DNA from: Lysobacterales bacterium
Lineage (GTDB): Bacteria; Pseudomonadota; Gammaproteobacteria; Xanthomonadales; SZUA-36
Direction: 5' to 3'
DNA: 51,328 nucleotides
NCBI GenBank assembly: GCA_013042835.1
Contig: JABDPJ010000011.1
Location: 1 to 51,328 of the forward strand
Both the position numbers and the translations under genes were made by a program. The notes beneath the pieces are model-generated. The model saw nothing but the letters and a program-made list of their open reading frames with translations, had not been told where the DNA came from and made no database searches. Below, in pieces: positions 1 through 51,328 of this stretch; the first letter of the stretch is position 1, and every line of letters starts with the position of its first letter.

Positions 1-2102
1 GGGGCATCATTGATGCCATCACCGACCATCAGAACGGTTTTGCCTTCGGCCTGCAATGACTGCAAAAAGTCCATTTTCATCTTGGGGCTCTGTTCGGCAT
101 GCCATTGCTCTATTCCCGTGCGTTTAGCAACCGAAGCTACCGCCTGTTCGTGGTCACCGGAGAGTATGATGAGTTCCAACCCCCTCGCCTTCAGTGCCGT
201 AATGGTTTCGCCGGCTGATTCCCGCAAGCCGTCATCCAGGTCGAACCGGGCTATCCAGCCTTTCTCGTCCGCCAACCACAGCCTGCCGTGACCACTGGAA
301 ATCTCGACAACGTTCACCCCGGTAAAAGCCGCATTGCCCAGCTGGTAGTGAACACCATCTACCCTGCCCTGCACGCCATTTTCGTGGTTTGTAAGCTGTC
401 GCACCTGTTTCCTGTCAACCTCGAACCCTGCGAATGCATGCGCGATCGGATGTGAAGAATCTAACTCAAGCAGGGCAGCCAGGTTTATGGCCTTCTGTTC
501 AGTGAACCCGTCACGGTTGGGATTGATAACTACATCCACAATTGCTGGTCTGCCGCTCGTTAGTGTTCCGGTCTTGTCAAAAACAACGGTATCTACGCCA
601 TTCAACGCCTCCAGGGCTGCACCCCTCGTCAGCAATACACCCTTTTCAAGCAAAGCACGGCTGGAGGAGGCGATTGCCGCCGGAGTAGCCAGTGACAAGG
701 CGCAGGGGCAACTTATCACCAGCACGGCCAGCGTGGCCGGGAATAGCATCGCTGTGTCCCGTAGCAACCAGAACAGGGCGGTCAGGCTGGCCACGGTTAA
801 AACCACGGCAACAAACCAACCGGCATAGCGTTCTGACAGCCGCGCATAACGACTGCGATGGGTCTGCGATTTAAGCAGCATCCGTCCCATCACGGATACA
901 GCCGACTCGTCCGGGTCTTTTGTAACTTCGATTTCAATCGTCTGGGTCTGGTTGATGCTTCCCGCTATCACGTTATCGCCCACATCTTTCCCGACAGGCC
1001 GCGATTCGCCCGTCAACAGCGCCTCATTGACCTCGGTGGAGCCTTTTCGCACCACACCGTCCGCCGGAATGGTCTGCCCTGCCCTCACCCGCACGTGGTC
1101 AGAGGTGCGCAAATCCGTCGCCGCAATCTGCTCCGGCTCACCGTCCCTGATCAGTTCGGCCCATTCAGGCAATAAACGAGCGAGCGCGAGCCCGGTTTGC
1201 AAGTTGCGGTGTCGAATCACCAACTCTGCATAGCGGCCAAGCGACAGGAAAAAGATGAACATAACCACCGAGTCAAAATATACGTGCCCCTGACCGGTCA
1301 GAAAGTTGATACAGCTCATGATGAAGGCAATGGATATGGCCAGCGCTACAGGTACATCCATGCCCACCTTGCGATTGGATATACTACGCCACGCGCTGGT
1401 GTAAAACACCTGTCCCGAATAGAACAAAACAGGTGTCGTAACAACCAGGCTGACCCACTGTAAAAACCTCTCGGAACCCTCGGAAATACCCATCGCATCT
1501 CCGGCGTAGAGGGCCACCGCATACATCATGACCTGCATCATCCCCAAGCCGGCAACTCCGAGCCGTTTAAGCGCGTTTCGGCGTTCCTGCTGCCTGCCCG
1601 TTGCCTCGGCGCCCAACAATGGCAGGTGCGGACGGTAACCAACGCCGGCAAGAATAGCTGCAATTTTACTCAGGCGTAACTTGTCGGGTTGCCAGTTGAT
1701 CCTGACAAAACCCGTCGCCACGTCGACCTGCACCTGGTCAATTCCCGGGCGTGCTTCCAGCTGGCTCCTGATCAACCATGCGCAGGCGGCACAGCGAATT
1801 CCCTCCACCTGCAACAACAGCTCATAACGCCCGTTCTTGAGAGGGCTACCCCATAATGAATGACGCTCATCGTAACGCTGCCAGGACGTTTCAATCCCGG
1901 CATCTTCCTCCGCCGGCTTGATAGCCGTTTCGGTTCGAAACTGGTAGTAACGCGACTGGCCGGACTGCAGGATCAGGTTCGCGACCGCCTCGCAGCCGCT
2001 GCAACAAACCGGCTGCTGTTGACCTTCTACCTCTACGGCGAGTTTGCAACTGGGTGGTACGGGTTCTCCGCAGTGAAAGCAGAGCCGGGGATCTTCAGTC
2101 AT
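1..2102 (-). CDS. ccoI: CcoI/FixI-type copper P1B-ATPase (partial, C-terminus outside window)
   Basis: Inner-membrane heavy-metal P-type ATPase, of the kind that moves copper for cbb3 oxidase assembly. About 700 residues are present, read from the ATG at 2102. Order of domains: a cysteine-rich N-terminal zinc-ribbon-like segment (C8, C11, then CCSGC near residue 33), an HMA domain with CAAC at 104-107, membrane helices, the transmembrane CPC motif at 465-467, and the phosphorylation motif DKTGT with D509. The hinge motif GDGINDAP falls exactly at the window edge, so the last two helices are missing. The extra N-terminal Cys domain is typical of FixI/CcoI rather than CopA. It is the last visible gene of the ccoNOQP-ccoGHI group, 19 bp after the ccoH-like gene. 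Assignment to CcoI rests on both the domain pattern and the neighbours. Confidence 0.93.
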   Translation of the reverse strand, partial: MTEDPRLCFHCGEPVPPSCKLAVEVEGQQQPVCCSGCEAVANLILQSGQSRYYQFRTETAIKPAEEDAGIETSWQRYDERHSLWGSPLKNGRYELLLQVEGIRCAACAWLIRSQLEARPGIDQVQVDVATGFVRINWQPDKLRLSKIAAILAGVGYRPHLPLLGAEATGRQQERRNALKRLGVAGLGMMQVMMYAVALYAGDAMGISEGSERFLQWVSLVVTTPVLFYSGQVFYTSAWRSISNRKVGMDVPVALAISIAFIMSCINFLTGQGHVYFDSVVMFIFFLSLGRYAELVIRHRNLQTGLALARLLPEWAELIRDGEPEQIAATDLRTSDHVRVRAGQTIPADGVVRKGSTEVNEALLTGESRPVGKDVGDNVIAGSINQTQTIEIEVTKDPDESAVSVMGRMLLKSQTHRSRYARLSERYAGWFVAVVLTVASLTALFWLLRDTAMLFPATLAVLVISCPCALSLATPAAIASSSRALLEKGVLLTRGAALEALNGVDTVVFDKTGTLTSGRPAIVDVVINPNRDGFTEQKAINLAALLELDSSHPIAHAFAGFEVDRKQVRQLTNHENGVQGRVDGVHYQLGNAAFTGVNVVEISSGHGRLWLADEKGWIARFDLDDGLRESAGETITALKARGLELIILSGDHEQAVASVAKRTGIEQWHAEQSPKMKMDFLQSLQAEGKTVLMVGDGINDA

Positions 2103-2121
2103 GGCTTTATTGGGAAGGGGG

Positions 2122-2373
2122 TTACGGATCGCCGTCTTCTGATTCCTTGCTTTCAGGCTCTGGTGACTGCGCTTTTAATTCACTTTTTAGCTGGCGATAC
2201 TCATCCTCGTCTACCACCAGTTGATCCGGATTGCTCACGGCCAGGTACAGTGTGAAAAAACTGGCGACGACCACCGATGCCGGCAAGGCAATTATGAACC
2301 AAGGCCAAAACTGCTTGTACCATGGTTGCGTGTCACCTTGTGGTGTTGTTGCATCTTGCAGCTTGTTTGTCAT
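2122..2373 (-). CDS. ccoH: Short CcoH/FixH-like membrane protein
   Basis: 83-residue protein with one membrane segment (about residues 18-43, starting WYKQFWPWFIIALP). That segment and the following NPDQLVVDEDEY closely resemble the start of FixH/CcoH proteins, which help cbb3 oxidase assembly. FixH proteins usually continue for another 60-90 residues as a periplasmic beta domain; here the chain ends in an acidic Gln/Glu/Ser-rich tail, so it is a minimal form. The ATG at 2373 is chosen because a longer reading to 2481 would run back into ccoG. It lies 31 bp after ccoG and 19 bp before ccoI. The position agrees with ccoH; the function is inferred. Confidence 0.75.
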   Translation of the reverse strand: MTNKLQDATTPQGDTQPWYKQFWPWFIIALPASVVVASFFTLYLAVSNPDQLVVDEDEYRQLKSELKAQSPEPESKESEDGDP

Positions 2374-2404
2374 TTTCTCATGTACCCTGTGAAAGCTCTT
2401 TTGC

Positions 2405-3781
2405 CTAATCAAAAGGCAACAAAAAGCGTGTGCTGACGGTGCGTTCGATAATTGGTTCATCCTGCGTAGAAAACCGCACATCCAACTTCATGGAACCTTT
2501 ACCGGCACTTTCAGGCGCCTGTATGCGGACAATGAAATTACCCACTTCTTCCGATTCAAGCTCTGGATCAGGCGTGATCAAAAGCTTCATATCATCGTTG
2601 TTGAGCACCTCGATCTTATACTTGTGAGGTCTTAAGTCCATGTTGATGAGTTTGAGCGTGTAGACGTTTTCTATCATGTTATCCGGCAGTTCACGATACA
2701 GCGCATTGCGGTCCCGCAACAGGTCCGCGCGTAACAGGACACGGCTGTTGACAGACCAGACCACACCGCTGATGAGCACCAGCAACAAGATCGCGTATAC
2801 GATGATTCTGGGCCTGACAACATGGCTTTCTTTACTATGCAGTTTATGTTCCGTGGTGTAACTGATCAGCCCCTTTTCATAGTCCATCTTCTCCATTACC
2901 TGGTCACAGACATCGATACAGGCAGCGCACGCTATACACTCAATTTGCAATCCTTCGCGGATATCTATGCCGGTTGGACAGACCTGGACGCAGAGCGTGC
3001 AGCCGATACAGTCACCAAGTCCTTTTTCTGCCGGGTCATCTGACTTGCGCCGGCCACCGCGGGGCTCACCACGCTTTTCATCGTAGGCAATAACCAGCGT
3101 GTCCTTGTCGAACATGGCGCTCTGGAAGCGCGCATAAGGGCACATGTATTTACAGACCTGCTCACGCAGGATGCCGGCATTTCCATAGGTGGCAAAGCTG
3201 TAAAACAGCATCCAGAAGGTTTCCCAGCCGCCGAGCTGAAACGTAATGACGGCCTGGCCAAGTTCCCGGATCGGTGTAAAAAATCCTACAAAGGTGAACC
3301 CGGTCCACAAGGCAAAGCCGATCCATAAAATCTGCTTGCCTGTCTTGCGAATGATCTTGTTGCCGTTCCAGGGAGAAGCATCGAGCTTCATGCGCTTGGC
3401 ACGATCACCTTCAACCCAGCGCTCCATCCACAGAAAAACTTCGGTCCAGACGGTTTGCGGACAGGCGTAACCACACCATAGCCTTCCGGCCACAGCCGTC
3501 ACGAAGAACAATGACAGGCCGGCGATGATTAGCATCAGGGTCAGGAAAATGAAGTCCTGCGGCCAGAAAGTGAGTCCCAGGATGTAGAATTTACGCGCTG
3601 GCAGGTCAAACAGGACAGCTTGGTGTCCACCCCAGTTGAACCAGGGCACGAAGTAATACAACCCGAGCAGAACAAATACAGCAAGTTTCCTTAAGCGGGC
3701 AAATTTACCTGTTACATCGCGGGGATAAACTTTTGGATCTTTACGATACAGCGATTCGACTGCATCAGTGTCTTGACTCAT
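2405..3781 (-). CDS. ccoG: CcoG (RdxA/FixG) cbb3 oxidase accessory ferredoxin-like protein
   Basis: 458-residue polytopic membrane protein. CcoG is a cupric reductase implicated in copper delivery during cbb3 oxidase biogenesis. Several helices are followed by a conserved WCGYACPQTVW segment, then two 4Fe-4S-type cysteine clusters (CIGCTLCVQVCPTG and CIACAACIDVCDQ). After a further membrane helix comes a C-terminal immunoglobulin-like domain (about residues 345-458). Length and order match the family. The start overlaps the stop of the preceding small gene as ATGA, which indicates translational coupling within the cco operon. Confidence 0.96.
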   Translation of the reverse strand: MSQDTDAVESLYRKDPKVYPRDVTGKFARLRKLAVFVLLGLYYFVPWFNWGGHQAVLFDLPARKFYILGLTFWPQDFIFLTLMLIIAGLSLFFVTAVAGRLWCGYACPQTVWTEVFLWMERWVEGDRAKRMKLDASPWNGNKIIRKTGKQILWIGFALWTGFTFVGFFTPIRELGQAVITFQLGGWETFWMLFYSFATYGNAGILREQVCKYMCPYARFQSAMFDKDTLVIAYDEKRGEPRGGRRKSDDPAEKGLGDCIGCTLCVQVCPTGIDIREGLQIECIACAACIDVCDQVMEKMDYEKGLISYTTEHKLHSKESHVVRPRIIVYAILLLVLISGVVWSVNSRVLLRADLLRDRNALYRELPDNMIENVYTLKLINMDLRPHKYKIEVLNNDDMKLLITPDPELESEEVGNFIVRIQAPESAGKGSMKLDVRFSTQDEPIIERTVSTRFLLPFD

Positions 3782-4137
3782 GTCCAGTCCTCATCGCCCA
3801 GGTCCGGATTGGACCGGGTGGGGTCTTCGATCTTCGGAACCTCACGCCTGCCCTTGCCTGCGGCGTGGCCGGGCGCAGGGCCGGTACGAATCATGAATAC
3901 TGTCAGCCATGAAGCCAACAGGCAAAGCAGGTAGAGAAACCCGAACGCAAGACCGTAGGCAAGCTTCACACCCATGTCAAAATCACCCGAACGAGTCATG
4001 ATAATATCGATTGGATTAAACAAGCCGAAAGTGACGTAGGCACCCGCCGCAGCCGACATAAATGAAACCCACAACATGACAGCCCAATCTCGCTGCCGCT
4101 GACTCCATCGCCGGTTAACCGGGTGCTCTTCGTTCAT
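3778..4137 (-). CDS. Two-helix membrane protein of unknown function inside the cco operon
   Basis: 119-residue protein not recognised as a named family. It has a short basic N-terminus (RRWSQRQRDW), two hydrophobic segments (about residues 20-42 and 60-83), and a hydrophilic C-terminus rich in Pro/Arg/Asp. It lies 25 bp after ccoP and overlaps ccoG by ATGA, so it is certainly co-translated with the oxidase genes. The position between the structural genes and ccoG suggests a subunit or assembly role, but no motif shows this. Confidence 0.8.
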   Translation of the reverse strand: MNEEHPVNRRWSQRQRDWAVMLWVSFMSAAAGAYVTFGLFNPIDIIMTRSGDFDMGVKLAYGLAFGFLYLLCLLASWLTVFMIRTGPAPGHAAGKGRREVPKIEDPTRSNPDLGDEDWT

Positions 4138-4162
4138 GATTCAGCCAACCTCCATCAAATGC

Positions 4163-5059
4163 CTATTCGGACAGGCTCAACACATAGGCTGCGATCAGAC
4201 GGCGGTGATCCTCACTCAACACGTCTTCAAATGCCGGCATCATGCCATTTCGGCCCTCCACCAGGGTCGTCCTGATGGTCTCGGGCTCACCACCGTACAG
4301 CCAGATATCGTCGTTGAGACGAGGCGAACCGAGAGCCTGGTTACCACTGCCGTCAACACCGTGACAGGCAACACAGAGCATATCGAAGCTCTTCTTGCCT
4401 CTGGCTGCCATGGCGGCATCGGCTTTCTGGCCCGACATGCTTTGCACATAGACCACCAGATCACTGATAGCGGCATCATCCAGACCCCCTACCATTACCG
4501 GCATTGCGCCCTGGCGACCATTGTTGATGGCCTGCATAACCATGTCATAACTGCGACCGTACAACCAATCGTCATCAGTCAGGTTCGGAAAACCGCGTGC
4601 GCCGCGTCCGTCAGAGCCATGGCACATAGCACAATTGTTCGCGAATAACCTTTGGCCCGTTGCATTGGCATCCGCGTCAGCAATCAAGGTGGCGTTATCC
4701 ATTTCACGATAACGGGCAAAAATTTCTTCTTGCGCTTCCAGGGCTGATTGCATCTCCGCCTCGTACTGACCCTCCTGGCTCCAGTTTAGCACGCCGGGTA
4801 TATTGCCCAGCCCACCGAATAGAATCAGGTAGATGAAGGCGAAAGCAATGGTGATATAAAACAATTGCAGCCACCACCTGGGCAACGGGTTATTGAGTTC
4901 GACAAGGTCCTCATCCCAAACATGACCGGTGGTACCCGCGCCATCCTCGCTTTCGTCGCGGTTGGATACACCCTTGGTCCATTGCAATAACCAGAAGCAC
5001 CCGAGGATGGTAACGACGGTTATGATTACGACATACCAATGCCAGAAACTAGTTAACAT
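4163..5059 (-). CDS. ccoP: cbb3-type cytochrome c oxidase subunit III (diheme c)
   Basis: 298-residue membrane-anchored diheme cytochrome c that brings electrons to the CcoO/CcoN core. Two N-terminal hydrophobic segments (about 5-26 and 62-85) precede two c-type domains with heme motifs CAMCH at 143-147 and CVACH at 229-233. Methionines for axial ligation are plausible in GAMPVM and NGMMPAF. The start overlaps the end of ccoQ by 7 bp. Length and domain order are normal for CcoP. Confidence 0.97.
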   Translation of the reverse strand: MLTSFWHWYVVIITVVTILGCFWLLQWTKGVSNRDESEDGAGTTGHVWDEDLVELNNPLPRWWLQLFYITIAFAFIYLILFGGLGNIPGVLNWSQEGQYEAEMQSALEAQEEIFARYREMDNATLIADADANATGQRLFANNCAMCHGSDGRGARGFPNLTDDDWLYGRSYDMVMQAINNGRQGAMPVMVGGLDDAAISDLVVYVQSMSGQKADAAMAARGKKSFDMLCVACHGVDGSGNQALGSPRLNDDIWLYGGEPETIRTTLVEGRNGMMPAFEDVLSEDHRRLIAAYVLSLSE

Positions 5060-5247
5060 GGTTCACTTCCTTTCCCGTTGTCCGGGCCCTCGTTATTTGG
5101 TATTTGGCCATTATCCTCTTCCAGGGGCAGCCTGCTGGCTTCTTCAAATGTAGACTGGCGCTTGCGCGACCATGCCCATGCCCACAAGCCTATGAAAGAG
5201 AATATCAGGACCAGAAGAATGGCTCCGCGCAGAACATTGATATCCAT
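5053..5247 (-). CDS. ccoQ: cbb3-type oxidase small subunit CcoQ/FixQ
   Basis: 64-residue protein with a single N-terminal membrane helix (ILLVLIFSFIGLWAWAWSRKR) followed by a charged tail containing FEEASRLPLEED, as in CcoQ subunits, which stabilise the cbb3 complex. The ATG at 5247 (MDINVLRG) is chosen because it lies one base after the ccoO stop; the longer reading to 5268 would overlap ccoO for no reason. Its 3' end overlaps ccoP by 7 bp. Confidence 0.9.
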   Translation of the reverse strand: MDINVLRGAILLVLIFSFIGLWAWAWSRKRQSTFEEASRLPLEEDNGQIPNNEGPDNGKGSEPC

Positions 5248-5248
5248 A

Positions 5249-5860
5249 TCAGCGCCCGCTCCTTGCACGGCCCAGACCCTGCAAATAGGCGATCACCGCG
5301 TCCATTTCGGTCTTGCCCTCAACAGCCGCCGGTGCTGCGGCAATATCCTCGTCCGAGTAGGGGTCGCCAAGCATGCTCAACCTGCGCATCTTCTTCTGCA
5401 CCAGTTCACCGCTGATCGTATTGTCCGCCAGCCAGCCATATGCCGGCATATTGGATTCCGGAACCACGTCACGCGGATCATTCATATGAATGTAATGCCA
5501 CTCATCGCTATAGCGGCCACCTACCCTTGCAAGATCAGGTCCGGTGCGCTTTGAGCCCCATTGGAACGGGCGGTCATAGACCGACTCACCCGCCACCGAG
5601 TAAGGACCGTAACGTTCAGTTTCACTGCGAAACGGACGGATCATCTGCGAATGGCAGTTGTAACAGCCTTCACGCACGTAAACATCGCGACCGGCCAGTT
5701 GCAGGGCAGGATAAGGCTCGATGCCTTCGGCCGGTTGCCGGACCTGGTCAAGGAAAATAAGCGGCACGATTTCAACCAGGCCGCCAAGGCTCACAGCAAT
5801 GACAATGAATATTGCCATCAGGCTGATGTTTGTCTCTAGTTTTTTGTGTCCATTACTCAT
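5249..5860 (-). CDS. ccoO: cbb3-type cytochrome c oxidase subunit II (monoheme c)
   Basis: 203-residue monoheme cytochrome c with an N-terminal membrane anchor (about 12-36). The heme motif CYNCH is at 66-70, within [18 protein letters not shown], which is diagnostic of Cco[10 protein letters not shown] probably provides the axial methionine. The ATG at 5860 overlaps the ccoN stop as ATGA, so it is preferred over a start five codons upstream. It passes electrons from CcoP to the heme-copper core. Confidence 0.97.
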
Positions 5861-7278
5861 GCGTGCTCTCCCCAATCTGCAGGCTCGGAGGCAGGAATCG
5901 GTTTCATCTCCTTGCTACCCAGGGTCTTCCATGTGTTCCATGCAAAGAAGAACATCCCGCTCAGGAACAACAATCCACCCAGCAACCTGACCACGTAATA
6001 TGGATTGGTTGCTGCCAGGGCTTCTACAAAGCTGTAGGTCAAGGTGCCATCATCATTGAACGCACGCCACATCAGGCCCTGCATGACACCGGCTATCCAC
6101 ATCGAGGTGATGTACATTACAACACCGATGGTCGAGGTCCAGAAATGGATATCGATAGCCTTGATGCTGTACATTTTCTTCTCGCCGATCAGTCTTGGAA
6201 TCAGGCAGTACAATGAACCGATTGTCATCATGGCCACCCAGCCCAATGCGCCTGAGTGCACATGGCCAATGGTCCAGTCGGTGTAATGACTCAGCGCATT
6301 AACCGTTTTGATTGACATCATCGGACCCTCGAAGGTCGACATGCCATAAAAACTCAGGGCCACGATCATGAACTTGAGAACCGGATCGGTGCGCAGCTTG
6401 TGCCACGCGCCGGACAGGGTCATGATGCCGTTGATCATGCCGCCCCAACTGGGCGCCAGCAAAATCAGGGAAAAGATCATGCCCAGCGACTGCACCCAGT
6501 TCGGTAAAGCGGTGTAATGCAGGTGATGCGGGCCGGCCCACATGTAAATGGCAATCAGTGCCCAGAAATGCACGATTGAAAGCCGGTAGGAATACACCGG
6601 ACCTTCTGCCTGCTTGGGAACGAAGTAGTACATCATTCCGAGGAAGCCGGCGGTCAGGAAGAAACCTACCGCGTTATGTCCGTACCACCATTGGACCATG
6701 GCGTCGACGGTACCCGTATATATCGAATAAGACTTGCCAATCTCCACCGGCATGGACAGGTTGTTGACGATATGAAGCAAGGCGATGGTCAGGATGAAGG
6801 CGCCATAAAACCAGTTGGCCACGTAGATGTGACTGACACGGCGCTTGACGATGGTGCCGAAAAAAAGCACCGCATATGCAACCCAGACCAGCGTGATCAG
6901 GATATCGATCGGCCATTCCAGCTCGGCATACTCTTTACCCTGGGTCCAGCCCAGCGGCAGCGTGACAGCCGCTGCTACGATAATGATCTGCCAGCCCCAA
7001 AAAACCAGGCTTGCGAGCTTGTCGGAAATCAGGCGCACGTGACAGGTCCGCTGCACGACATATAAGGATGTGCCGATCAAGCCACTACCGCCGAAGGCGA
7101 AAATGACCGCATTGGTATGCAATGGACGTAAGCGGCCATACGTTAACCAGGGTATATCGAGATTCAGGGCAGGCATCCACAATTGCGCTGCAATTATGAC
7201 GCCGACCAGCATTCCAACAATGCCCCAGAGAATGGTCGCTATGACGAATTGTTTAACAACTTTGTCGTTGTAAGTCAT
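5857..7278 (-). CDS. ccoN: cbb3-type cytochrome c oxidase catalytic subunit I
   Basis: 473-residue polytopic heme-copper oxidase subunit that reduces oxygen to water and pumps protons. Conserved landmarks are [14 protein letters not shown] (heme ligand His), [22 protein letters not shown] (Cu-B ligand and cross-linked Tyr region), [13 protein letters not shown] and [12 protein letters not shown]. The length is normal. The start follows GGGAAGAG with good spacing. It begins the cco cluster, 131 bp after ygfX. I looked for an FNR-type box (TTGAT-N4-ATCAA) in that gap and did not find one, so the expected oxygen control is not visible here. Confidence 0.98.
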
Positions 7279-7409
7279 GATTGAACTCTTCCCTTACCAT
7301 AAAAATTAAAGCAGCCTGCCCTTGCAAGCGCACCACCATCGAAGCTTCCTGAAACCACCAGGAAACCTCACTCAACAGACCGCTTCAAAAACGGTCAACC
7401 CGCAAACTT

Positions 7410-7856
7410 CTATCTTTGGCGGATGCGTTTATCCGATCCATGGCGAAGCCATGTATGCAAACGCCGAAAATCATCCTCAGAATGTTGTTGTTTCGCGAAC
7501 ACCACCAGGTTTTGAACCCCGCCCCGTCCGCTGATAATTCGAAGAACGGCAACATTGCGAGTGCACCATTGCCCACCGCCAAGAACGCCTTCAAATATAC
7601 CTTTGCTGTCGCAGTCTAGCCTGACCTTTCCTTCCGGAAAAATGACTGAGATCAAGTTTACATTATTTACTTTAAAAAATCCTAATGTAGGGCTGGCTAA
7701 CATGGCGCAAAAAACTAATAAAACCAATGATAACAATGTTATAGGATTAGGGCTTAAGAGTGCACTTAGGATAGCGAGTAGTGCCAAACCGGCAACTGCC
7801 GGACGAAAATCACTTCGCTTTGCAACCACGAGATTCAATGCTTGATCATTTTGCAT
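7410..7856 (-). CDS. ygfX: YgfX/CptA-like membrane protein
   Basis: 148-residue protein with two adjacent membrane segments near the N-terminus (about residues 22-58) and a small basic cytoplasmic domain (LISVIFPEGKVRLDCDSKG...) ending in an Arg-rich tail. In Escherichia coli YgfX is the partner of SdhE (YgfY) and has been described as a membrane toxin-like protein affecting FtsZ and MreB. Here the ATG at 7856 lies inside the end of sdhE (11-bp overlap), giving the same pairing. The C-terminal Trp/Leu pattern (DFRRLHTWLR) fits the family. Sequence similarity is modest, so the neighbour carries much of the call. Confidence 0.8.
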   Translation of the reverse strand: MQNDQALNLVVAKRSDFRPAVAGLALLAILSALLSPNPITLLSLVLLVFCAMLASPTLGFFKVNNVNLISVIFPEGKVRLDCDSKGIFEGVLGGGQWCTRNVAVLRIISGRGGVQNLVVFAKQQHSEDDFRRLHTWLRHGSDKRIRQR

Positions 7857-8094
7857 GGCACAGTGTCTCAATCAGGTTCAAAAGCGCCGGATCTCCGGGC
7901 AGGTTTCTGCCTGAAATCCAGTCAAACAGCACATCGTCTTCCTGCTCCAGCAGTTCGTCCAGTTCCGGCCATCCGCCACTCCCGAGAGCCTCAGCCTCCT
8001 GTTCCAGGAACGATTCGAACAACACATCCAGTTCCTTCATGCCCCGTCTGCACTTCCAGCGAAGCTTCTTTACCCTGTGATGATCATTCATCAT
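7846..8094 (-). CDS. sdhE: Succinate dehydrogenase flavinylation factor SdhE
   Basis: 82-residue protein of the SdhE/SDHAF2 (YgfY) family, which promotes covalent FAD attachment to SdhA. It contains the diagnostic RRGMKELD motif near residue 16, followed by the five-helix pattern FLEQEAEAL...WPELDELLEQED.LFDWISG. It follows sdhB by 68 bp and overlaps ygfX. Placement directly downstream of its client operon supports the role. The start is the first of two ATGs; no strong ribosome binding site is visible. Confidence 0.94.
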   Translation of the reverse strand: MMNDHHRVKKLRWKCRRGMKELDVLFESFLEQEAEALGSGGWPELDELLEQEDDVLFDWISGRNLPGDPALLNLIETLCHAK

Positions 8095-8162
8095 GCCAGG
8101 CGGACAGTTTACCGACCGTGCCGGCTATGAACGATCATGGCAGAAATCCCGTTCACGACCCT

Positions 8163-8948
8163 TTATGCACCCGTCCTTTCCAGCAGCATTTTCTTTGTTT
8201 CTGCAATCGCCTTGGCCGGATTCAGGCCCTTCGGACAGGTCGAGGTGCAATTCATGATGGTGTGGCAACGGTACAGGCGAAACGGGTCGTCCAGCGCATC
8301 GAGACGTTCGCCGGTATCCTCATCCCGGCTGTCGACCAGCCAGCGGTAAGCCTGCAACAGTATGGCCGGTCCCAGGTAGCGGTCGCCGTTCCACCAATAG
8401 CTCGGACAGGAGGTTGAGCAACAGGCGCACAATATACACTCGTATAAACCATCCAGTTTTTCCCGGTCTTCCTGGGATTGCAATCTCTCCTGGTCCGGCA
8501 ACGGAACACTCTGTGTGCGAATCCAGGGCTTGATGCTGGCGTACTGCGCATAAAAATGCGTCATATCCGGTACGAGGTCCTTGACCACCTGCAAATGAGG
8601 CAAGGGATTGATCTTGATATCACCCTTGATCGATGTGATTGGCTTGGTACAGGCGAGCGTATTGGTGCCATTGATATTCATCGCGCAGGAACCGCAGATA
8701 CCTTCGCGACAGGAGCGCCGGAACGTCAGAGATGCGTCGACTTCGTTCTTGATCTTGAAAATCGCGTCCAGCACCATCGGGCCGCAATCATCCAGGTCGA
8801 TGTCGTAACTATCGATACGCGGGTTCTCACCCTTGTCCGGGTCCCAACGGTAGACATGGAATGTACGGACATTGCCCGCACCCTCTGGTGCAGGATGTTT
8901 TTGCCCCTTAACAGGGCGGGATTCAGGATTTAAACGTAATTCGAGCAT
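8163..8948 (-). CDS. sdhB: Succinate dehydrogenase iron-sulfur subunit
   Basis: 261-residue Fe-S subunit of complex II that carries electrons from SdhA to ubiquinone. It has a 2Fe-2S domain with [21 protein letters not shown], then the C-terminal clusters [13 protein letters not shown] and [17 protein letters not shown]. The N-terminus carries about 25 extra residues ([19 protein letters not shown]) compared with the E. coli protein, as in many other bacteria and in mitochondria. It starts 24 bp after the sdhA stop. Confidence 0.98.
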
Positions 8949-8972
8949 GATGGTTTCCTTTTCTCCTGCCTG

Positions 8973-10763
8973 TCAGTAGACGCGTGGTTTAGGTGGCACA
9001 ACCTCGACATCATCGGTCAAGGTATAAAGGTGAACCGGCCGGTAATCCATGGACACATTGCCCTCGCCGTCAACACTTGCCAGCGTGTGCTTCATCCAGT
9101 CTTCATCGTTCCTGTCCGGAAAATCTTCATGGGCGTGGGCGCCCCGGCTTTCCTTGCGGTTGTCAGCCGAATACATGGCAACCATTGCGCAGCCCAGAAG
9201 ATTGCGCAGTTCGAGCGTCTCGACGAGGTCCGAGTTCCAGATCATGGAATGGTCACTGACCTTGATATCACTAAACTTCGCATTGACATCGGAGATCATC
9301 TTGCAGCCTTCTTCCAGTACCTCGGAGTTCCTGAAAACAGCCGCGTTTTTCTGCATCACCTGTTGCATTTCATTGCGGATACCCGCCGCGCTGTTTTTGC
9401 CATCCGCGTGACGCAGCCGGTCAAAATCGGCGACCAGATCGTCAACGATCTTTGCGTCCAGGTTGATATGGCGTTGATTAGGCTTGATCACTTCCGCGCA
9501 CCGGTGCGCAACCGCACGACCAAATACGATCAGGTCCAGCAATGAATTCGAGCCCAGGCGATTTGCGCCATGCACGGACACGCAGGCCGCCTCACCAATG
9601 GCGAACAGGCCCGCGACGACTGAATCAGGATCGCCGTCTTGTAGCCTCACCACCTCGCCATGGTAATTGGTTGGTATACCGCCCATGTTGTAATGGCAGG
9701 TGGGAATCACCGGGATCGGTTCCTTGGTGACATCAACACCGGCAAAAATTTCAGCACTTTCAGCAATACCCGGCAGGCGCTTGTTAATAACGTCAGCACC
9801 CAGGTGTTGCAGGTTCAGGTGGATATGGTCCTTGTTGGGACCTACACCCCGCCCTTCCCTGATCTCGATGGTCATGGAGCGACTGACCACATCGCGTGAC
9901 GCCAGGTCCTTGGCGTTGGGCGCGTAGCGTTCCATGAAACGTTCGCCTTCGGAGTTGGTAAGAAAACCACCTTCCCCGCGAACGCCTTCGGTAATCAGCA
10001 CACCTGCGCCATAAATTCCAGTTGGATGAAACTGGATAAACTCCATGTCCTGGAGCGGCAGACCCGCGCGCAACACCATTCCATTGCCGTCTCCGGTGCA
10101 GGTATGGGCCGATGTGGCGGAGAAAAAGGTCCGTCCAAAACCACCGGTCGCCAGGATCACGGCATGAGCACGAAACAGGTGCAGGGTTCCCTCTGCGAGA
10201 TCCCAGGCCAGAACACCGCGACAGATACCGTCATCGTCCATCACCAGGTCAAGGGCGAAGTACTCGATAAAAAAGGTCGCGTCGTGTTTGAGCGCCTGCT
10301 GGTAGAGTGTATGCAGAATGGCGTGGCCAGTCCGGTCGGCCGCCGCGCAAGTCCGTTGCGCCGTACCCTCGCCGAAATGCGTCGTCATACCGCCGAAAGG
10401 CCGCTGATAAATTTTGCCATCTTCAGTGCGCGAGAACGGCACGCCGTAGTGTTCCAGTTCAATAACCGAAGGAACAGCCTCACGGCACATGTACTCGATG
10501 GCGTCCTGGTCGCCCAGCCAATCCGATCCCTTGATCGTGTCGTACATATGCCAGCGCCAGTCATCTTCACCCATGTTACCCAGCGCCGCCGACATACCTC
10601 CCTGGGCAGCAACCGTATGGCTGCGTGTCGGAAAGACCTTGGTGATACACGCGGTTTTGAGACCCGTTGCAGCCATGCCCATGGTCGCACGTAAACCGGC
10701 CCCGCCGGCACCTACGACAATGACATCATATTTGTGTTCAGTAATGGAATAGTCGTTATTCAT
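8973..10763 (-). CDS. sdhA: Succinate dehydrogenase flavoprotein subunit
   Basis: 596-residue FAD subunit oxidising succinate to fumarate. It has a dinucleotide-binding start ([14 protein letters not shown]), the histidine for covalent FAD in [14 protein letters not shown], active-site segments [20 protein letters not shown] and [15 protein letters not shown], and [17 protein letters not shown] near the C-terminus. It begins 4 bp after sdhD and belongs to sdhCDAB. Full family length. Confidence 0.99.
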
Positions 10764-10767
10764 GTAA

Positions 10768-11148
10768 TCAGGCTCCCAGTGCCAGTTTCAGAGTTGCAAT
10801 GGCACTGATAAGGAATGCGACGATGCAGGCGAATCGGACCAATACAAGCAACGCAAATTCGAGCGCGGCAATATGCACGTAATCCTCGATGACGACCTGC
10901 AAGCCCAGCTGTGCATGATAGAAAACGGTGCCGGCAAAGAGAATTGCCATACCCGCATTAAACGGCGACGACATGGCAGCACGGGCGCTGGCGTAATCTG
11001 CACCGGCGAGTGCCACGCCCAGCCACAATACCCAGGCAGTGAGCAACAGGAGAATCAGCGAGGAGTAACGCTGTGAGCGCCAATGATGGGAGCCAGCTCC
11101 GGAGCTGCCTTTGCCCCGGACCCGGGCCAATGGATTTTGCATGCTCAT
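10768..11148 (-). CDS. sdhD: Succinate dehydrogenase membrane anchor subunit SdhD
   Basis: 126-residue membrane anchor. The N-terminal segment [23 protein letters not shown] is the typical quinone-site start of SdhD, followed by three helices. The histidine in [17 protein letters not shown] is the likely heme b ligand region. The ATG at 11148 overlaps the sdhC stop as ATGA; a longer reading to 11241 is rejected for that reason. Confidence 0.95.
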
Positions 11149-11531
11149 AATCCGGCTCCTATAACGACGACTGACAGGATCACTGTCGCAACGATTGCCA
11201 GCCAGCCCGATAAACGTACCTGCGACATTTCCATCATCCATCCGGCATCCCAGATCAGGTGACGTATACCGCCAAACAGGTGGAAACTGAAGCTGAAGAC
11301 GCTGGCGGCTATCACGAGTTTGCCCAGTCCACTGCCGAGCCAGGCGCTCAATGCGGTATAGGCCGCCTCACCGCTGGCCAGTGCAATCAGCCAGCAAAGC
11401 AATAGCGGCGCCGTGACAACCGACATGAAGACACCGGTTAAACGATTCAGTATGGACAGTGCCGAAGTGATCTGGAACTTGTAGTAAGGTCCCAGCATAT
11501 AAGGTGACATTGGGCGTTTGGAGGTACTCAT
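11145..11531 (-). CDS. sdhC: Succinate dehydrogenase cytochrome b556 subunit SdhC
   Basis: 128-residue three-helix membrane subunit. Family hallmarks are RPMSPYM near the N-terminus, SALSILNRLTG (quinone-site Ser/Arg), and FSFHLFGGIRHLIWD, whose first His is the heme b ligand. It overlaps sdhD by ATGA and lies 31 bp after the small SDHAF4-like gene. Confidence 0.96.
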   Translation of the reverse strand: MSTSKRPMSPYMLGPYYKFQITSALSILNRLTGVFMSVVTAPLLLCWLIALASGEAAYTALSAWLGSGLGKLVIAASVFSFSFHLFGGIRHLIWDAGWMMEMSQVRLSGWLAIVATVILSVVVIGAGL

Positions 11532-11562
11532 TATTAGCTGCCTTTAGTGCCTGAAACAGAAA

Positions 11563-11742
11563 TTAAAAATCGCTACAACGACCGGCAATTTCCCAATCAC
11601 CGTAGCGTGTTGGCTCGGGGCCCTTGGGGCCACCTATTTCAATGGGCTTTGAGGGAGATGATGCAACTGCTTCTGGTTGATCTGCGTTTTCTTCGATGTC
11701 ATTTGGCAATTCAGGCGGCGTTTTCGACGTCTTTTTCTGCAT
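11563..11742 (-). CDS. SDHAF4/DUF1674-family succinate dehydrogenase assembly factor (59 aa)
   Basis: A 59-residue gene just before sdhC on the same strand. The C-terminal half reads GGPKGPEPTRYGDWEIAGRC followed by SDF and a stop, which is the hallmark of the DUF1674/SDHAF4 family (GPEPTRYGDWE...GRC.DF). The N-terminal half is a disordered polar segment (MQKKTSKTPPELPNDIEEN). In mitochondria SDHAF4 binds flavinylated SDHA and protects it before assembly with SDHB; in bacteria the family is best known from alphaproteobacteria. AGGG lies six bases before the ATG at 11742. With sdhC 31 bp downstream it is probably the first gene of the sdh operon. The short length makes it easy to miss. Confidence 0.92.
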   Translation of the reverse strand: MQKKTSKTPPELPNDIEENADQPEAVASSPSKPIEIGGPKGPEPTRYGDWEIAGRCSDF

Positions 11743-11908
11743 ATTTGGCCCTGACTTTCCCAGCTGCTTCTCCAGCGCATAAGTTTACCGCCAAAAAGGA
11801 TGATACGCGAGTCCGGTTTTCCCGACTTGTCGGCTACGTTCCCGGATTTTTTTGGGTTAAAATGCAACTGAAAATCATTTACCCTCCAAAATAGGAATCG
11901 AAAGCAAC

Positions 11909-12727
11909 ATGGTCCTCCTGCCCTACCTTGCCGTAATCCGTTTCGACGGGCCCGACGCCGCCGACTTTTTGCACAATCAACTGAGCGCTGACGTGTCGGG
12001 CCTGTCCAATGGAGAATCAACTTTTGCCTGTTACTGCGAGCCGAAGGGCCGGGTTTTGGCTTTGCTGCTGATGTACCGCGCCGGTGAGGATTATTACGCC
12101 GTCGTTTCTGAGCCGCTGGTCCAGGGGCTGGTAACACGGTTGAAAATGTACGTAATGAGATCCAGCGTAGGCATTGAAGCGCTCGAAGAATACAGAGTTT
12201 CGGGCCTCAAAAAGGGTGAGGCCCCGGAGTTGGCGACCGGGCACATACTCACGATTCCTATACCCGCCGGCGACAGATGGTTTGCAGTGGCCACCGGCCT
12301 GACAACACCGGACTTCGATGCGGGCCTTGCGGATGCATGGAAAGCGGAGGAACTGGAAGCGGGAATATGCTGGCTGGGCACCGGGTCCAGCGGGCAGTTT
12401 TTACCGCAGATGCTCGGCTTCGACGCATTGGGCGCGGTCAACTTTCGCAAGGGTTGTTACCCCGGCCAGGAAATTGTCGCGCGCACGCATTACCTTGGCA
12501 AGGTCAAGCGCCACCCGCGTATTCTGAAAACGGCCGAACCAGGGTGCCTGGAAGCGCTCGTGAAAGTCCATATTACCGGAGCGGATCAACAAACCCATCA
12601 AGCCGTTGTTGCAGACTGCGCTGGCGGCGTGGATTCCGGCAACGTCATCTTCGCGGTCACACGCATGGACCCGGATTTGAAAGCCGTTGCTGTTGAGTAC
12701 GCGGGGCAGTCATTTAACCTGCTCTGA
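11909..12727 (+). CDS. ygfZ: YgfZ/GcvT-fold folate-binding Fe-S maintenance protein
   Basis: 272-residue protein with the GcvT fold. Near residue 185 it carries the diagnostic motif KGCYPGQEIVART, whose Cys is essential in E. coli YgfZ. The N-terminal segment FLHNQLSADVSGL and YCEPKGRVLA also match. YgfZ is a tetrahydrofolate-dependent factor needed for activity of several Fe-S enzymes. It is divergent from the sdh operon, with a 166-bp gap, so it is next to a major Fe-S client. E. coli YgfZ is somewhat longer (326 residues). Confidence 0.94.
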   Translation: MVLLPYLAVIRFDGPDAADFLHNQLSADVSGLSNGESTFACYCEPKGRVLALLLMYRAGEDYYAVVSEPLVQGLVTRLKMYVMRSSVGIEALEEYRVSGLKKGEAPELATGHILTIPIPAGDRWFAVATGLTTPDFDAGLADAWKAEELEAGICWLGTGSSGQFLPQMLGFDALGAVNFRKGCYPGQEIVARTHYLGKVKRHPRILKTAEPGCLEALVKVHITGADQQTHQAVVADCAGGVDSGNVIFAVTRMDPDLKAVAVEYAGQSFNLL

Positions 12728-12778
12728 ACCCGGAACGACCACCGGGCCTGTGGAGTCTCCTTGCGGGTCCGCGAACAA

Positions 12779-13639
12779 CTACGCCTGGGCGACGACGTAA
12801 CACACCCAGCCCGGATCGGCATCACCGGTTTCACTCGGCGTATAGATGCCGTTGCCCTCGTTGTTTTCTTCGTCGGTGCCTTCCCAGTATATTTCCACGC
12901 TCGAAAAACCCGCCTCGTAGAGGATTTCGCGTATTTCCGGCAAGGTCCACAGTCGCCATTGATAACTGAAAGCCTTTTCCATTCTGGACCGGTCAGGAAA
13001 TTCAAAGTGAATGTGGCAGGTCATGCAGGAATCGATCGGGTTAAAGGCGGCCTGCTCCCAGATGTAGGTAAATTCGTTACCTTCTTCATCCTGACATTCA
13101 CGGGGCTCGGTTAACTCCATCGGGGCCTCGTAACCGCCGTAGGCGTCCAGGAACAGAATGCCGTCGGCAACCAGCCCCTGCAACGCACTGGCAAAGTATG
13201 CACGTAATTCATCGCGTGTCAGAAACAGGTAGTAACTGAAGTTCATTGCCAGGATGATGTCCGCCAGGCCGGGGCGGGCCTTGAGAACGTCTCCGTTTAG
13301 TAATTCGATCCTCCGGAGCTGTCCCGCGTCCAGTTCCGACAGGTTGTGTTGCTTGCCCCAGTCCAACACCGATTGCTCCAGGTCAATGCCGGTCGCGTAG
13401 TGGTTCACATCACGTTTCACCCATTCACAAGCCGTATTGGCCGTACCACAGAAATCCTCGCGGAGATGTTCGGCGGGACGCCGGCGAAGCTCAGACCAGG
13501 TTTGTTCCACAAAATCAATTTCGGCTTCCACGTCCTGCACCGACTGCTGATAAAGCAGGTGACGATCTGCGGAAACCGCGCTGAGCGAGCCGGATCCGGC
13601 TTCAGATCTTCTGATACTTTTCCGAAACATACTTGTCAA
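12779..13639 (-). CDS. Class I SAM-dependent methyltransferase
   Basis: 286-residue protein with a Rossmann methyltransferase core: [18 protein letters not shown] (motif I region), [15 protein letters not shown] (acidic loop), [27 protein letters not shown] (motifs II-III), and a C-terminal aromatic-rich part ([21 protein letters not shown]). The substrate is unknown. The reading overlaps the end of ispG by 38 bp from the ATG at 13639; an ATG at 13630 is equally possible. It faces ygfZ tail to tail. Confidence 0.85.
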
Positions 13640-14834
13640 TCAGGGCCAGGAAATCGGCGGCCAGGTCTTCCCCCCTGAGCGTAGCTGCCTTGACGCCGTC
13701 AATAAATACGGGCGCCACCGGCGACTCGCCGGTACCCGGGAGGCTGATACCAATGTCAGCCTGGCGACTCTCACCCGGTCCGTTGACGATACAACCCATG
13801 ACGGCGAGGTTCAGGTTCTCCACACCTGCATAACGGAGCTTCCATTGCGGCATCTGCGTGCGCACATGGTCGGTTACATCGCGGGCCAGCGACTGGAAGA
13901 ACGTGCTGGTCGTGCGGCCACATCCGGGGCATGCCGTCACCATGGGTGTAAATGCCCTCAAACCCATGCTTTGCAATAACTCCTGGGCAACGATGACCTC
14001 GTCGGTCCTGGACTGGCCGGGTTCAGGGGTCAGGGAAATCCGGATCGTGTCACCGATGCCTTCCTGAAGTAATACGGCCAGCGCCGCCGTTGAAGAAACG
14101 ATGCCCTTGCTGCCCATGCCGGCTTCGGTCAGACCAAGATGCAAAGGGTAATCACATCGCTGCGCGAGTTCCCGATAGACAAGGATCAGATCCTGGACAC
14201 CGCTCACTTTACAGGACAGGATTATCCGGTCATGCGCCAACCCCAGTTCTTCGGCCTGTGCGGCACTGTCAAGCGCGGAGCGAATAAGCGCCTCGCGCAT
14301 CACGGCATCCGCGGGTTGAGGGGAACTGCTTTTGCCGTTGGCGTCCATCAGGCTGGCCAATAAACGCTGATCCAGGCTGCCCCAGTTAACCCCGATCCGA
14401 ACCGGCTTGTCATGTTCAATTGCCAATTCAACGATGGTGGCGAACTGGTCATCCCGTTTTTTGCCAAATCCCACGTTGCCCGGATTGATACGGTACTTGG
14501 CCAGTAAGCGGGCACACTCGGGGTGCTGCTGCAACAAGGTATGGCCGTTGTAATGAAAGTCACCGACAACCGGGACTTCGCAGGACATCATCTCCAGACG
14601 TTCCATGATACCGGCGACGGAGGCTGCGGCCTTCTCCGTATTAACCGTAATTCGCACGAGTTCCGAACCGGCGCGTGCCAGTTCAGCAATCTGGTTGGCC
14701 GTGGAACGGACATCTTCGGTATCGGTGTTGGTCATGGATTGAACCACCACCGGATGTGCCGAACCGATAAGGATTCCGCCCACATTCACCGTCGGTGAAA
14801 CGCGCCGTGCGCGCCCAGGTACTTCATTGTTCAT
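13602..14834 (-). CDS. ispG: 4-hydroxy-3-methylbut-2-enyl diphosphate synthase (IspG/GcpE)
   Basis: 410-residue Fe-S enzyme of the MEP isoprenoid pathway, converting MEcPP to HMBPP. The TIM-barrel N-terminus ([14 protein letters not shown]...ELVRITVN) is followed by a C-terminal Fe-S domain with cysteines in [10 protein letters not shown] and [11 protein letters not shown]. Length is normal. It lies 6 bp after pgsA and overlaps the following methyltransferase gene. Confidence 0.98.
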
Positions 14835-14840
14835 GGAGCT

Positions 14841-15449
14841 TCACCCGGCGGGATTCTCGCCGTCTGTGCTGTCATTATCCGCGTTGCTCATTACCGGCCA
14901 GGCGGCATGCAGGTATTCCCACATTGACCAGAGCGTCAATGCCGCTGCCAGGTACAGCAGCATCTCACCCACCAGCGCAACCGGCAAGCCGAACAGATCG
15001 TATTGATACAACAGGCAACTGATAGCCGTCATTTGAAAAATCGTCTTGAACTTACCCAGCAAGCCGACCTTGACGGTACCACTCTCGCCCATCTCCGACA
15101 TCCATTCCCTGAGTGCGGAAATCGCTATCTCCCGTCCGATGATAATAGCCGCCGACAACGTGAAAAGAATCTGCGGAAAAATGATAGGTGGCGTTATCTG
15201 CACCATCAGCACCAATGCCGTTGCAACCATCAACTTGTCAGCGACTGGGTCAAGAAACGCTCCAAAGGCAGACATCTGCCCCATCCGCCGGGCGAGATAC
15301 CCATCCAGCCAATCAGTGATCGCAGCAAGAATGAACACTGCCGCCGTCACCAATGGGGCCCAGGCATAAGGCAAATAAAAGAACAGAACCAGGACGGGAA
15401 TCAACGCGATTCTCAATAGCGTCAGGATCATTGGAAACGTCATTTTCAT
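14841..15449 (-). CDS. pgsA: CDP-diacylglycerol--glycerol-3-phosphate 3-phosphatidyltransferase
   Basis: 202-residue membrane enzyme making phosphatidylglycerophosphate. The CDP-alcohol phosphotransferase signature DG-x2-AR-x8-G-x3-D-x3-D is complete (DGYLAR...GAFLDPVAD, about residues 49-71). Hydrophobic helices follow. In many gammaproteobacteria pgsA follows uvrC directly; here 362 bp with an inverted-repeat element separate them. Confidence 0.96.
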   Translation of the reverse strand: MKMTFPMILTLLRIALIPVLVLFFYLPYAWAPLVTAAVFILAAITDWLDGYLARRMGQMSAFGAFLDPVADKLMVATALVLMVQITPPIIFPQILFTLSAAIIIGREIAISALREWMSEMGESGTVKVGLLGKFKTIFQMTAISCLLYQYDLFGLPVALVGEMLLYLAAALTLWSMWEYLHAAWPVMSNADNDSTDGENPAG

Positions 15450-15548
15450 GGTTCGAACCCCGGGGGAAATTATCCACCTATTATCGCAGACAAATGCACA
15501 AATTTCTCACAGATTACGGGTAAATTCCGTCCTATGACCACAAATGCT

Positions 15549-15809
15549 TAGCCCGAACATTGCACCAGTATCCCGGATGATGGCGCAGGACAGGGGCATC
15601 CCGGCGCCGGGCTGGACTGAAAGAAGTAGCTGTAGCTACGGCTTGAAAGAAGCCCAAACCGGGGTGTGCCTGGACCAGCCAGGGCCGGGATAGGCTCTGG
15701 CTCGGGGACAAACTGTACATTTTGATTTTGCCTGAAAAATACCACATTCCACTTATGTTTCAATATATTGGGGAGAGAGCTAGCGCCGACTGGTGCAATG
15801 TTCGGGTTA
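15549..15809. repeat. 261-bp intergenic element with 21-bp inverted ends
   Basis: The gap between uvrC and pgsA is bounded by inverted arms TA(G/A)CCCGAACATTGCACCAGT at 15549-15569 and, inverted, at 15789-15809, with 18 bp identical without a break. The interior is GC-rich on the left and AT-rich on the right, with internal palindromes such as GTAGCTGTAGCTAC near 15626. The right arm ends two bases before the uvrC stop codon. No credible gene is inside; a 71-codon reading (15532-15747, minus) spans the element and shows no family features. It could be a small non-autonomous mobile element or a large stem-loop. Confidence 0.6.
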
Positions 15810-15811
15810 GC

Positions 15812-17644
15812 TCAGTGCAGCGCCTTGAATATTCTGGCGGCCAGTTGCCGGTTGATGCCCGGTATACCCGCCAATTCTTCCACGCCCGCTTTGCGGACAC
15901 CCTGGATACCGCCAAAATGCGTCAGCAGGGCGCGCCTTCTGCGTGCCCCGACACCCGGAATGTCCTCCAGTACCGAGTGCACAACAGCCTTTTGACGACG
16001 GCCACGGTGACCGGTAATCGCAAACCGGTGCGCCTCGTCCCTGACCTGCTGCACCAGGTGGGATGCGGAAGATTCCGGGCCGGGGCGCAGGCTGTACGGT
16101 TTGACCGGCAAGACCCATTCTTCATATCCGGCACGCCTCGACGGCCCCTTGGCAACCCCCATCAGCGGGATGTCGGTGAGCCCACACTCGGCCAGCGCTT
16201 CCAGGGCAACACCCAACTGACCTTTACCTCCGTCAACGATAACCAGGTCGGGCAAGTGACCTTCATCCTTCTGCAGCTTCCGGTAACGACGGCGCAGAAC
16301 CTCACGCATGGCGGCATAGTCGTCACCCGGTTCAAATCCCTTCAGGTTGTAGCGCCGGTAACGCGATTTGACCGGGCCGTCCGCACCGAACACAACGCAG
16401 GAGGCGACGGTTTTATGGCCGGAAGTATGTGAAATATCAAAACACTCAATTGTTTCCGGAACCTCAGCCATCGACAACAATTCGGCCAGGGCTTCAAACT
16501 GTTTGCTGATGCGGGAGGTCTCGGAGCTGCGCATATGCAGAGCGTTCAATGCATTTCGACCGGCCAATTCCAGCCATTGCTTGCGGTGGCTCCGCGGCCG
16601 CGACTGGATGCGCACTTTGCGGCCACTGCGCTCACTGAATACGGACTCAAACAATTCCTGTTGCTCTATGGAATGCGAAATGATCAGCTCCGGCGGCGCC
16701 GTGCGGACACGGTAAAACTGCCCGAGGAATGCCTGTAAAATTTCCCCTTCCGAATGACCTTCGGACTGGCTTGGAAAATAATCCCGCTGGCCAAGGCTGC
16801 GGCCACCGCGGACGGAAATCACCTCGATTGCGCAGCGCCGTTGCAGCTTTGCCAATGCAATAATATCCAGATCGCCATTGCCCGCTGAGACAAACTGGCG
16901 AGCCTGCATTTGTTTCAGGTGATTGATCTGGTCCCGGTACTGGGCCGCCTGCTCGTATTGTTGTAGTTCCGCCGCCTTTTCCATTCGCCGGATAAGGCGC
17001 GTGATGACTTTCTGGCTATTGCCACGCAAAAACAACAAGGCATCTTCAACCTGCCGCGAGTAGGCGGCAGCTTCGACTTTATCCACGCATGGCGCCGTAC
17101 ACCGCTTGATCTGGTATTGCAGGCAGGGCCGCGTCCGATGACTGAAATAGCTGTCTTCACAGTTACGCAGCAGGAACAGCTTTTGAATCAGATTGATGCT
17201 CTCGCGCACCGAACTGGCCGAGGGATAAGGACCGAGGTAGACACGCTTTTTGTCTTTACCACCACGGTGAAAAGCGATGCGGGGAAATTCATGGTCGGTG
17301 CCGAACATCACCCAGGGATAGCTCTTGTCGTCACGCAGAAGCACGTTATAACGCGGTTTCAGTGACTTGATCCACTCGTTTTCCAGCAACAGCGCTTCCG
17401 CTTCGGTGCGCGTCAGGCTGACTTCGATTGAGCGTATCCGCGCGACCATGCGCATGATCCGGTCAATTTTCGGCCGCGCATCAAAATAGCTCGAAACGCG
17501 CTTACGCAAGTTTGCGGCCTTGCCGACGTAAAGCGCACTGCCCTCGGCATCACGCATCAGGTAAACACCGGGCCCGGCAGATAACCGGCGGGCAAATTTC
17601 CTGCCGTCGAATCCGGTTTCAGTTGCAGACACGGTATTTCCCAC
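15812..17644 (-). CDS. uvrC: UvrABC excinuclease subunit C
   Basis: 610-residue nucleotide-excision-repair nuclease making both incisions beside a lesion. It has an N-terminal GIY-YIG domain (GVYLMRDAEGSALYVGKAANLRKRV), a Cys-containing segment (CLQYQIKRCTAPCVDKV), a UVR motif (about 204-238), the RNase H-like C-terminal endonuclease (ECFDISHTSGHKTVASCVVF, VIVDGGKGQL), and helix-hairpin-helix repeats at the end. The start is GTG at 17644, sharing one base with the stop of the phosphatase gene. Confidence 0.98.
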   Translation of the reverse strand: MGNTVSATETGFDGRKFARRLSAGPGVYLMRDAEGSALYVGKAANLRKRVSSYFDARPKIDRIMRMVARIRSIEVSLTRTEAEALLLENEWIKSLKPRYNVLLRDDKSYPWVMFGTDHEFPRIAFHRGGKDKKRVYLGPYPSASSVRESINLIQKLFLLRNCEDSYFSHRTRPCLQYQIKRCTAPCVDKVEAAAYSRQVEDALLFLRGNSQKVITRLIRRMEKAAELQQYEQAAQYRDQINHLKQMQARQFVSAGNGDLDIIALAKLQRRCAIEVISVRGGRSLGQRDYFPSQSEGHSEGEILQAFLGQFYRVRTAPPELIISHSIEQQELFESVFSERSGRKVRIQSRPRSHRKQWLELAGRNALNALHMRSSETSRISKQFEALAELLSMAEVPETIECFDISHTSGHKTVASCVVFGADGPVKSRYRRYNLKGFEPGDDYAAMREVLRRRYRKLQKDEGHLPDLVIVDGGKGQLGVALEALAECGLTDIPLMGVAKGPSRRAGYEEWVLPVKPYSLRPGPESSASHLVQQVRDEAHRFAITGHRGRRQKAVVHSVLEDIPGVGARRRRALLTHFGGIQGVRKAGVEELAGIPGINRQLAARIFKALH

Positions 17645-18120
17645 TAGCGGCTTAACTGCGCCTCGATATTCTTGAGCAATCCGGCAGTTGCCGATTTCAA
17701 CAGCTCACACATATAAACGAAACCGTCGATGCCGCCGTAATAAGGATCAGGAACTTCGTCCGGATTACCCTCCGGATGGTAATCCATCATCATGCTGATA
17801 GTCGCCGTGGAGTCCTGCGGCTGAATACGCTGCAAATCGGCGAAGTTACTTTGGTCCATTGCCACGATAAGATCATAATTATAGAAATCTTCGGGCCTGA
17901 CCTTACGCGCCCGCAAGTCTCCTATATCGATACCAAAACCAGAGGCAGTTTCGACCGCCCGTGAATCCGGCGCGTGGTTAACGTGATAACCATGCGTGCC
18001 CGCCGAGTCGTGTGATACCTGGCCCCTGTGAGCGGACTGCTCCAAGGCGTTGGCAAAAAACCCTTCTGCCGAAGGAGAACGGCAGATATTACCCATGCAT
18101 ACAAAAAGTATATTAATCAT
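17644..18120 (-). CDS. Low-molecular-weight protein-tyrosine phosphatase
   Basis: 158-residue cytosolic phosphatase. The active-site loop C-x5-R is at C8-R14 (VCMGNICRSPSAEG), and the general acid is in VPDPYYGG near residue 125. These are the family hallmarks. Usual roles include dephosphorylation of tyrosine kinases for polysaccharide export, but no such genes are in the window. It overlaps uvrC by one base. The preceding 29-bp gap is very AT-rich and shows no Shine-Dalgarno sequence before the ATG. Confidence 0.93.
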   Translation of the reverse strand: MINILFVCMGNICRSPSAEGFFANALEQSAHRGQVSHDSAGTHGYHVNHAPDSRAVETASGFGIDIGDLRARKVRPEDFYNYDLIVAMDQSNFADLQRIQPQDSTATISMMMDYHPEGNPDEVPDPYYGGIDGFVYMCELLKSATAGLLKNIEAQLSR

Positions 18121-18149
18121 AAATTTATAAGACTTAGTTAATTTTATAT

Positions 18150-18911
18150 TTAAAGTAAAAGCCTGATCCGTTCCAGGTCTTCAGATGTATCCACACCCGC
18201 TGGAATGAATTCGCACGCTTTGGCCATGGCAATCTTGCCGCCCTGCTCCATTATACGTAACTGCTCCAGGCGCTCAGCCAATTCCAGCGGGGTTGGCTGG
18301 TACGCCGTGAAACGCCGCAGCGCTGCAAGGCGGTAGGCGTACAGGCCCAGGTGTCTTTTCCAGGACAATCCGGCCGCTATGGCTGCTTCAACGCTTTGAT
18401 GGTCCCGTGTATAAGGAATCGGCGCCCGGCTGAAATACAGGGCCCGGCCTTGGGCATCAGTCACTACTTTGACGGCGTTGGGGTTGTTGACCTCTTCCGC
18501 TGCCGTAATCGGCCAATACAGGCTGGCAACCTCGCAGTCAGCACGCTGGTCCAGCAGTGTGGCGACCTGGTCGAGACAGGCAGCCGGCATTAGCGGTTCA
18601 TCACCCTGCAGATTCACCACCAGGTGATCATCCGGCCAGCCCAGCAATGTGGCGCATTCGGCGATCCGGTCGCTGCCACTTTTATGATCCGTTGCTGTCA
18701 GGACCACCTGCGCACCAAATTGTTCAGCGGCAATAACGATGCGCTCATCGTCAGTTGCGATTACCACGCTTTGTGCCGATGACTCACAGGCCCGCAGCCA
18801 GACATGTTGCAACAACGGTTTGCCCGCCAGGTCCAACAGGACCTTTCCGGGCAGGCGTTCCGAAGCATAACGAGCCGGAATTACAATGTGGTAAGCGCCA
18901 GGCATGTTCAT
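18150..18911 (-). CDS. kdsB: 3-deoxy-manno-octulosonate cytidylyltransferase (CMP-Kdo synthetase)
   Basis: 253-residue enzyme activating Kdo for lipid A core synthesis. Hallmarks are IPARYASERLPGKVL, VVIATDDERI, NLQGDEPLM and FSRAPIPYTRD. The ATG at 18911 shares one base with the lpxK stop (TGATG); a GTG one codon upstream is possible. Neighbouring lpxK and msbA belong to the same pathway. Confidence 0.97.
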   Translation of the reverse strand: MNMPGAYHIVIPARYASERLPGKVLLDLAGKPLLQHVWLRACESSAQSVVIATDDERIVIAAEQFGAQVVLTATDHKSGSDRIAECATLLGWPDDHLVVNLQGDEPLMPAACLDQVATLLDQRADCEVASLYWPITAAEEVNNPNAVKVVTDAQGRALYFSRAPIPYTRDHQSVEAAIAAGLSWKRHLGLYAYRLAALRRFTAYQPTPLELAERLEQLRIMEQGGKIAMAKACEFIPAGVDTSEDLERIRLLL

Positions 18912-19942
18912 CACGAGTCCTTGGTCAACTTAGAAAATCGGTCGTTTATCACACTCTCGAATTCAGCAGGCAAGCGTGCCTCTACCGGCATATACCAGGC
19001 GTTCTTCAAGCCGAGCGCGCGGCACTTTACCGCATCCTTCTCTGTCATGATAATGGCTGGCTCTCCCCTAATCGAATCAAAGTCACGGCTGCGGAACGCA
19101 TGGTGATCCGCAAACCTATGCCTCCGGACTTTGAATCCAAGGCCTTCCAGCATCCTAAAAAACCGTTCCGGGTTGCCGATACCCGCTACTGCATGCACTA
19201 TATTTCCGGCATATTTTCTCTGGAATTGGCCTACAGGGTACTCGGTATTGTCATCGAGTGACTTTACTACGCTGGCAAGCAAGGCCATTTCAATAACCTG
19301 TATTGTCGGGGGTTTGTCCCTCCACGTTCCGTTACTGACAACATGATCGACCGTTTCCAGGCGTTCTGCCGGCTCGCGCAATGGTCCCGCGGGCAGCAAA
19401 TGGCCGTTGCCGAGGCCGCGCTCACCATCAATGACACAAAACTCCATGTCCCGTGGCAATGCGGCCCGTTGCAGCCCATCGTCTGAAATAATCAAGTCAA
19501 GATCCATTGCCTGCAATCTCTTTACCGCTTCGGCGCGGTCCGCAGCAACCACGACCGTTACACCGGTCCGTGCAGCCAGCATCACCGGTTCGTCACCGCA
19601 TATCCTGACATCGCTACCAGGTTCTACCACCAGGGTGTCTTTGCTCTGCCTGCCATAGCCGGTTGAGGCGATGCCGGGTTTCAGCTGCATTTCTAGCGCG
19701 AGTTGACACAGTCGAATAACCAACGGGGTTTTGCCACTGCCACCGGCCGTTATATTGCCGACGATAATAACGGCGGCCCTCGAACCGGATTGCGCCGCAG
19801 GGTTTACAGTATCTGTTTCGACTTTTTTCTGCGCACGATGAAAACCGGCGCGATATACGGGTTCCAGTGCGCGCAGAAACCATGGTGGCCTGTCTTCCGC
19901 ATACCAATGCCGCAGGAGCCAGTTTTCAATCCGGGCACGCAT
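18911..19942 (-). CDS. lpxK: Tetraacyldisaccharide 4'-kinase
   Basis: 343-residue inner-membrane-associated kinase adding the 4' phosphate of lipid A. It has an N-terminal hydrophobic/aromatic anchor (IENWLLRHWYAEDRPPWFLR) and the P-loop GNITAGGSGKTPL. RALGLKNAWYMPVEA at the C-terminus is typical. The ATG at 19942 is chosen because it lies 10 bp after the msbA stop, while the longer reading to 19999 runs into msbA. Confidence 0.96.
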   Translation of the reverse strand: MRARIENWLLRHWYAEDRPPWFLRALEPVYRAGFHRAQKKVETDTVNPAAQSGSRAAVIIVGNITAGGSGKTPLVIRLCQLALEMQLKPGIASTGYGRQSKDTLVVEPGSDVRICGDEPVMLAARTGVTVVVAADRAEAVKRLQAMDLDLIISDDGLQRAALPRDMEFCVIDGERGLGNGHLLPAGPLREPAERLETVDHVVSNGTWRDKPPTIQVIEMALLASVVKSLDDNTEYPVGQFQRKYAGNIVHAVAGIGNPERFFRMLEGLGFKVRRHRFADHHAFRSRDFDSIRGEPAIIMTEKDAVKCRALGLKNAWYMPVEARLPAEFESVINDRFSKLTKDS

Positions 19943-19952
19943 GGAATTGAGC

Positions 19953-21704
19953 TTACTGACCCTCAAACTGGGTTTGGTACAATCGCGCATAGGCTTCACC
20001 GAGCGCCAGCAGTTCCTCGTGCGTACCCTGCTCTATCACCCTGCCCTCGCCCAGTACAATGACCTGGTCGGCATTCTCGATTGTCGATAAGCGGTGCGCT
20101 ATGACCAGTGTAGTGCGGCCCTTCATGACCTCTTTTAGGGCATCTTGAATGGCCCGCTCCGACTCCGTATCAAGCGCCGAGGTAGCTTCATCCAAAATCA
20201 ATATCGGTGCATTTTTGAGTAGCGCCCTCGCAATGGCCAGGCGCTGTCGCTGACCTCCGGACAACAACGTGCCGGTCTCACCCAGTATGGTGTCCAGCCC
20301 CTCGGGAAGCTTTTCAATGAACTCCATGGCGTATGCAGCCTCGGCCGCGCGCTTGATCGCCTGCCGGTCAATATCCGCAAGCGCACCATAAGCGATGTTG
20401 CCGGCGATGGTATCGTTAAAGAGAACGACATCCTGACTCACCAGTGCAATCTGTCTGCGCAGATTTGACAACTGGTAATCGGTCAATTCATGTCCGTCCA
20501 GCAGGATGCTGCCTTCGTTGTAGGGATAGAAACGCGGCAGCAATCCGGCCAGCGTGGTTTTTCCGCTGCCACTTTGTCCAACCACGGCAGTCACGCTGCC
20601 GGCGGGAAAGCGCAGGCTGATATCCTCCAGCACGGGCCGGTGGCTGCTGTCGTATTGAAAACTGACGTTCCTGAACTCGACATCACCCTTGACGCGATCA
20701 ATGGCATAGTCACCGCTGTCCCGCTCTTTTTCCGCATCGATGACGACAAAGATACTGTCAGCCGCAGCGATACCCTTTTGCATCTGGGACTGCACATTGG
20801 TGAGCCTCTTCAACGGTGGAATGGTCGCAATCATGGCAAAAAATATGGCGGTAAAGGTACCCGCCGTGATCTCGTTCAACATGGATGGCCGGGTCGCAAC
20901 CAGCATCAGGGTCACCAGGGCGATGCCCGCGGCAAACTGCACAATCGACGAACTGAGCATGTGGGTCGCGACCATCCGCATATGCAAGCGTCTCGTTCTC
21001 TCATTGACGCGCTTAAAGCGGTTTCTTTCGGTTTCTTGACCCAGAAACACCTTGACAACGCGTTGTCCGATCACCGCCTCCTCTGTCACATGCGCCACGT
21101 CACCCATGGAATCCTGGATGTTGCGGCTGATTTTGCGGAATTTACGGCTGATCACAGTCACAACCAGGGCCACCACCGGCACCAGAATCAACAACACCGC
21201 GGTCAGTCGGGCGTTCGTTGTCAGCATCAGCAGGACCAGGTAGATCAGCAGCAGGATGTCGCGGAATGCCGAAATGACGGCCTTGGTCGCGGCGTGGGCA
21301 ACCTGTTCGCTGTTGTATGCGAGTTTTGATATTAACTGGCCGGGCGTGTTCCGGTCATAGAATGTCGCCGGCAACTGCAGGTAGCTGTTGAACAGCTCTT
21401 TGCGAAGGTCGGCCACGACCCGCCTGCCGGTCCACTCCATGCCGTAATTGCCCGCAAAAAAGCCGATGATGCGCAGCAGCACAACGCCCATAACGCCGAC
21501 CGCCAGCCACGTGCCGTAAGCGCCGTCTTTTTCGACAAAGACCCGGTCGATCAGGGGCTCGACAAAACCGATGAAAACGGCCTGCATGCCAGCATCGAGG
21601 CTCACACCGGCGACACCAACGGCAAACATCAGCCAGTATTTCCTGGTGTATCCCCACAGCCGCCTGTATACCGCACCGGGGGTCGAATCAATCGATGCGG
21701 ACAT
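19953..21704 (-). CDS. msbA: Lipid A/LPS flippase ABC transporter MsbA
   Basis: 583-residue half-transporter. Six membrane helices occupy about residues 1-320, with FYDRNTPGQLISKL in the first coupling region. The ATPase domain has Walker A VGQSGSGKTTL, signature LSGGQRQRLAIARAL and Walker B ILILDEATSALD, then the H-loop in VIAHRLSTI. It flips lipid A-core across the inner membrane. Placement between exbBD and lpxK-kdsB is a common gammaproteobacterial order. Confidence 0.97.
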   Translation of the reverse strand: MSASIDSTPGAVYRRLWGYTRKYWLMFAVGVAGVSLDAGMQAVFIGFVEPLIDRVFVEKDGAYGTWLAVGVMGVVLLRIIGFFAGNYGMEWTGRRVVADLRKELFNSYLQLPATFYDRNTPGQLISKLAYNSEQVAHAATKAVISAFRDILLLIYLVLLMLTTNARLTAVLLILVPVVALVVTVISRKFRKISRNIQDSMGDVAHVTEEAVIGQRVVKVFLGQETERNRFKRVNERTRRLHMRMVATHMLSSSIVQFAAGIALVTLMLVATRPSMLNEITAGTFTAIFFAMIATIPPLKRLTNVQSQMQKGIAAADSIFVVIDAEKERDSGDYAIDRVKGDVEFRNVSFQYDSSHRPVLEDISLRFPAGSVTAVVGQSGSGKTTLAGLLPRFYPYNEGSILLDGHELTDYQLSNLRRQIALVSQDVVLFNDTIAGNIAYGALADIDRQAIKRAAEAAYAMEFIEKLPEGLDTILGETGTLLSGGQRQRLAIARALLKNAPILILDEATSALDTESERAIQDALKEVMKGRTTLVIAHRLSTIENADQVIVLGEGRVIEQGTHEELLALGEAYARLYQTQFEGQ

Positions 21705-21707
21705 GCG

Positions 21708-22139
21708 TCAGGGACTCTCTTCTTCAGTAATTCTTTCGGTCGCTATGGACAGACGTGAAAAGCCCAGCTTGGCTGTCACGTCCATGGCGGTAACAACAAA
21801 ATGATGCGGGGTCTGGGCATCCGCTCTCAGTATGACGGGTATTGTGCGATCCTCACCAGCAGCCTCAACCAAGGCGGCTTCAATGGTAGCGGTCCGTCCG
21901 TCCAGCAATTGCCGGTCATTCAGATAGAACTGGCCGCTGCTGTCGATCACCAGCTCAAAACTATCCGGCTGATCCTGGGGCGCGCTGACGTTCGTTGCTT
22001 CGGGCAAATCAACTTTCAGTACAGCCTGACGCTCAAAAGTCGTGCTTACCATGAAGAAGATCAAGAGCAGGAACACTACGTCTATCAGGCCTGTCAGGCT
22101 GATTTCAGGGTCTTCTGCTTGGGCTGCTCTGAGTTGCAT
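21708..22139 (-). CDS. exbD: ExbD/TolR-family energy-transducing protein
   Basis: 143-residue protein with one N-terminal membrane helix containing the conserved proton-path aspartate (ISLTGLIDVVFLLLIFFMVS, D near residue 22) and a periplasmic domain. It works with ExbB to use the proton motive force. It is 3 bp from exbB and 3 bp from msbA. No tonB is adjacent, so the partner could be TonB elsewhere or a Tol-type system. Confidence 0.93.
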   Translation of the reverse strand: MQLRAAQAEDPEISLTGLIDVVFLLLIFFMVSTTFERQAVLKVDLPEATNVSAPQDQPDSFELVIDSSGQFYLNDRQLLDGRTATIEAALVEAAGEDRTIPVILRADAQTPHHFVVTAMDVTAKLGFSRLSIATERITEEESP

Positions 22140-22142
22140 TGG

Positions 22143-22778
22143 TCAGTCCCCAAATGAACCGTGGTTAGCCGGTGCATTACCTCTTTCAATGGCGTCGATC
22201 AGGCTGATCGCTTTCTCTTCCATGGAAATCACGTATTCAGCGACCATGCCGCGGAAAAACCGGTAAAAGAAATAGCTGGGAATTGCCACGGTCAAGCCGG
22301 CGGCGGTAGTGATTAATGCCTGGGAAATGCCGCCTGCCAGAACGTTGGCGTCGCCAACACCACTTATCATGATTGCTGAAAACACCTCGATCATGCCGAT
22401 CACCGTGCCCAACAAGCCGAGTAGCGGTGAAATACCTGCAATGGTACCCAGGGTATTCAGAAAGCGCTCGAGATCATGGACGACATGACGCCCGGTATCT
22501 TCGACCGCTTCCTTGATGACATCCCTGGAGCGCTGGCGGTTGAGCAGCGCAGACGCAAAAATACGGCCTAAAGGCGACTCGGCGCGCAACTGGTTCAAAT
22601 GCCTGCCGTCCAGTTCATGCCGGGCGGCCCAGTCTTCAACCGTGGCGCCCAGGCCTTCCGGCGTCACTTTACTTCTGCGCAACGTCCAGAACCGTTCAAT
22701 GATAATTGCCACTGCCAGTGTCGAACACAGCAGGATGGGCGCCATCAGCCAGCCCCCGGCAATAATGATTTCCAGCAC
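22143..22778 (-). CDS. exbB: ExbB/TolQ/MotA-family proton channel
   Basis: 211-residue three-helix protein. The segment LGTIAGISPLLGLLGTVIGMIEVF and the later ISQALITTAAGLTVAIPSYFFYR are the characteristic channel helices of ExbB. The start is GTG at 22778 behind AAAGGAGTG, a strong ribosome binding site. A possible -10 (TATTAT) lies about 30 bp upstream, and the hairpin array lies beyond that. Confidence 0.93.
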   Translation of the reverse strand: MLEIIIAGGWLMAPILLCSTLAVAIIIERFWTLRRSKVTPEGLGATVEDWAARHELDGRHLNQLRAESPLGRIFASALLNRQRSRDVIKEAVEDTGRHVVHDLERFLNTLGTIAGISPLLGLLGTVIGMIEVFSAIMISGVGDANVLAGGISQALITTAAGLTVAIPSYFFYRFFRGMVAEYVISMEEKAISLIDAIERGNAPANHGSFGD

Positions 22779-22847
22779 GCGGTTTCACTCCTTTGATAAA
22801 TGCTGAACCGAATAATACCTTATTACGTACAGGATTATGTACAGGAT

Positions 22848-23160
22848 GTACGGTACTTCGCGATAGAGCACATGGATGTGCGGCGCGAAGCCTTTCAATT
22901 GGCACGGCACCTACATGTACGGTACTTCGCGATAGAGCACATGGATGTGCGGCGCGAAGAATCTCAATTGGCACGGCGCTAAAATGGACGGTACTTCGCG
23001 ATAGAGCACATGGACAAGGTGAGACCGTGAAAACGGTCGAGAGGGTGGCCTGGGCCATGTGCGGCGCGAAGTCTTTCCAGTTTGCACGGCAATGCGCGTA
23101 TTAGCACATGGACAAGGTGAGACCGTGAAAACGGTCGAGAGGGTGGCCCGGGCCATGTGA
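22848..23160. repeat. Tandem 69-bp hairpin repeat array with expanded-loop copies
   Basis: Three units start at 22848, 22917 and about 22986, with an exact 69-bp period for ACGGTACTTCGCG (22850, 22919, 22988). Each unit has a hairpin: CTTCGCG pairs with CGCGAAG, and inside it GCACAT pairs with ATGTGC. In unit 3 a 43-bp segment (23014-23056), which itself contains a small hairpin (GACCG...CGGTC), sits exactly in the loop. A fourth, partial unit has the same 43 bp at 23112-23154 with one base changed, flanked by CACATGG/CCATGTG. Because 69 is a multiple of three, long readings with repeating peptides cross the array on both strands; they show no family features. The rest of the 22779-23166 gap holds the exbB ribosome binding site. 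Confidence 0.9.
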
Positions 23161-23166
23161 GTATCC

Positions 23167-25491
23167 TCAACGACCAGTTGGACAGCCCGCTTCAGCCGGC
23201 CAGCGCCAAATGGCCTTTCGAACAACCCGGGCGGATTCTGCCATGGAGGTACCGTCCGCCTGTCCGGTTATCCTGATCCCCCCGCAGCCAGCTGTATTGA
23301 AGACTGGAATGCCTTCCCGGGCATAGCGCTTGATCACGTCCGCACGCGGAAAATCGAAACGATTGTTCATACCCGCAGAAATCAAGGCCAATGACGGCCT
23401 GGCCGCCTCAATCAGCGCCTGTGAAGAAGAAGTTGAACTGCCGTGGTGGGGAACGGTAATGATATCGTGAGGTTGCAGCCCCCGCTCAACCAGGCGTTGC
23501 TCCACGGTGCGGCTGATATCACCGCTCAACAGGACGCTCATGCCCACACCATTCACGCTGATAACACAGGAGCTGTTATTTCCCAGGTATGGCAGTCCGC
23601 TGGAGGGGTGCAGTATTTCAAAAGACAGGTTTCCGGCGCGCCAGCCCCGGGGGGCGCGGCAATCCTCGATACCGGCGCGTGGTTTTGGCAGGCTGGCCAG
23701 GAAACGCGCCCCGGGATAGAGTCCGCGCAAGCGGTTCAGCCCGCCGGCATGATCAAGGTCCGCATGGCTTGCGACGACCAGGTCAGGAGCCAGTCCGCTG
23801 GCGTTGATCATTGGCCTGATAGATCCGGCCACCATGTCCCAGCCACCTTCATCTACCCTGCCATTACCCGGGCCCGTGTCATAGACCATCAGGTAGTTCT
23901 GCGTTGACAACAATACAGCCAGGCCCTGTCCCACATCGAGCAGGTCGACCCGGGTTTCGTGCGCACGGGGATTCTGGGGCGATGTCAGCAGCATGGGCAG
24001 CATGAGCAGCGCGCCCAAAAATCTCAGCGGTATTCCTTTGGGTAACAGCACCACAACGGCACCGAGCATTGCCAGCAGTGTGGCGGCCAGGCCCGGTGTT
24101 CGCGTGGTACTGAAGGCCGCAGGCTGGAGCTGCGACAACCATGCCAGCAGCGCAAAGAGCAACTCTGTCACCCAGCCTGCGAAACCAAGCAGCCAACCGG
24201 CCAGCGGACCAGGCAGCCACAGCAGGGGCAGCGAGACAAGGATCAATGGCACGATGATCATGCTGACAACGGGTATGGCCGCCAGGTTGGCCAATAGGCC
24301 GGGAAAGCTGGCCTGCTGAAACCAGTACATACCCAGCGGCGCCATCACGACAGATATGCCGACCTGGGCGAGCAGCATCCGTCGCCAGACCGGCATTTGT
24401 CCCTGCCGTGGCGCGAACAGCATTATCAGAACCGCAACCGCCACAAAGGAAAACCAGAAACCGGCCCTCAGAGGCGCAAATGGATCGACTGCCAGGACCA
24501 GCGCCAGCGCAATCATCCAGGCCGTAAATGGTTGAATGTTACGGCGACTGGCCATCACCATTGTTGCAACGGTCAGCATGAGCAGGGCTCGCTGTGTGGA
24601 TACACCGAAGCCGGATAAGGCGGAGTACATGAGTGCGCCAAGCCACGCACTCAACCACGGCAACGCAAGCGCAAACCGCTGGTTCAGGCCAACACCCGCG
24701 AACAGACCAGCCAGTCTGCCCAGGTAAAATCCCATGACCGCAGCCAGACCGACATGCAGGCCGGAAATAGCCAGCAGGTGACCGGTGCCGGTGGCCCTCA
24801 ATATGTCCCTGTCAGACTCCAGCAAATCCCGCCGGTCAGCAATTGCCAGCGCGGTGAGCATCCTGAGCGCGGGCGCGTGGCCGGCTTTCTCATTGAGTTT
24901 GTCGTACACCGTTTGCCGCCAGTGTTGCGGATCCAACCTTCCCGCAGGAGCCAGCAGGATATTGGACCCATCCTGAACATAAGCCAGTGCGCCAATGCCA
25001 TCGGCAAAGTACCAGCGTTCCGCATCCGACCCGCTGAAATTAATCCGGCCCCGCGCCGCGCGCAGTTCCAATTGCAGGCGCCAGCGCTGACCGGCGCGAA
25101 CCCGAGGCAAAGCGGTCTTTTCCCCTGCCCTGGCGTTTCGGTTCCGGTACCAGTACACACGGATTTTTTTCGGGTAAAGGTCACCTGCCTTAGCAGGAAA
25201 AAACGTGAAACGAACAACATCGTCCGACGCATGTGGAAGGCTGCCAACAATACCCGTGACCGAAACGCTCGTCTTGTTATCCGAGAGTGGCCAGCGTTCT
25301 GCGATGCGCGCATTGATGACAACCGTGGTTAGCATGAAAGCGAGCGGAAAAAGACCGTAAATTCTGAAGCGCGGATTAAGAGCGGTCAGTGAGCTTAACA
25401 ACAGCAGCGCCAGCGCCACGTGCGAAGGCAGTGTGGCGGAGAACAGGAACGGCGAAACTGCTCCCGCTATAAGCAGGCCCCATGCTCTCAA
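23167..25491 (-). CDS. comEC: ComEC/Rec2-family DNA uptake channel
   Basis: 774-residue polytopic protein. It has an N-terminal DUF4131-like region, a central competence domain (GTGHLLAISGLHVGLAA, then many helices) and a C-terminal metallo-beta-lactamase-like domain with VVASHADLDHAGG (HxDxDH) and TVPHHGSSTSSS. ComEC carries single-stranded DNA across the inner membrane during natural transformation. Length is full. It lies 27 bp after lolD. Confidence 0.96.
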   Translation of the reverse strand: MRAWGLLIAGAVSPFLFSATLPSHVALALLLLSSLTALNPRFRIYGLFPLAFMLTTVVINARIAERWPLSDNKTSVSVTGIVGSLPHASDDVVRFTFFPAKAGDLYPKKIRVYWYRNRNARAGEKTALPRVRAGQRWRLQLELRAARGRINFSGSDAERWYFADGIGALAYVQDGSNILLAPAGRLDPQHWRQTVYDKLNEKAGHAPALRMLTALAIADRRDLLESDRDILRATGTGHLLAISGLHVGLAAVMGFYLGRLAGLFAGVGLNQRFALALPWLSAWLGALMYSALSGFGVSTQRALLMLTVATMVMASRRNIQPFTAWMIALALVLAVDPFAPLRAGFWFSFVAVAVLIMLFAPRQGQMPVWRRMLLAQVGISVVMAPLGMYWFQQASFPGLLANLAAIPVVSMIIVPLILVSLPLLWLPGPLAGWLLGFAGWVTELLFALLAWLSQLQPAAFSTTRTPGLAATLLAMLGAVVVLLPKGIPLRFLGALLMLPMLLTSPQNPRAHETRVDLLDVGQGLAVLLSTQNYLMVYDTGPGNGRVDEGGWDMVAGSIRPMINASGLAPDLVVASHADLDHAGGLNRLRGLYPGARFLASLPKPRAGIEDCRAPRGWRAGNLSFEILHPSSGLPYLGNNSSCVISVNGVGMSVLLSGDISRTVEQRLVERGLQPHDIITVPHHGSSTSSSQALIEAARPSLALISAGMNNRFDFPRADVIKRYAREGIPVFNTAGCGGIRITGQADGTSMAESARVVRKAIWRWPAEAGCPTGR

Positions 25492-25518
25492 TGATCCCCC
25501 CTTTCTCAGATTATCCGT

Positions 25519-26208
25519 TCAGAACGCTTGCAAACTCCCCAGGTGCAGTTCAAAACGCTGGTTCATCCTGGCTGCCAGCCCCATATCATGTGTGACCAGT
25601 ATCAGGCTGGTATTCAACTCCGTGTTGAGCTCCAGCAACTGGCTGAACACCTGGTTGGCCGTCCGTTCGTCCAGGTTGCCGGTCGGCTCATCTCCCAGCA
25701 CACAGCCGGGGTTGCCCACCAGCGCCCGCGCTACTGCGGCGCGTTGTCTTTCTCCACCTGACAATTCACCGGGTTTGTGGTCAAGGCGCTGACCCAGGCC
25801 CACTTTTTCCAGCAAATCACTCGCCTGCCTGGTGGCAGTTGAGGCCGGTTTACCACGGATCAGTAACGGCATTGCGACGTTTTCCAGTGCAGTAAACTCG
25901 GGCAGCAGATGATGGAACTGGTAGATGAATCCCAAGCGGGAATTGCGCAGGTCGCTGCGTTCAGAATCACTCATTTCCCACAGTGACTGACCGTCAACCA
26001 GGACCTCACCTTCATCCGGCTTGTCGAGTCCACCAAGGATATGGAGCAAGGTGCTTTTACCGGCCCCCGATGCCCCAACGATGGCCATCGACGTGCCGCC
26101 GGGCACCTGCAGGTTGACATCATTCAACACCTGTACCCTTTTCGAACCCTGCCGAAAGCCGCGGCTGATCCCCTTCGCTTCAATCACCAGGTCGCTGTGC
26201 TTACTCAT
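25519..26208 (-). CDS. lolD: Lipoprotein-releasing system ATPase LolD
   Basis: 229-residue ABC ATPase powering release of outer-membrane lipoproteins. Walker A is VGASGAGKSTLLH, signature LSGGERQRAAVARAL, Walker B CVLGDEPTGNLD. It overlaps the permease gene by 8 bp. The chaperone lolA is elsewhere in the window (37385-38032). Confidence 0.95.
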   Translation of the reverse strand: MSKHSDLVIEAKGISRGFRQGSKRVQVLNDVNLQVPGGTSMAIVGASGAGKSTLLHILGGLDKPDEGEVLVDGQSLWEMSDSERSDLRNSRLGFIYQFHHLLPEFTALENVAMPLLIRGKPASTATRQASDLLEKVGLGQRLDHKPGELSGGERQRAAVARALVGNPGCVLGDEPTGNLDERTANQVFSQLLELNTELNTSLILVTHDMGLAARMNQRFELHLGSLQAF

Positions 26209-27448
26209 AACGCAATGCCTCCGCGGGATCGGTCTTGGAGGCGCGCCACGCGGGATACAGCGTTGACAGCAACGACATGCCCAGGGACATCAAGGCAAAT
26301 GCGATAACATCGGACTGGCGCAAATCAGATGGTAACTCCGTGATGTAATAGATGTCGGACGGGAACAGAGCAAAGCCAAAAATGCGCTCAAGAAACGGCA
26401 CCACCGTCGCGATATTCTGGGCCAGTATAATGCCACCAATCACACCCAGCGCAGTGCCAATGATGCCAATCAGGCTACCTTGAACCACGAACACGCGCAG
26501 GATCGTACCGGCATGCGCGCCCATGGTCTTGAGAATTGCGATGTCGGCCTGCTTGTCCGTCACCACCATCACCAGCATCGAAATAATGTTGAATGCGGCC
26601 ACCGCAATAATCAGCGACAAAATCACCCACATGACAGTCTTTTCGGTACGCACGGCCTGGAACAGGTTGCCGCGTTCCTGGGTCCAGTCCCGTACACGGT
26701 AGGCGCCATCGAGTTGATCTGAGATTTCCCGCGCCACCAGCCAGGCGGAATCGAGGTCCTCCAGTTTGAGCCGGATACCCCCGATGGAGTTGTCCGGCAT
26801 GCGCAATAATCTAGAGGCGTCCTCGATGTGCACCATCGCCAGACCCGTATCATTCTCATGCTCACCGAACTCGAACATACCCACGACGGTAAATCGCCGC
26901 ATCAGCGGACTGGCGCCAAACGGGCTGGCTTTGAGCCTGGGTGCGATGACAGTGACCTTTTCACCCAGCCCAACGCGCAAGCGCACAGCCAGGCCAATTC
27001 CAATCACAATGCCGTACTCACCGGCGCGCAAATCCTCCAGGCTACCGCTGATCATGCTGGTGGAAACATCTGAAACCGTTGCTTCGTAGCTGGGCGATAC
27101 GCCCCGCACCAGTGCCGCACTTGATCCATTGGACTGCAACCATGCGCCGACCTCGATGTAGGGCGCAGAGGCAACCACGTCGTCGCGTTTGTTGACATCG
27201 GTGATGATGTCCCGCCACTCATCCAGCGGCCCGTCAAGTGATTGAATGGTGGCATGAGAAATCGCGCCGAGGATGCGCGCACGCAGTTCTTTTTCAAAAC
27301 CATTCATCACCGAGATCACCGTGATCAATGTGGTCACACCCAGCGCAATTCCCAACATTGAAGTCAGGGAAATAAATGAAATGAAATGATTTTGCCTCTT
27401 GGCCCCAAGGTATCGCAGGCCAATAAAAGCAGAAAGTGGCTTATACAT
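26201..27448 (-). CDS. lolC: Lipoprotein-releasing system permease (LolC/LolE family)
   Basis: 415-residue permease with one N-terminal helix, a large periplasmic domain (about 45-265) and three C-terminal helices (FtsX-like). MYKPLSAFIGLRYLGAKRQNHFISFISLTSMLGIALGV is the family start, so the ATG at 27448 is used rather than one at 27481. Only one permease gene is present beside lolD, which suggests the homodimeric LolF arrangement known in many bacteria outside the enterics; this is inference. It passes lipoproteins to LolA. Confidence 0.92.
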   Translation of the reverse strand: MYKPLSAFIGLRYLGAKRQNHFISFISLTSMLGIALGVTTLITVISVMNGFEKELRARILGAISHATIQSLDGPLDEWRDIITDVNKRDDVVASAPYIEVGAWLQSNGSSAALVRGVSPSYEATVSDVSTSMISGSLEDLRAGEYGIVIGIGLAVRLRVGLGEKVTVIAPRLKASPFGASPLMRRFTVVGMFEFGEHENDTGLAMVHIEDASRLLRMPDNSIGGIRLKLEDLDSAWLVAREISDQLDGAYRVRDWTQERGNLFQAVRTEKTVMWVILSLIIAVAAFNIISMLVMVVTDKQADIAILKTMGAHAGTILRVFVVQGSLIGIIGTALGVIGGIILAQNIATVVPFLERIFGFALFPSDIYYITELPSDLRQSDVIAFALMSLGMSLLSTLYPAWRASKTDPAEALRYE

Positions 27449-27545
27449 GTGCGAATTAGACCATAAACACCCAACGCTCAACCAGTTGAATTTATGATTT
27501 GGTTTGTAGGTAATTGCCGTTCTGGTAAATAAAGCACAGCACGCA

Positions 27546-27645
27546 CCGTCATCCCAGGGCCACGGATGGTAGAACCCGCAAAAAAAGACATGGGCCGGGA
27601 TTCATGGAAAATGTCAGGGAACCCCCGGCTTCGCGGGGATGACGG
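27546..27645. repeat. 100-bp intergenic element with inverted CCGTCATCCC ends
   Basis: The lolC-rluC gap has CCGTCATCCC at 27546-27555 and its exact inverse GGGATGACGG at 27636-27645, with a small hairpin CCCCGG-CTTC-GCGGGG-like stem just inside the right end. This resembles the dispersed GTCATCCC-type palindromic repeats found in many proteobacteria. No gene is visible. Confidence 0.55.
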
Positions 27646-27663
27646 AAGTTGTCGGCACGGGTT

Positions 27664-28596
27664 CTATTCCAGTCCCTGCAGCAAATCGCTTAGATCATTT
27701 GGCAATGGACAACTGACCATTTGCTCATGACCTTTCATGGTCAGAAAACTCACCTGGTGGGCGTGCAGGAAAATTCGTTTGAGGCCCCTTGCCTTCCAGA
27801 ATTTTTGCCTTGACGCGGACGAATACAGTTTGTCACCCGCCAATGGCAAATCCAGGTGGTTGGCATGGACACGGATTTGATGCGTTCTTCCGGTGTGTAA
27901 CTTCGCCTCTGCAAAACTGTAACCGGCAAAAGTCTGCAAACGACGAAAAGTCGTGTGAGCGGGTTTGCCGCCGGGATCAACCCGCATGAACCGTTGCCCT
28001 GAGCGTTCGAATTTACCGATCGGTTCTTGCACTTCGACCAAATCCTGTTGCAGTTGCCCGTCCAGCAGGCACAGGTAACGTTTCTCTATCGAGTTATCCT
28101 GCATTTGCGCACCCAGATATTTCAGGGCATCACCGTTTAACGCCAGCAACATGCAACCACTGGTTTCGCGGTCAAGCCGATGGACCAGGTCCACATTCAG
28201 ATGCGGGCGCAACTTGCGAATGGCATCGATGACACCCCAACTCAGTCCGCTACCGCCATGCACGGCCATACCGGCCGGTTTATCGATCACCATGACGCCA
28301 TCGTCCTCGTAACAGATCGAAGTTTGTAACAACTGCATGACTGCCGGCGGGATGTCACCGGATTTGTTACTGCGGACCGTGGCAGGGGGAATTCGTACCA
28401 TGTCGCCGGACTTGAGGCGCGTTGCCGGTTTTGCCCTGCCCCCGTTGACCCGTACCTGTCCGGTGCGTATAACGCGGTAAATTACCGAACGCGGAACACC
28501 CTTCAGGCGCGCGGCCAGGAAATTGTCCAACCGCTGGCCGTCACGGTCCTTTGTTACCTCGACCTGGCTAACCGCAGAGCTCACCTTTGACACCAT
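27664..28596 (-). CDS. rluC: 23S rRNA pseudouridine synthase RluC
   Basis: 310-residue enzyme with an N-terminal S4 RNA-binding domain (RLDNFLAARLKGVPRSVIYRVIRTGQVRVNG) and a RluA-type catalytic domain with the active-site motif VHRLDRETSGCMLL. GRTHQIRVHANHLDLPLAGD is also typical. RluC modifies U955, U2504 and U2580 in E. coli. It is divergent from rne, exactly as in E. coli, which supports RluC over RluD. Confidence 0.95.
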   Translation of the reverse strand: MVSKVSSAVSQVEVTKDRDGQRLDNFLAARLKGVPRSVIYRVIRTGQVRVNGGRAKPATRLKSGDMVRIPPATVRSNKSGDIPPAVMQLLQTSICYEDDGVMVIDKPAGMAVHGGSGLSWGVIDAIRKLRPHLNVDLVHRLDRETSGCMLLALNGDALKYLGAQMQDNSIEKRYLCLLDGQLQQDLVEVQEPIGKFERSGQRFMRVDPGGKPAHTTFRRLQTFAGYSFAEAKLHTGRTHQIRVHANHLDLPLAGDKLYSSASRQKFWKARGLKRIFLHAHQVSFLTMKGHEQMVSCPLPNDLSDLLQGLE

Positions 28597-28611
28597 GCTA
28601 ACCCCAACTCA

Positions 28612-28640
28612 TTGATAGAAAATGTAAAGACTGCTATATT
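28612..28640 (+). promoter_or_regulatory. Sigma-70 promoter for rne
   Basis: TTGATA (28612-28617), a 17-bp spacer and TATATT (28635-28640) match the sigma-70 consensus well. Transcription would start near 28647, about 355 bases before the rne start codon. Confidence 0.7.
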
Positions 28641-28646
28641 GTGCCG

Positions 28647-29001
28647 AAAAGGAATTCGCCCTGCCGGATAGTTCTCCGAAACTGCCTGATTATTTCACCT
28701 GAGCCGTGCTTTAAAAGGGCCGGGCTTCATAGACTCAGCAACAGTTTACACGTTGCTTCAGTGGCAGATGCAACCGAATTCATGCACCACGAGGTGCCGC
28801 GTAAGACTTAATTTTTGATGGCAGACCGACAAGCTGTCATCCGAGAACCGGGCCGAACTGGATTGGCCTGGCGATGAAAACAATTTTTGGTACCCCCGGC
28901 AAAGATGCAGAGCATCGCCGGGTCAGCTAAGTGGAAACATGCCGCAAAGGCGTCATGTAGTTCCACCGCCGCCCCGTTCCGGGGTGCCTGAGGAACATAT
29001 A
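28647..29001 (+). promoter_or_regulatory. Long structured rne 5' leader (probable autoregulatory region)
   Basis: The 405-bp rluC-rne gap has no gene. Its 3' third folds into three successive hairpins: 28895-28922 (CCCGGC...GCCGGG with inner GATGC/GCATC), 28931-28966 (GTGGAA...TTCCAC with inner ACATG/CATGT) and 28970-28986 (CCCCG-TTC-CGGGG). TGAGGA, the ribosome binding site, follows at about 28990. In E. coli a leader of about 360 bases with hairpins lets RNase E control its own mRNA; the same design is inferred here. Confidence 0.65.
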
Positions 29002-31959
29002 ATGAAAAGAATGCTGATTAACGCAACTCAGCCGGAAGAGTTGCGCGTGGCTATTGCCGAGGGTCAACAACTTGTTGATCTTGATATAGAAGTCCCTTCC
29101 CAGGAACAAAAGAAATCCAATGTTTACAAGGGTAAGATCACACGGGTTGAACCTTCGCTGGAGGCCTGTTTCGTAGAATTCGGTTCTACCCGGCATGGCT
29201 TCCTTCCACTCAAGGAAATTTGCGAAAGCTGCTACATCAAAGACGGCAAGAGCAGGAATGGCAAGGTAGCCATTCGCGATGCCGTCCGCGAAGGCCAGGA
29301 GATAATTGTCCAGGTAGAGAAGGAAGAGCGTGGCAACAAGGGTGCAGCCCTGACGACCTACATATCACTGGCGGGCCGCTACCTCGTTCTGATGCCCACC
29401 AACCCGTCGGCTGGCGGCGTTTCACGCCGAATCACCGGCAACGATCGCGACCATCTGCGCGAACAACTGCAAAATGTTACCACCCCGGACAATGTTGGCA
29501 TCATCGTGCGCACCGCAGGTGTGGGACGGGATGCGGAAGAATTGCAGTGGGACCTCGATTACCTGTTGCAGCTTTGGTCGGCGATCGAACAGGCCGCCGA
29601 TAAACGCTCAGCCCCGTTCCTCATCTACCAGGAAAGTAATTTATTTATCCGCGCACTGCGTGACCACCTGCGAAACGACATCGGTGAGATTCTTATTGAT
29701 AACGAAACCGTGTTCAACGATGCGCGGGAGTTCATGCAGCAGGTCATGCCGCACAACCTGAACAAGTTGAAGCTGTATTCCGACCAGATTCCGTTGTTCA
29801 ACCGCTACCAGATCGAATCCCAGATTGAGTCGGCGTTTGCCCGAACCGTGCACTTGCCATCGGGTGGCGCGGTGGTATTTGATCACACCGAGGCCCTGCT
29901 CTCAATTGATATCAACTCCGCCCGCGCAACCAAGGGCTCGGATATCGAGGAAACGGCCTATAACACGAACATGGAATCCGCCAATGAGATCGCCCGGCAG
30001 CTACGCTTGCGCGACCTGGGTGGACTCATCGTTATTGATTTTATCGATATGACCGGCCGCAAGCATCAACGTGAGGTTGAGGAGTGTTTACGCCGTGCGA
30101 TGCAAATTGACAAGGCCCGGGTGCAAATCGGACGTATTTCGCGTTTTGGCCTGCTGGAAATGTCGCGCCAGAGATTGCGCCCATCGCTCGGTGAATCCAG
30201 CCAGGAAACCTGTCCGCGTTGTGAAGGTCACGGCACCATTCGCAGCGTTGAATCTCTCGCCCTTTCGATCCTCCGTCTCGTCGAAGAAGAGGTCATGAAG
30301 GACTACACCGGTCAGTTGATCGTTCAGGCTCCCACCGAAGTGATCAATTTTCTGCACAACGAGAAGCGTGCTGCGCTGGCGGAAGTGGAATCGCGCCACC
30401 GCGTACCAATTGTCATGCTGGCAAACCAGCACCTGGTAACACCACACTTTGAAATTATGCGTGTTCGTAAATCAGACATTTCCGACGAGGCCAGTTACAC
30501 ACGGGTAGAAACGCCCGAAGCACAGGTTGTCGCCAACGAACGCTCTCAGTCCAGCGCTGTGGCATTACCTACTCCGGCAGTCAACCGTATCGTGCCAGAC
30601 CGCCCGGCGCCTCCACGCGCAGAAGAACATGCAGCTGGTACCGAAGAAAAAGCACCTGGCTTGTTTACCCGTTTGACCAATATTCTTTTTCACTCGAAAG
30701 AGGAAGATAAGAGCAAACCGAAGCAGGCCAAGAAAGCTACCAAGAAGACGGCAAAGAAAACAACCAAGAAGGCCAGCAGCGGGCGCACACCGCAAAAAGG
30801 TTCACAGTCCGCCAAGCAACAGTCAAGCCGTCGCACCAGCAAGAAGCGCAGCAGCAAGGGCGCCCAACAGCAACAACGCACGAGTAAGAAACGGCCGGCC
30901 AAGAAAACCCAGTCAAAGGCTGCCCAGGGAAAACAGGCTCAACAAAGCAAGAAAAAGCCGGTACAGAAAAAGCCACAACAACAACAAGGCAAGAAAGCGA
31001 CCGAAAAAGCCAAGCAGGCGGGTACTGCAGCTACAGCCGCTGTTCAGGGCAGCGCGCCCGGCGGTGAAATTGATGGCAATGTGAAAGCCGAGCAAAAAGA
31101 AAGCAGTAACCGCAGGGGTGGTCGCAGGAGACGTTCCCCATACAAGACGGGCGGCTCAAAACCCCGTCAGGAGCGCAGTGATCCGAAGGCACAAACAGGC
31201 AAGGCTCCTGTCGCATCACCAGCAGATACCAAGGAAGCAGCTAAAGCTTCTCCACCATCGTCTGACAAGGATGGCGCCAGCGCTTCAATAACCGCCAAAG
31301 AGCAGTCAAAGCCCGCGGTTTCCGCCGACAGGAAAGCATCCCCTGAGAACCAGGCGAAGGCCAGTACGAAACCCACTGACGCTAAACCCGCTGCTGCAAA
31401 ACCTGATACTGACAAACCGACAGACCCGGGAACGCAGAAAGCCAAAGCCGCTGCTGCGAAACCTGGGGAATCCAAGCCGACTGAACCAGAGACTGGCAAA
31501 ACCGCACCCAAAGCAACCAAGGCAGTTGAGCCCAAAGCCGATGCAACCAAACCGGCAAAGCCCGAACCTGGGGCACCCAAACCGACTGAGTCAGCGGCGG
31601 AAAAATCCGGATCCGCAAAGTCCAGTGACCCCAAGCCCAAGCCCGTTGATTCGAAATCAACTGAGCCTGGCGCTGCTGAGAAGCCGGCGGCCGGTAAAGC
31701 AGGTAAAGCAGAGCAGCCAAAAGAGCCTTCAAAGCAGGCAGTGCCCGCAGATAAAGCTCCTGGAAAAAAATCTGAATCCGACAAGCCGCCAAAGTGGCCG
31801 GCTCAAAAAAAGGCGGATGCTAAAGAGACCACCGCAACAAAGGACCAGAAACCTTCTGAAGCCAAGGCGCCGGCAGACAAGCCCAAACAATCACCGGTGA
31901 TTGCGGCGGAGAAAGACGCGAAGGGCATTTATACGCTCAAACCGCCACCTTCGGAGTAA
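29002..31959 (+). CDS. rne: Ribonuclease E
   Basis: 985-residue endoribonuclease and degradosome scaffold. The catalytic half has the S1 domain (about 35-120), DNase I-like residues in [10 protein letters not shown] and [13 protein letters not shown], and the zinc-link cysteines C404 and C407 (CPRCEGHG), the same numbering as in E. coli. After about residue 520 the protein becomes disordered, very rich in Lys, Gln, Pro and Ala, with an Arg-rich patch ([11 protein letters not shown], near 702). Degradosome binding sites cannot be recognised in it. The ATG at 29002 follows TGAGGA and gives the canonical start [10 protein letters not shown]; an upstream in-frame ATG at 28939 lies in the leader hairpins and is rejected. 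Confidence 0.97.
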
Positions 31960-31992
31960 CAAAACCAACCTGGTTTACAGGTGAAACTACCG

Positions 31993-32022
31993 ATGTGCGT
32001 TTGGCCTTTGCCATCCGCACAT
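31993..32022. terminator. Hairpin between convergent rne and regulator gene
   Basis: ATGTGCG (31993-31999) pairs with CGCACAT (32016-32022) in the 101-bp gap after rne. The following sequence (TTGTCGCC) is only weakly T-rich, so termination is possible but not certain. Confidence 0.4.
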
Positions 32023-32060
32023 TTGTCGCCTGCAGAACCCGGTTTCCCGCTGCCCTCTAG

Positions 32061-32702
32061 TTAAACGCCTTCCACCAGGCCATAACGCATGGCCATGCGC
32101 ACCATTTCCACTTCGCTACGTGCACCGAGCTTACCAAGTATCCTGTATTTGTAGGTGGACACCGTTTTCGGGCTCAGGCACATGAGCGATGCGATGTCCG
32201 GAATACGACTACCGTCCGTGATCTTTAGCATCACCTCCATCTCACGCGCAGATAATTCCTCAAACGGCGAGCCGTTCGCAGCACCGGAAATCATTGACAG
32301 GGCCAACTGCTTCGCGGCCTCGCTGCCGATATATCGCTGTCCACCCGCAACGATCCTGACCGCACGGCGCAACTCGGTTGCCTCGCAGTCGCGTGTCAGG
32401 TAACCGCTTGCACCCGCGTCCATCAGGCGCGTCGGGTAAGGCGGTTTGGCATGTCCGGCAAGAATTATTATTCCCGCCCCCGGGCGGATGCGTTTCAATT
32501 TTCGGGTTATTTCAAAGCCCGTCAGGCCCGGCAAGTTAATGCTGAGCAATATCACATTGGGTCGGCTATTCCTGCACCGCTTGATTGCCGCCTCCCCCGA
32601 AACGGCCTCGATTACTTTGACGGATTCGCTGCCTTGATCAAGGATATGCCGCAGGCCGGTTCTGACTAACGCCTGGTCGTCTATGATGAGTATTTGAATC
32701 AT
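32061..32702 (-). CDS. GacA/UvrY-like LuxR-family regulator with degenerate receiver
   Basis: 213-residue protein with a receiver domain (1-120) and a LuxR-type helix-turn-helix (about 148-205, LSAREMEVMLKITDG...LCLSPKTVSTYKYR-like). The output domain strongly resembles GacA/UvrY, which activate Csr/Rsm small RNAs. In the receiver the acidic pair D8-D9 is kept, but the phosphoacceptor position 54 is Ser (VILLSINLPG, codon AGC), the usual Thr/Ser after strand 4 is Ala (IIILAGHAK), and the usual Lys after strand 5 is Arg (GYLTRDC). It is therefore unlikely to be controlled by phosphorylation. It is not next to uvrC as uvrY/gacA usually is. The gene is intact with a strong AAGGGGGG ribosome binding site. 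Confidence 0.92.
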   Translation of the reverse strand: MIQILIIDDQALVRTGLRHILDQGSESVKVIEAVSGEAAIKRCRNSRPNVILLSINLPGLTGFEITRKLKRIRPGAGIIILAGHAKPPYPTRLMDAGASGYLTRDCEATELRRAVRIVAGGQRYIGSEAAKQLALSMISGAANGSPFEELSAREMEVMLKITDGSRIPDIASLMCLSPKTVSTYKYRILGKLGARSEVEMVRMAMRYGLVEGV

Positions 32703-32775
32703 GTCCCCCCCTTTACATGGATTGATTCGGATTTATTGCTTCAAATTTGCTTCTGAGAAGTTCCCCTTAAATAAT

Positions 32776-32878
32776 CCCGTGAGCAATTTCCAACAAATTT
32801 TGTTCACGGGTCATATAACTATAGACATCAGTTGGTATTTCGTCGACCCGAAACTGGAACAATCTCCGCCTCGGGTCG
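32776..32878 (-). promoter_or_regulatory. Two stem-loops with GGA-containing loops upstream of the regulator gene
   Basis: Within the 358-bp gap 32703-33060, CCCGTGA (32776-32782) pairs with TCACGGG (32804-32810), and CGACCCGA (32844-32851) pairs with TCGGGTCG (32871-32878). Read on the minus strand, i.e. as a leader of the regulator gene, both loops contain GGA (GTTGGAAATT and GCGGAGATT), the CsrA/RsmA recognition triplet. Whether they are transcribed is not shown. Confidence 0.45.
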
Positions 32879-32946
32879 TTCTCCTACAAGTTTTTAGTCA
32901 CCAATCAACCAAAACACGTTCGCGCCAGGCTTGAGAGCGTAATCAC

Positions 32947-32990
32947 TGTGAGCAGGCTCACTTCATTGACACGCAGAGTTGTAATACAAT
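32947..32990 (+). promoter_or_regulatory. CRP-like operator and candidate class II promoter
   Basis: TGTGA-GCAGGC-TCACT at 32947-32962 fits the CRP consensus TGTGA-N6-TCACA with one mismatch and is part of a perfect palindrome GTGAGC-AG-GCTCAC. TACAAT at 32985-32990 could be the -10, which places the operator centre about 42 bases before the predicted start, the class II position. It would drive the methyltransferase at 33061. Confidence 0.45.
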
Positions 32991-33060
32991 GACTGTGGGC
33001 CATGCTTAACTTGAGAAGCAGGTACAATCATGGGGTCAGAAGTTATATCCGGGGGGATAT

Positions 33061-33864
33061 ATGGCACATCCGCATTTTGTTCCAGAGATCACCGACAGTT
33101 TCGTTGAAATGCACGAGCAATACCTCGTGCCTGCCATTTATGCACAGTGGGCTTACAGGGTCGCTGAACTTGCAGAAATAGACTCGGGAAACCGGATACT
33201 TGATGTTGCTTGCGGCACAGGTCCGCTGGCGCGCGCTGCGCAACTGGAGACCGGTCTCACCGGACATGTAACTGGCCTGGATTCCAGTGAAAAAATGCTG
33301 GAGGTGGCTCGTCAGCATTCAAAAATCATTGATTGGCAATTGGGCGATGCGATCGCCATGCCATTCGATAAAAACCAGTTTGACCGGGTTTTGTGTCAGT
33401 TTGCCTTGATGTTTATTGAGAACCGCGTAAGGGCCATCAAGGAGATGCTCAGGGTCTGCCGCCCCAATGGTCTCATCGTTATCGCGATATGGTCCCGACT
33501 GGACTCCGGTGGCGCTTACGCCCGTTTGTTCCAGCTCGTGCAAAAACATGCAGGCGCCATCGCAGCAAAGAATTTGGCCGCACCCTGGTCTTTGGGAAAG
33601 TCTGGCGCAATGGATGTTTTATTGCTTAGCGCAGGCGTCAATGAATACGAATGCCACGAACGTATGGGCCAGGCAAGTTATCCTACAAAGAAGGCCTTTA
33701 TCGACTCTCACCTGCAACTGGCGGGCGCATTAGACAGCATGGATGAGGAATGCTACCGCAACATTCTCAGTGACGCGGATTCCGAACTTCGTCCATTCCT
33801 CAGCCCTGGCGGACAACTTATCGCGCACCAGAATGCCAATATTTATGTAGTGAAGGACGACTAA
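33061..33864 (+). CDS. UbiE-like class I SAM-dependent methyltransferase
   Basis: 267-residue methyltransferase of the Methyltransf_11/25 type. Motif I is ILDVACGTGPLARAA (about residues 46-60), the acidic loop VTGLDSSEKMLEVA, then DAIAMPFDKNQFDRVLCQFALMFIEN and the RPNGLIVIAIW segment. The C-terminal third (130-267) is not specific. The substrate is unknown; no quinone or lipid methylation genes are adjacent. The ATG follows a G-rich ribosome binding site (GGGGGGATAT). It is convergent with the DUF2845 gene, one base apart. Confidence 0.85.
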   Translation: MAHPHFVPEITDSFVEMHEQYLVPAIYAQWAYRVAELAEIDSGNRILDVACGTGPLARAAQLETGLTGHVTGLDSSEKMLEVARQHSKIIDWQLGDAIAMPFDKNQFDRVLCQFALMFIENRVRAIKEMLRVCRPNGLIVIAIWSRLDSGGAYARLFQLVQKHAGAIAAKNLAAPWSLGKSGAMDVLLLSAGVNEYECHERMGQASYPTKKAFIDSHLQLAGALDSMDEECYRNILSDADSELRPFLSPGGQLIAHQNANIYVVKDD

Positions 33865-33865
33865 T

Positions 33866-34165
33866 TCAATCACGCTGAATTTTGACGACAGATCCGTTAC
33901 GAACAGACACGATCATGTCCTTTTTACCGTGGCGTTCGTAAACCCAATTCGAAACGCCCACCTGCGAGTTGCGTCCTGAGTCCCAGACAGTCTCTTTGCT
34001 GCTGTATTTTCGTGCCGGATTGCCGCATTTCTTTATCAATGCGTTGCTCGATTCACCGGCCTTGATCAACGTTCTTCCACAACGGAAACTGTCTGCCTGT
34101 GCGACGTTGCAAGCCAACAGGTTGAAAACCAGCAGGCATACCGTGGCTCTAAACGCTTTTCCCAT
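33866..34165 (-). CDS. DUF2845-family secreted small protein
   Basis: 99-residue protein with a signal peptide (MGKAFRATVCLLVFNLLACNVAQADS) and a small domain FRCGRTLIKAGESSNALIKKCGNPARK typical of DUF2845, a family of periplasmic proteins of unknown function. Two cysteines in the mature part could form a disulfide. The ATG at 34165 follows AAGGGGGT with good spacing; the longer reading to 34327 is rejected. Confidence 0.8.
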   Translation of the reverse strand: MGKAFRATVCLLVFNLLACNVAQADSFRCGRTLIKAGESSNALIKKCGNPARKYSSKETVWDSGRNSQVGVSNWVYERHGKKDMIVSVRNGSVVKIQRD

Positions 34166-34366
34166 ATTTTGATTACCCCCTTGAAATTGAGAGTTCAATG
34201 CTAAAACACCGCATTTCCGTCGGATAGTGGCAAAAGGAGATTGAAGGTGTAAGCGAAAAACGCGGGTTACCAAAACCCATGTCAAACACCTGGCCTCGTT
34301 AGTCAAGCGCCGATAACGGTAAGCCACTAAGATAGACCACGTTGTTTGATTACTTTACTCCCTGTA

Positions 34367-34410
34367 CACCCTGATGACCGTTTAACTGGTGGTTGTCGGG
34401 GTGCTTTTTT
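34367..34410 (+). terminator. Orphan rho-independent terminator
   Basis: A 13-bp stem (34367-34379 with 34391-34403, including three wobble pairs) is followed by six T at 34405-34410. It reads only on the plus strand, yet the nearest plus-strand gene ends 500 bp upstream with a minus-strand gene between. It may end an unannotated small transcript starting in 34166-34360; no gene is otherwise seen there. Confidence 0.6.
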
Positions 34411-34693
34411 GAGCAAAGGATTCCTTAATATGCCCTGCCCTTCGGGTTCGCTGCCCTCATGCAAAAACGCATTGTGCGTGGACGCCCCGGTGCCGCATAG
34501 CGCAGGGATGCGCGAGAGCGGCCTCCCGGCGTTTTTGTCGAACCCAGGTGCTACACACAGGGTTTTGCATCGGACCATCCTTGGTCCTCGCCCTGCGGGC
34601 GTCTCCTTCGTCGACGTCTTTCCGGGCTATCCTGCCCGGTAATCGAACCCAGGTGCTACGCACAGGGTTTTGCATCGAGCCACCCGCTTCGGC

Positions 34694-34722
34694 AAATAAA
34701 AAACCCGCCAAGAGGCGGGTTT
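34694..34722 (-). terminator. Duplicate copy of tRNA-Ser terminator
   Basis: Second copy, offset by 181 bp, of the AAACCCGCC...GGCGGGTTT hairpin with a T-rich tract on the minus strand. It lies in the left copy of the cassette, behind the tRNA fragment. Confidence 0.75.
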
Positions 34723-34874
34723 GTTATTTGGCGGAGAGGGTGGGATTGACTCGGACCATCCTTGGTCCTCGCCCTGCGGGCGTCTCCTTCGTCGCCGTCT
34801 TTCCGGGCTATCCTGCCCGGTAATCGAACCCAGGTGCTACGCACAGGGTTTTGCATCGGACCACCCGCTTCGGC

Positions 34875-34903
34875 AAATAAAAAACCCGCCAGGAGGCGGG
34901 TTT
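34875..34903 (-). terminator. Rho-independent terminator of tRNA-Ser
   Basis: Stem AAACCCGCC (34882-34890) with GGCGGGTTT (34895-34903), loop of four, followed on the minus strand by TTTTTATTT. It is seven bases after the tRNA 3' end. Confidence 0.85.
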
Positions 34904-34909
34904 CATATT

Positions 34910-35000
34910 TGGCGGAGAGGGTGGGATTCGAACCCACGAAGGGCTATTAACCCTTGCTGGTTTTCAAGACCAGTGCATTCAACCGCTCTGCCACCTCTCC
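34910..35000 (-). tRNA. tRNA-Ser (anticodon UGA)
   Basis: A 91-base tRNA on the minus strand with encoded CCA. The acceptor stem GGAGAGG pairs with CCTCTCC, the anticodon arm is CTGGT-CTTGAAA-ACCAG (anticodon TGA in DNA), the long variable arm is AAGGG...CCCTT as expected for a class II tRNA, and the T arm is GTGGG-TTCGAAT-CCCAC. It reads UCN serine codons, mainly UCA. serS lies about 1 kb away. Confidence 0.97.
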
Positions 35001-35140
35001 GGAAATCTGGGCGGCGTGTTGTGCCGCGCAAGAATACAGAAAAATCTGACTGTATACCACCCCTGTAAACCGGCATATGACAGTTTGATTGAAATTAGGT
35101 AAGGTAGCGCATTGCATTTACGGTTGGGTGGTCAAAGGCA

Positions 35141-35168
35141 TTGAACTATTTGAATTCCGCCCTATCTT
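35141..35168 (+). promoter_or_regulatory. Candidate sigma-70 promoter for the YccA-like gene
   Basis: TTGAAC (35141-35146), a 16-bp spacer and TATCTT (35163-35168) lie 30 bp before the start codon. Confidence 0.45.
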
Positions 35169-35198
35169 AGATACCAACGTTTGTTAATCACAGGGAGC

Positions 35199-35885
35199 AT
35201 GAAACAAAGCATGAATCAGACACAATACAGAACACAGACTTTACAGCCCGTCTCTGCGCTGGAAATGAACAAGGTATTGCGCAACACCTATGCACTGCTG
35301 TCCATGACATTGCTGTTCTCTGCGGTCATGGCGGGTGTGGCAATGGCCTTCAATTGGCCCTACCCAGGACCGTTGCTCGTACTGGCCGGTTATTTTGGAC
35401 TGTTATTCCTGACCATGAAGTTACGCAACAGTGGCTGGGGAATTGTGTCCGTATTTGCACTGACGGGCTTCATGGGAGTGACGCTGGGTCCGATCATCAA
35501 CATGTACCTGTACCGCTTTGGCAACGGCAGTGAGCTTGTCATGATGGCGCTCGGGGGCACCGGGGTGATTTTCCTGGCCATGTCCGGACTGGCGCTGACC
35601 AGCAAGCGGGATTTCTCATTTATGGGTAAATTCCTCGCCATCGGTATCCTGGTTGCCTTCCTGGCGGCCATTGGCAACCTGTTCTTCCAGTTGCCGGCGC
35701 TTGGCCTTGCAGTTTCCAGCATGTTTATATTGCTGATGGCCGGCCTGATCCTGTTCCAGACGCAGCAGATCGTGCGTGGCGGAGAAACCAATTACATCAT
35801 GGCAACGGTGACCTTGTTTGTCAGTCTGTTCAACCTGTTCACCAGCCTTTTGCACATCCTTGGTTTTGGATTTGGTGAAGACTGA
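35199..35885 (+). CDS. yccA: Bax inhibitor-1/YccA-family membrane protein
   Basis: 228-residue protein with seven hydrophobic helices. The N-terminal EMNKVLRNTYALLSMTLLFSA closely follows E. coli YccA, a modulator of the FtsH protease, and the C-terminal helices (NYIMATVTLFVSLFNLFTSLLHILGF) match too. The start could be ATG 35199 or ATG 35211; the AGGGAG is very close to the first and far from the second. A strong terminator follows. Confidence 0.9.
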   Translation: MKQSMNQTQYRTQTLQPVSALEMNKVLRNTYALLSMTLLFSAVMAGVAMAFNWPYPGPLLVLAGYFGLLFLTMKLRNSGWGIVSVFALTGFMGVTLGPIINMYLYRFGNGSELVMMALGGTGVIFLAMSGLALTSKRDFSFMGKFLAIGILVAFLAAIGNLFFQLPALGLAVSSMFILLMAGLILFQTQQIVRGGETNYIMATVTLFVSLFNLFTSLLHILGFGFGED

Positions 35886-35908
35886 CCTTAACGTATTCAA
35901 TAACGCAT

Positions 35909-35935
35909 AGACCCGCCTTGAGCGGGTCTTTTTTT
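35909..35935 (+). terminator. Rho-independent terminator after the YccA-like gene
   Basis: AGACCCGC (35909-35916) pairs with GCGGGTCT (35922-35929), followed by a run of seven T. It works on the plus strand only. Confidence 0.9.
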
Positions 35936-35968
35936 GCCTTTCTTATGTGGATTTATATCGGAGCGGGT

Positions 35969-37246
35969 CTAGGGCGTAATGACTTCCTGACCACCCATGT
36001 AGGGCTGCAGCACATCGGGAACCCGGATGGAACCATCGCGCTGCTGATAGTTTTCCACGACTGCGATCAGGGTGCGGCCTACCGCCAGTCCGGAACCGTT
36101 GAGCGTATGCAGTGACTCCGGTTTTCCGGTTTCGGGGTTACGCACCCTGGCCTTCATCCGGCGGGCCTGGAAATCACCGCAATTGCTACAGGATGATATT
36201 TCACGAAATGCTTCCTGCCCCGGCAGCCAAACTTCGATATCGTAAGTTTTGCAGGCTGAAAAACCCATATCCCCGGTGCACAACACGATGGTCCGGTAGG
36301 CCAGGTCGAGTTTCTCCAGGATCTTTTCCGCGTTGCGGATCAATTCCTCGTGTGCAGCCACTGACTGCTCCGGCCTGACGATATGCACGAGTTCAACTTT
36401 TTCAAACTGGTGCTGGCGGATCATGCCACGGGTGTCCTGCCCGGCTGACCCCGCTTCACGGCGGAAGCAAGGCGTCTGGGCTACGTATTTGACTGGCAGT
36501 TCATCGGCCGCGTAAATTGTATCCGCTGCCAGGTTGGTGACCGGCACTTCGGCGGTCGGCACCAGGTAGCGGGGCGGCTCATCGGTGGTCGCAAAGGCGT
36601 CATCACCAAATTTGGGCAGCTGACCCGTACCCTGCATGGCCTCGCCCTTGACCAGGTATGGCACGTAGACTTCCGTGTAACCATGCTCCTGCGTGTGGAC
36701 ATCCAGCATGAATTGCGCCAACGCGCGGTGCAGGCGGGCAAACGACGCTTTTAGAAGGGTGAAACGCGCACCGGCCAGTTTTGCAGCGGCCTCGGCATCC
36801 ATCATCTTGTGCAGTTCGCCCAGTTCTACGTGGTCACGGGGTTTGAAATCGTAGGTAGGGACCACACCCCATTTGCGCAGTTCGAAGTTTTCACTTTCGT
36901 CCTCGCCCACGGGTACGTCCGCGGCGGCAAGGTTGGGCATATCCAGCATCCATGCAGCCTGTTGATCGCGCACTTCCCTGAATTCGGATTCCGCTGTCTT
37001 CAGCTCGTCCCCCAGCCTGGCGACTGCTTCGAGCAAGGGTTGAATGTCTTCTCCCCTGGCCTTGGCCTGGCCAATGGATTTAGCGCTGGAATTACGTTGA
37101 CTCTGTAATTCCTCCACCTTGATCTGGAGCGTCTTGCGCCGCGCTTCAAGCGCTTCGTAGGCATCCGTGTCAAGGCTGTAACCGCGCTCCAGGAGCGCCT
37201 TTGCGGTTGTCGCCAGTTCGTGTCTTAATAATTGTGGGTCAAGCAT
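35969..37246 (-). CDS. serS: Seryl-tRNA synthetase
   Basis: 425-residue class II synthetase charging tRNA-Ser. An N-terminal coiled-coil arm (about 25-100, binding the long variable arm) precedes the catalytic core with motif 2 [21 protein letters not shown] and [20 protein letters not shown], and motif 3 [20 protein letters not shown]. Length is normal. It follows lolA on the same strand with a 138-bp gap. The rarA gene that commonly lies between lolA and serS is absent. Confidence 0.98.
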
Positions 37247-37384
37247 TTGAATATTCTGTCCATCAGGCCAGGCGGCATTGTAACGCCTGCGAATAAAATT
37301 GTCCGCACTAAAACAGGTTTGATGGATTGATTAAGCCTGCCGGCCGCGTTGCCCGGTCCGGCCTGCCAGAGCTATCGGTTGAGC

Positions 37385-38032
37385 TCACTCTTGTAAAGCA
37401 GCCACACCCACCACGTCAGCACCTTCCGGTGGCGTGAAAACGAACAGCCCGGCATCTAACCCGGTGTTCTTATGCGCCCCTGCAAAGCGAATTTCCGTGC
37501 GTTGCCCGAATGCGTCCTCCATGGCCATCATGCGGATACCGCCGGCATCCAGGCCCAGCAAAATACGTTCGAATTCGGATGCTTCCTGGCGGCTCTTCAA
37601 TTCCAGTATCTGAACATCTTCAAAGGCGCCCAATTCGGCCACATTGAACTGCTCATCCAGGCGCTTGACATCCGCCAGTATCATCAGTGGCGAATCGGAG
37701 GACTCACTTGATTGGGGTTTGACGGTCACCTGCTGCAATGACTCATCGTAAATCCAGATATTTTTGCCGTCTGCAACAATGGTCTCGGGAAAATCGCCCA
37801 CGTACACCCAGCGCAGCGTATCGCGGCTCTGCAACCAGACGTTGCCCCCACTCTGATCCTGGATACTACCGTCCTGGGCAATGACCGTCTGGGTAAATTC
37901 AGCCTGAAAAGTTTCCAGTCCCTCTGCGAAACGCTCAAGTTCTGTACGCGCAGGCCCGTGCTCATTCGCCGGTAGCGGCGACGTCAGCAGACCCAAAACA
38001 ACGGCTAAAAACGATATACAAAAAGATTTCAT
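37385..38032 (-). CDS. lolA: Outer-membrane lipoprotein carrier protein LolA
   Basis: 215-residue periplasmic chaperone carrying lipoproteins from LolCD(E) to the outer membrane. A signal peptide (MKSFCISFLAVVLGLLTSPLPA) is followed by the LolA fold start LERFAEGLETFQAEFTQTV. Later TLRWVYVGDFPETIVADGKNIWIYDESLQQVTV is characteristic. It begins 2 bp after ftsK, a conserved ftsK-lolA pair. Confidence 0.95.
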   Translation of the reverse strand: MKSFCISFLAVVLGLLTSPLPANEHGPARTELERFAEGLETFQAEFTQTVIAQDGSIQDQSGGNVWLQSRDTLRWVYVGDFPETIVADGKNIWIYDESLQQVTVKPQSSESSDSPLMILADVKRLDEQFNVAELGAFEDVQILELKSRQEASEFERILLGLDAGGIRMMAMEDAFGQRTEIRFAGAHKNTGLDAGLFVFTPPEGADVVGVAALQE

Positions 38033-38034
38033 AG

Positions 38035-40356
38035 CTAATCCCGTGGCGGAGGCGGCGCCAGTACTTCGCGTTGCCCGTTGTGTTCGGGCATCGAGACCAC
38101 ACCGCTTGCCTCCATTTCCTCAATAAGACGGGCAGCGCGGTTGTAACCCACGCGCAAGTGCCGTTGCACACTGGATATCGACGCTTTCCTCGACGTAGTT
38201 ACCCAGGCAACAGCTTCGTCATAAAGTTCATCCTGATCGCTCGGGGTTTCCTTCGGTATACCGCTGGCATTGATGGTCATGCCATCGGTGGTCATCTGCG
38301 TCTCTTCGAGGATCTCGTCGACATAATTCGGCTCACCCAGTGACTTGATGTAGTTGACCACCGCGTGAACTTCGTGGTCATCCACGAAGGCGCCATGCAC
38401 ACGCTCCGGAATGGCGGTGCCTGGCGGCATATATAACATGTCGCCGTGGCCCAGCAGTTGTTCGGCGCCCATCTGGTCGAGTATGGTCCGGGAATCGACC
38501 CGTGAGGACACCTGGAAGGCGATGCGGGTTGGAATGTTGGCCTTGATCAGGCCGGTAATGACGTCGACAGACGGCCGTTGGGTGGCCAGGATCAGGTGAA
38601 TTCCTGAAGCACGGGCCTTTTGCGCGAGCCGGGCAATCAATTCATCGATCTTCTTGCCCAGGATCATCATCATGTCGGCAAGTTCATCTACGATGACGAC
38701 GATAAACGGCAGGTGCTCGAGATCCGGAGCCTCCTCATCGGGGTTCATTTCATCCGGCGTAAACAGCGGATCTTTAAGGGGCTTGCCCGCCTCTCGTGCC
38801 TGGCGAATCTTTTTATTGAAGCCCGCCAGGTTACGCACACCCTCCGCCGACATCAGGCGATAACGGCGCTCCATTTCCGCCACGCACCAGCGCAGCGCAT
38901 TGGCGGCTTCTTTCATATCCGTGACAACCGGCGCCAGCAAATGCGGGATATCCGCATATATCGACAACTCGAGCATTTTTGGATCGACCATCACCAGCCG
39001 GACCTCCTCCGGGCTGGACTTGTACAAGATGCTCAAAATCATTGCGTTCAGCGCCACCGACTTGCCCGAGCCGGTCGTGCCGGCCACCAACAGGTGAGGC
39101 ATCTTGGCCAGGTTTGCCACTATCGGCCGCCCGGAGATACTCTTACCCAGCGCCAGGGTCAGGGGCGCAGAGGCTTTGTCATAAACAGATGAACGCAGGA
39201 TTTCGGACAGGAAGACCATTTGGCGGTTGGTGTTGGGTATCTCCAGGCCGATGGTGGATTTGCCCGGAATAACCTCCACCACGCGCACCGAAACGATACT
39301 CAGCCCACGGGCCAGGTCCTTGGCAAGATTCATAATCTGCGCCGACTTCACTCCCGGCGCCGGTTCGAGTTCGAAGCGGGTAATCACGGGGCCGGGATGC
39401 ACCGCCACCACATCCACTTGCACACCAAAGTCCGCCAGCTTGAGTTCCACCTGCTTGGAGAGTGCTTTGAGCGCGTCTTCGCTATAACCGGGCAACTGGT
39501 CATGTGGTTCGTCCAGCATATCCAGCGGCGGCAGGGAATCAGCGGGCATGTTGTTAAACAACGGACGCTGTTTTTCCTTGGCCACACGCTTGCTGGGCTG
39601 ATCGTTCGGCAAGCTGATTGCCGGCTCAATCTTGGGTGCCTTCTTGTCCTTCTGCCGGGCTGAATCCGTCTTTCTGACCACGTCGCGCTTGGCGCGGGCC
39701 CTGCGGCCGGCGAACCAGTCGCGCATGTGCGCAATGCTTTTAACGAGCCAATCCACGATATCCAGCGTGATACGGCCGGTAACATCCATCACGAGGAACC
39801 AGGACAGTCCGGTGAACAGGGTTACACCCACCAGCATCATGGAGAACAGGAATAAGGTGGATCCCAGCATCCCGGTCCACTGCATCAACGGAGAAGCGAC
39901 CACCGCGCCGATCACTCCACCCCCGTTGGCCGGCATGCTTCCGGCCGGCGGTAACAGGTGCATGTCACTGAGACCGGTGGCCGACAGCAGGAACAGGATA
40001 AGGCCGGTAATAATTGCCACGGCCTCCATGACACCCGTTTCCGAGTCCTGTGGCATCTTTTTCCAGACACGCCAACCTCCGTACACCGTAATCACCGGCA
40101 ACAGGTACGCGATGTAGCCGGTAAGGCCCAGGAACGCATCCGCGAGCCAGGCGCCCAGTATGCGTCCGGCATTCTGGACAATGTCTGAATTGGTTGTGCT
40201 GAAAGGTCCCGGATCGGTGGGGCTGTAGGTAAACAGGCAGGCCACCAGGTAAACGGCAACGAGGATGGAGAGCAGGAATGCGCTCTCCTTCAAATGATGG
40301 GTCAGCCGGGAGGGTGTGTTTGCGGTTTTAACAACCTTCTTTCGCGCTTGCGCCAA
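38035..40356 (-). CDS. ftsK: DNA translocase FtsK
   Basis: 773-residue septal DNA pump. About four N-terminal helices (to about residue 175), a short linker rich in charged residues, then the RecA-like motor with Walker [15 protein letters not shown] and Walker [16 protein letters not shown], and a C-terminal winged-helix gamma domain ([20 protein letters not shown]...). The linker is short compared with E. coli FtsK (1329 residues) and like that of many other bacteria. The start is TTG at 40356 behind AAGGTAG. Confidence 0.96.
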
Positions 40357-40428
40357 TGTTATCTACCTTATCAGGTTTATTGGTTAAGTACTTATATTTC
40401 AAGTTAAATAGAGCTAATCAACAAAGCT

Positions 40429-40456
40429 ATATTACCTTGTACCCAAGACAATTCAA
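40429..40456 (-). promoter_or_regulatory. Candidate sigma-70 promoter for ftsK-lolA
   Basis: On the minus strand TTGAAT (40456-40451), a 16-bp spacer and TAATAT (40434-40429) lie about 75 bp before the ftsK start. The 298-bp ftsK-trxB gap otherwise holds only this and the trxB promoter region. Confidence 0.5.
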
Positions 40457-40553
40457 GCCATAATGCCACAATCAAAACCAATCGTGCGTTTAAACATCCG
40501 CACAGGCATATGGAATATCAGTCCGATCAGTTAAAATGCGGATCTTGAATTTG

Positions 40554-41620
<1,067 letters not shown>

Positions 41621-41634
41621 GGTTTCAGCGCACA

Positions 41635-42333
41635 GTGATTCCGTATCTCTCCCCTGACCCGGAATCACCATTTCCCCCGGTGGAACAGGCCCTTGAATAC
41701 CCCGAGGGCTTGCTTGCAGCGGGTGGGGACCTGTCCCCTGCCCGCCTTGTCAACGCCTACCGGCAAGGCATCTTTCCCTGGTATTCAGAGGGCCAGCCCA
41801 TCCTCTGGTGGTCACCAGCTCCGCGTTGTGTGCTCTATCCCCAGTCCGTGCATATCTCACGCCGGTTGCGCCGCCATTACAACCAGGGCGGTTTTTCACT
41901 GACTGCCGACCGGGCCTTCGAAGAGGTCATTGAAGCCTGTGCGGCGCCGAGGCCGGGCCAGGACGAAACCTGGATCACCGGTGATATGCTGGAAGCCTAC
42001 GTTCGGCTGCATCGACTGGGTATCGCCCATTCCGTGGAGACCTGGGTGGATGGCGAGTTGGCAGGCGGTATATACGGGCTGGCGCTGGGCCGGGTGTTTT
42101 TTGGTGAATCAATGTTCAGCTGGCAGCAGGATGCCAGCAAGGTCGCCCTGGTCGCGTTCTGCCGGCAATTGCAGCTTTGGGACTTCACGGTACTCGATTG
42201 CCAGGTCAGCAACCCGCACTTGCTGAGCATGGGCGCTGTGGAAGTTTCGCGCGAAACCTTTCAGGACCTTTTGAAAACGGCGCTCGAAGCCGAGTGTTGG
42301 CAGCAGGATTTCAGTTGTGAATCGCGCTGGTGA
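41635..42333 (+). CDS. aat: Leucyl/phenylalanyl-tRNA--protein transferase
   Basis: 232-residue enzyme adding Leu or Phe to N-terminal Arg/Lys of proteins, marking them for ClpAP (N-degron pathway). Hallmarks are EGLLAAGGDLSPARLVNAYRQGIFPWY, ILWWSPAPRCVLYP, HSVETWVDGELAGGIYGLALGRVFFGESMFS and DCQVSNPHLLSMGA. The start is GTG at 41635 (VIPYLSPDP), 14 bp after trxB; the longer reading inside trxB is rejected. trxB-aat is a common pair. Confidence 0.95.
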   Translation: MIPYLSPDPESPFPPVEQALEYPEGLLAAGGDLSPARLVNAYRQGIFPWYSEGQPILWWSPAPRCVLYPQSVHISRRLRRHYNQGGFSLTADRAFEEVIEACAAPRPGQDETWITGDMLEAYVRLHRLGIAHSVETWVDGELAGGIYGLALGRVFFGESMFSWQQDASKVALVAFCRQLQLWDFTVLDCQVSNPHLLSMGAVEVSRETFQDLLKTALEAECWQQDFSCESRW

Positions 42334-42344
42334 GAAGCCTTTGA

Positions 42345-43385
42345 CTAACGTTCGCTGTCGCCCGGGGCCAGCATGATATAAACGTGCGTAATCATGTCCT
42401 CCGCCTCCATATTGGCGGGGTCGCTGATGTAATGTTCCCAGGACACCGTCCCTTGGCTCAATCCATGTGCCGACATGTACGCGGCAAGCTTTTCATAGGT
42501 TGGCATCATTTCATCATAGGGTCCGTGATGTACGGCCCTGACGGCGGGTCCGGCAGGAGATTGGCCTGCCTGTATATTGCCGGTCAGATCTGCAGGAATG
42601 ATAGCTACCGGTATCGCCGCGTCAAACTGATAGGTCCCTTCCTCCCAAGCCCGGGTAATGGCCATTGGCTGGCCGGCTATGGCAATCCCCGCACGGCTGA
42701 TGAAGGCGCTGATTTCGGCGTAAGCGGCTGCCATTGACCGGATGATATCCGCAGGGTCCTGGCTGCTTTGGGTAGTCACGAAGAGTATGTTGCTGGCGGC
42801 CACCTGTACGCGTGTGATATCTACCGGGATGAATTCGGCCACCGGCAGGGATTCGGCAAAATCCTTCAGGTTCTTGAGGCCCTGCTCATAATCTCCGCCC
42901 ACCCAGCGGTCGAACAACAGGCCGAAGTAGCGCGCCAGGAAAGAGTCCAGAAAATTGACACCCTCCGTCAAGTCGGAATCAAAAAACCAGGTGATATGCG
43001 TCGCACCCCCCTCCTCCGCAAGAATGAAACCCGTGTCTGCTACACCCTGGGCATCGAAGTCCAGCTTGATATCGATACGCTCAAACGGCCGGCTGGCGAC
43101 AATTTCCTGCCAACCGCTTCCCACCAGTTGCGGGTCTCCCATCCAGCTCAGGCGGGCGCCGACACCCGCATCGGGACCGGAGACCAGGAACTCGGCTTGC
43201 GGGTCCCTGGCAACCCAGGGTGACCAATCCTTGTAGTGCCGGTAGCCGTTCAACAGTTCAAACATCATTGCGGCCGGACGATCAACGACGATCGAACGTT
43301 CAATATGCACCCGCTTCGGTAACAGGTAACCCGTCACAACGAATACAGTTAACAACAACAGTAGTACCAAGCCTGCTTTTTTCAA
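42345..43385 (-). CDS. SRPBCC-GyrI-like two-domain ligand-binding protein
   Basis: 346-residue protein with an N-terminal membrane anchor or signal (MKKAGLVLLLLLTVFVVTGYLLP), an SRPBCC/polyketide-cyclase-like domain (about 30-180, VHIERSIVVDRPAAMMFELLNGYRHYKDWSPW) and a C-terminal GyrI-like/AraC effector-binding domain (about 195-342, with AVRAVHHGPYDEMMPTYEKLAAYMSAHGL). Both domains bind small hydrophobic ligands in other proteins. No DNA-binding domain is present, so it is not a transcription factor. Function unknown. Confidence 0.8.
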   Translation of the reverse strand: MKKAGLVLLLLLTVFVVTGYLLPKRVHIERSIVVDRPAAMMFELLNGYRHYKDWSPWVARDPQAEFLVSGPDAGVGARLSWMGDPQLVGSGWQEIVASRPFERIDIKLDFDAQGVADTGFILAEEGGATHITWFFDSDLTEGVNFLDSFLARYFGLLFDRWVGGDYEQGLKNLKDFAESLPVAEFIPVDITRVQVAASNILFVTTQSSQDPADIIRSMAAAYAEISAFISRAGIAIAGQPMAITRAWEEGTYQFDAAIPVAIIPADLTGNIQAGQSPAGPAVRAVHHGPYDEMMPTYEKLAAYMSAHGLSQGTVSWEHYISDPANMEAEDMITHVYIMLAPGDSER

Positions 43386-43451
43386 AACTTCACCCTTGAA
43401 CTGATTCCAGCGGTTAGCCTAAGAGTGGACCGGTGACAGGTCAAGACAGAC

Positions 43452-44216
43452 TTAGTCCCGCGGCTTGTTGTCGTTTTGCCGGCGTGATTCGAGTTCGAGC
43501 CTGCTTTCGATTTCAGCGGGCTCCGTTACTTCGTGCGCGGTATCCTCGAGCGGCGCTTCACGCTGGGGAAACCAGTCCGGTATGCTGTCATCGTCCTCCC
43601 AGGCGTAACGTTTGACGGGTATGACATCCCAGCGCCGGAAAACGATTGCCAGTGCAACGCCAAGGATCGCGCCGCTCAGGTGCAGTTCCCACGACATGTT
43701 CGGCCGTATGGGCAATACGCCCCAGATCATCGATCCGTAAAGAAACCAGACCATCACCGACACTGCCACGGAGCGCATGTCCATGCGGAGAATACCGCTG
43801 ATAAAGACATAGGCCAGCAAACCGTAAACAAAACCACTGGCGCCAAAATGCAGGCTTGGGCGCCCGATAAACCAGCCCATCAAGCCGGAACCGAGCCAGA
43901 TAATCGGGATGACCCGCATGGCGGCCCGCGGATACAGGTATAAAATGGTGGTCAGGCTGACCAGCAGCGGCAACGTGTTCGAAAACAGGTGCTCAAAGCC
44001 ACCATGCAGCAACGGTGCGGTGAAAAGACCCACGAGGCCCTCGAAGTCCCGCGGGCGCAAACCAAAGCGCGCCAACCCAAGCCCCAGGACACTGTCAATT
44101 ATCAGGATCACCCACAACAGGCTCACCAGCGAGAGGGCGATCTTCAGCGCCAGGTTAAAGCTGCGCCGCGCCCTCGGCGACGATACAAAGCGGGGATCCG
44201 GTTTGCCCAGGTGCAT
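43452..44216 (-). CDS. Rhomboid-family intramembrane serine protease
   Basis: 254-residue membrane protease. The oxyanion segment LLHGGFEHLFSNTLPLL (N80), the catalytic serine S127 in HFGASGFVYG and catalytic histidine H179 in SWELHLSGAILG are all present, so it is probably active. The C-terminal 55 residues are a charged cytosolic tail. Substrates are unknown. It is 8 bp upstream of plsC in the reading of the strand's end, and part of a minus-strand run. Confidence 0.9.
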   Translation of the reverse strand: MHLGKPDPRFVSSPRARRSFNLALKIALSLVSLLWVILIIDSVLGLGLARFGLRPRDFEGLVGLFTAPLLHGGFEHLFSNTLPLLVSLTTILYLYPRAAMRVIPIIWLGSGLMGWFIGRPSLHFGASGFVYGLLAYVFISGILRMDMRSVAVSVMVWFLYGSMIWGVLPIRPNMSWELHLSGAILGVALAIVFRRWDVIPVKRYAWEDDDSIPDWFPQREAPLEDTAHEVTEPAEIESRLELESRRQNDNKPRD

Positions 44217-44224
44217 GGCGTGAC

Positions 44225-44965
44225 CTAACGTAATTCCTCAGGCAAGGCCGAGGCAATCGCCTGCCGTGTCTGTTCCATCAGCCGGTTAATGGACCCTGCA
44301 TCGTCTCTGTCTACGTCGATGGCGGGGTGCACGACCATGCGAATCTTTCCGGGAAAAATAAACAGGGATCTGGGTTTCTGAATGTCCCGCGTGCCGATGA
44401 TGGTCACCGGCAGGATCGGCAGCCCCTGCGAAGTTGCGACCCTGAATGCGCCTTTCTTGAATGGCCTCAATTTCCCATCCGGGCTGCGAGTGCCTTCGGC
44501 AAAAAACAATATTCCGACACCGTCGCCCACGTTGTCGAGCGCATCCTGCACAGCCTTGCGCGCCTGTTCCGGGTTGGAGCGGTCCACGTATATGTGACCG
44601 GCTTTTTCACAACCGATGCCCACACCCGGCACTTTGCGTAATTCCGCTTTCAGCACCCATTTCAAGTCCAGCTTGAGCCAACCGTACACCAGGAAAATAT
44701 CGTATTGGCTCTGGTGATTGCACACAACGACGTAGGATCTGCTGGGATCGGCATTCTCAGCTCCCTCTACTGTGACCCATACCGGCGTCAGAAAAGCAAT
44801 CAGCCGTGCCCAGTTCGCAGCCACGTAGCGACTGGCTATCCTCGGGCTGGACAGCACGGCAACCAGCACCGTCAACCAGCCCGCAATCAGTGTCAATAAA
44901 AAGCCCACGGGCGTCAGCACCAAAAATACATAGAACTGGTACAGCCAATAGGCAATGCGTTTCAT
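44225..44965 (-). CDS. plsC: 1-acyl-sn-glycerol-3-phosphate acyltransferase
   Basis: 246-residue membrane acyltransferase making phosphatidic acid. Two N-terminal hydrophobic segments are followed by motif I NHQSQYD (HxxxxD), AGHIYVDRSN and motif III LFFAEGTRSPDGKLRPFKKGA. The ATG at about 44965 (MKRIAYWLYQFYVF) is used; a longer TTG reading to 45082 would start inside the terminator of the heat-shock gene and is rejected. The stop is 8 bp from the rhomboid gene. Confidence 0.94.
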   Translation of the reverse strand: MKRIAYWLYQFYVFLVLTPVGFLLTLIAGWLTVLVAVLSSPRIASRYVAANWARLIAFLTPVWVTVEGAENADPSRSYVVVCNHQSQYDIFLVYGWLKLDLKWVLKAELRKVPGVGIGCEKAGHIYVDRSNPEQARKAVQDALDNVGDGVGILFFAEGTRSPDGKLRPFKKGAFRVATSQGLPILPVTIIGTRDIQKPRSLFIFPGKIRMVVHPAIDVDRDDAGSINRLMEQTRQAIASALPEELR

Positions 44966-45040
44966 CGTTGAATGGAGTCCGCCTGAAAGTGCAAAGCCTA
45001 CCCACAGGCCATGCTGGTTGCAATCACTGGAAATATCCCG

Positions 45041-45074
45041 GTTAAAAAGAAGGGGGTGCGTAAAAGGCACCCCC
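45041..45074 (-). terminator. Rho-independent terminator of the hsp20 gene
   Basis: On the minus strand GGGGGTGC pairs with GCACCCCC (45074-45067 and 45059-45052), followed by TTCTTTTT. It lies 33 bp after the hsp20 stop and insulates plsC. Confidence 0.9.
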
Positions 45075-45106
45075 GACTTCAAGTGCGTTAAGAAACCGCT
45101 TGGGAT

Positions 45107-45604
45107 TCAGGCCGCGCGGTCCTGTTTCTTGCTGTCTTTCTTCTCACCGGAATCCTTTTCAACGTCCAGCAGACGTCCCGGGGAGCTTCCGATCTCTATC
45201 GTGCGCGGCTTCATGGCCTCGGGAATTTCACGCTCGAGGTCAATGTGCAACAAACCGTTTTCCAGTTCAGCGCCTGTTACCTTGACGTGGTCGGCCAGGT
45301 TGAAACGGCGCTCGAATGAGCGCGTCGCAATTCCGCGGTGCAGGTATTCACCCTGCTCTTCTGACGCTTCCGCGCGATTGCCACTCACCAGCAAACGGTT
45401 TTGCTCGGTGGTGATATTGATCTCTTCTCTGGAAAACCCGGCTACCGCCATGGTGATCCGGTAGTGATCTTCGCTGGTGCTGAGAATGTTGTAAGGCGGG
45501 TAACTGTTACCCTGGTCCTGACGTGTCGCCGAACTCATCAATGAAGCCAGGCGGTCAAAGCCAACTGAAGTCCTGTAAAGGGGTGAAAAATCAAAAGTAG
45601 TCAT
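45107..45604 (-). CDS. Small heat shock protein (IbpA/Hsp20 family)
   Basis: 165-residue ATP-independent chaperone. Its N-terminus MTTFDFSPLYRTSVGFDRLASLM is IbpA-like, and the alpha-crystallin domain (about 35-130) contains YRITMAVAGFSREEINI and GLLHIDLEREIPEAMKPR. The C-terminal tail is charged (GEKKDSKKQDRAA) and longer than in E. coli IbpA. The ATG at 45604 follows AGGAG with eight bases spacing. Transcription is probably from the sigma-32-type promoter at 45703-45730. Confidence 0.94.
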   Translation of the reverse strand: MTTFDFSPLYRTSVGFDRLASLMSSATRQDQGNSYPPYNILSTSEDHYRITMAVAGFSREEINITTEQNRLLVSGNRAEASEEQGEYLHRGIATRSFERRFNLADHVKVTGAELENGLLHIDLEREIPEAMKPRTIEIGSSPGRLLDVEKDSGEKKDSKKQDRAA

Positions 45605-45696
45605 ATCCGTATTCTCCTGATGAAGCAATAAGGTCTAAGTAAAGACTTCCGCCACTCGGGCCGGAAGCTGCCTGTGACCCCCGAAGGCCGTCACAC
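45605..45696 (-). promoter_or_regulatory. hsp20 5' leader, possible RNA thermometer
   Basis: About 92 bases between the predicted heat-shock start and the ATG. Read on the minus strand there are stems GTGAC/GTCAC, CTTCCG/CGGAAG and a weak 3' hairpin in which CTTC faces the GGAG of the ribosome binding site with a four-base loop (ATCA). Such weak pairing over the Shine-Dalgarno region is the design of ROSE-type thermometers in small heat shock genes. Confidence 0.4.
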
Positions 45697-45702
45697 GAAA
45701 CA

Positions 45703-45730
45703 AAATGGGGACGGTTTTTTGCGGTTCAAG
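45703..45730 (-). promoter_or_regulatory. Sigma-32-type heat-shock promoter of hsp20, overlapping the greB stop
   Basis: On the minus strand CTTGAAC (45730-45724), a 13-bp spacer and CCCCATTT (45710-45703) match the sigma-32 consensus CTTGAAA-N13 to 17-CCCCATNT almost exactly. The TGA stop of greB (45728-45726) is inside the -35 element. Confidence 0.8.
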
Positions 45731-46229
45731 TCCCGTAACGGATTTCGACAATTTCGAACCGTTCCAGGCGTTCCGGGAGTTCCACGTCAGCGCTCTCACC
45801 GATGGTTTTTCCCAGCAGCGCGAGAGCCACCGGCGAATCGATTGAAATGAATCCCCTGCCGGCATCGGTCTCATCGACACCCACGATACGGTAGGTCATG
45901 CGATTCCCCGAGGAAACCGACAATGTCACCCAGGCGCCGAAACGTATAACCGACCTATCGGCCGGCGGCCGGTCGACGATCTTCATGATATCGATGCGTT
46001 TACCGAGATAGCGGAGCCGCCGGTCAATACCGCCCAACTGCTTTTTCCGGTAGGTGTACTCGGCATTCTCGGAGCGGTCGCCTTCCGCGGCGGCGGCTGC
46101 CAATGCCTTGACCACTTCGGGGCGCAACGTTTTCCAGAGGTAGCGTGCTTCCTCACGCAGGCGGCTTGCGCCTTCCGGCGTGATATAGGGGCTACCCGGT
46201 TTTTCAGCTGGTCGCCATCGTCCCATCAT
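45726..46229 (-). CDS. greB: Transcript cleavage/elongation factor GreB
   Basis: 167-residue factor that rescues backtracked RNA polymerase. The N-terminal coiled coil has YITPEGASRLREEARYLWKTLRPEV and the acidic tip in AAAEGDRSENAEYTYRKKQL; RRLRYLGKRID matches GreB rather than GreA. The C-terminal FKBP-like domain contains ISIDSPVALALLGKTIGESADVELP. Its 3' end carries the promoter of the next gene. Confidence 0.95.
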   Translation of the reverse strand: MMGRWRPAEKPGSPYITPEGASRLREEARYLWKTLRPEVVKALAAAAAEGDRSENAEYTYRKKQLGGIDRRLRYLGKRIDIMKIVDRPPADRSVIRFGAWVTLSVSSGNRMTYRIVGVDETDAGRGFISIDSPVALALLGKTIGESADVELPERLERFEIVEIRYGT

Positions 46230-46328
46230 TCATACTCTTTCATAGCCCAACTAACGACACCTGCAACGGATTTCATGAAGGTATATAGTAACGTCCTTTT
46301 ACACCACCTCCTCTAAGGAATTTACCTC

Positions 46329-48404
46329 ATGAAATACAAATTGACCATTGCCCTGACAGCCGCCATTGGTCTTACCGGCTGTCAACAGGAATCCGAACAG
46401 GCCACCATTGCCCAACAACCCGAGGCGGCCCCCGCTCCCGCGGTGGTAGAGCTCAGCAGCGGAATCGACCAATCCGGATTCGATGAATCCGTGCGTCCCC
46501 AGGACGATTTCTTCGCCTATGTCAACGGCGCCTGGGTTAACAGTACCGAGATTCCGTCGGACAAGGCGCGTTGGGGCACCTTTGACGCACTTGGCGAACA
46601 GTCGCAGAGAGACGTACGCACGCTCGTTGAAGAGGTCAGCGCCACCGAAGATGTCGCTGCCGGAACACCTACCCAGAAGATTCGTGATTTCTACAATTCC
46701 TACATGGACGCCGAAGCTGCAACCGCGAGAGGTGTCAGCGCAATCCAGGAAGACCTGGATGCCATAGCCGCCATCGAGGATCTGGACGGGCTGTATCGCG
46801 CTTTCAGTAACCTGGCGGTCTACGGTGTCGACACGCCGATCGGTATCGGTATCTTCTCCGACATGAAGGACCCGGACGTCAATGCGATTTACGTCGTACA
46901 GGCGGGCCTTACCCTGCCCGACCGCGATTATTACCTCAATGACGATGAGCAGTTTGTCAAGGGACGTCAGCTCTACCTGGATTACGCTACCAGCGTCTTT
47001 GACCTGGCCGGTTATGCAGATGGAGCAGATCGTGCTGAGCGCCTGCTGGCGCTGGAAACCCGGCTCGCAGAAGTCATGTGGACCAAGGAGGAAAACCGCG
47101 ATTGGAGCAAGCGCTACAATCCGATGAACCTGGACCAGTTGAATGAAATGGCGCCGCAGATCAACTGGGCGCTTGGATTTGAAACCGCCCAGATTCCTAC
47201 CAGTTCACAGTTCCTGGTTTCACAGCCCAGCTTTTTCGAAGCCGCCGGCCCGATCATTGCCGAAACTCCGCTGGAGACCTGGAAAGACTATTTGAGCTTC
47301 CAGACCATCAGCGAGTTCTCACCTGTGCTGGGTGATCAATTCGCCGAATTGTCGTTCAACTTCTTCCGCAAGGGACTCTCCGGCGTAGATAAGCAGGAAC
47401 CCCGCTGGAAGCGCGCTGTGGATGCAGTCAACGGCAACATGGGTGAACTGTTGGGTCAGCTTTACGTTGAGAAGCACTTCCAGGCCGAATCCAAGCAGCG
47501 CATGGATGTCATGATCCAGAACCTGATAAAGGCCTACGAGGCTTCCATCCTCGAACTGGAATGGATGAGCGAGGAGACCAAGCAGCAAGCGCTGGACAAA
47601 CTGCATAAATTCACGCCGAAAATCGGTTACCCCGACAAGTGGATAGACTACAGCAACCTCGAGATCGTCGAGGGAGATTTGTTGACTAACGTCAAAAACG
47701 GCGCGGTTTTTGCCTACAACCGCGAAATTGACAAGCTCGACAAACCGGTCGACAAAACCGAATGGGGCATGACGCCTCAGACCGTCAACGCCTATTACAA
47801 CCCGGTCTGGAATGAAATCGTCTTCCCCGCTTCCATACTGCAGCCGCCATTCTTTAACGTGCATGCTGACGATGCCGCCAACTACGGTGGAATCGGCGCC
47901 GTCATAGGCCATGAGATCGGCCATGGTTTCGATGACTCGGGACGGCGTTTTGACGGTGACGGCGTATTGAGGGACTGGTGGACCGAAGAGGACACCACCA
48001 AGTTTGACGAGCGCAAGAACAAGCTGGCAGCACAATACGAAGGTTATGAAGTCGTCGACGGACTGACCATTAATGGCCAGTTCACCTCCGGTGAGAACAT
48101 CGGTGATCTCGGTGGCCTGAGCATTGCCTACCTGGCTTACAGGATGTCGCTGAATGGTGAAGAGGCTCCCGTGATTGACGGCTGGACCGGCGACCAGCGC
48201 TTCTTCCTGGGCTGGGCGCAGGTCTGGCGCTCCAAAGCGCGTGACGAGGAATTGAAGCGCCGCCTGACGGTCGATCCGCATTCACCGCCCAGATTCCGCG
48301 CCAACGGCGCGGCGGTCAACGTACCGGCATTCTATGAGGCTTTTGACGTAAACGAAGGTGACGGCATGTACCTGCCACCGGAAGAAAGAGTCAGGATCTG
48401 GTAA
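46329..48404 (+). CDS. pepO: M13-family (PepO/neprilysin-like) lipoprotein zinc metallopeptidase
   Basis: 691-residue peptidase with a lipoprotein signal peptide (LTGC, lipid-bearing C18). The N-terminal domain starts VRPQDDFFAYVNGAWV. The zinc site is HEIGH at 528-532 in VIGHEIGHGFDDSGRRFDG, with the third ligand in GENIGDLGG near residue 588, and YLPPEERVRIW at the C-terminus is the usual end. It probably acts on small peptides in the periplasm. AAGGA precedes the ATG, and a terminator follows. Confidence 0.95.
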   Translation: MKYKLTIALTAAIGLTGCQQESEQATIAQQPEAAPAPAVVELSSGIDQSGFDESVRPQDDFFAYVNGAWVNSTEIPSDKARWGTFDALGEQSQRDVRTLVEEVSATEDVAAGTPTQKIRDFYNSYMDAEAATARGVSAIQEDLDAIAAIEDLDGLYRAFSNLAVYGVDTPIGIGIFSDMKDPDVNAIYVVQAGLTLPDRDYYLNDDEQFVKGRQLYLDYATSVFDLAGYADGADRAERLLALETRLAEVMWTKEENRDWSKRYNPMNLDQLNEMAPQINWALGFETAQIPTSSQFLVSQPSFFEAAGPIIAETPLETWKDYLSFQTISEFSPVLGDQFAELSFNFFRKGLSGVDKQEPRWKRAVDAVNGNMGELLGQLYVEKHFQAESKQRMDVMIQNLIKAYEASILELEWMSEETKQQALDKLHKFTPKIGYPDKWIDYSNLEIVEGDLLTNVKNGAVFAYNREIDKLDKPVDKTEWGMTPQTVNAYYNPVWNEIVFPASILQPPFFNVHADDAANYGGIGAVIGHEIGHGFDDSGRRFDGDGVLRDWWTEEDTTKFDERKNKLAAQYEGYEVVDGLTINGQFTSGENIGDLGGLSIAYLAYRMSLNGEEAPVIDGWTGDQRFFLGWAQVWRSKARDEELKRRLTVDPHSPPRFRANGAAVNVPAFYEAFDVNEGDGMYLPPEERVRIW

Positions 48405-48427
48405 CGGTAGCCAGTCTGACAATGAGT

Positions 48428-48456
48428 GAAAACGGTCGCATTTTGCGGCCGTTTTC
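48428..48456 (+). terminator. Rho-independent terminator after pepO
   Basis: GAAAACGG (48428-48435) pairs with CCGTTTTC (48449-48456) around a short GC stem and TTTT loop, 23 bp after the pepO stop. The A-rich/T-rich arms could work in both directions. Confidence 0.75.
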
Positions 48457-48522
48457 ATATCATGATCAAAGAATATGAATTTCCTTGCGACCCTTTGGCG
48501 AAGCAATGCGTCCTACTGAACG

Positions 48523-49104
48523 ATGAAGGCACCCGGTTTTGACATGGATCTTGACCAACTGACGCTGGCCGGCGCCAGGCGTGGCGATTTGCGTGCCTGC
48601 GAAAAAATCTACCGCAAGTTCCATGGCCGAGCATTCACGGTCGCGGTACGTATTTGCAGGTGCCGTGAATTGGCCCAGGACGTAACCCAGGAAGCCTTTA
48701 TATCCGCGTTCAAACGCATCCACCAGTTCCGCGGTGATGCCCCTTTCTGGGGGTGGTTACGCCGCGTGATTGTCAACCATGCCATCAGTGCACTGCGCAG
48801 GTTGCCGCGTCACGACGCGGTTGAACTGGAGGACTACATGGCACCGCGCGCCGGCGACCAGGAAGGCCTGGGCCATTGCATGGACCTGGAACAGGCGCTT
48901 GGACAATTGTGTGATGAAGACCGCATGGTGGTCTGGTTACACGATGTCGAAGGCTACAAACACCGGGAAATAGCCTCTCTGGTGGGCAAAACAGAAAGTT
49001 ACTCCAAGACCCGGCTTAACCGGGCACGCAGAAAATTAAGGGATTTGATCTCGGGTGCCGAAGAGGCCATTCCCCTCAACAGAACATCGAACGCGACAGC
49101 GTAA
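48523..49104 (+). CDS. ECF-type RNA polymerase sigma factor
   Basis: 193-residue sigma-70-family protein. Region 2 reads ACEKIYRKFHGRAFTVAVRICRCRELAQDVTQEAFISAFKRIHQFRG, and region 4 reads LGQLCDEDRMVVWLHDVEGYKHREIASLVGKTESYSKTRLNRARRKLRDL. There is no region 1 or 3, so it is an ECF sigma. The start may be ATG 48523 or ATG 48544 (MDLDQLT); neither has a clear ribosome binding site. The next two genes follow with 10 and 20 bp gaps and look like its regulators or targets. Confidence 0.93.
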   Translation: MKAPGFDMDLDQLTLAGARRGDLRACEKIYRKFHGRAFTVAVRICRCRELAQDVTQEAFISAFKRIHQFRGDAPFWGWLRRVIVNHAISALRRLPRHDAVELEDYMAPRAGDQEGLGHCMDLEQALGQLCDEDRMVVWLHDVEGYKHREIASLVGKTESYSKTRLNRARRKLRDLISGAEEAIPLNRTSNATA

Positions 49105-49114
49105 AGAGAGCGAC

Positions 49115-49669
49115 ATGACCGCAAACGAACAATGGAAGCACACTACATCCGACCCGCTCGGCCTCAGCAATCTCGAGCCCGTCGAACCCGGCTATGACGG
49201 TTGGGCGGAGATCGAGTCTGCATTGAAGAACCACCAGGATAAAAAGCGCAGATGGCGCCGCGCCGGCGGCTGGATGGCCCTCGCCGCAAGCCTGGTACTC
49301 GTGTTCGGTATCACACTGCGTCACAGCGAAGATGGCACCTCTTCTGAACCGCGTACAACTTCAGTTGCGACGCAAACGGCAAATACCGCGTCTGTACCGG
49401 TGCAAGACAACATCAATGAGCTGATAGGTATTTCTCAGAACATGGAAGAACAAGTCAGGAAACTACGCCAGCAAGCCAGCTCCATGCCGGCCGAATCCGC
49501 CGTTTACGTGGCGGAGCTCGAAGACCTGATTGCCCAGGTTGACAGGGAATTGAGCATTGCGCCCGACTCAATCGATCTTTGGGGGCAACGCGTCAACCTG
49601 ATGCTCGACCTGGCGCAAATCTATCAGCAGAAATGGCAGATTGACTATGGCCGAATGGCGTCACTTTGA
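49115..49669 (+). CDS. Probable single-pass membrane anti-sigma factor
   Basis: 184-residue protein with a 50-residue acidic-then-basic cytosolic N-terminus, one membrane helix (about 51-68, GGWMALAASLVLVFGITL) and a periplasmic part containing a coiled coil (about 98-150, NINELIGISQNMEEQVRKLRQQ). The topology and position directly after the ECF gene suggest an anti-sigma factor. The zinc-binding HxxxCxxC of ZAS-type anti-sigmas is absent. AGAGAG precedes the ATG at 49115; a longer reading into the sigma gene is rejected. Confidence 0.75.
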   Translation: MTANEQWKHTTSDPLGLSNLEPVEPGYDGWAEIESALKNHQDKKRRWRRAGGWMALAASLVLVFGITLRHSEDGTSSEPRTTSVATQTANTASVPVQDNINELIGISQNMEEQVRKLRQQASSMPAESAVYVAELEDLIAQVDRELSIAPDSIDLWGQRVNLMLDLAQIYQQKWQIDYGRMASL

Positions 49670-49689
49670 TTTTTACGAGGCACTTTGCA

Positions 49690-51012
49690 ATGAAAATTAA
49701 CACCATCCCGATCCTTGCCGCAGCGCTCGTGCTGCTAGCTTCAAGCACCCCGCTCATGGCCGATGGCGAAAAAGAAGCAGCGGAAAAAGCGCAGGCGGAA
49801 GAACTGCAACTCAAGGCAGAGTATGAAGAAGCGATAACCCAAGCCGAACAGGAACGGCAAGCAGCGGAGGCCTCCCTGCACAAAGCCCGGGAGCAACTCC
49901 AACAGGCCGCTGAGCAACGCCACAAGGCAGAGCTAAGCAGCCAGGAAGCACGCGCCACACAACAGGCTGAAATGGAAAAAATGCACGAGGAATTGAACCG
50001 TGCCCGCAGGCAATTGCGCGAAACTTCCCGCGAAATCGCCCGCGTCAACCGTGAAGTGGCACTGGCACGCGCAGAACGGGTCGCACCACGGGCTGCAACA
50101 GGCAGGAGCAATCGTCCCGTGATCGGCGTGATTCTTGGCGATGCCGACGACATTGGCATCAAGGTACTCGGGGTTTCACCGGATGGCCCGGCCGAGCAGG
50201 CCGGTATCGAACCGGGTGATGTCATCGTTGCATTGGGTGGACAGGCACTCGCCGCCATCGACGAGGAAGGCAATGCACGTGGCGGATTGAATATCGCGCT
50301 GAAGGAAATCGCGGCCGGCGAACCGGTCATCGTAGCTGTTGAACGTGGCGACCAGACCCTGGATTTCACCGTGGTGCCGGAAGTACGCGAACCGCTGACC
50401 TGGAAGACCGTGACCCGGTTTCCGTCAGCACCGGCTGCACCCGCCGAGCCAGGTGAAGTTATTACGATTGAACGCATCGTCGTCCCTGAAATCGACACCG
50501 AGGCGATCACCGAACAGATTGAGCAACTTCGCGTGGAGATTGATGAGCGGCGCGCACTGATGGAGGCGGAAAGGTCTAACCATGAAACACACGAATACGA
50601 ATTTGAATTCCATGATCTGTCTGAGTTGGGTGACTTCGCCCTGCATGACGCGAACATATGGTTCGGCCTGCCCTTGACGCGGGGCCTGCAACTGGCAGAG
50701 ATCGACCCGGGCCTGGGTGAATATTTCAAGACGGACCGCGGTGTGCTGGTTCTGAAAGCCCGGGACGGCAATGAACTGCAACTGCAGTCTGGTGACGTCA
50801 TCCTGCAGGTTGGCGAGACCGAGGTTGATTCACCCGCAGAATTCATGCGCAGCCTGCGTGATTACGAGTCCGGCGATGAGTTCGAAATTGCCATCAAGCG
50901 CAAGCGTAAGGACCGGGTGCTGAAAACCATCATGCCGGAACGCCGCACCAGTTTCCTGGCGCCTCTGGATGGTAAGGCCATCACATTCAGGATTCGCGAC
51001 CATTCAGATTGA
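49690..51012 (+). CDS. Periplasmic coiled-coil protein with two PDZ domains
   Basis: 440-residue protein with a signal peptide (MKINTIPILAAALVLLASSTPLMA), a long coiled coil (about 25-135, Glu/Ala/Gln-rich), a first PDZ domain (about 143-230, PVIGVILGD...AEQAGIEPGDVIVALGGQAL), a linker with another helix and a second PDZ (about 335-420, LQSGDVILQVGETEVDSPAEFMRSLRD). No protease catalytic triad is present. It resembles HtrA/DegQ PDZ modules without the protease. GAGG precedes the ATG. It may sense or scaffold envelope stress with the ECF/anti-sigma pair; that is inference. Confidence 0.85.
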   Translation: MKINTIPILAAALVLLASSTPLMADGEKEAAEKAQAEELQLKAEYEEAITQAEQERQAAEASLHKAREQLQQAAEQRHKAELSSQEARATQQAEMEKMHEELNRARRQLRETSREIARVNREVALARAERVAPRAATGRSNRPVIGVILGDADDIGIKVLGVSPDGPAEQAGIEPGDVIVALGGQALAAIDEEGNARGGLNIALKEIAAGEPVIVAVERGDQTLDFTVVPEVREPLTWKTVTRFPSAPAAPAEPGEVITIERIVVPEIDTEAITEQIEQLRVEIDERRALMEAERSNHETHEYEFEFHDLSELGDFALHDANIWFGLPLTRGLQLAEIDPGLGEYFKTDRGVLVLKARDGNELQLQSGDVILQVGETEVDSPAEFMRSLRDYESGDEFEIAIKRKRKDRVLKTIMPERRTSFLAPLDGKAITFRIRDHSD

Positions 51013-51020
51013 AATTGGAT

Positions 51021-51042
51021 ACCTGCGGGGCCGCCCGCAGGT
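51021..51042 (+). terminator. Hairpin after the PDZ gene
   Basis: ACCTGCGG pairs with CCGCAGGT (51021-51042), eight bases after the stop, followed by a weak T-run (TTTCCCT). Confidence 0.55.
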
Positions 51043-51101
51043 TTCCCTCACTACTCTAGGCTATAATCGCTGCTCCCGTTACTGCGGACAGAATCTCGAA
51101 T

Positions 51102-51188
51102 ATGAAAAGTGCCATCAACTGGTTTGAAATCCCGGCGACCGATTTTGATCGGGCCGTGCGTTGCCTCCACTATGTCTGCCAAGCCTGA
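51102..51188 (+). pseudogene. Truncated N-terminus of a VOC (glyoxalase)-family gene
   Basis: 28 codons beginning MKSAINWFEIPATDFDRAVR, the standard start of VOC-family proteins (usually continuing FYE...). After Arg20 the match stops and a stop codon follows eight codons later. The rest of the gene (over 90 codons) is missing, so this is a remnant joined to unrelated sequence. Confidence 0.7.
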
Positions 51189-51255
51189 CTCCGTAGAGTC
51201 GATCCTCCACGCATTATTCGCCGACCTCTGCAGCGCGTTGGCCAAGGACGCATAA
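51172..51255 (+). other. 27-codon open reading, possible 3' remnant of another gene
   Basis: Reads [20 protein letters not shown] followed by SALAKDA and stop, overlapping the VOC remnant in another frame and ending five bases before rimO. The helical pattern could be the C-terminal end of a lost gene fused to the VOC start by a deletion. No family is recognised; it may be meaningless. Confidence 0.3.
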
Positions 51256-51260
51256 AGATC

Positions 51261-51328
51261 ATGAACAACCCAAAAGTCGGTTTTGTCAGCCTTGGATGCC
51301 CCAAGGCGCTGGTGGATTCCGAGCGCAT
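51261..51328 (+). CDS. rimO: Ribosomal protein S12 methylthiotransferase RimO (partial, 5' end)
   Basis: The first 22 codons read [20 protein letters not shown] followed by ER, which matches the start of RimO ([19 protein letters not shown] in E. coli), a radical-SAM enzyme modifying Asp88 of S12. The first Fe-S cysteine (C13) is present. The gene continues beyond the window. No clear ribosome binding site is seen (AAAGATC before the ATG). Confidence 0.88.

Follow-up and report, generated by a model that had tools for sequence, protein, structure and literature searches.

The GacA/UvrY ortholog of a Lysobacterales bacterium has probably lost its phosphodonor and now appears to be a pseudo-receiver regulator that works independently of phosphorylation. 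Its gene lies within the 51,328-nucleotide stretch of contig JABDPJ010000011.1 (assembly GCA_013042835.1) analysed here, hereafter the window, where it runs on the minus strand from 32702 to 32061 as an intact frame of 213 amino acids with an ATG start; frame 1 of the plus strand is interrupted by stops over the same positions. The product (P0001; assigned from its ORF, Pfam, NCBIfam and a tree) comprises a receiver domain (residues 4-116; 32355-32693, minus strand; Pfam Response_reg, E 2e-23) and a LuxR/GerE HTH DNA-binding domain (residues 149-204; 32091-32258, minus strand; Pfam GerE, E 8.2e-15). Alignment with E. coli UvrY indicates that the acceptor Asp is replaced by Ser at codon 54 (AGC, 32541-32543), the switch Thr/Ser by Ala at codon 82 (GCC, 32457-32459) and the conserved Lys by Arg at codon 104 (CGC, 32391-32393), all on the minus strand; the acidic pair D8-D9 and the aromatic residue at K-3, Tyr101, are retained. 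A preliminary description had proposed a GacA/UvrY-like regulator in which all phosphorylation residues are degraded. The tree and the residues S54, A82 and R104 bear out a regulator of the GacA clade without the standard requirements for phosphorylation, but the word "all" was an overstatement, given that the acidic pair is kept. The HTH region reads LSPKTVSTYKYR in the window protein, LSPKTVATYKYR in canonical members of the family and LSPKTVNSYRYR in E. coli UvrY. An AlphaFold2 model (mean pLDDT 88.9) has the alternating strand and helix order of receivers in that domain, and a fold search with the model of the window GacA returned, as expected, regulators of the NarL type, among them LiaR, VraR and EvgA.

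By descent and by position, the window gene is a GacA/UvrY ortholog, since it shares a clade with E. coli UvrY and a place beside rne with its relatives. In a tree of 48 regulators the clade with UvrY had a support of 95/90, and four other NarL-type regulators of the window genome fell outside it. The best NCBIfam family was UvrY/SirA/GacA (NF007018), at 221 bits against a curated cut-off of 280. Three canonical relatives scored 236-255, also below the cut-off, which attributes part of the shortfall to the lineage; a more distant canonical relative passed with 285. For comparison, E. coli UvrY reached 451 and the runner-up among the regulators of the window genome 167. The idea that the protein competes with a true GacA found no such competitor: no second regulator of the GacA clade was found in the window genome, which at 89% completeness may hide another copy (other genomes with altered orthologs include drafts), and the next best match, C316, has 35% identity and lies outside the clade.

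The gene stands tail to tail with rne (RNase E; 28939-31959, plus strand), beyond which follow rluC, lolE, lolD and comEC, all named by NCBIfam, some of them below the equivalog cut-off. In 26 of 27 loci of the family and its near relatives, some of which are one genome counted twice, rne adjoins gacA, with and without Asp54, and the 27th locus stops at a contig edge. Thirteen loci from other families of the order were compared as well; six have rne inside the fetched stretch and a seventh has it at the edge, and none of the 13 stretches contains a UvrC match, so that a place next to uvrC is not diagnostic for GacA here. In the window, uvrC (15812-17644, minus strand; named by NCBIfam) adjoins pgsA and has no neighbouring regulator ORF. 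The separation of gacA from uvrC, noted beforehand, is thus confirmed; as a clue to altered function it carries no weight, because the position beside rne is common to Asp54-bearing relatives and several other families of the order, so that the separation is older than the residue changes and unrelated to them.

Of 37 genomes of the family that were searched, 30 have a gacA ortholog by our reading of the matches. Close relatives with Asp54, which would have pointed to a recent mutation, are absent at the level of the genus: among its 10 members with gacA, residue 54 is Ser in nine and Asn in one. Nine of the ten frames are full-length, and the tenth match stops at a contig end. In the nine full sequences residue 82 is always Ala, residue 104 is Arg in seven, Leu in one and Met in one, and the acidic pair is D8-D9 in eight and N8-D9 in the ninth. 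G017, which belongs to a different genus, combines Ala54 with Ala82 and Arg104. Conservation of Ser54 among related species therefore holds for most of the genus, and not for the member with Asn or for G017. Seven genomes of three further genera all keep Asp54 but have Ala82; D9 is changed to E or S in three of them, and K104R occurs in one. We refer to these 18 genomes as the altered clade, G001 being assigned to it by genus. Ala82 is found in all 17 readable members, 16 of which carry Asp and one Asn at position 105 (K+1); in 12 canonical family members this position is Gly, Ala or Ser. Tyr101 is fixed throughout the altered-clade and canonical members compared. Canonical residues were found in the remaining 12 family genomes, in the 14 order genomes that were read, of 23 with a match, and in E. 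coli UvrY. The recurrence of the same changes across the genus makes them more than chance, and their presence in separate genomes rules out a recent mutation or a sequencing error.

In the gacA tree the 17 full-length Ala82 rows form one clade, as does the genus (both 100/99). In a tree of concatenated housekeeping proteins, a moderately supported branch (80/97) sets the Ala82 genomes apart, and a single group of the genomes without Asp54 is rejected (AU p 0.0007); in this tree G017 and the canonical genome G021 have under half of the columns, and its topology shifted with method and rows, a quick tree putting G021 beside G017 and a careful one not. The simplest account is a single loss of the switch residue followed by two or more losses of Asp54.

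A candidate for the lost phosphodonor comes from the barA position. In E. coli, barA adjoins rlmD. In many members of the order, a standalone receiver-Hpt protein of about 240-280 amino acids is encoded beside rlmD. Two genes often intervene, one carrying DUF1318 and the other long and with no match in Pfam or NCBIfam, which we take to be ydbL and ydbH. Among a few references, the best match of the protein was the receiver-Hpt end of BarA in the six copies compared (for a copy cut by the contig, the receiver of BarA), and all 17 aligned sequences share its phosphorelay residues, namely the acidic D16, D59, K113 and, in the Hpt part, His182. It lies beside rlmD in all seven canonical gacA-bearing genomes of the family in which the place is visible, one copy being cut by a contig end, and also in three family genomes without a gacA match. 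At rlmD in 22 genomes of the order, the protein was found in 14, a weak short match in two, a 727-amino-acid kinase in one and no standalone copy in five. In all 15 altered-clade genomes where the place is visible, rlmD and pdxJ are immediate neighbours; in the other three, rlmD was not found.

Whole genomes were also searched with a receiver-Hpt profile. The protein was found at E 6.7e-56 or better in 10 of the 12 canonical gacA-bearing family genomes, and no ortholog was found in the 18 genomes of the altered clade, where the best match had E 2.8e-39 and the matches inspected were hybrid-kinase ends, receivers or members of another receiver-Hpt group. The two canonical exceptions are G023, which is 77% complete, and G021, which has a canonical GacA, an rlmD at a contig end and a 950-amino-acid BarA-like kinase with its own Hpt and a matching end, and is the sister of the altered clade in the careful concatenated tree. 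Elsewhere in the order, G039 also combines a canonical GacA with no clear receiver-Hpt, and in G043, G044, G045, G054 and G060 the standalone protein is absent at rlmD and present elsewhere. The profile gap is not absolute: a divergent standalone protein of G011, a genome that lacks a gacA ortholog, scores 8.6e-43 and falls among the copies of the rlmD type. Absence of the receiver-Hpt coincides with an altered GacA at a Fisher p of 2e-6, a statistic that ignores relatedness; the loss and the change of the switch residue both fall in a single clade and may amount to one shared event.

Relocation of the gene within the altered clade was considered and rejected, given that the remaining receiver-Hpt proteins there, such as G000:C166, group with hybrid-kinase ends, apart from the rlmD type and most standalone copies with a support of 87 (SH-aLRT only, in a quick tree with many weak branches). 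G000:C166 (L327, 4776-5561) is a standalone receiver-Hpt of this other kind, with 262 amino acids, encoded beside another NarL-type regulator, and related copies occur in several altered-clade genomes. The window genome has five Hpt matches, and its Hpt-bearing proteins include this different receiver-Hpt group.

We propose that the ancestor of the genus and its sister genera lost the standalone receiver-Hpt protein, which would be the phosphodonor of GacA in the order, and that this loss preceded the changes in GacA. With the donor gone, selection on the phospho-switch would have weakened; without input, the switch Thr would have become Ala, and Asp54 would later have been lost at least twice and Lys104 replaced. 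The DNA-binding domain and promoter region were retained, as was the position of the gene. The window GacA would then be active in the unphosphorylated state and would most likely bind the old GacA-type sites, presumably still acting on Csr/Rsm-type targets, with its activity set by the amount of protein. The full sequence of events, in which the Gac pathway left the phosphorelay through loss of the barA-locus donor, then of the switch and then, at least twice, of Asp54, leaving GacA as a CsrA-wired, phosphorylation-independent master regulator, is a tentative proposal, slightly more apt to fail than to hold in all its parts. If it holds, the clade is a stepwise natural series from response regulator to pseudo-receiver and points to the missing GacA phosphodonor of the order.

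Work on other bacteria fits a donor of this type. In Pseudomonas aeruginosa, available sections of a study of GacS and LadS report that phosphate reaches GacA via an Hpt domain, H2 of GacS (PMC4866733), which supports a BarA-like Hpt as the donor. Here, in contrast to that relay, where the Hpt lies inside GacS, the order has a standalone receiver-Hpt beside rlmD; the same sections state that three free Hpt proteins of P. aeruginosa did not serve LadS. In Shewanella, UvrY with the D54N change accepted no phosphate from BarA, according to an excerpt of PMC3171408.

The leader of gacA also has conserved parts. It ends in AAAGGGGGGGAC-ATG, with a G-run ahead of the start codon that is found there in nine aligned members of the genus. 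A promoter-like site, TCGACG-17-TATAGT (32818-32846, minus strand), is at chance level on its own (one match in 1.2 kb, with 1.1 expected) and draws its support from conservation, TATAGT being present in the leaders of nine of nine aligned genus members. Further upstream, the leader alignment places a conserved element, TGTAGGAGAA in the window (32879-32888, minus strand) and TGTAGGAAAT as the consensus in relatives, 65-66 bp from TATAGT in the genus and 65 bp in the window; the window copy is placed by alignment, and the best scan match in its genome (9 of 10 letters) lies elsewhere. The consensus occurs exactly in 12 of 26 gacA leaders, from canonical and altered genera (a level reached by none of 100 shuffles each), and eight further leaders match it at 9 of 10 letters (at most 7 of 100 shuffles did so). 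The element was considered as a possible GacA box. Two full palindromes of this type were found, in G055 ahead of recA and in G018 ahead of the gene of an integron integrase, which suggests an SOS-type site as much as a GacA site, and the right half of the palindrome is not conserved at gacA; the gacA element may thus be of the SOS type. A conserved block ahead of the start codon resembles GGATCAATCCAAAGGGGGGA, and the GGA motifs would suit CsrA, although this is only a suggestion.

In the genus, receiver and HTH are both under purifying selection, with median pairwise dN/dS of 0.10 and 0.04, respectively; these values are rough, since pairs with unsaturated dS numbered 18 of 36 for the receiver and 11 of 36 for the HTH. 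Within the genus the HTH averages 91% identity and the receiver 70%, and the receiver-to-HTH divergence ratio stands at 3.4 (95% interval 2.2-6.3), compared with 2.1 (1.5-3.2) in the Asp54-keeping Ala82 genera and 1.2 (0.8-1.9) in the canonical sister clade. By column bootstrap the genus differs from the canonical clade with P 0.0006, and the Asp54-keeping genera with P 0.03. The genus receiver retains the Pro at Asp+4 (8 of 9) and the Gly at Asp+8 (9 of 9). With a raised ratio and a low dN/dS, the receiver appears relatively relaxed, yet still constrained. The pathway looks rewired rather than broken, given that the usual activation by phosphate and the gene of the likely partner are gone, yet selection has kept the regulator.

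This constraint bears on an alternative in which the pseudo-receiver is not constitutive and is controlled by a new input, such as a ligand, a partner protein or a modification of Ser54, a possibility that we regard as rather unlikely. The receiver dN/dS of about 0.1 speaks for it, as do the fixed Tyr101 and the shift of K+1 to Asp or Asn in the altered clade, K+1 and K+2 being positions singled out in available sections of a review of pseudo-receivers (PMC12632262). However, the gene has the same housekeeping neighbours as its canonical relatives, with no new partner gene seen there, and receiver divergence is elevated relative to the HTH; the variation of residue 54 among S, N and A and of residue 104 among R, L and M argues against a required modification of Ser54. 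Relaxed constraint or decay, with a regulator of little function heading for loss, seems improbable. In its favour, further pocket residues are altered in the clade, namely D9 and, once, K104 in the Asp54-keeping sisters, and in a near-complete genome of the order (G053, completeness 100) neither GacA (at E 1e-30) nor CsrA was found, nor a receiver-Hpt that scores like those elsewhere, possibly through loss of the whole Gac/Csr pathway. Against decay, the frame is full-length in every genus member except the one at a contig end, the HTH is 91% identical across the genus and the leader blocks are conserved. That an unusual phosphorylation persists, at the acidic pair kept in most of the genus or by pairing with another regulator, is very improbable even with other Hpt-bearing proteins in the window genome, the different receiver-Hpt group included, given that the acceptor, the switch and the Lys are all changed together and the rlmD-type protein was not found.

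The proposed loss of the donor and of dependence on phosphorylation can be set beside known systems. The window protein resembles GacA/UvrY/SirA (NF007018) in its receiver and LuxR HTH, its clade, its near identical recognition region and the presence of CsrA in the genome, and differs in lacking Asp54, the switch Thr and Lys104. By the definition given in the accessible part of PMC12632262 it is a pseudo-receiver, and it resembles the aspartate-less regulators treated in the portions of PMC4395418 and PMC12632262 consulted in its missing active-site residues and its lack of an adjoining partner kinase gene. Those portions give Ser as the third commonest replacement in aspartate-less receivers after Glu and Asn (15%), and report LuxR/GerE outputs among pseudo-receiver regulators. 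The 2025 review (PMC12632262, in part) counts unphosphorylated dimers and control of availability among the possible modes of action of pseudo-receivers, suggests that they arose many times and calls their mechanisms of activation and inactivation a mystery. Unlike those aspartate-less regulators, the present one can be traced in sister genera to a canonical GacA, and a likely phosphodonor gene is missing. By word search, the accessible text of both papers makes no mention of GacA, and that of PMC4395418 none of UvrY. No literature pairing UvrY with a pseudo-receiver was found in a search whose coverage left out most subscription journals, and, among the matches listed for phosphorylation-independent GacA and for GacA D54, no title concerned a GacA naturally without Asp54. 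SsoR of Shewanella oneidensis, in the sections of PMC11045786 available, is likewise an orphan regulator reported to be phosphorylation-independent, for which control by more protein was proposed; in contrast to the window GacA, it belongs to the OmpR/PhoB family and keeps its phosphorylation pocket. Pseudo-receivers are common; in this family, orthologs in the canonical, half-changed and fully changed states all occupy the same genomic position. The presence or absence of the candidate donor gene follows the state of GacA, so that the change could be tested with a handful of purified proteins.

A dedicated GacS was not traced among the best 12-16 candidates per genome; many paralogs were left, so that such a kinase may still be present. 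With 12 candidates scored per genome, none of the 61 genomes passed the BarA cut-off, not even those with a canonical GacA. The tracers tried were the BarA protein, the NCBIfam model and an N-terminal stretch taken from a GacS-like kinase; they were abandoned, given that many paralogs matched and no ortholog could be assigned in the family. The sCache_4 domain (PF09984) also failed as a marker, with no match in the 61 genomes and, among 14 controls, only in E. coli. In one family of the order, a BarA/GacS-like kinase with receiver and Hpt lies about 1.4 kb from gacA (G058; L216, 7436-9892; 819 amino acids) and is a candidate for the true GacS there; it has 47-83% matches in five other order genomes and only partial matches, up to about 46%, in the family of the window.

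CsrA is present in nine of ten genus members, and the window genome has csrA twice (L165, G000:C25, and L166, G000:C228), one copy adjoining alaS and one elsewhere. The GacA box of Pseudomonas is TGTAAG-N6-CTTACA. No excess of this box was found in the genus (24 sites against 53 for the control in 10 genomes; one against three in the window genome), and over 61 genomes there were 81 sites against 174, with nine single genomes above the control. No known Csr/Rsm RNA was found in the window or in 20 stretches around box matches, where the search of known RNAs returned one irrelevant match below its gathering score. Elsewhere in the window, positions 34538-34926 hold two tandem copies of 181 bp at 96% identity, in which a 43-bp piece occurs three times and inverted-repeat arms of 30 bp are present, and this repeat adjoins and overlaps a tRNA match at 34913-35000 (minus strand).
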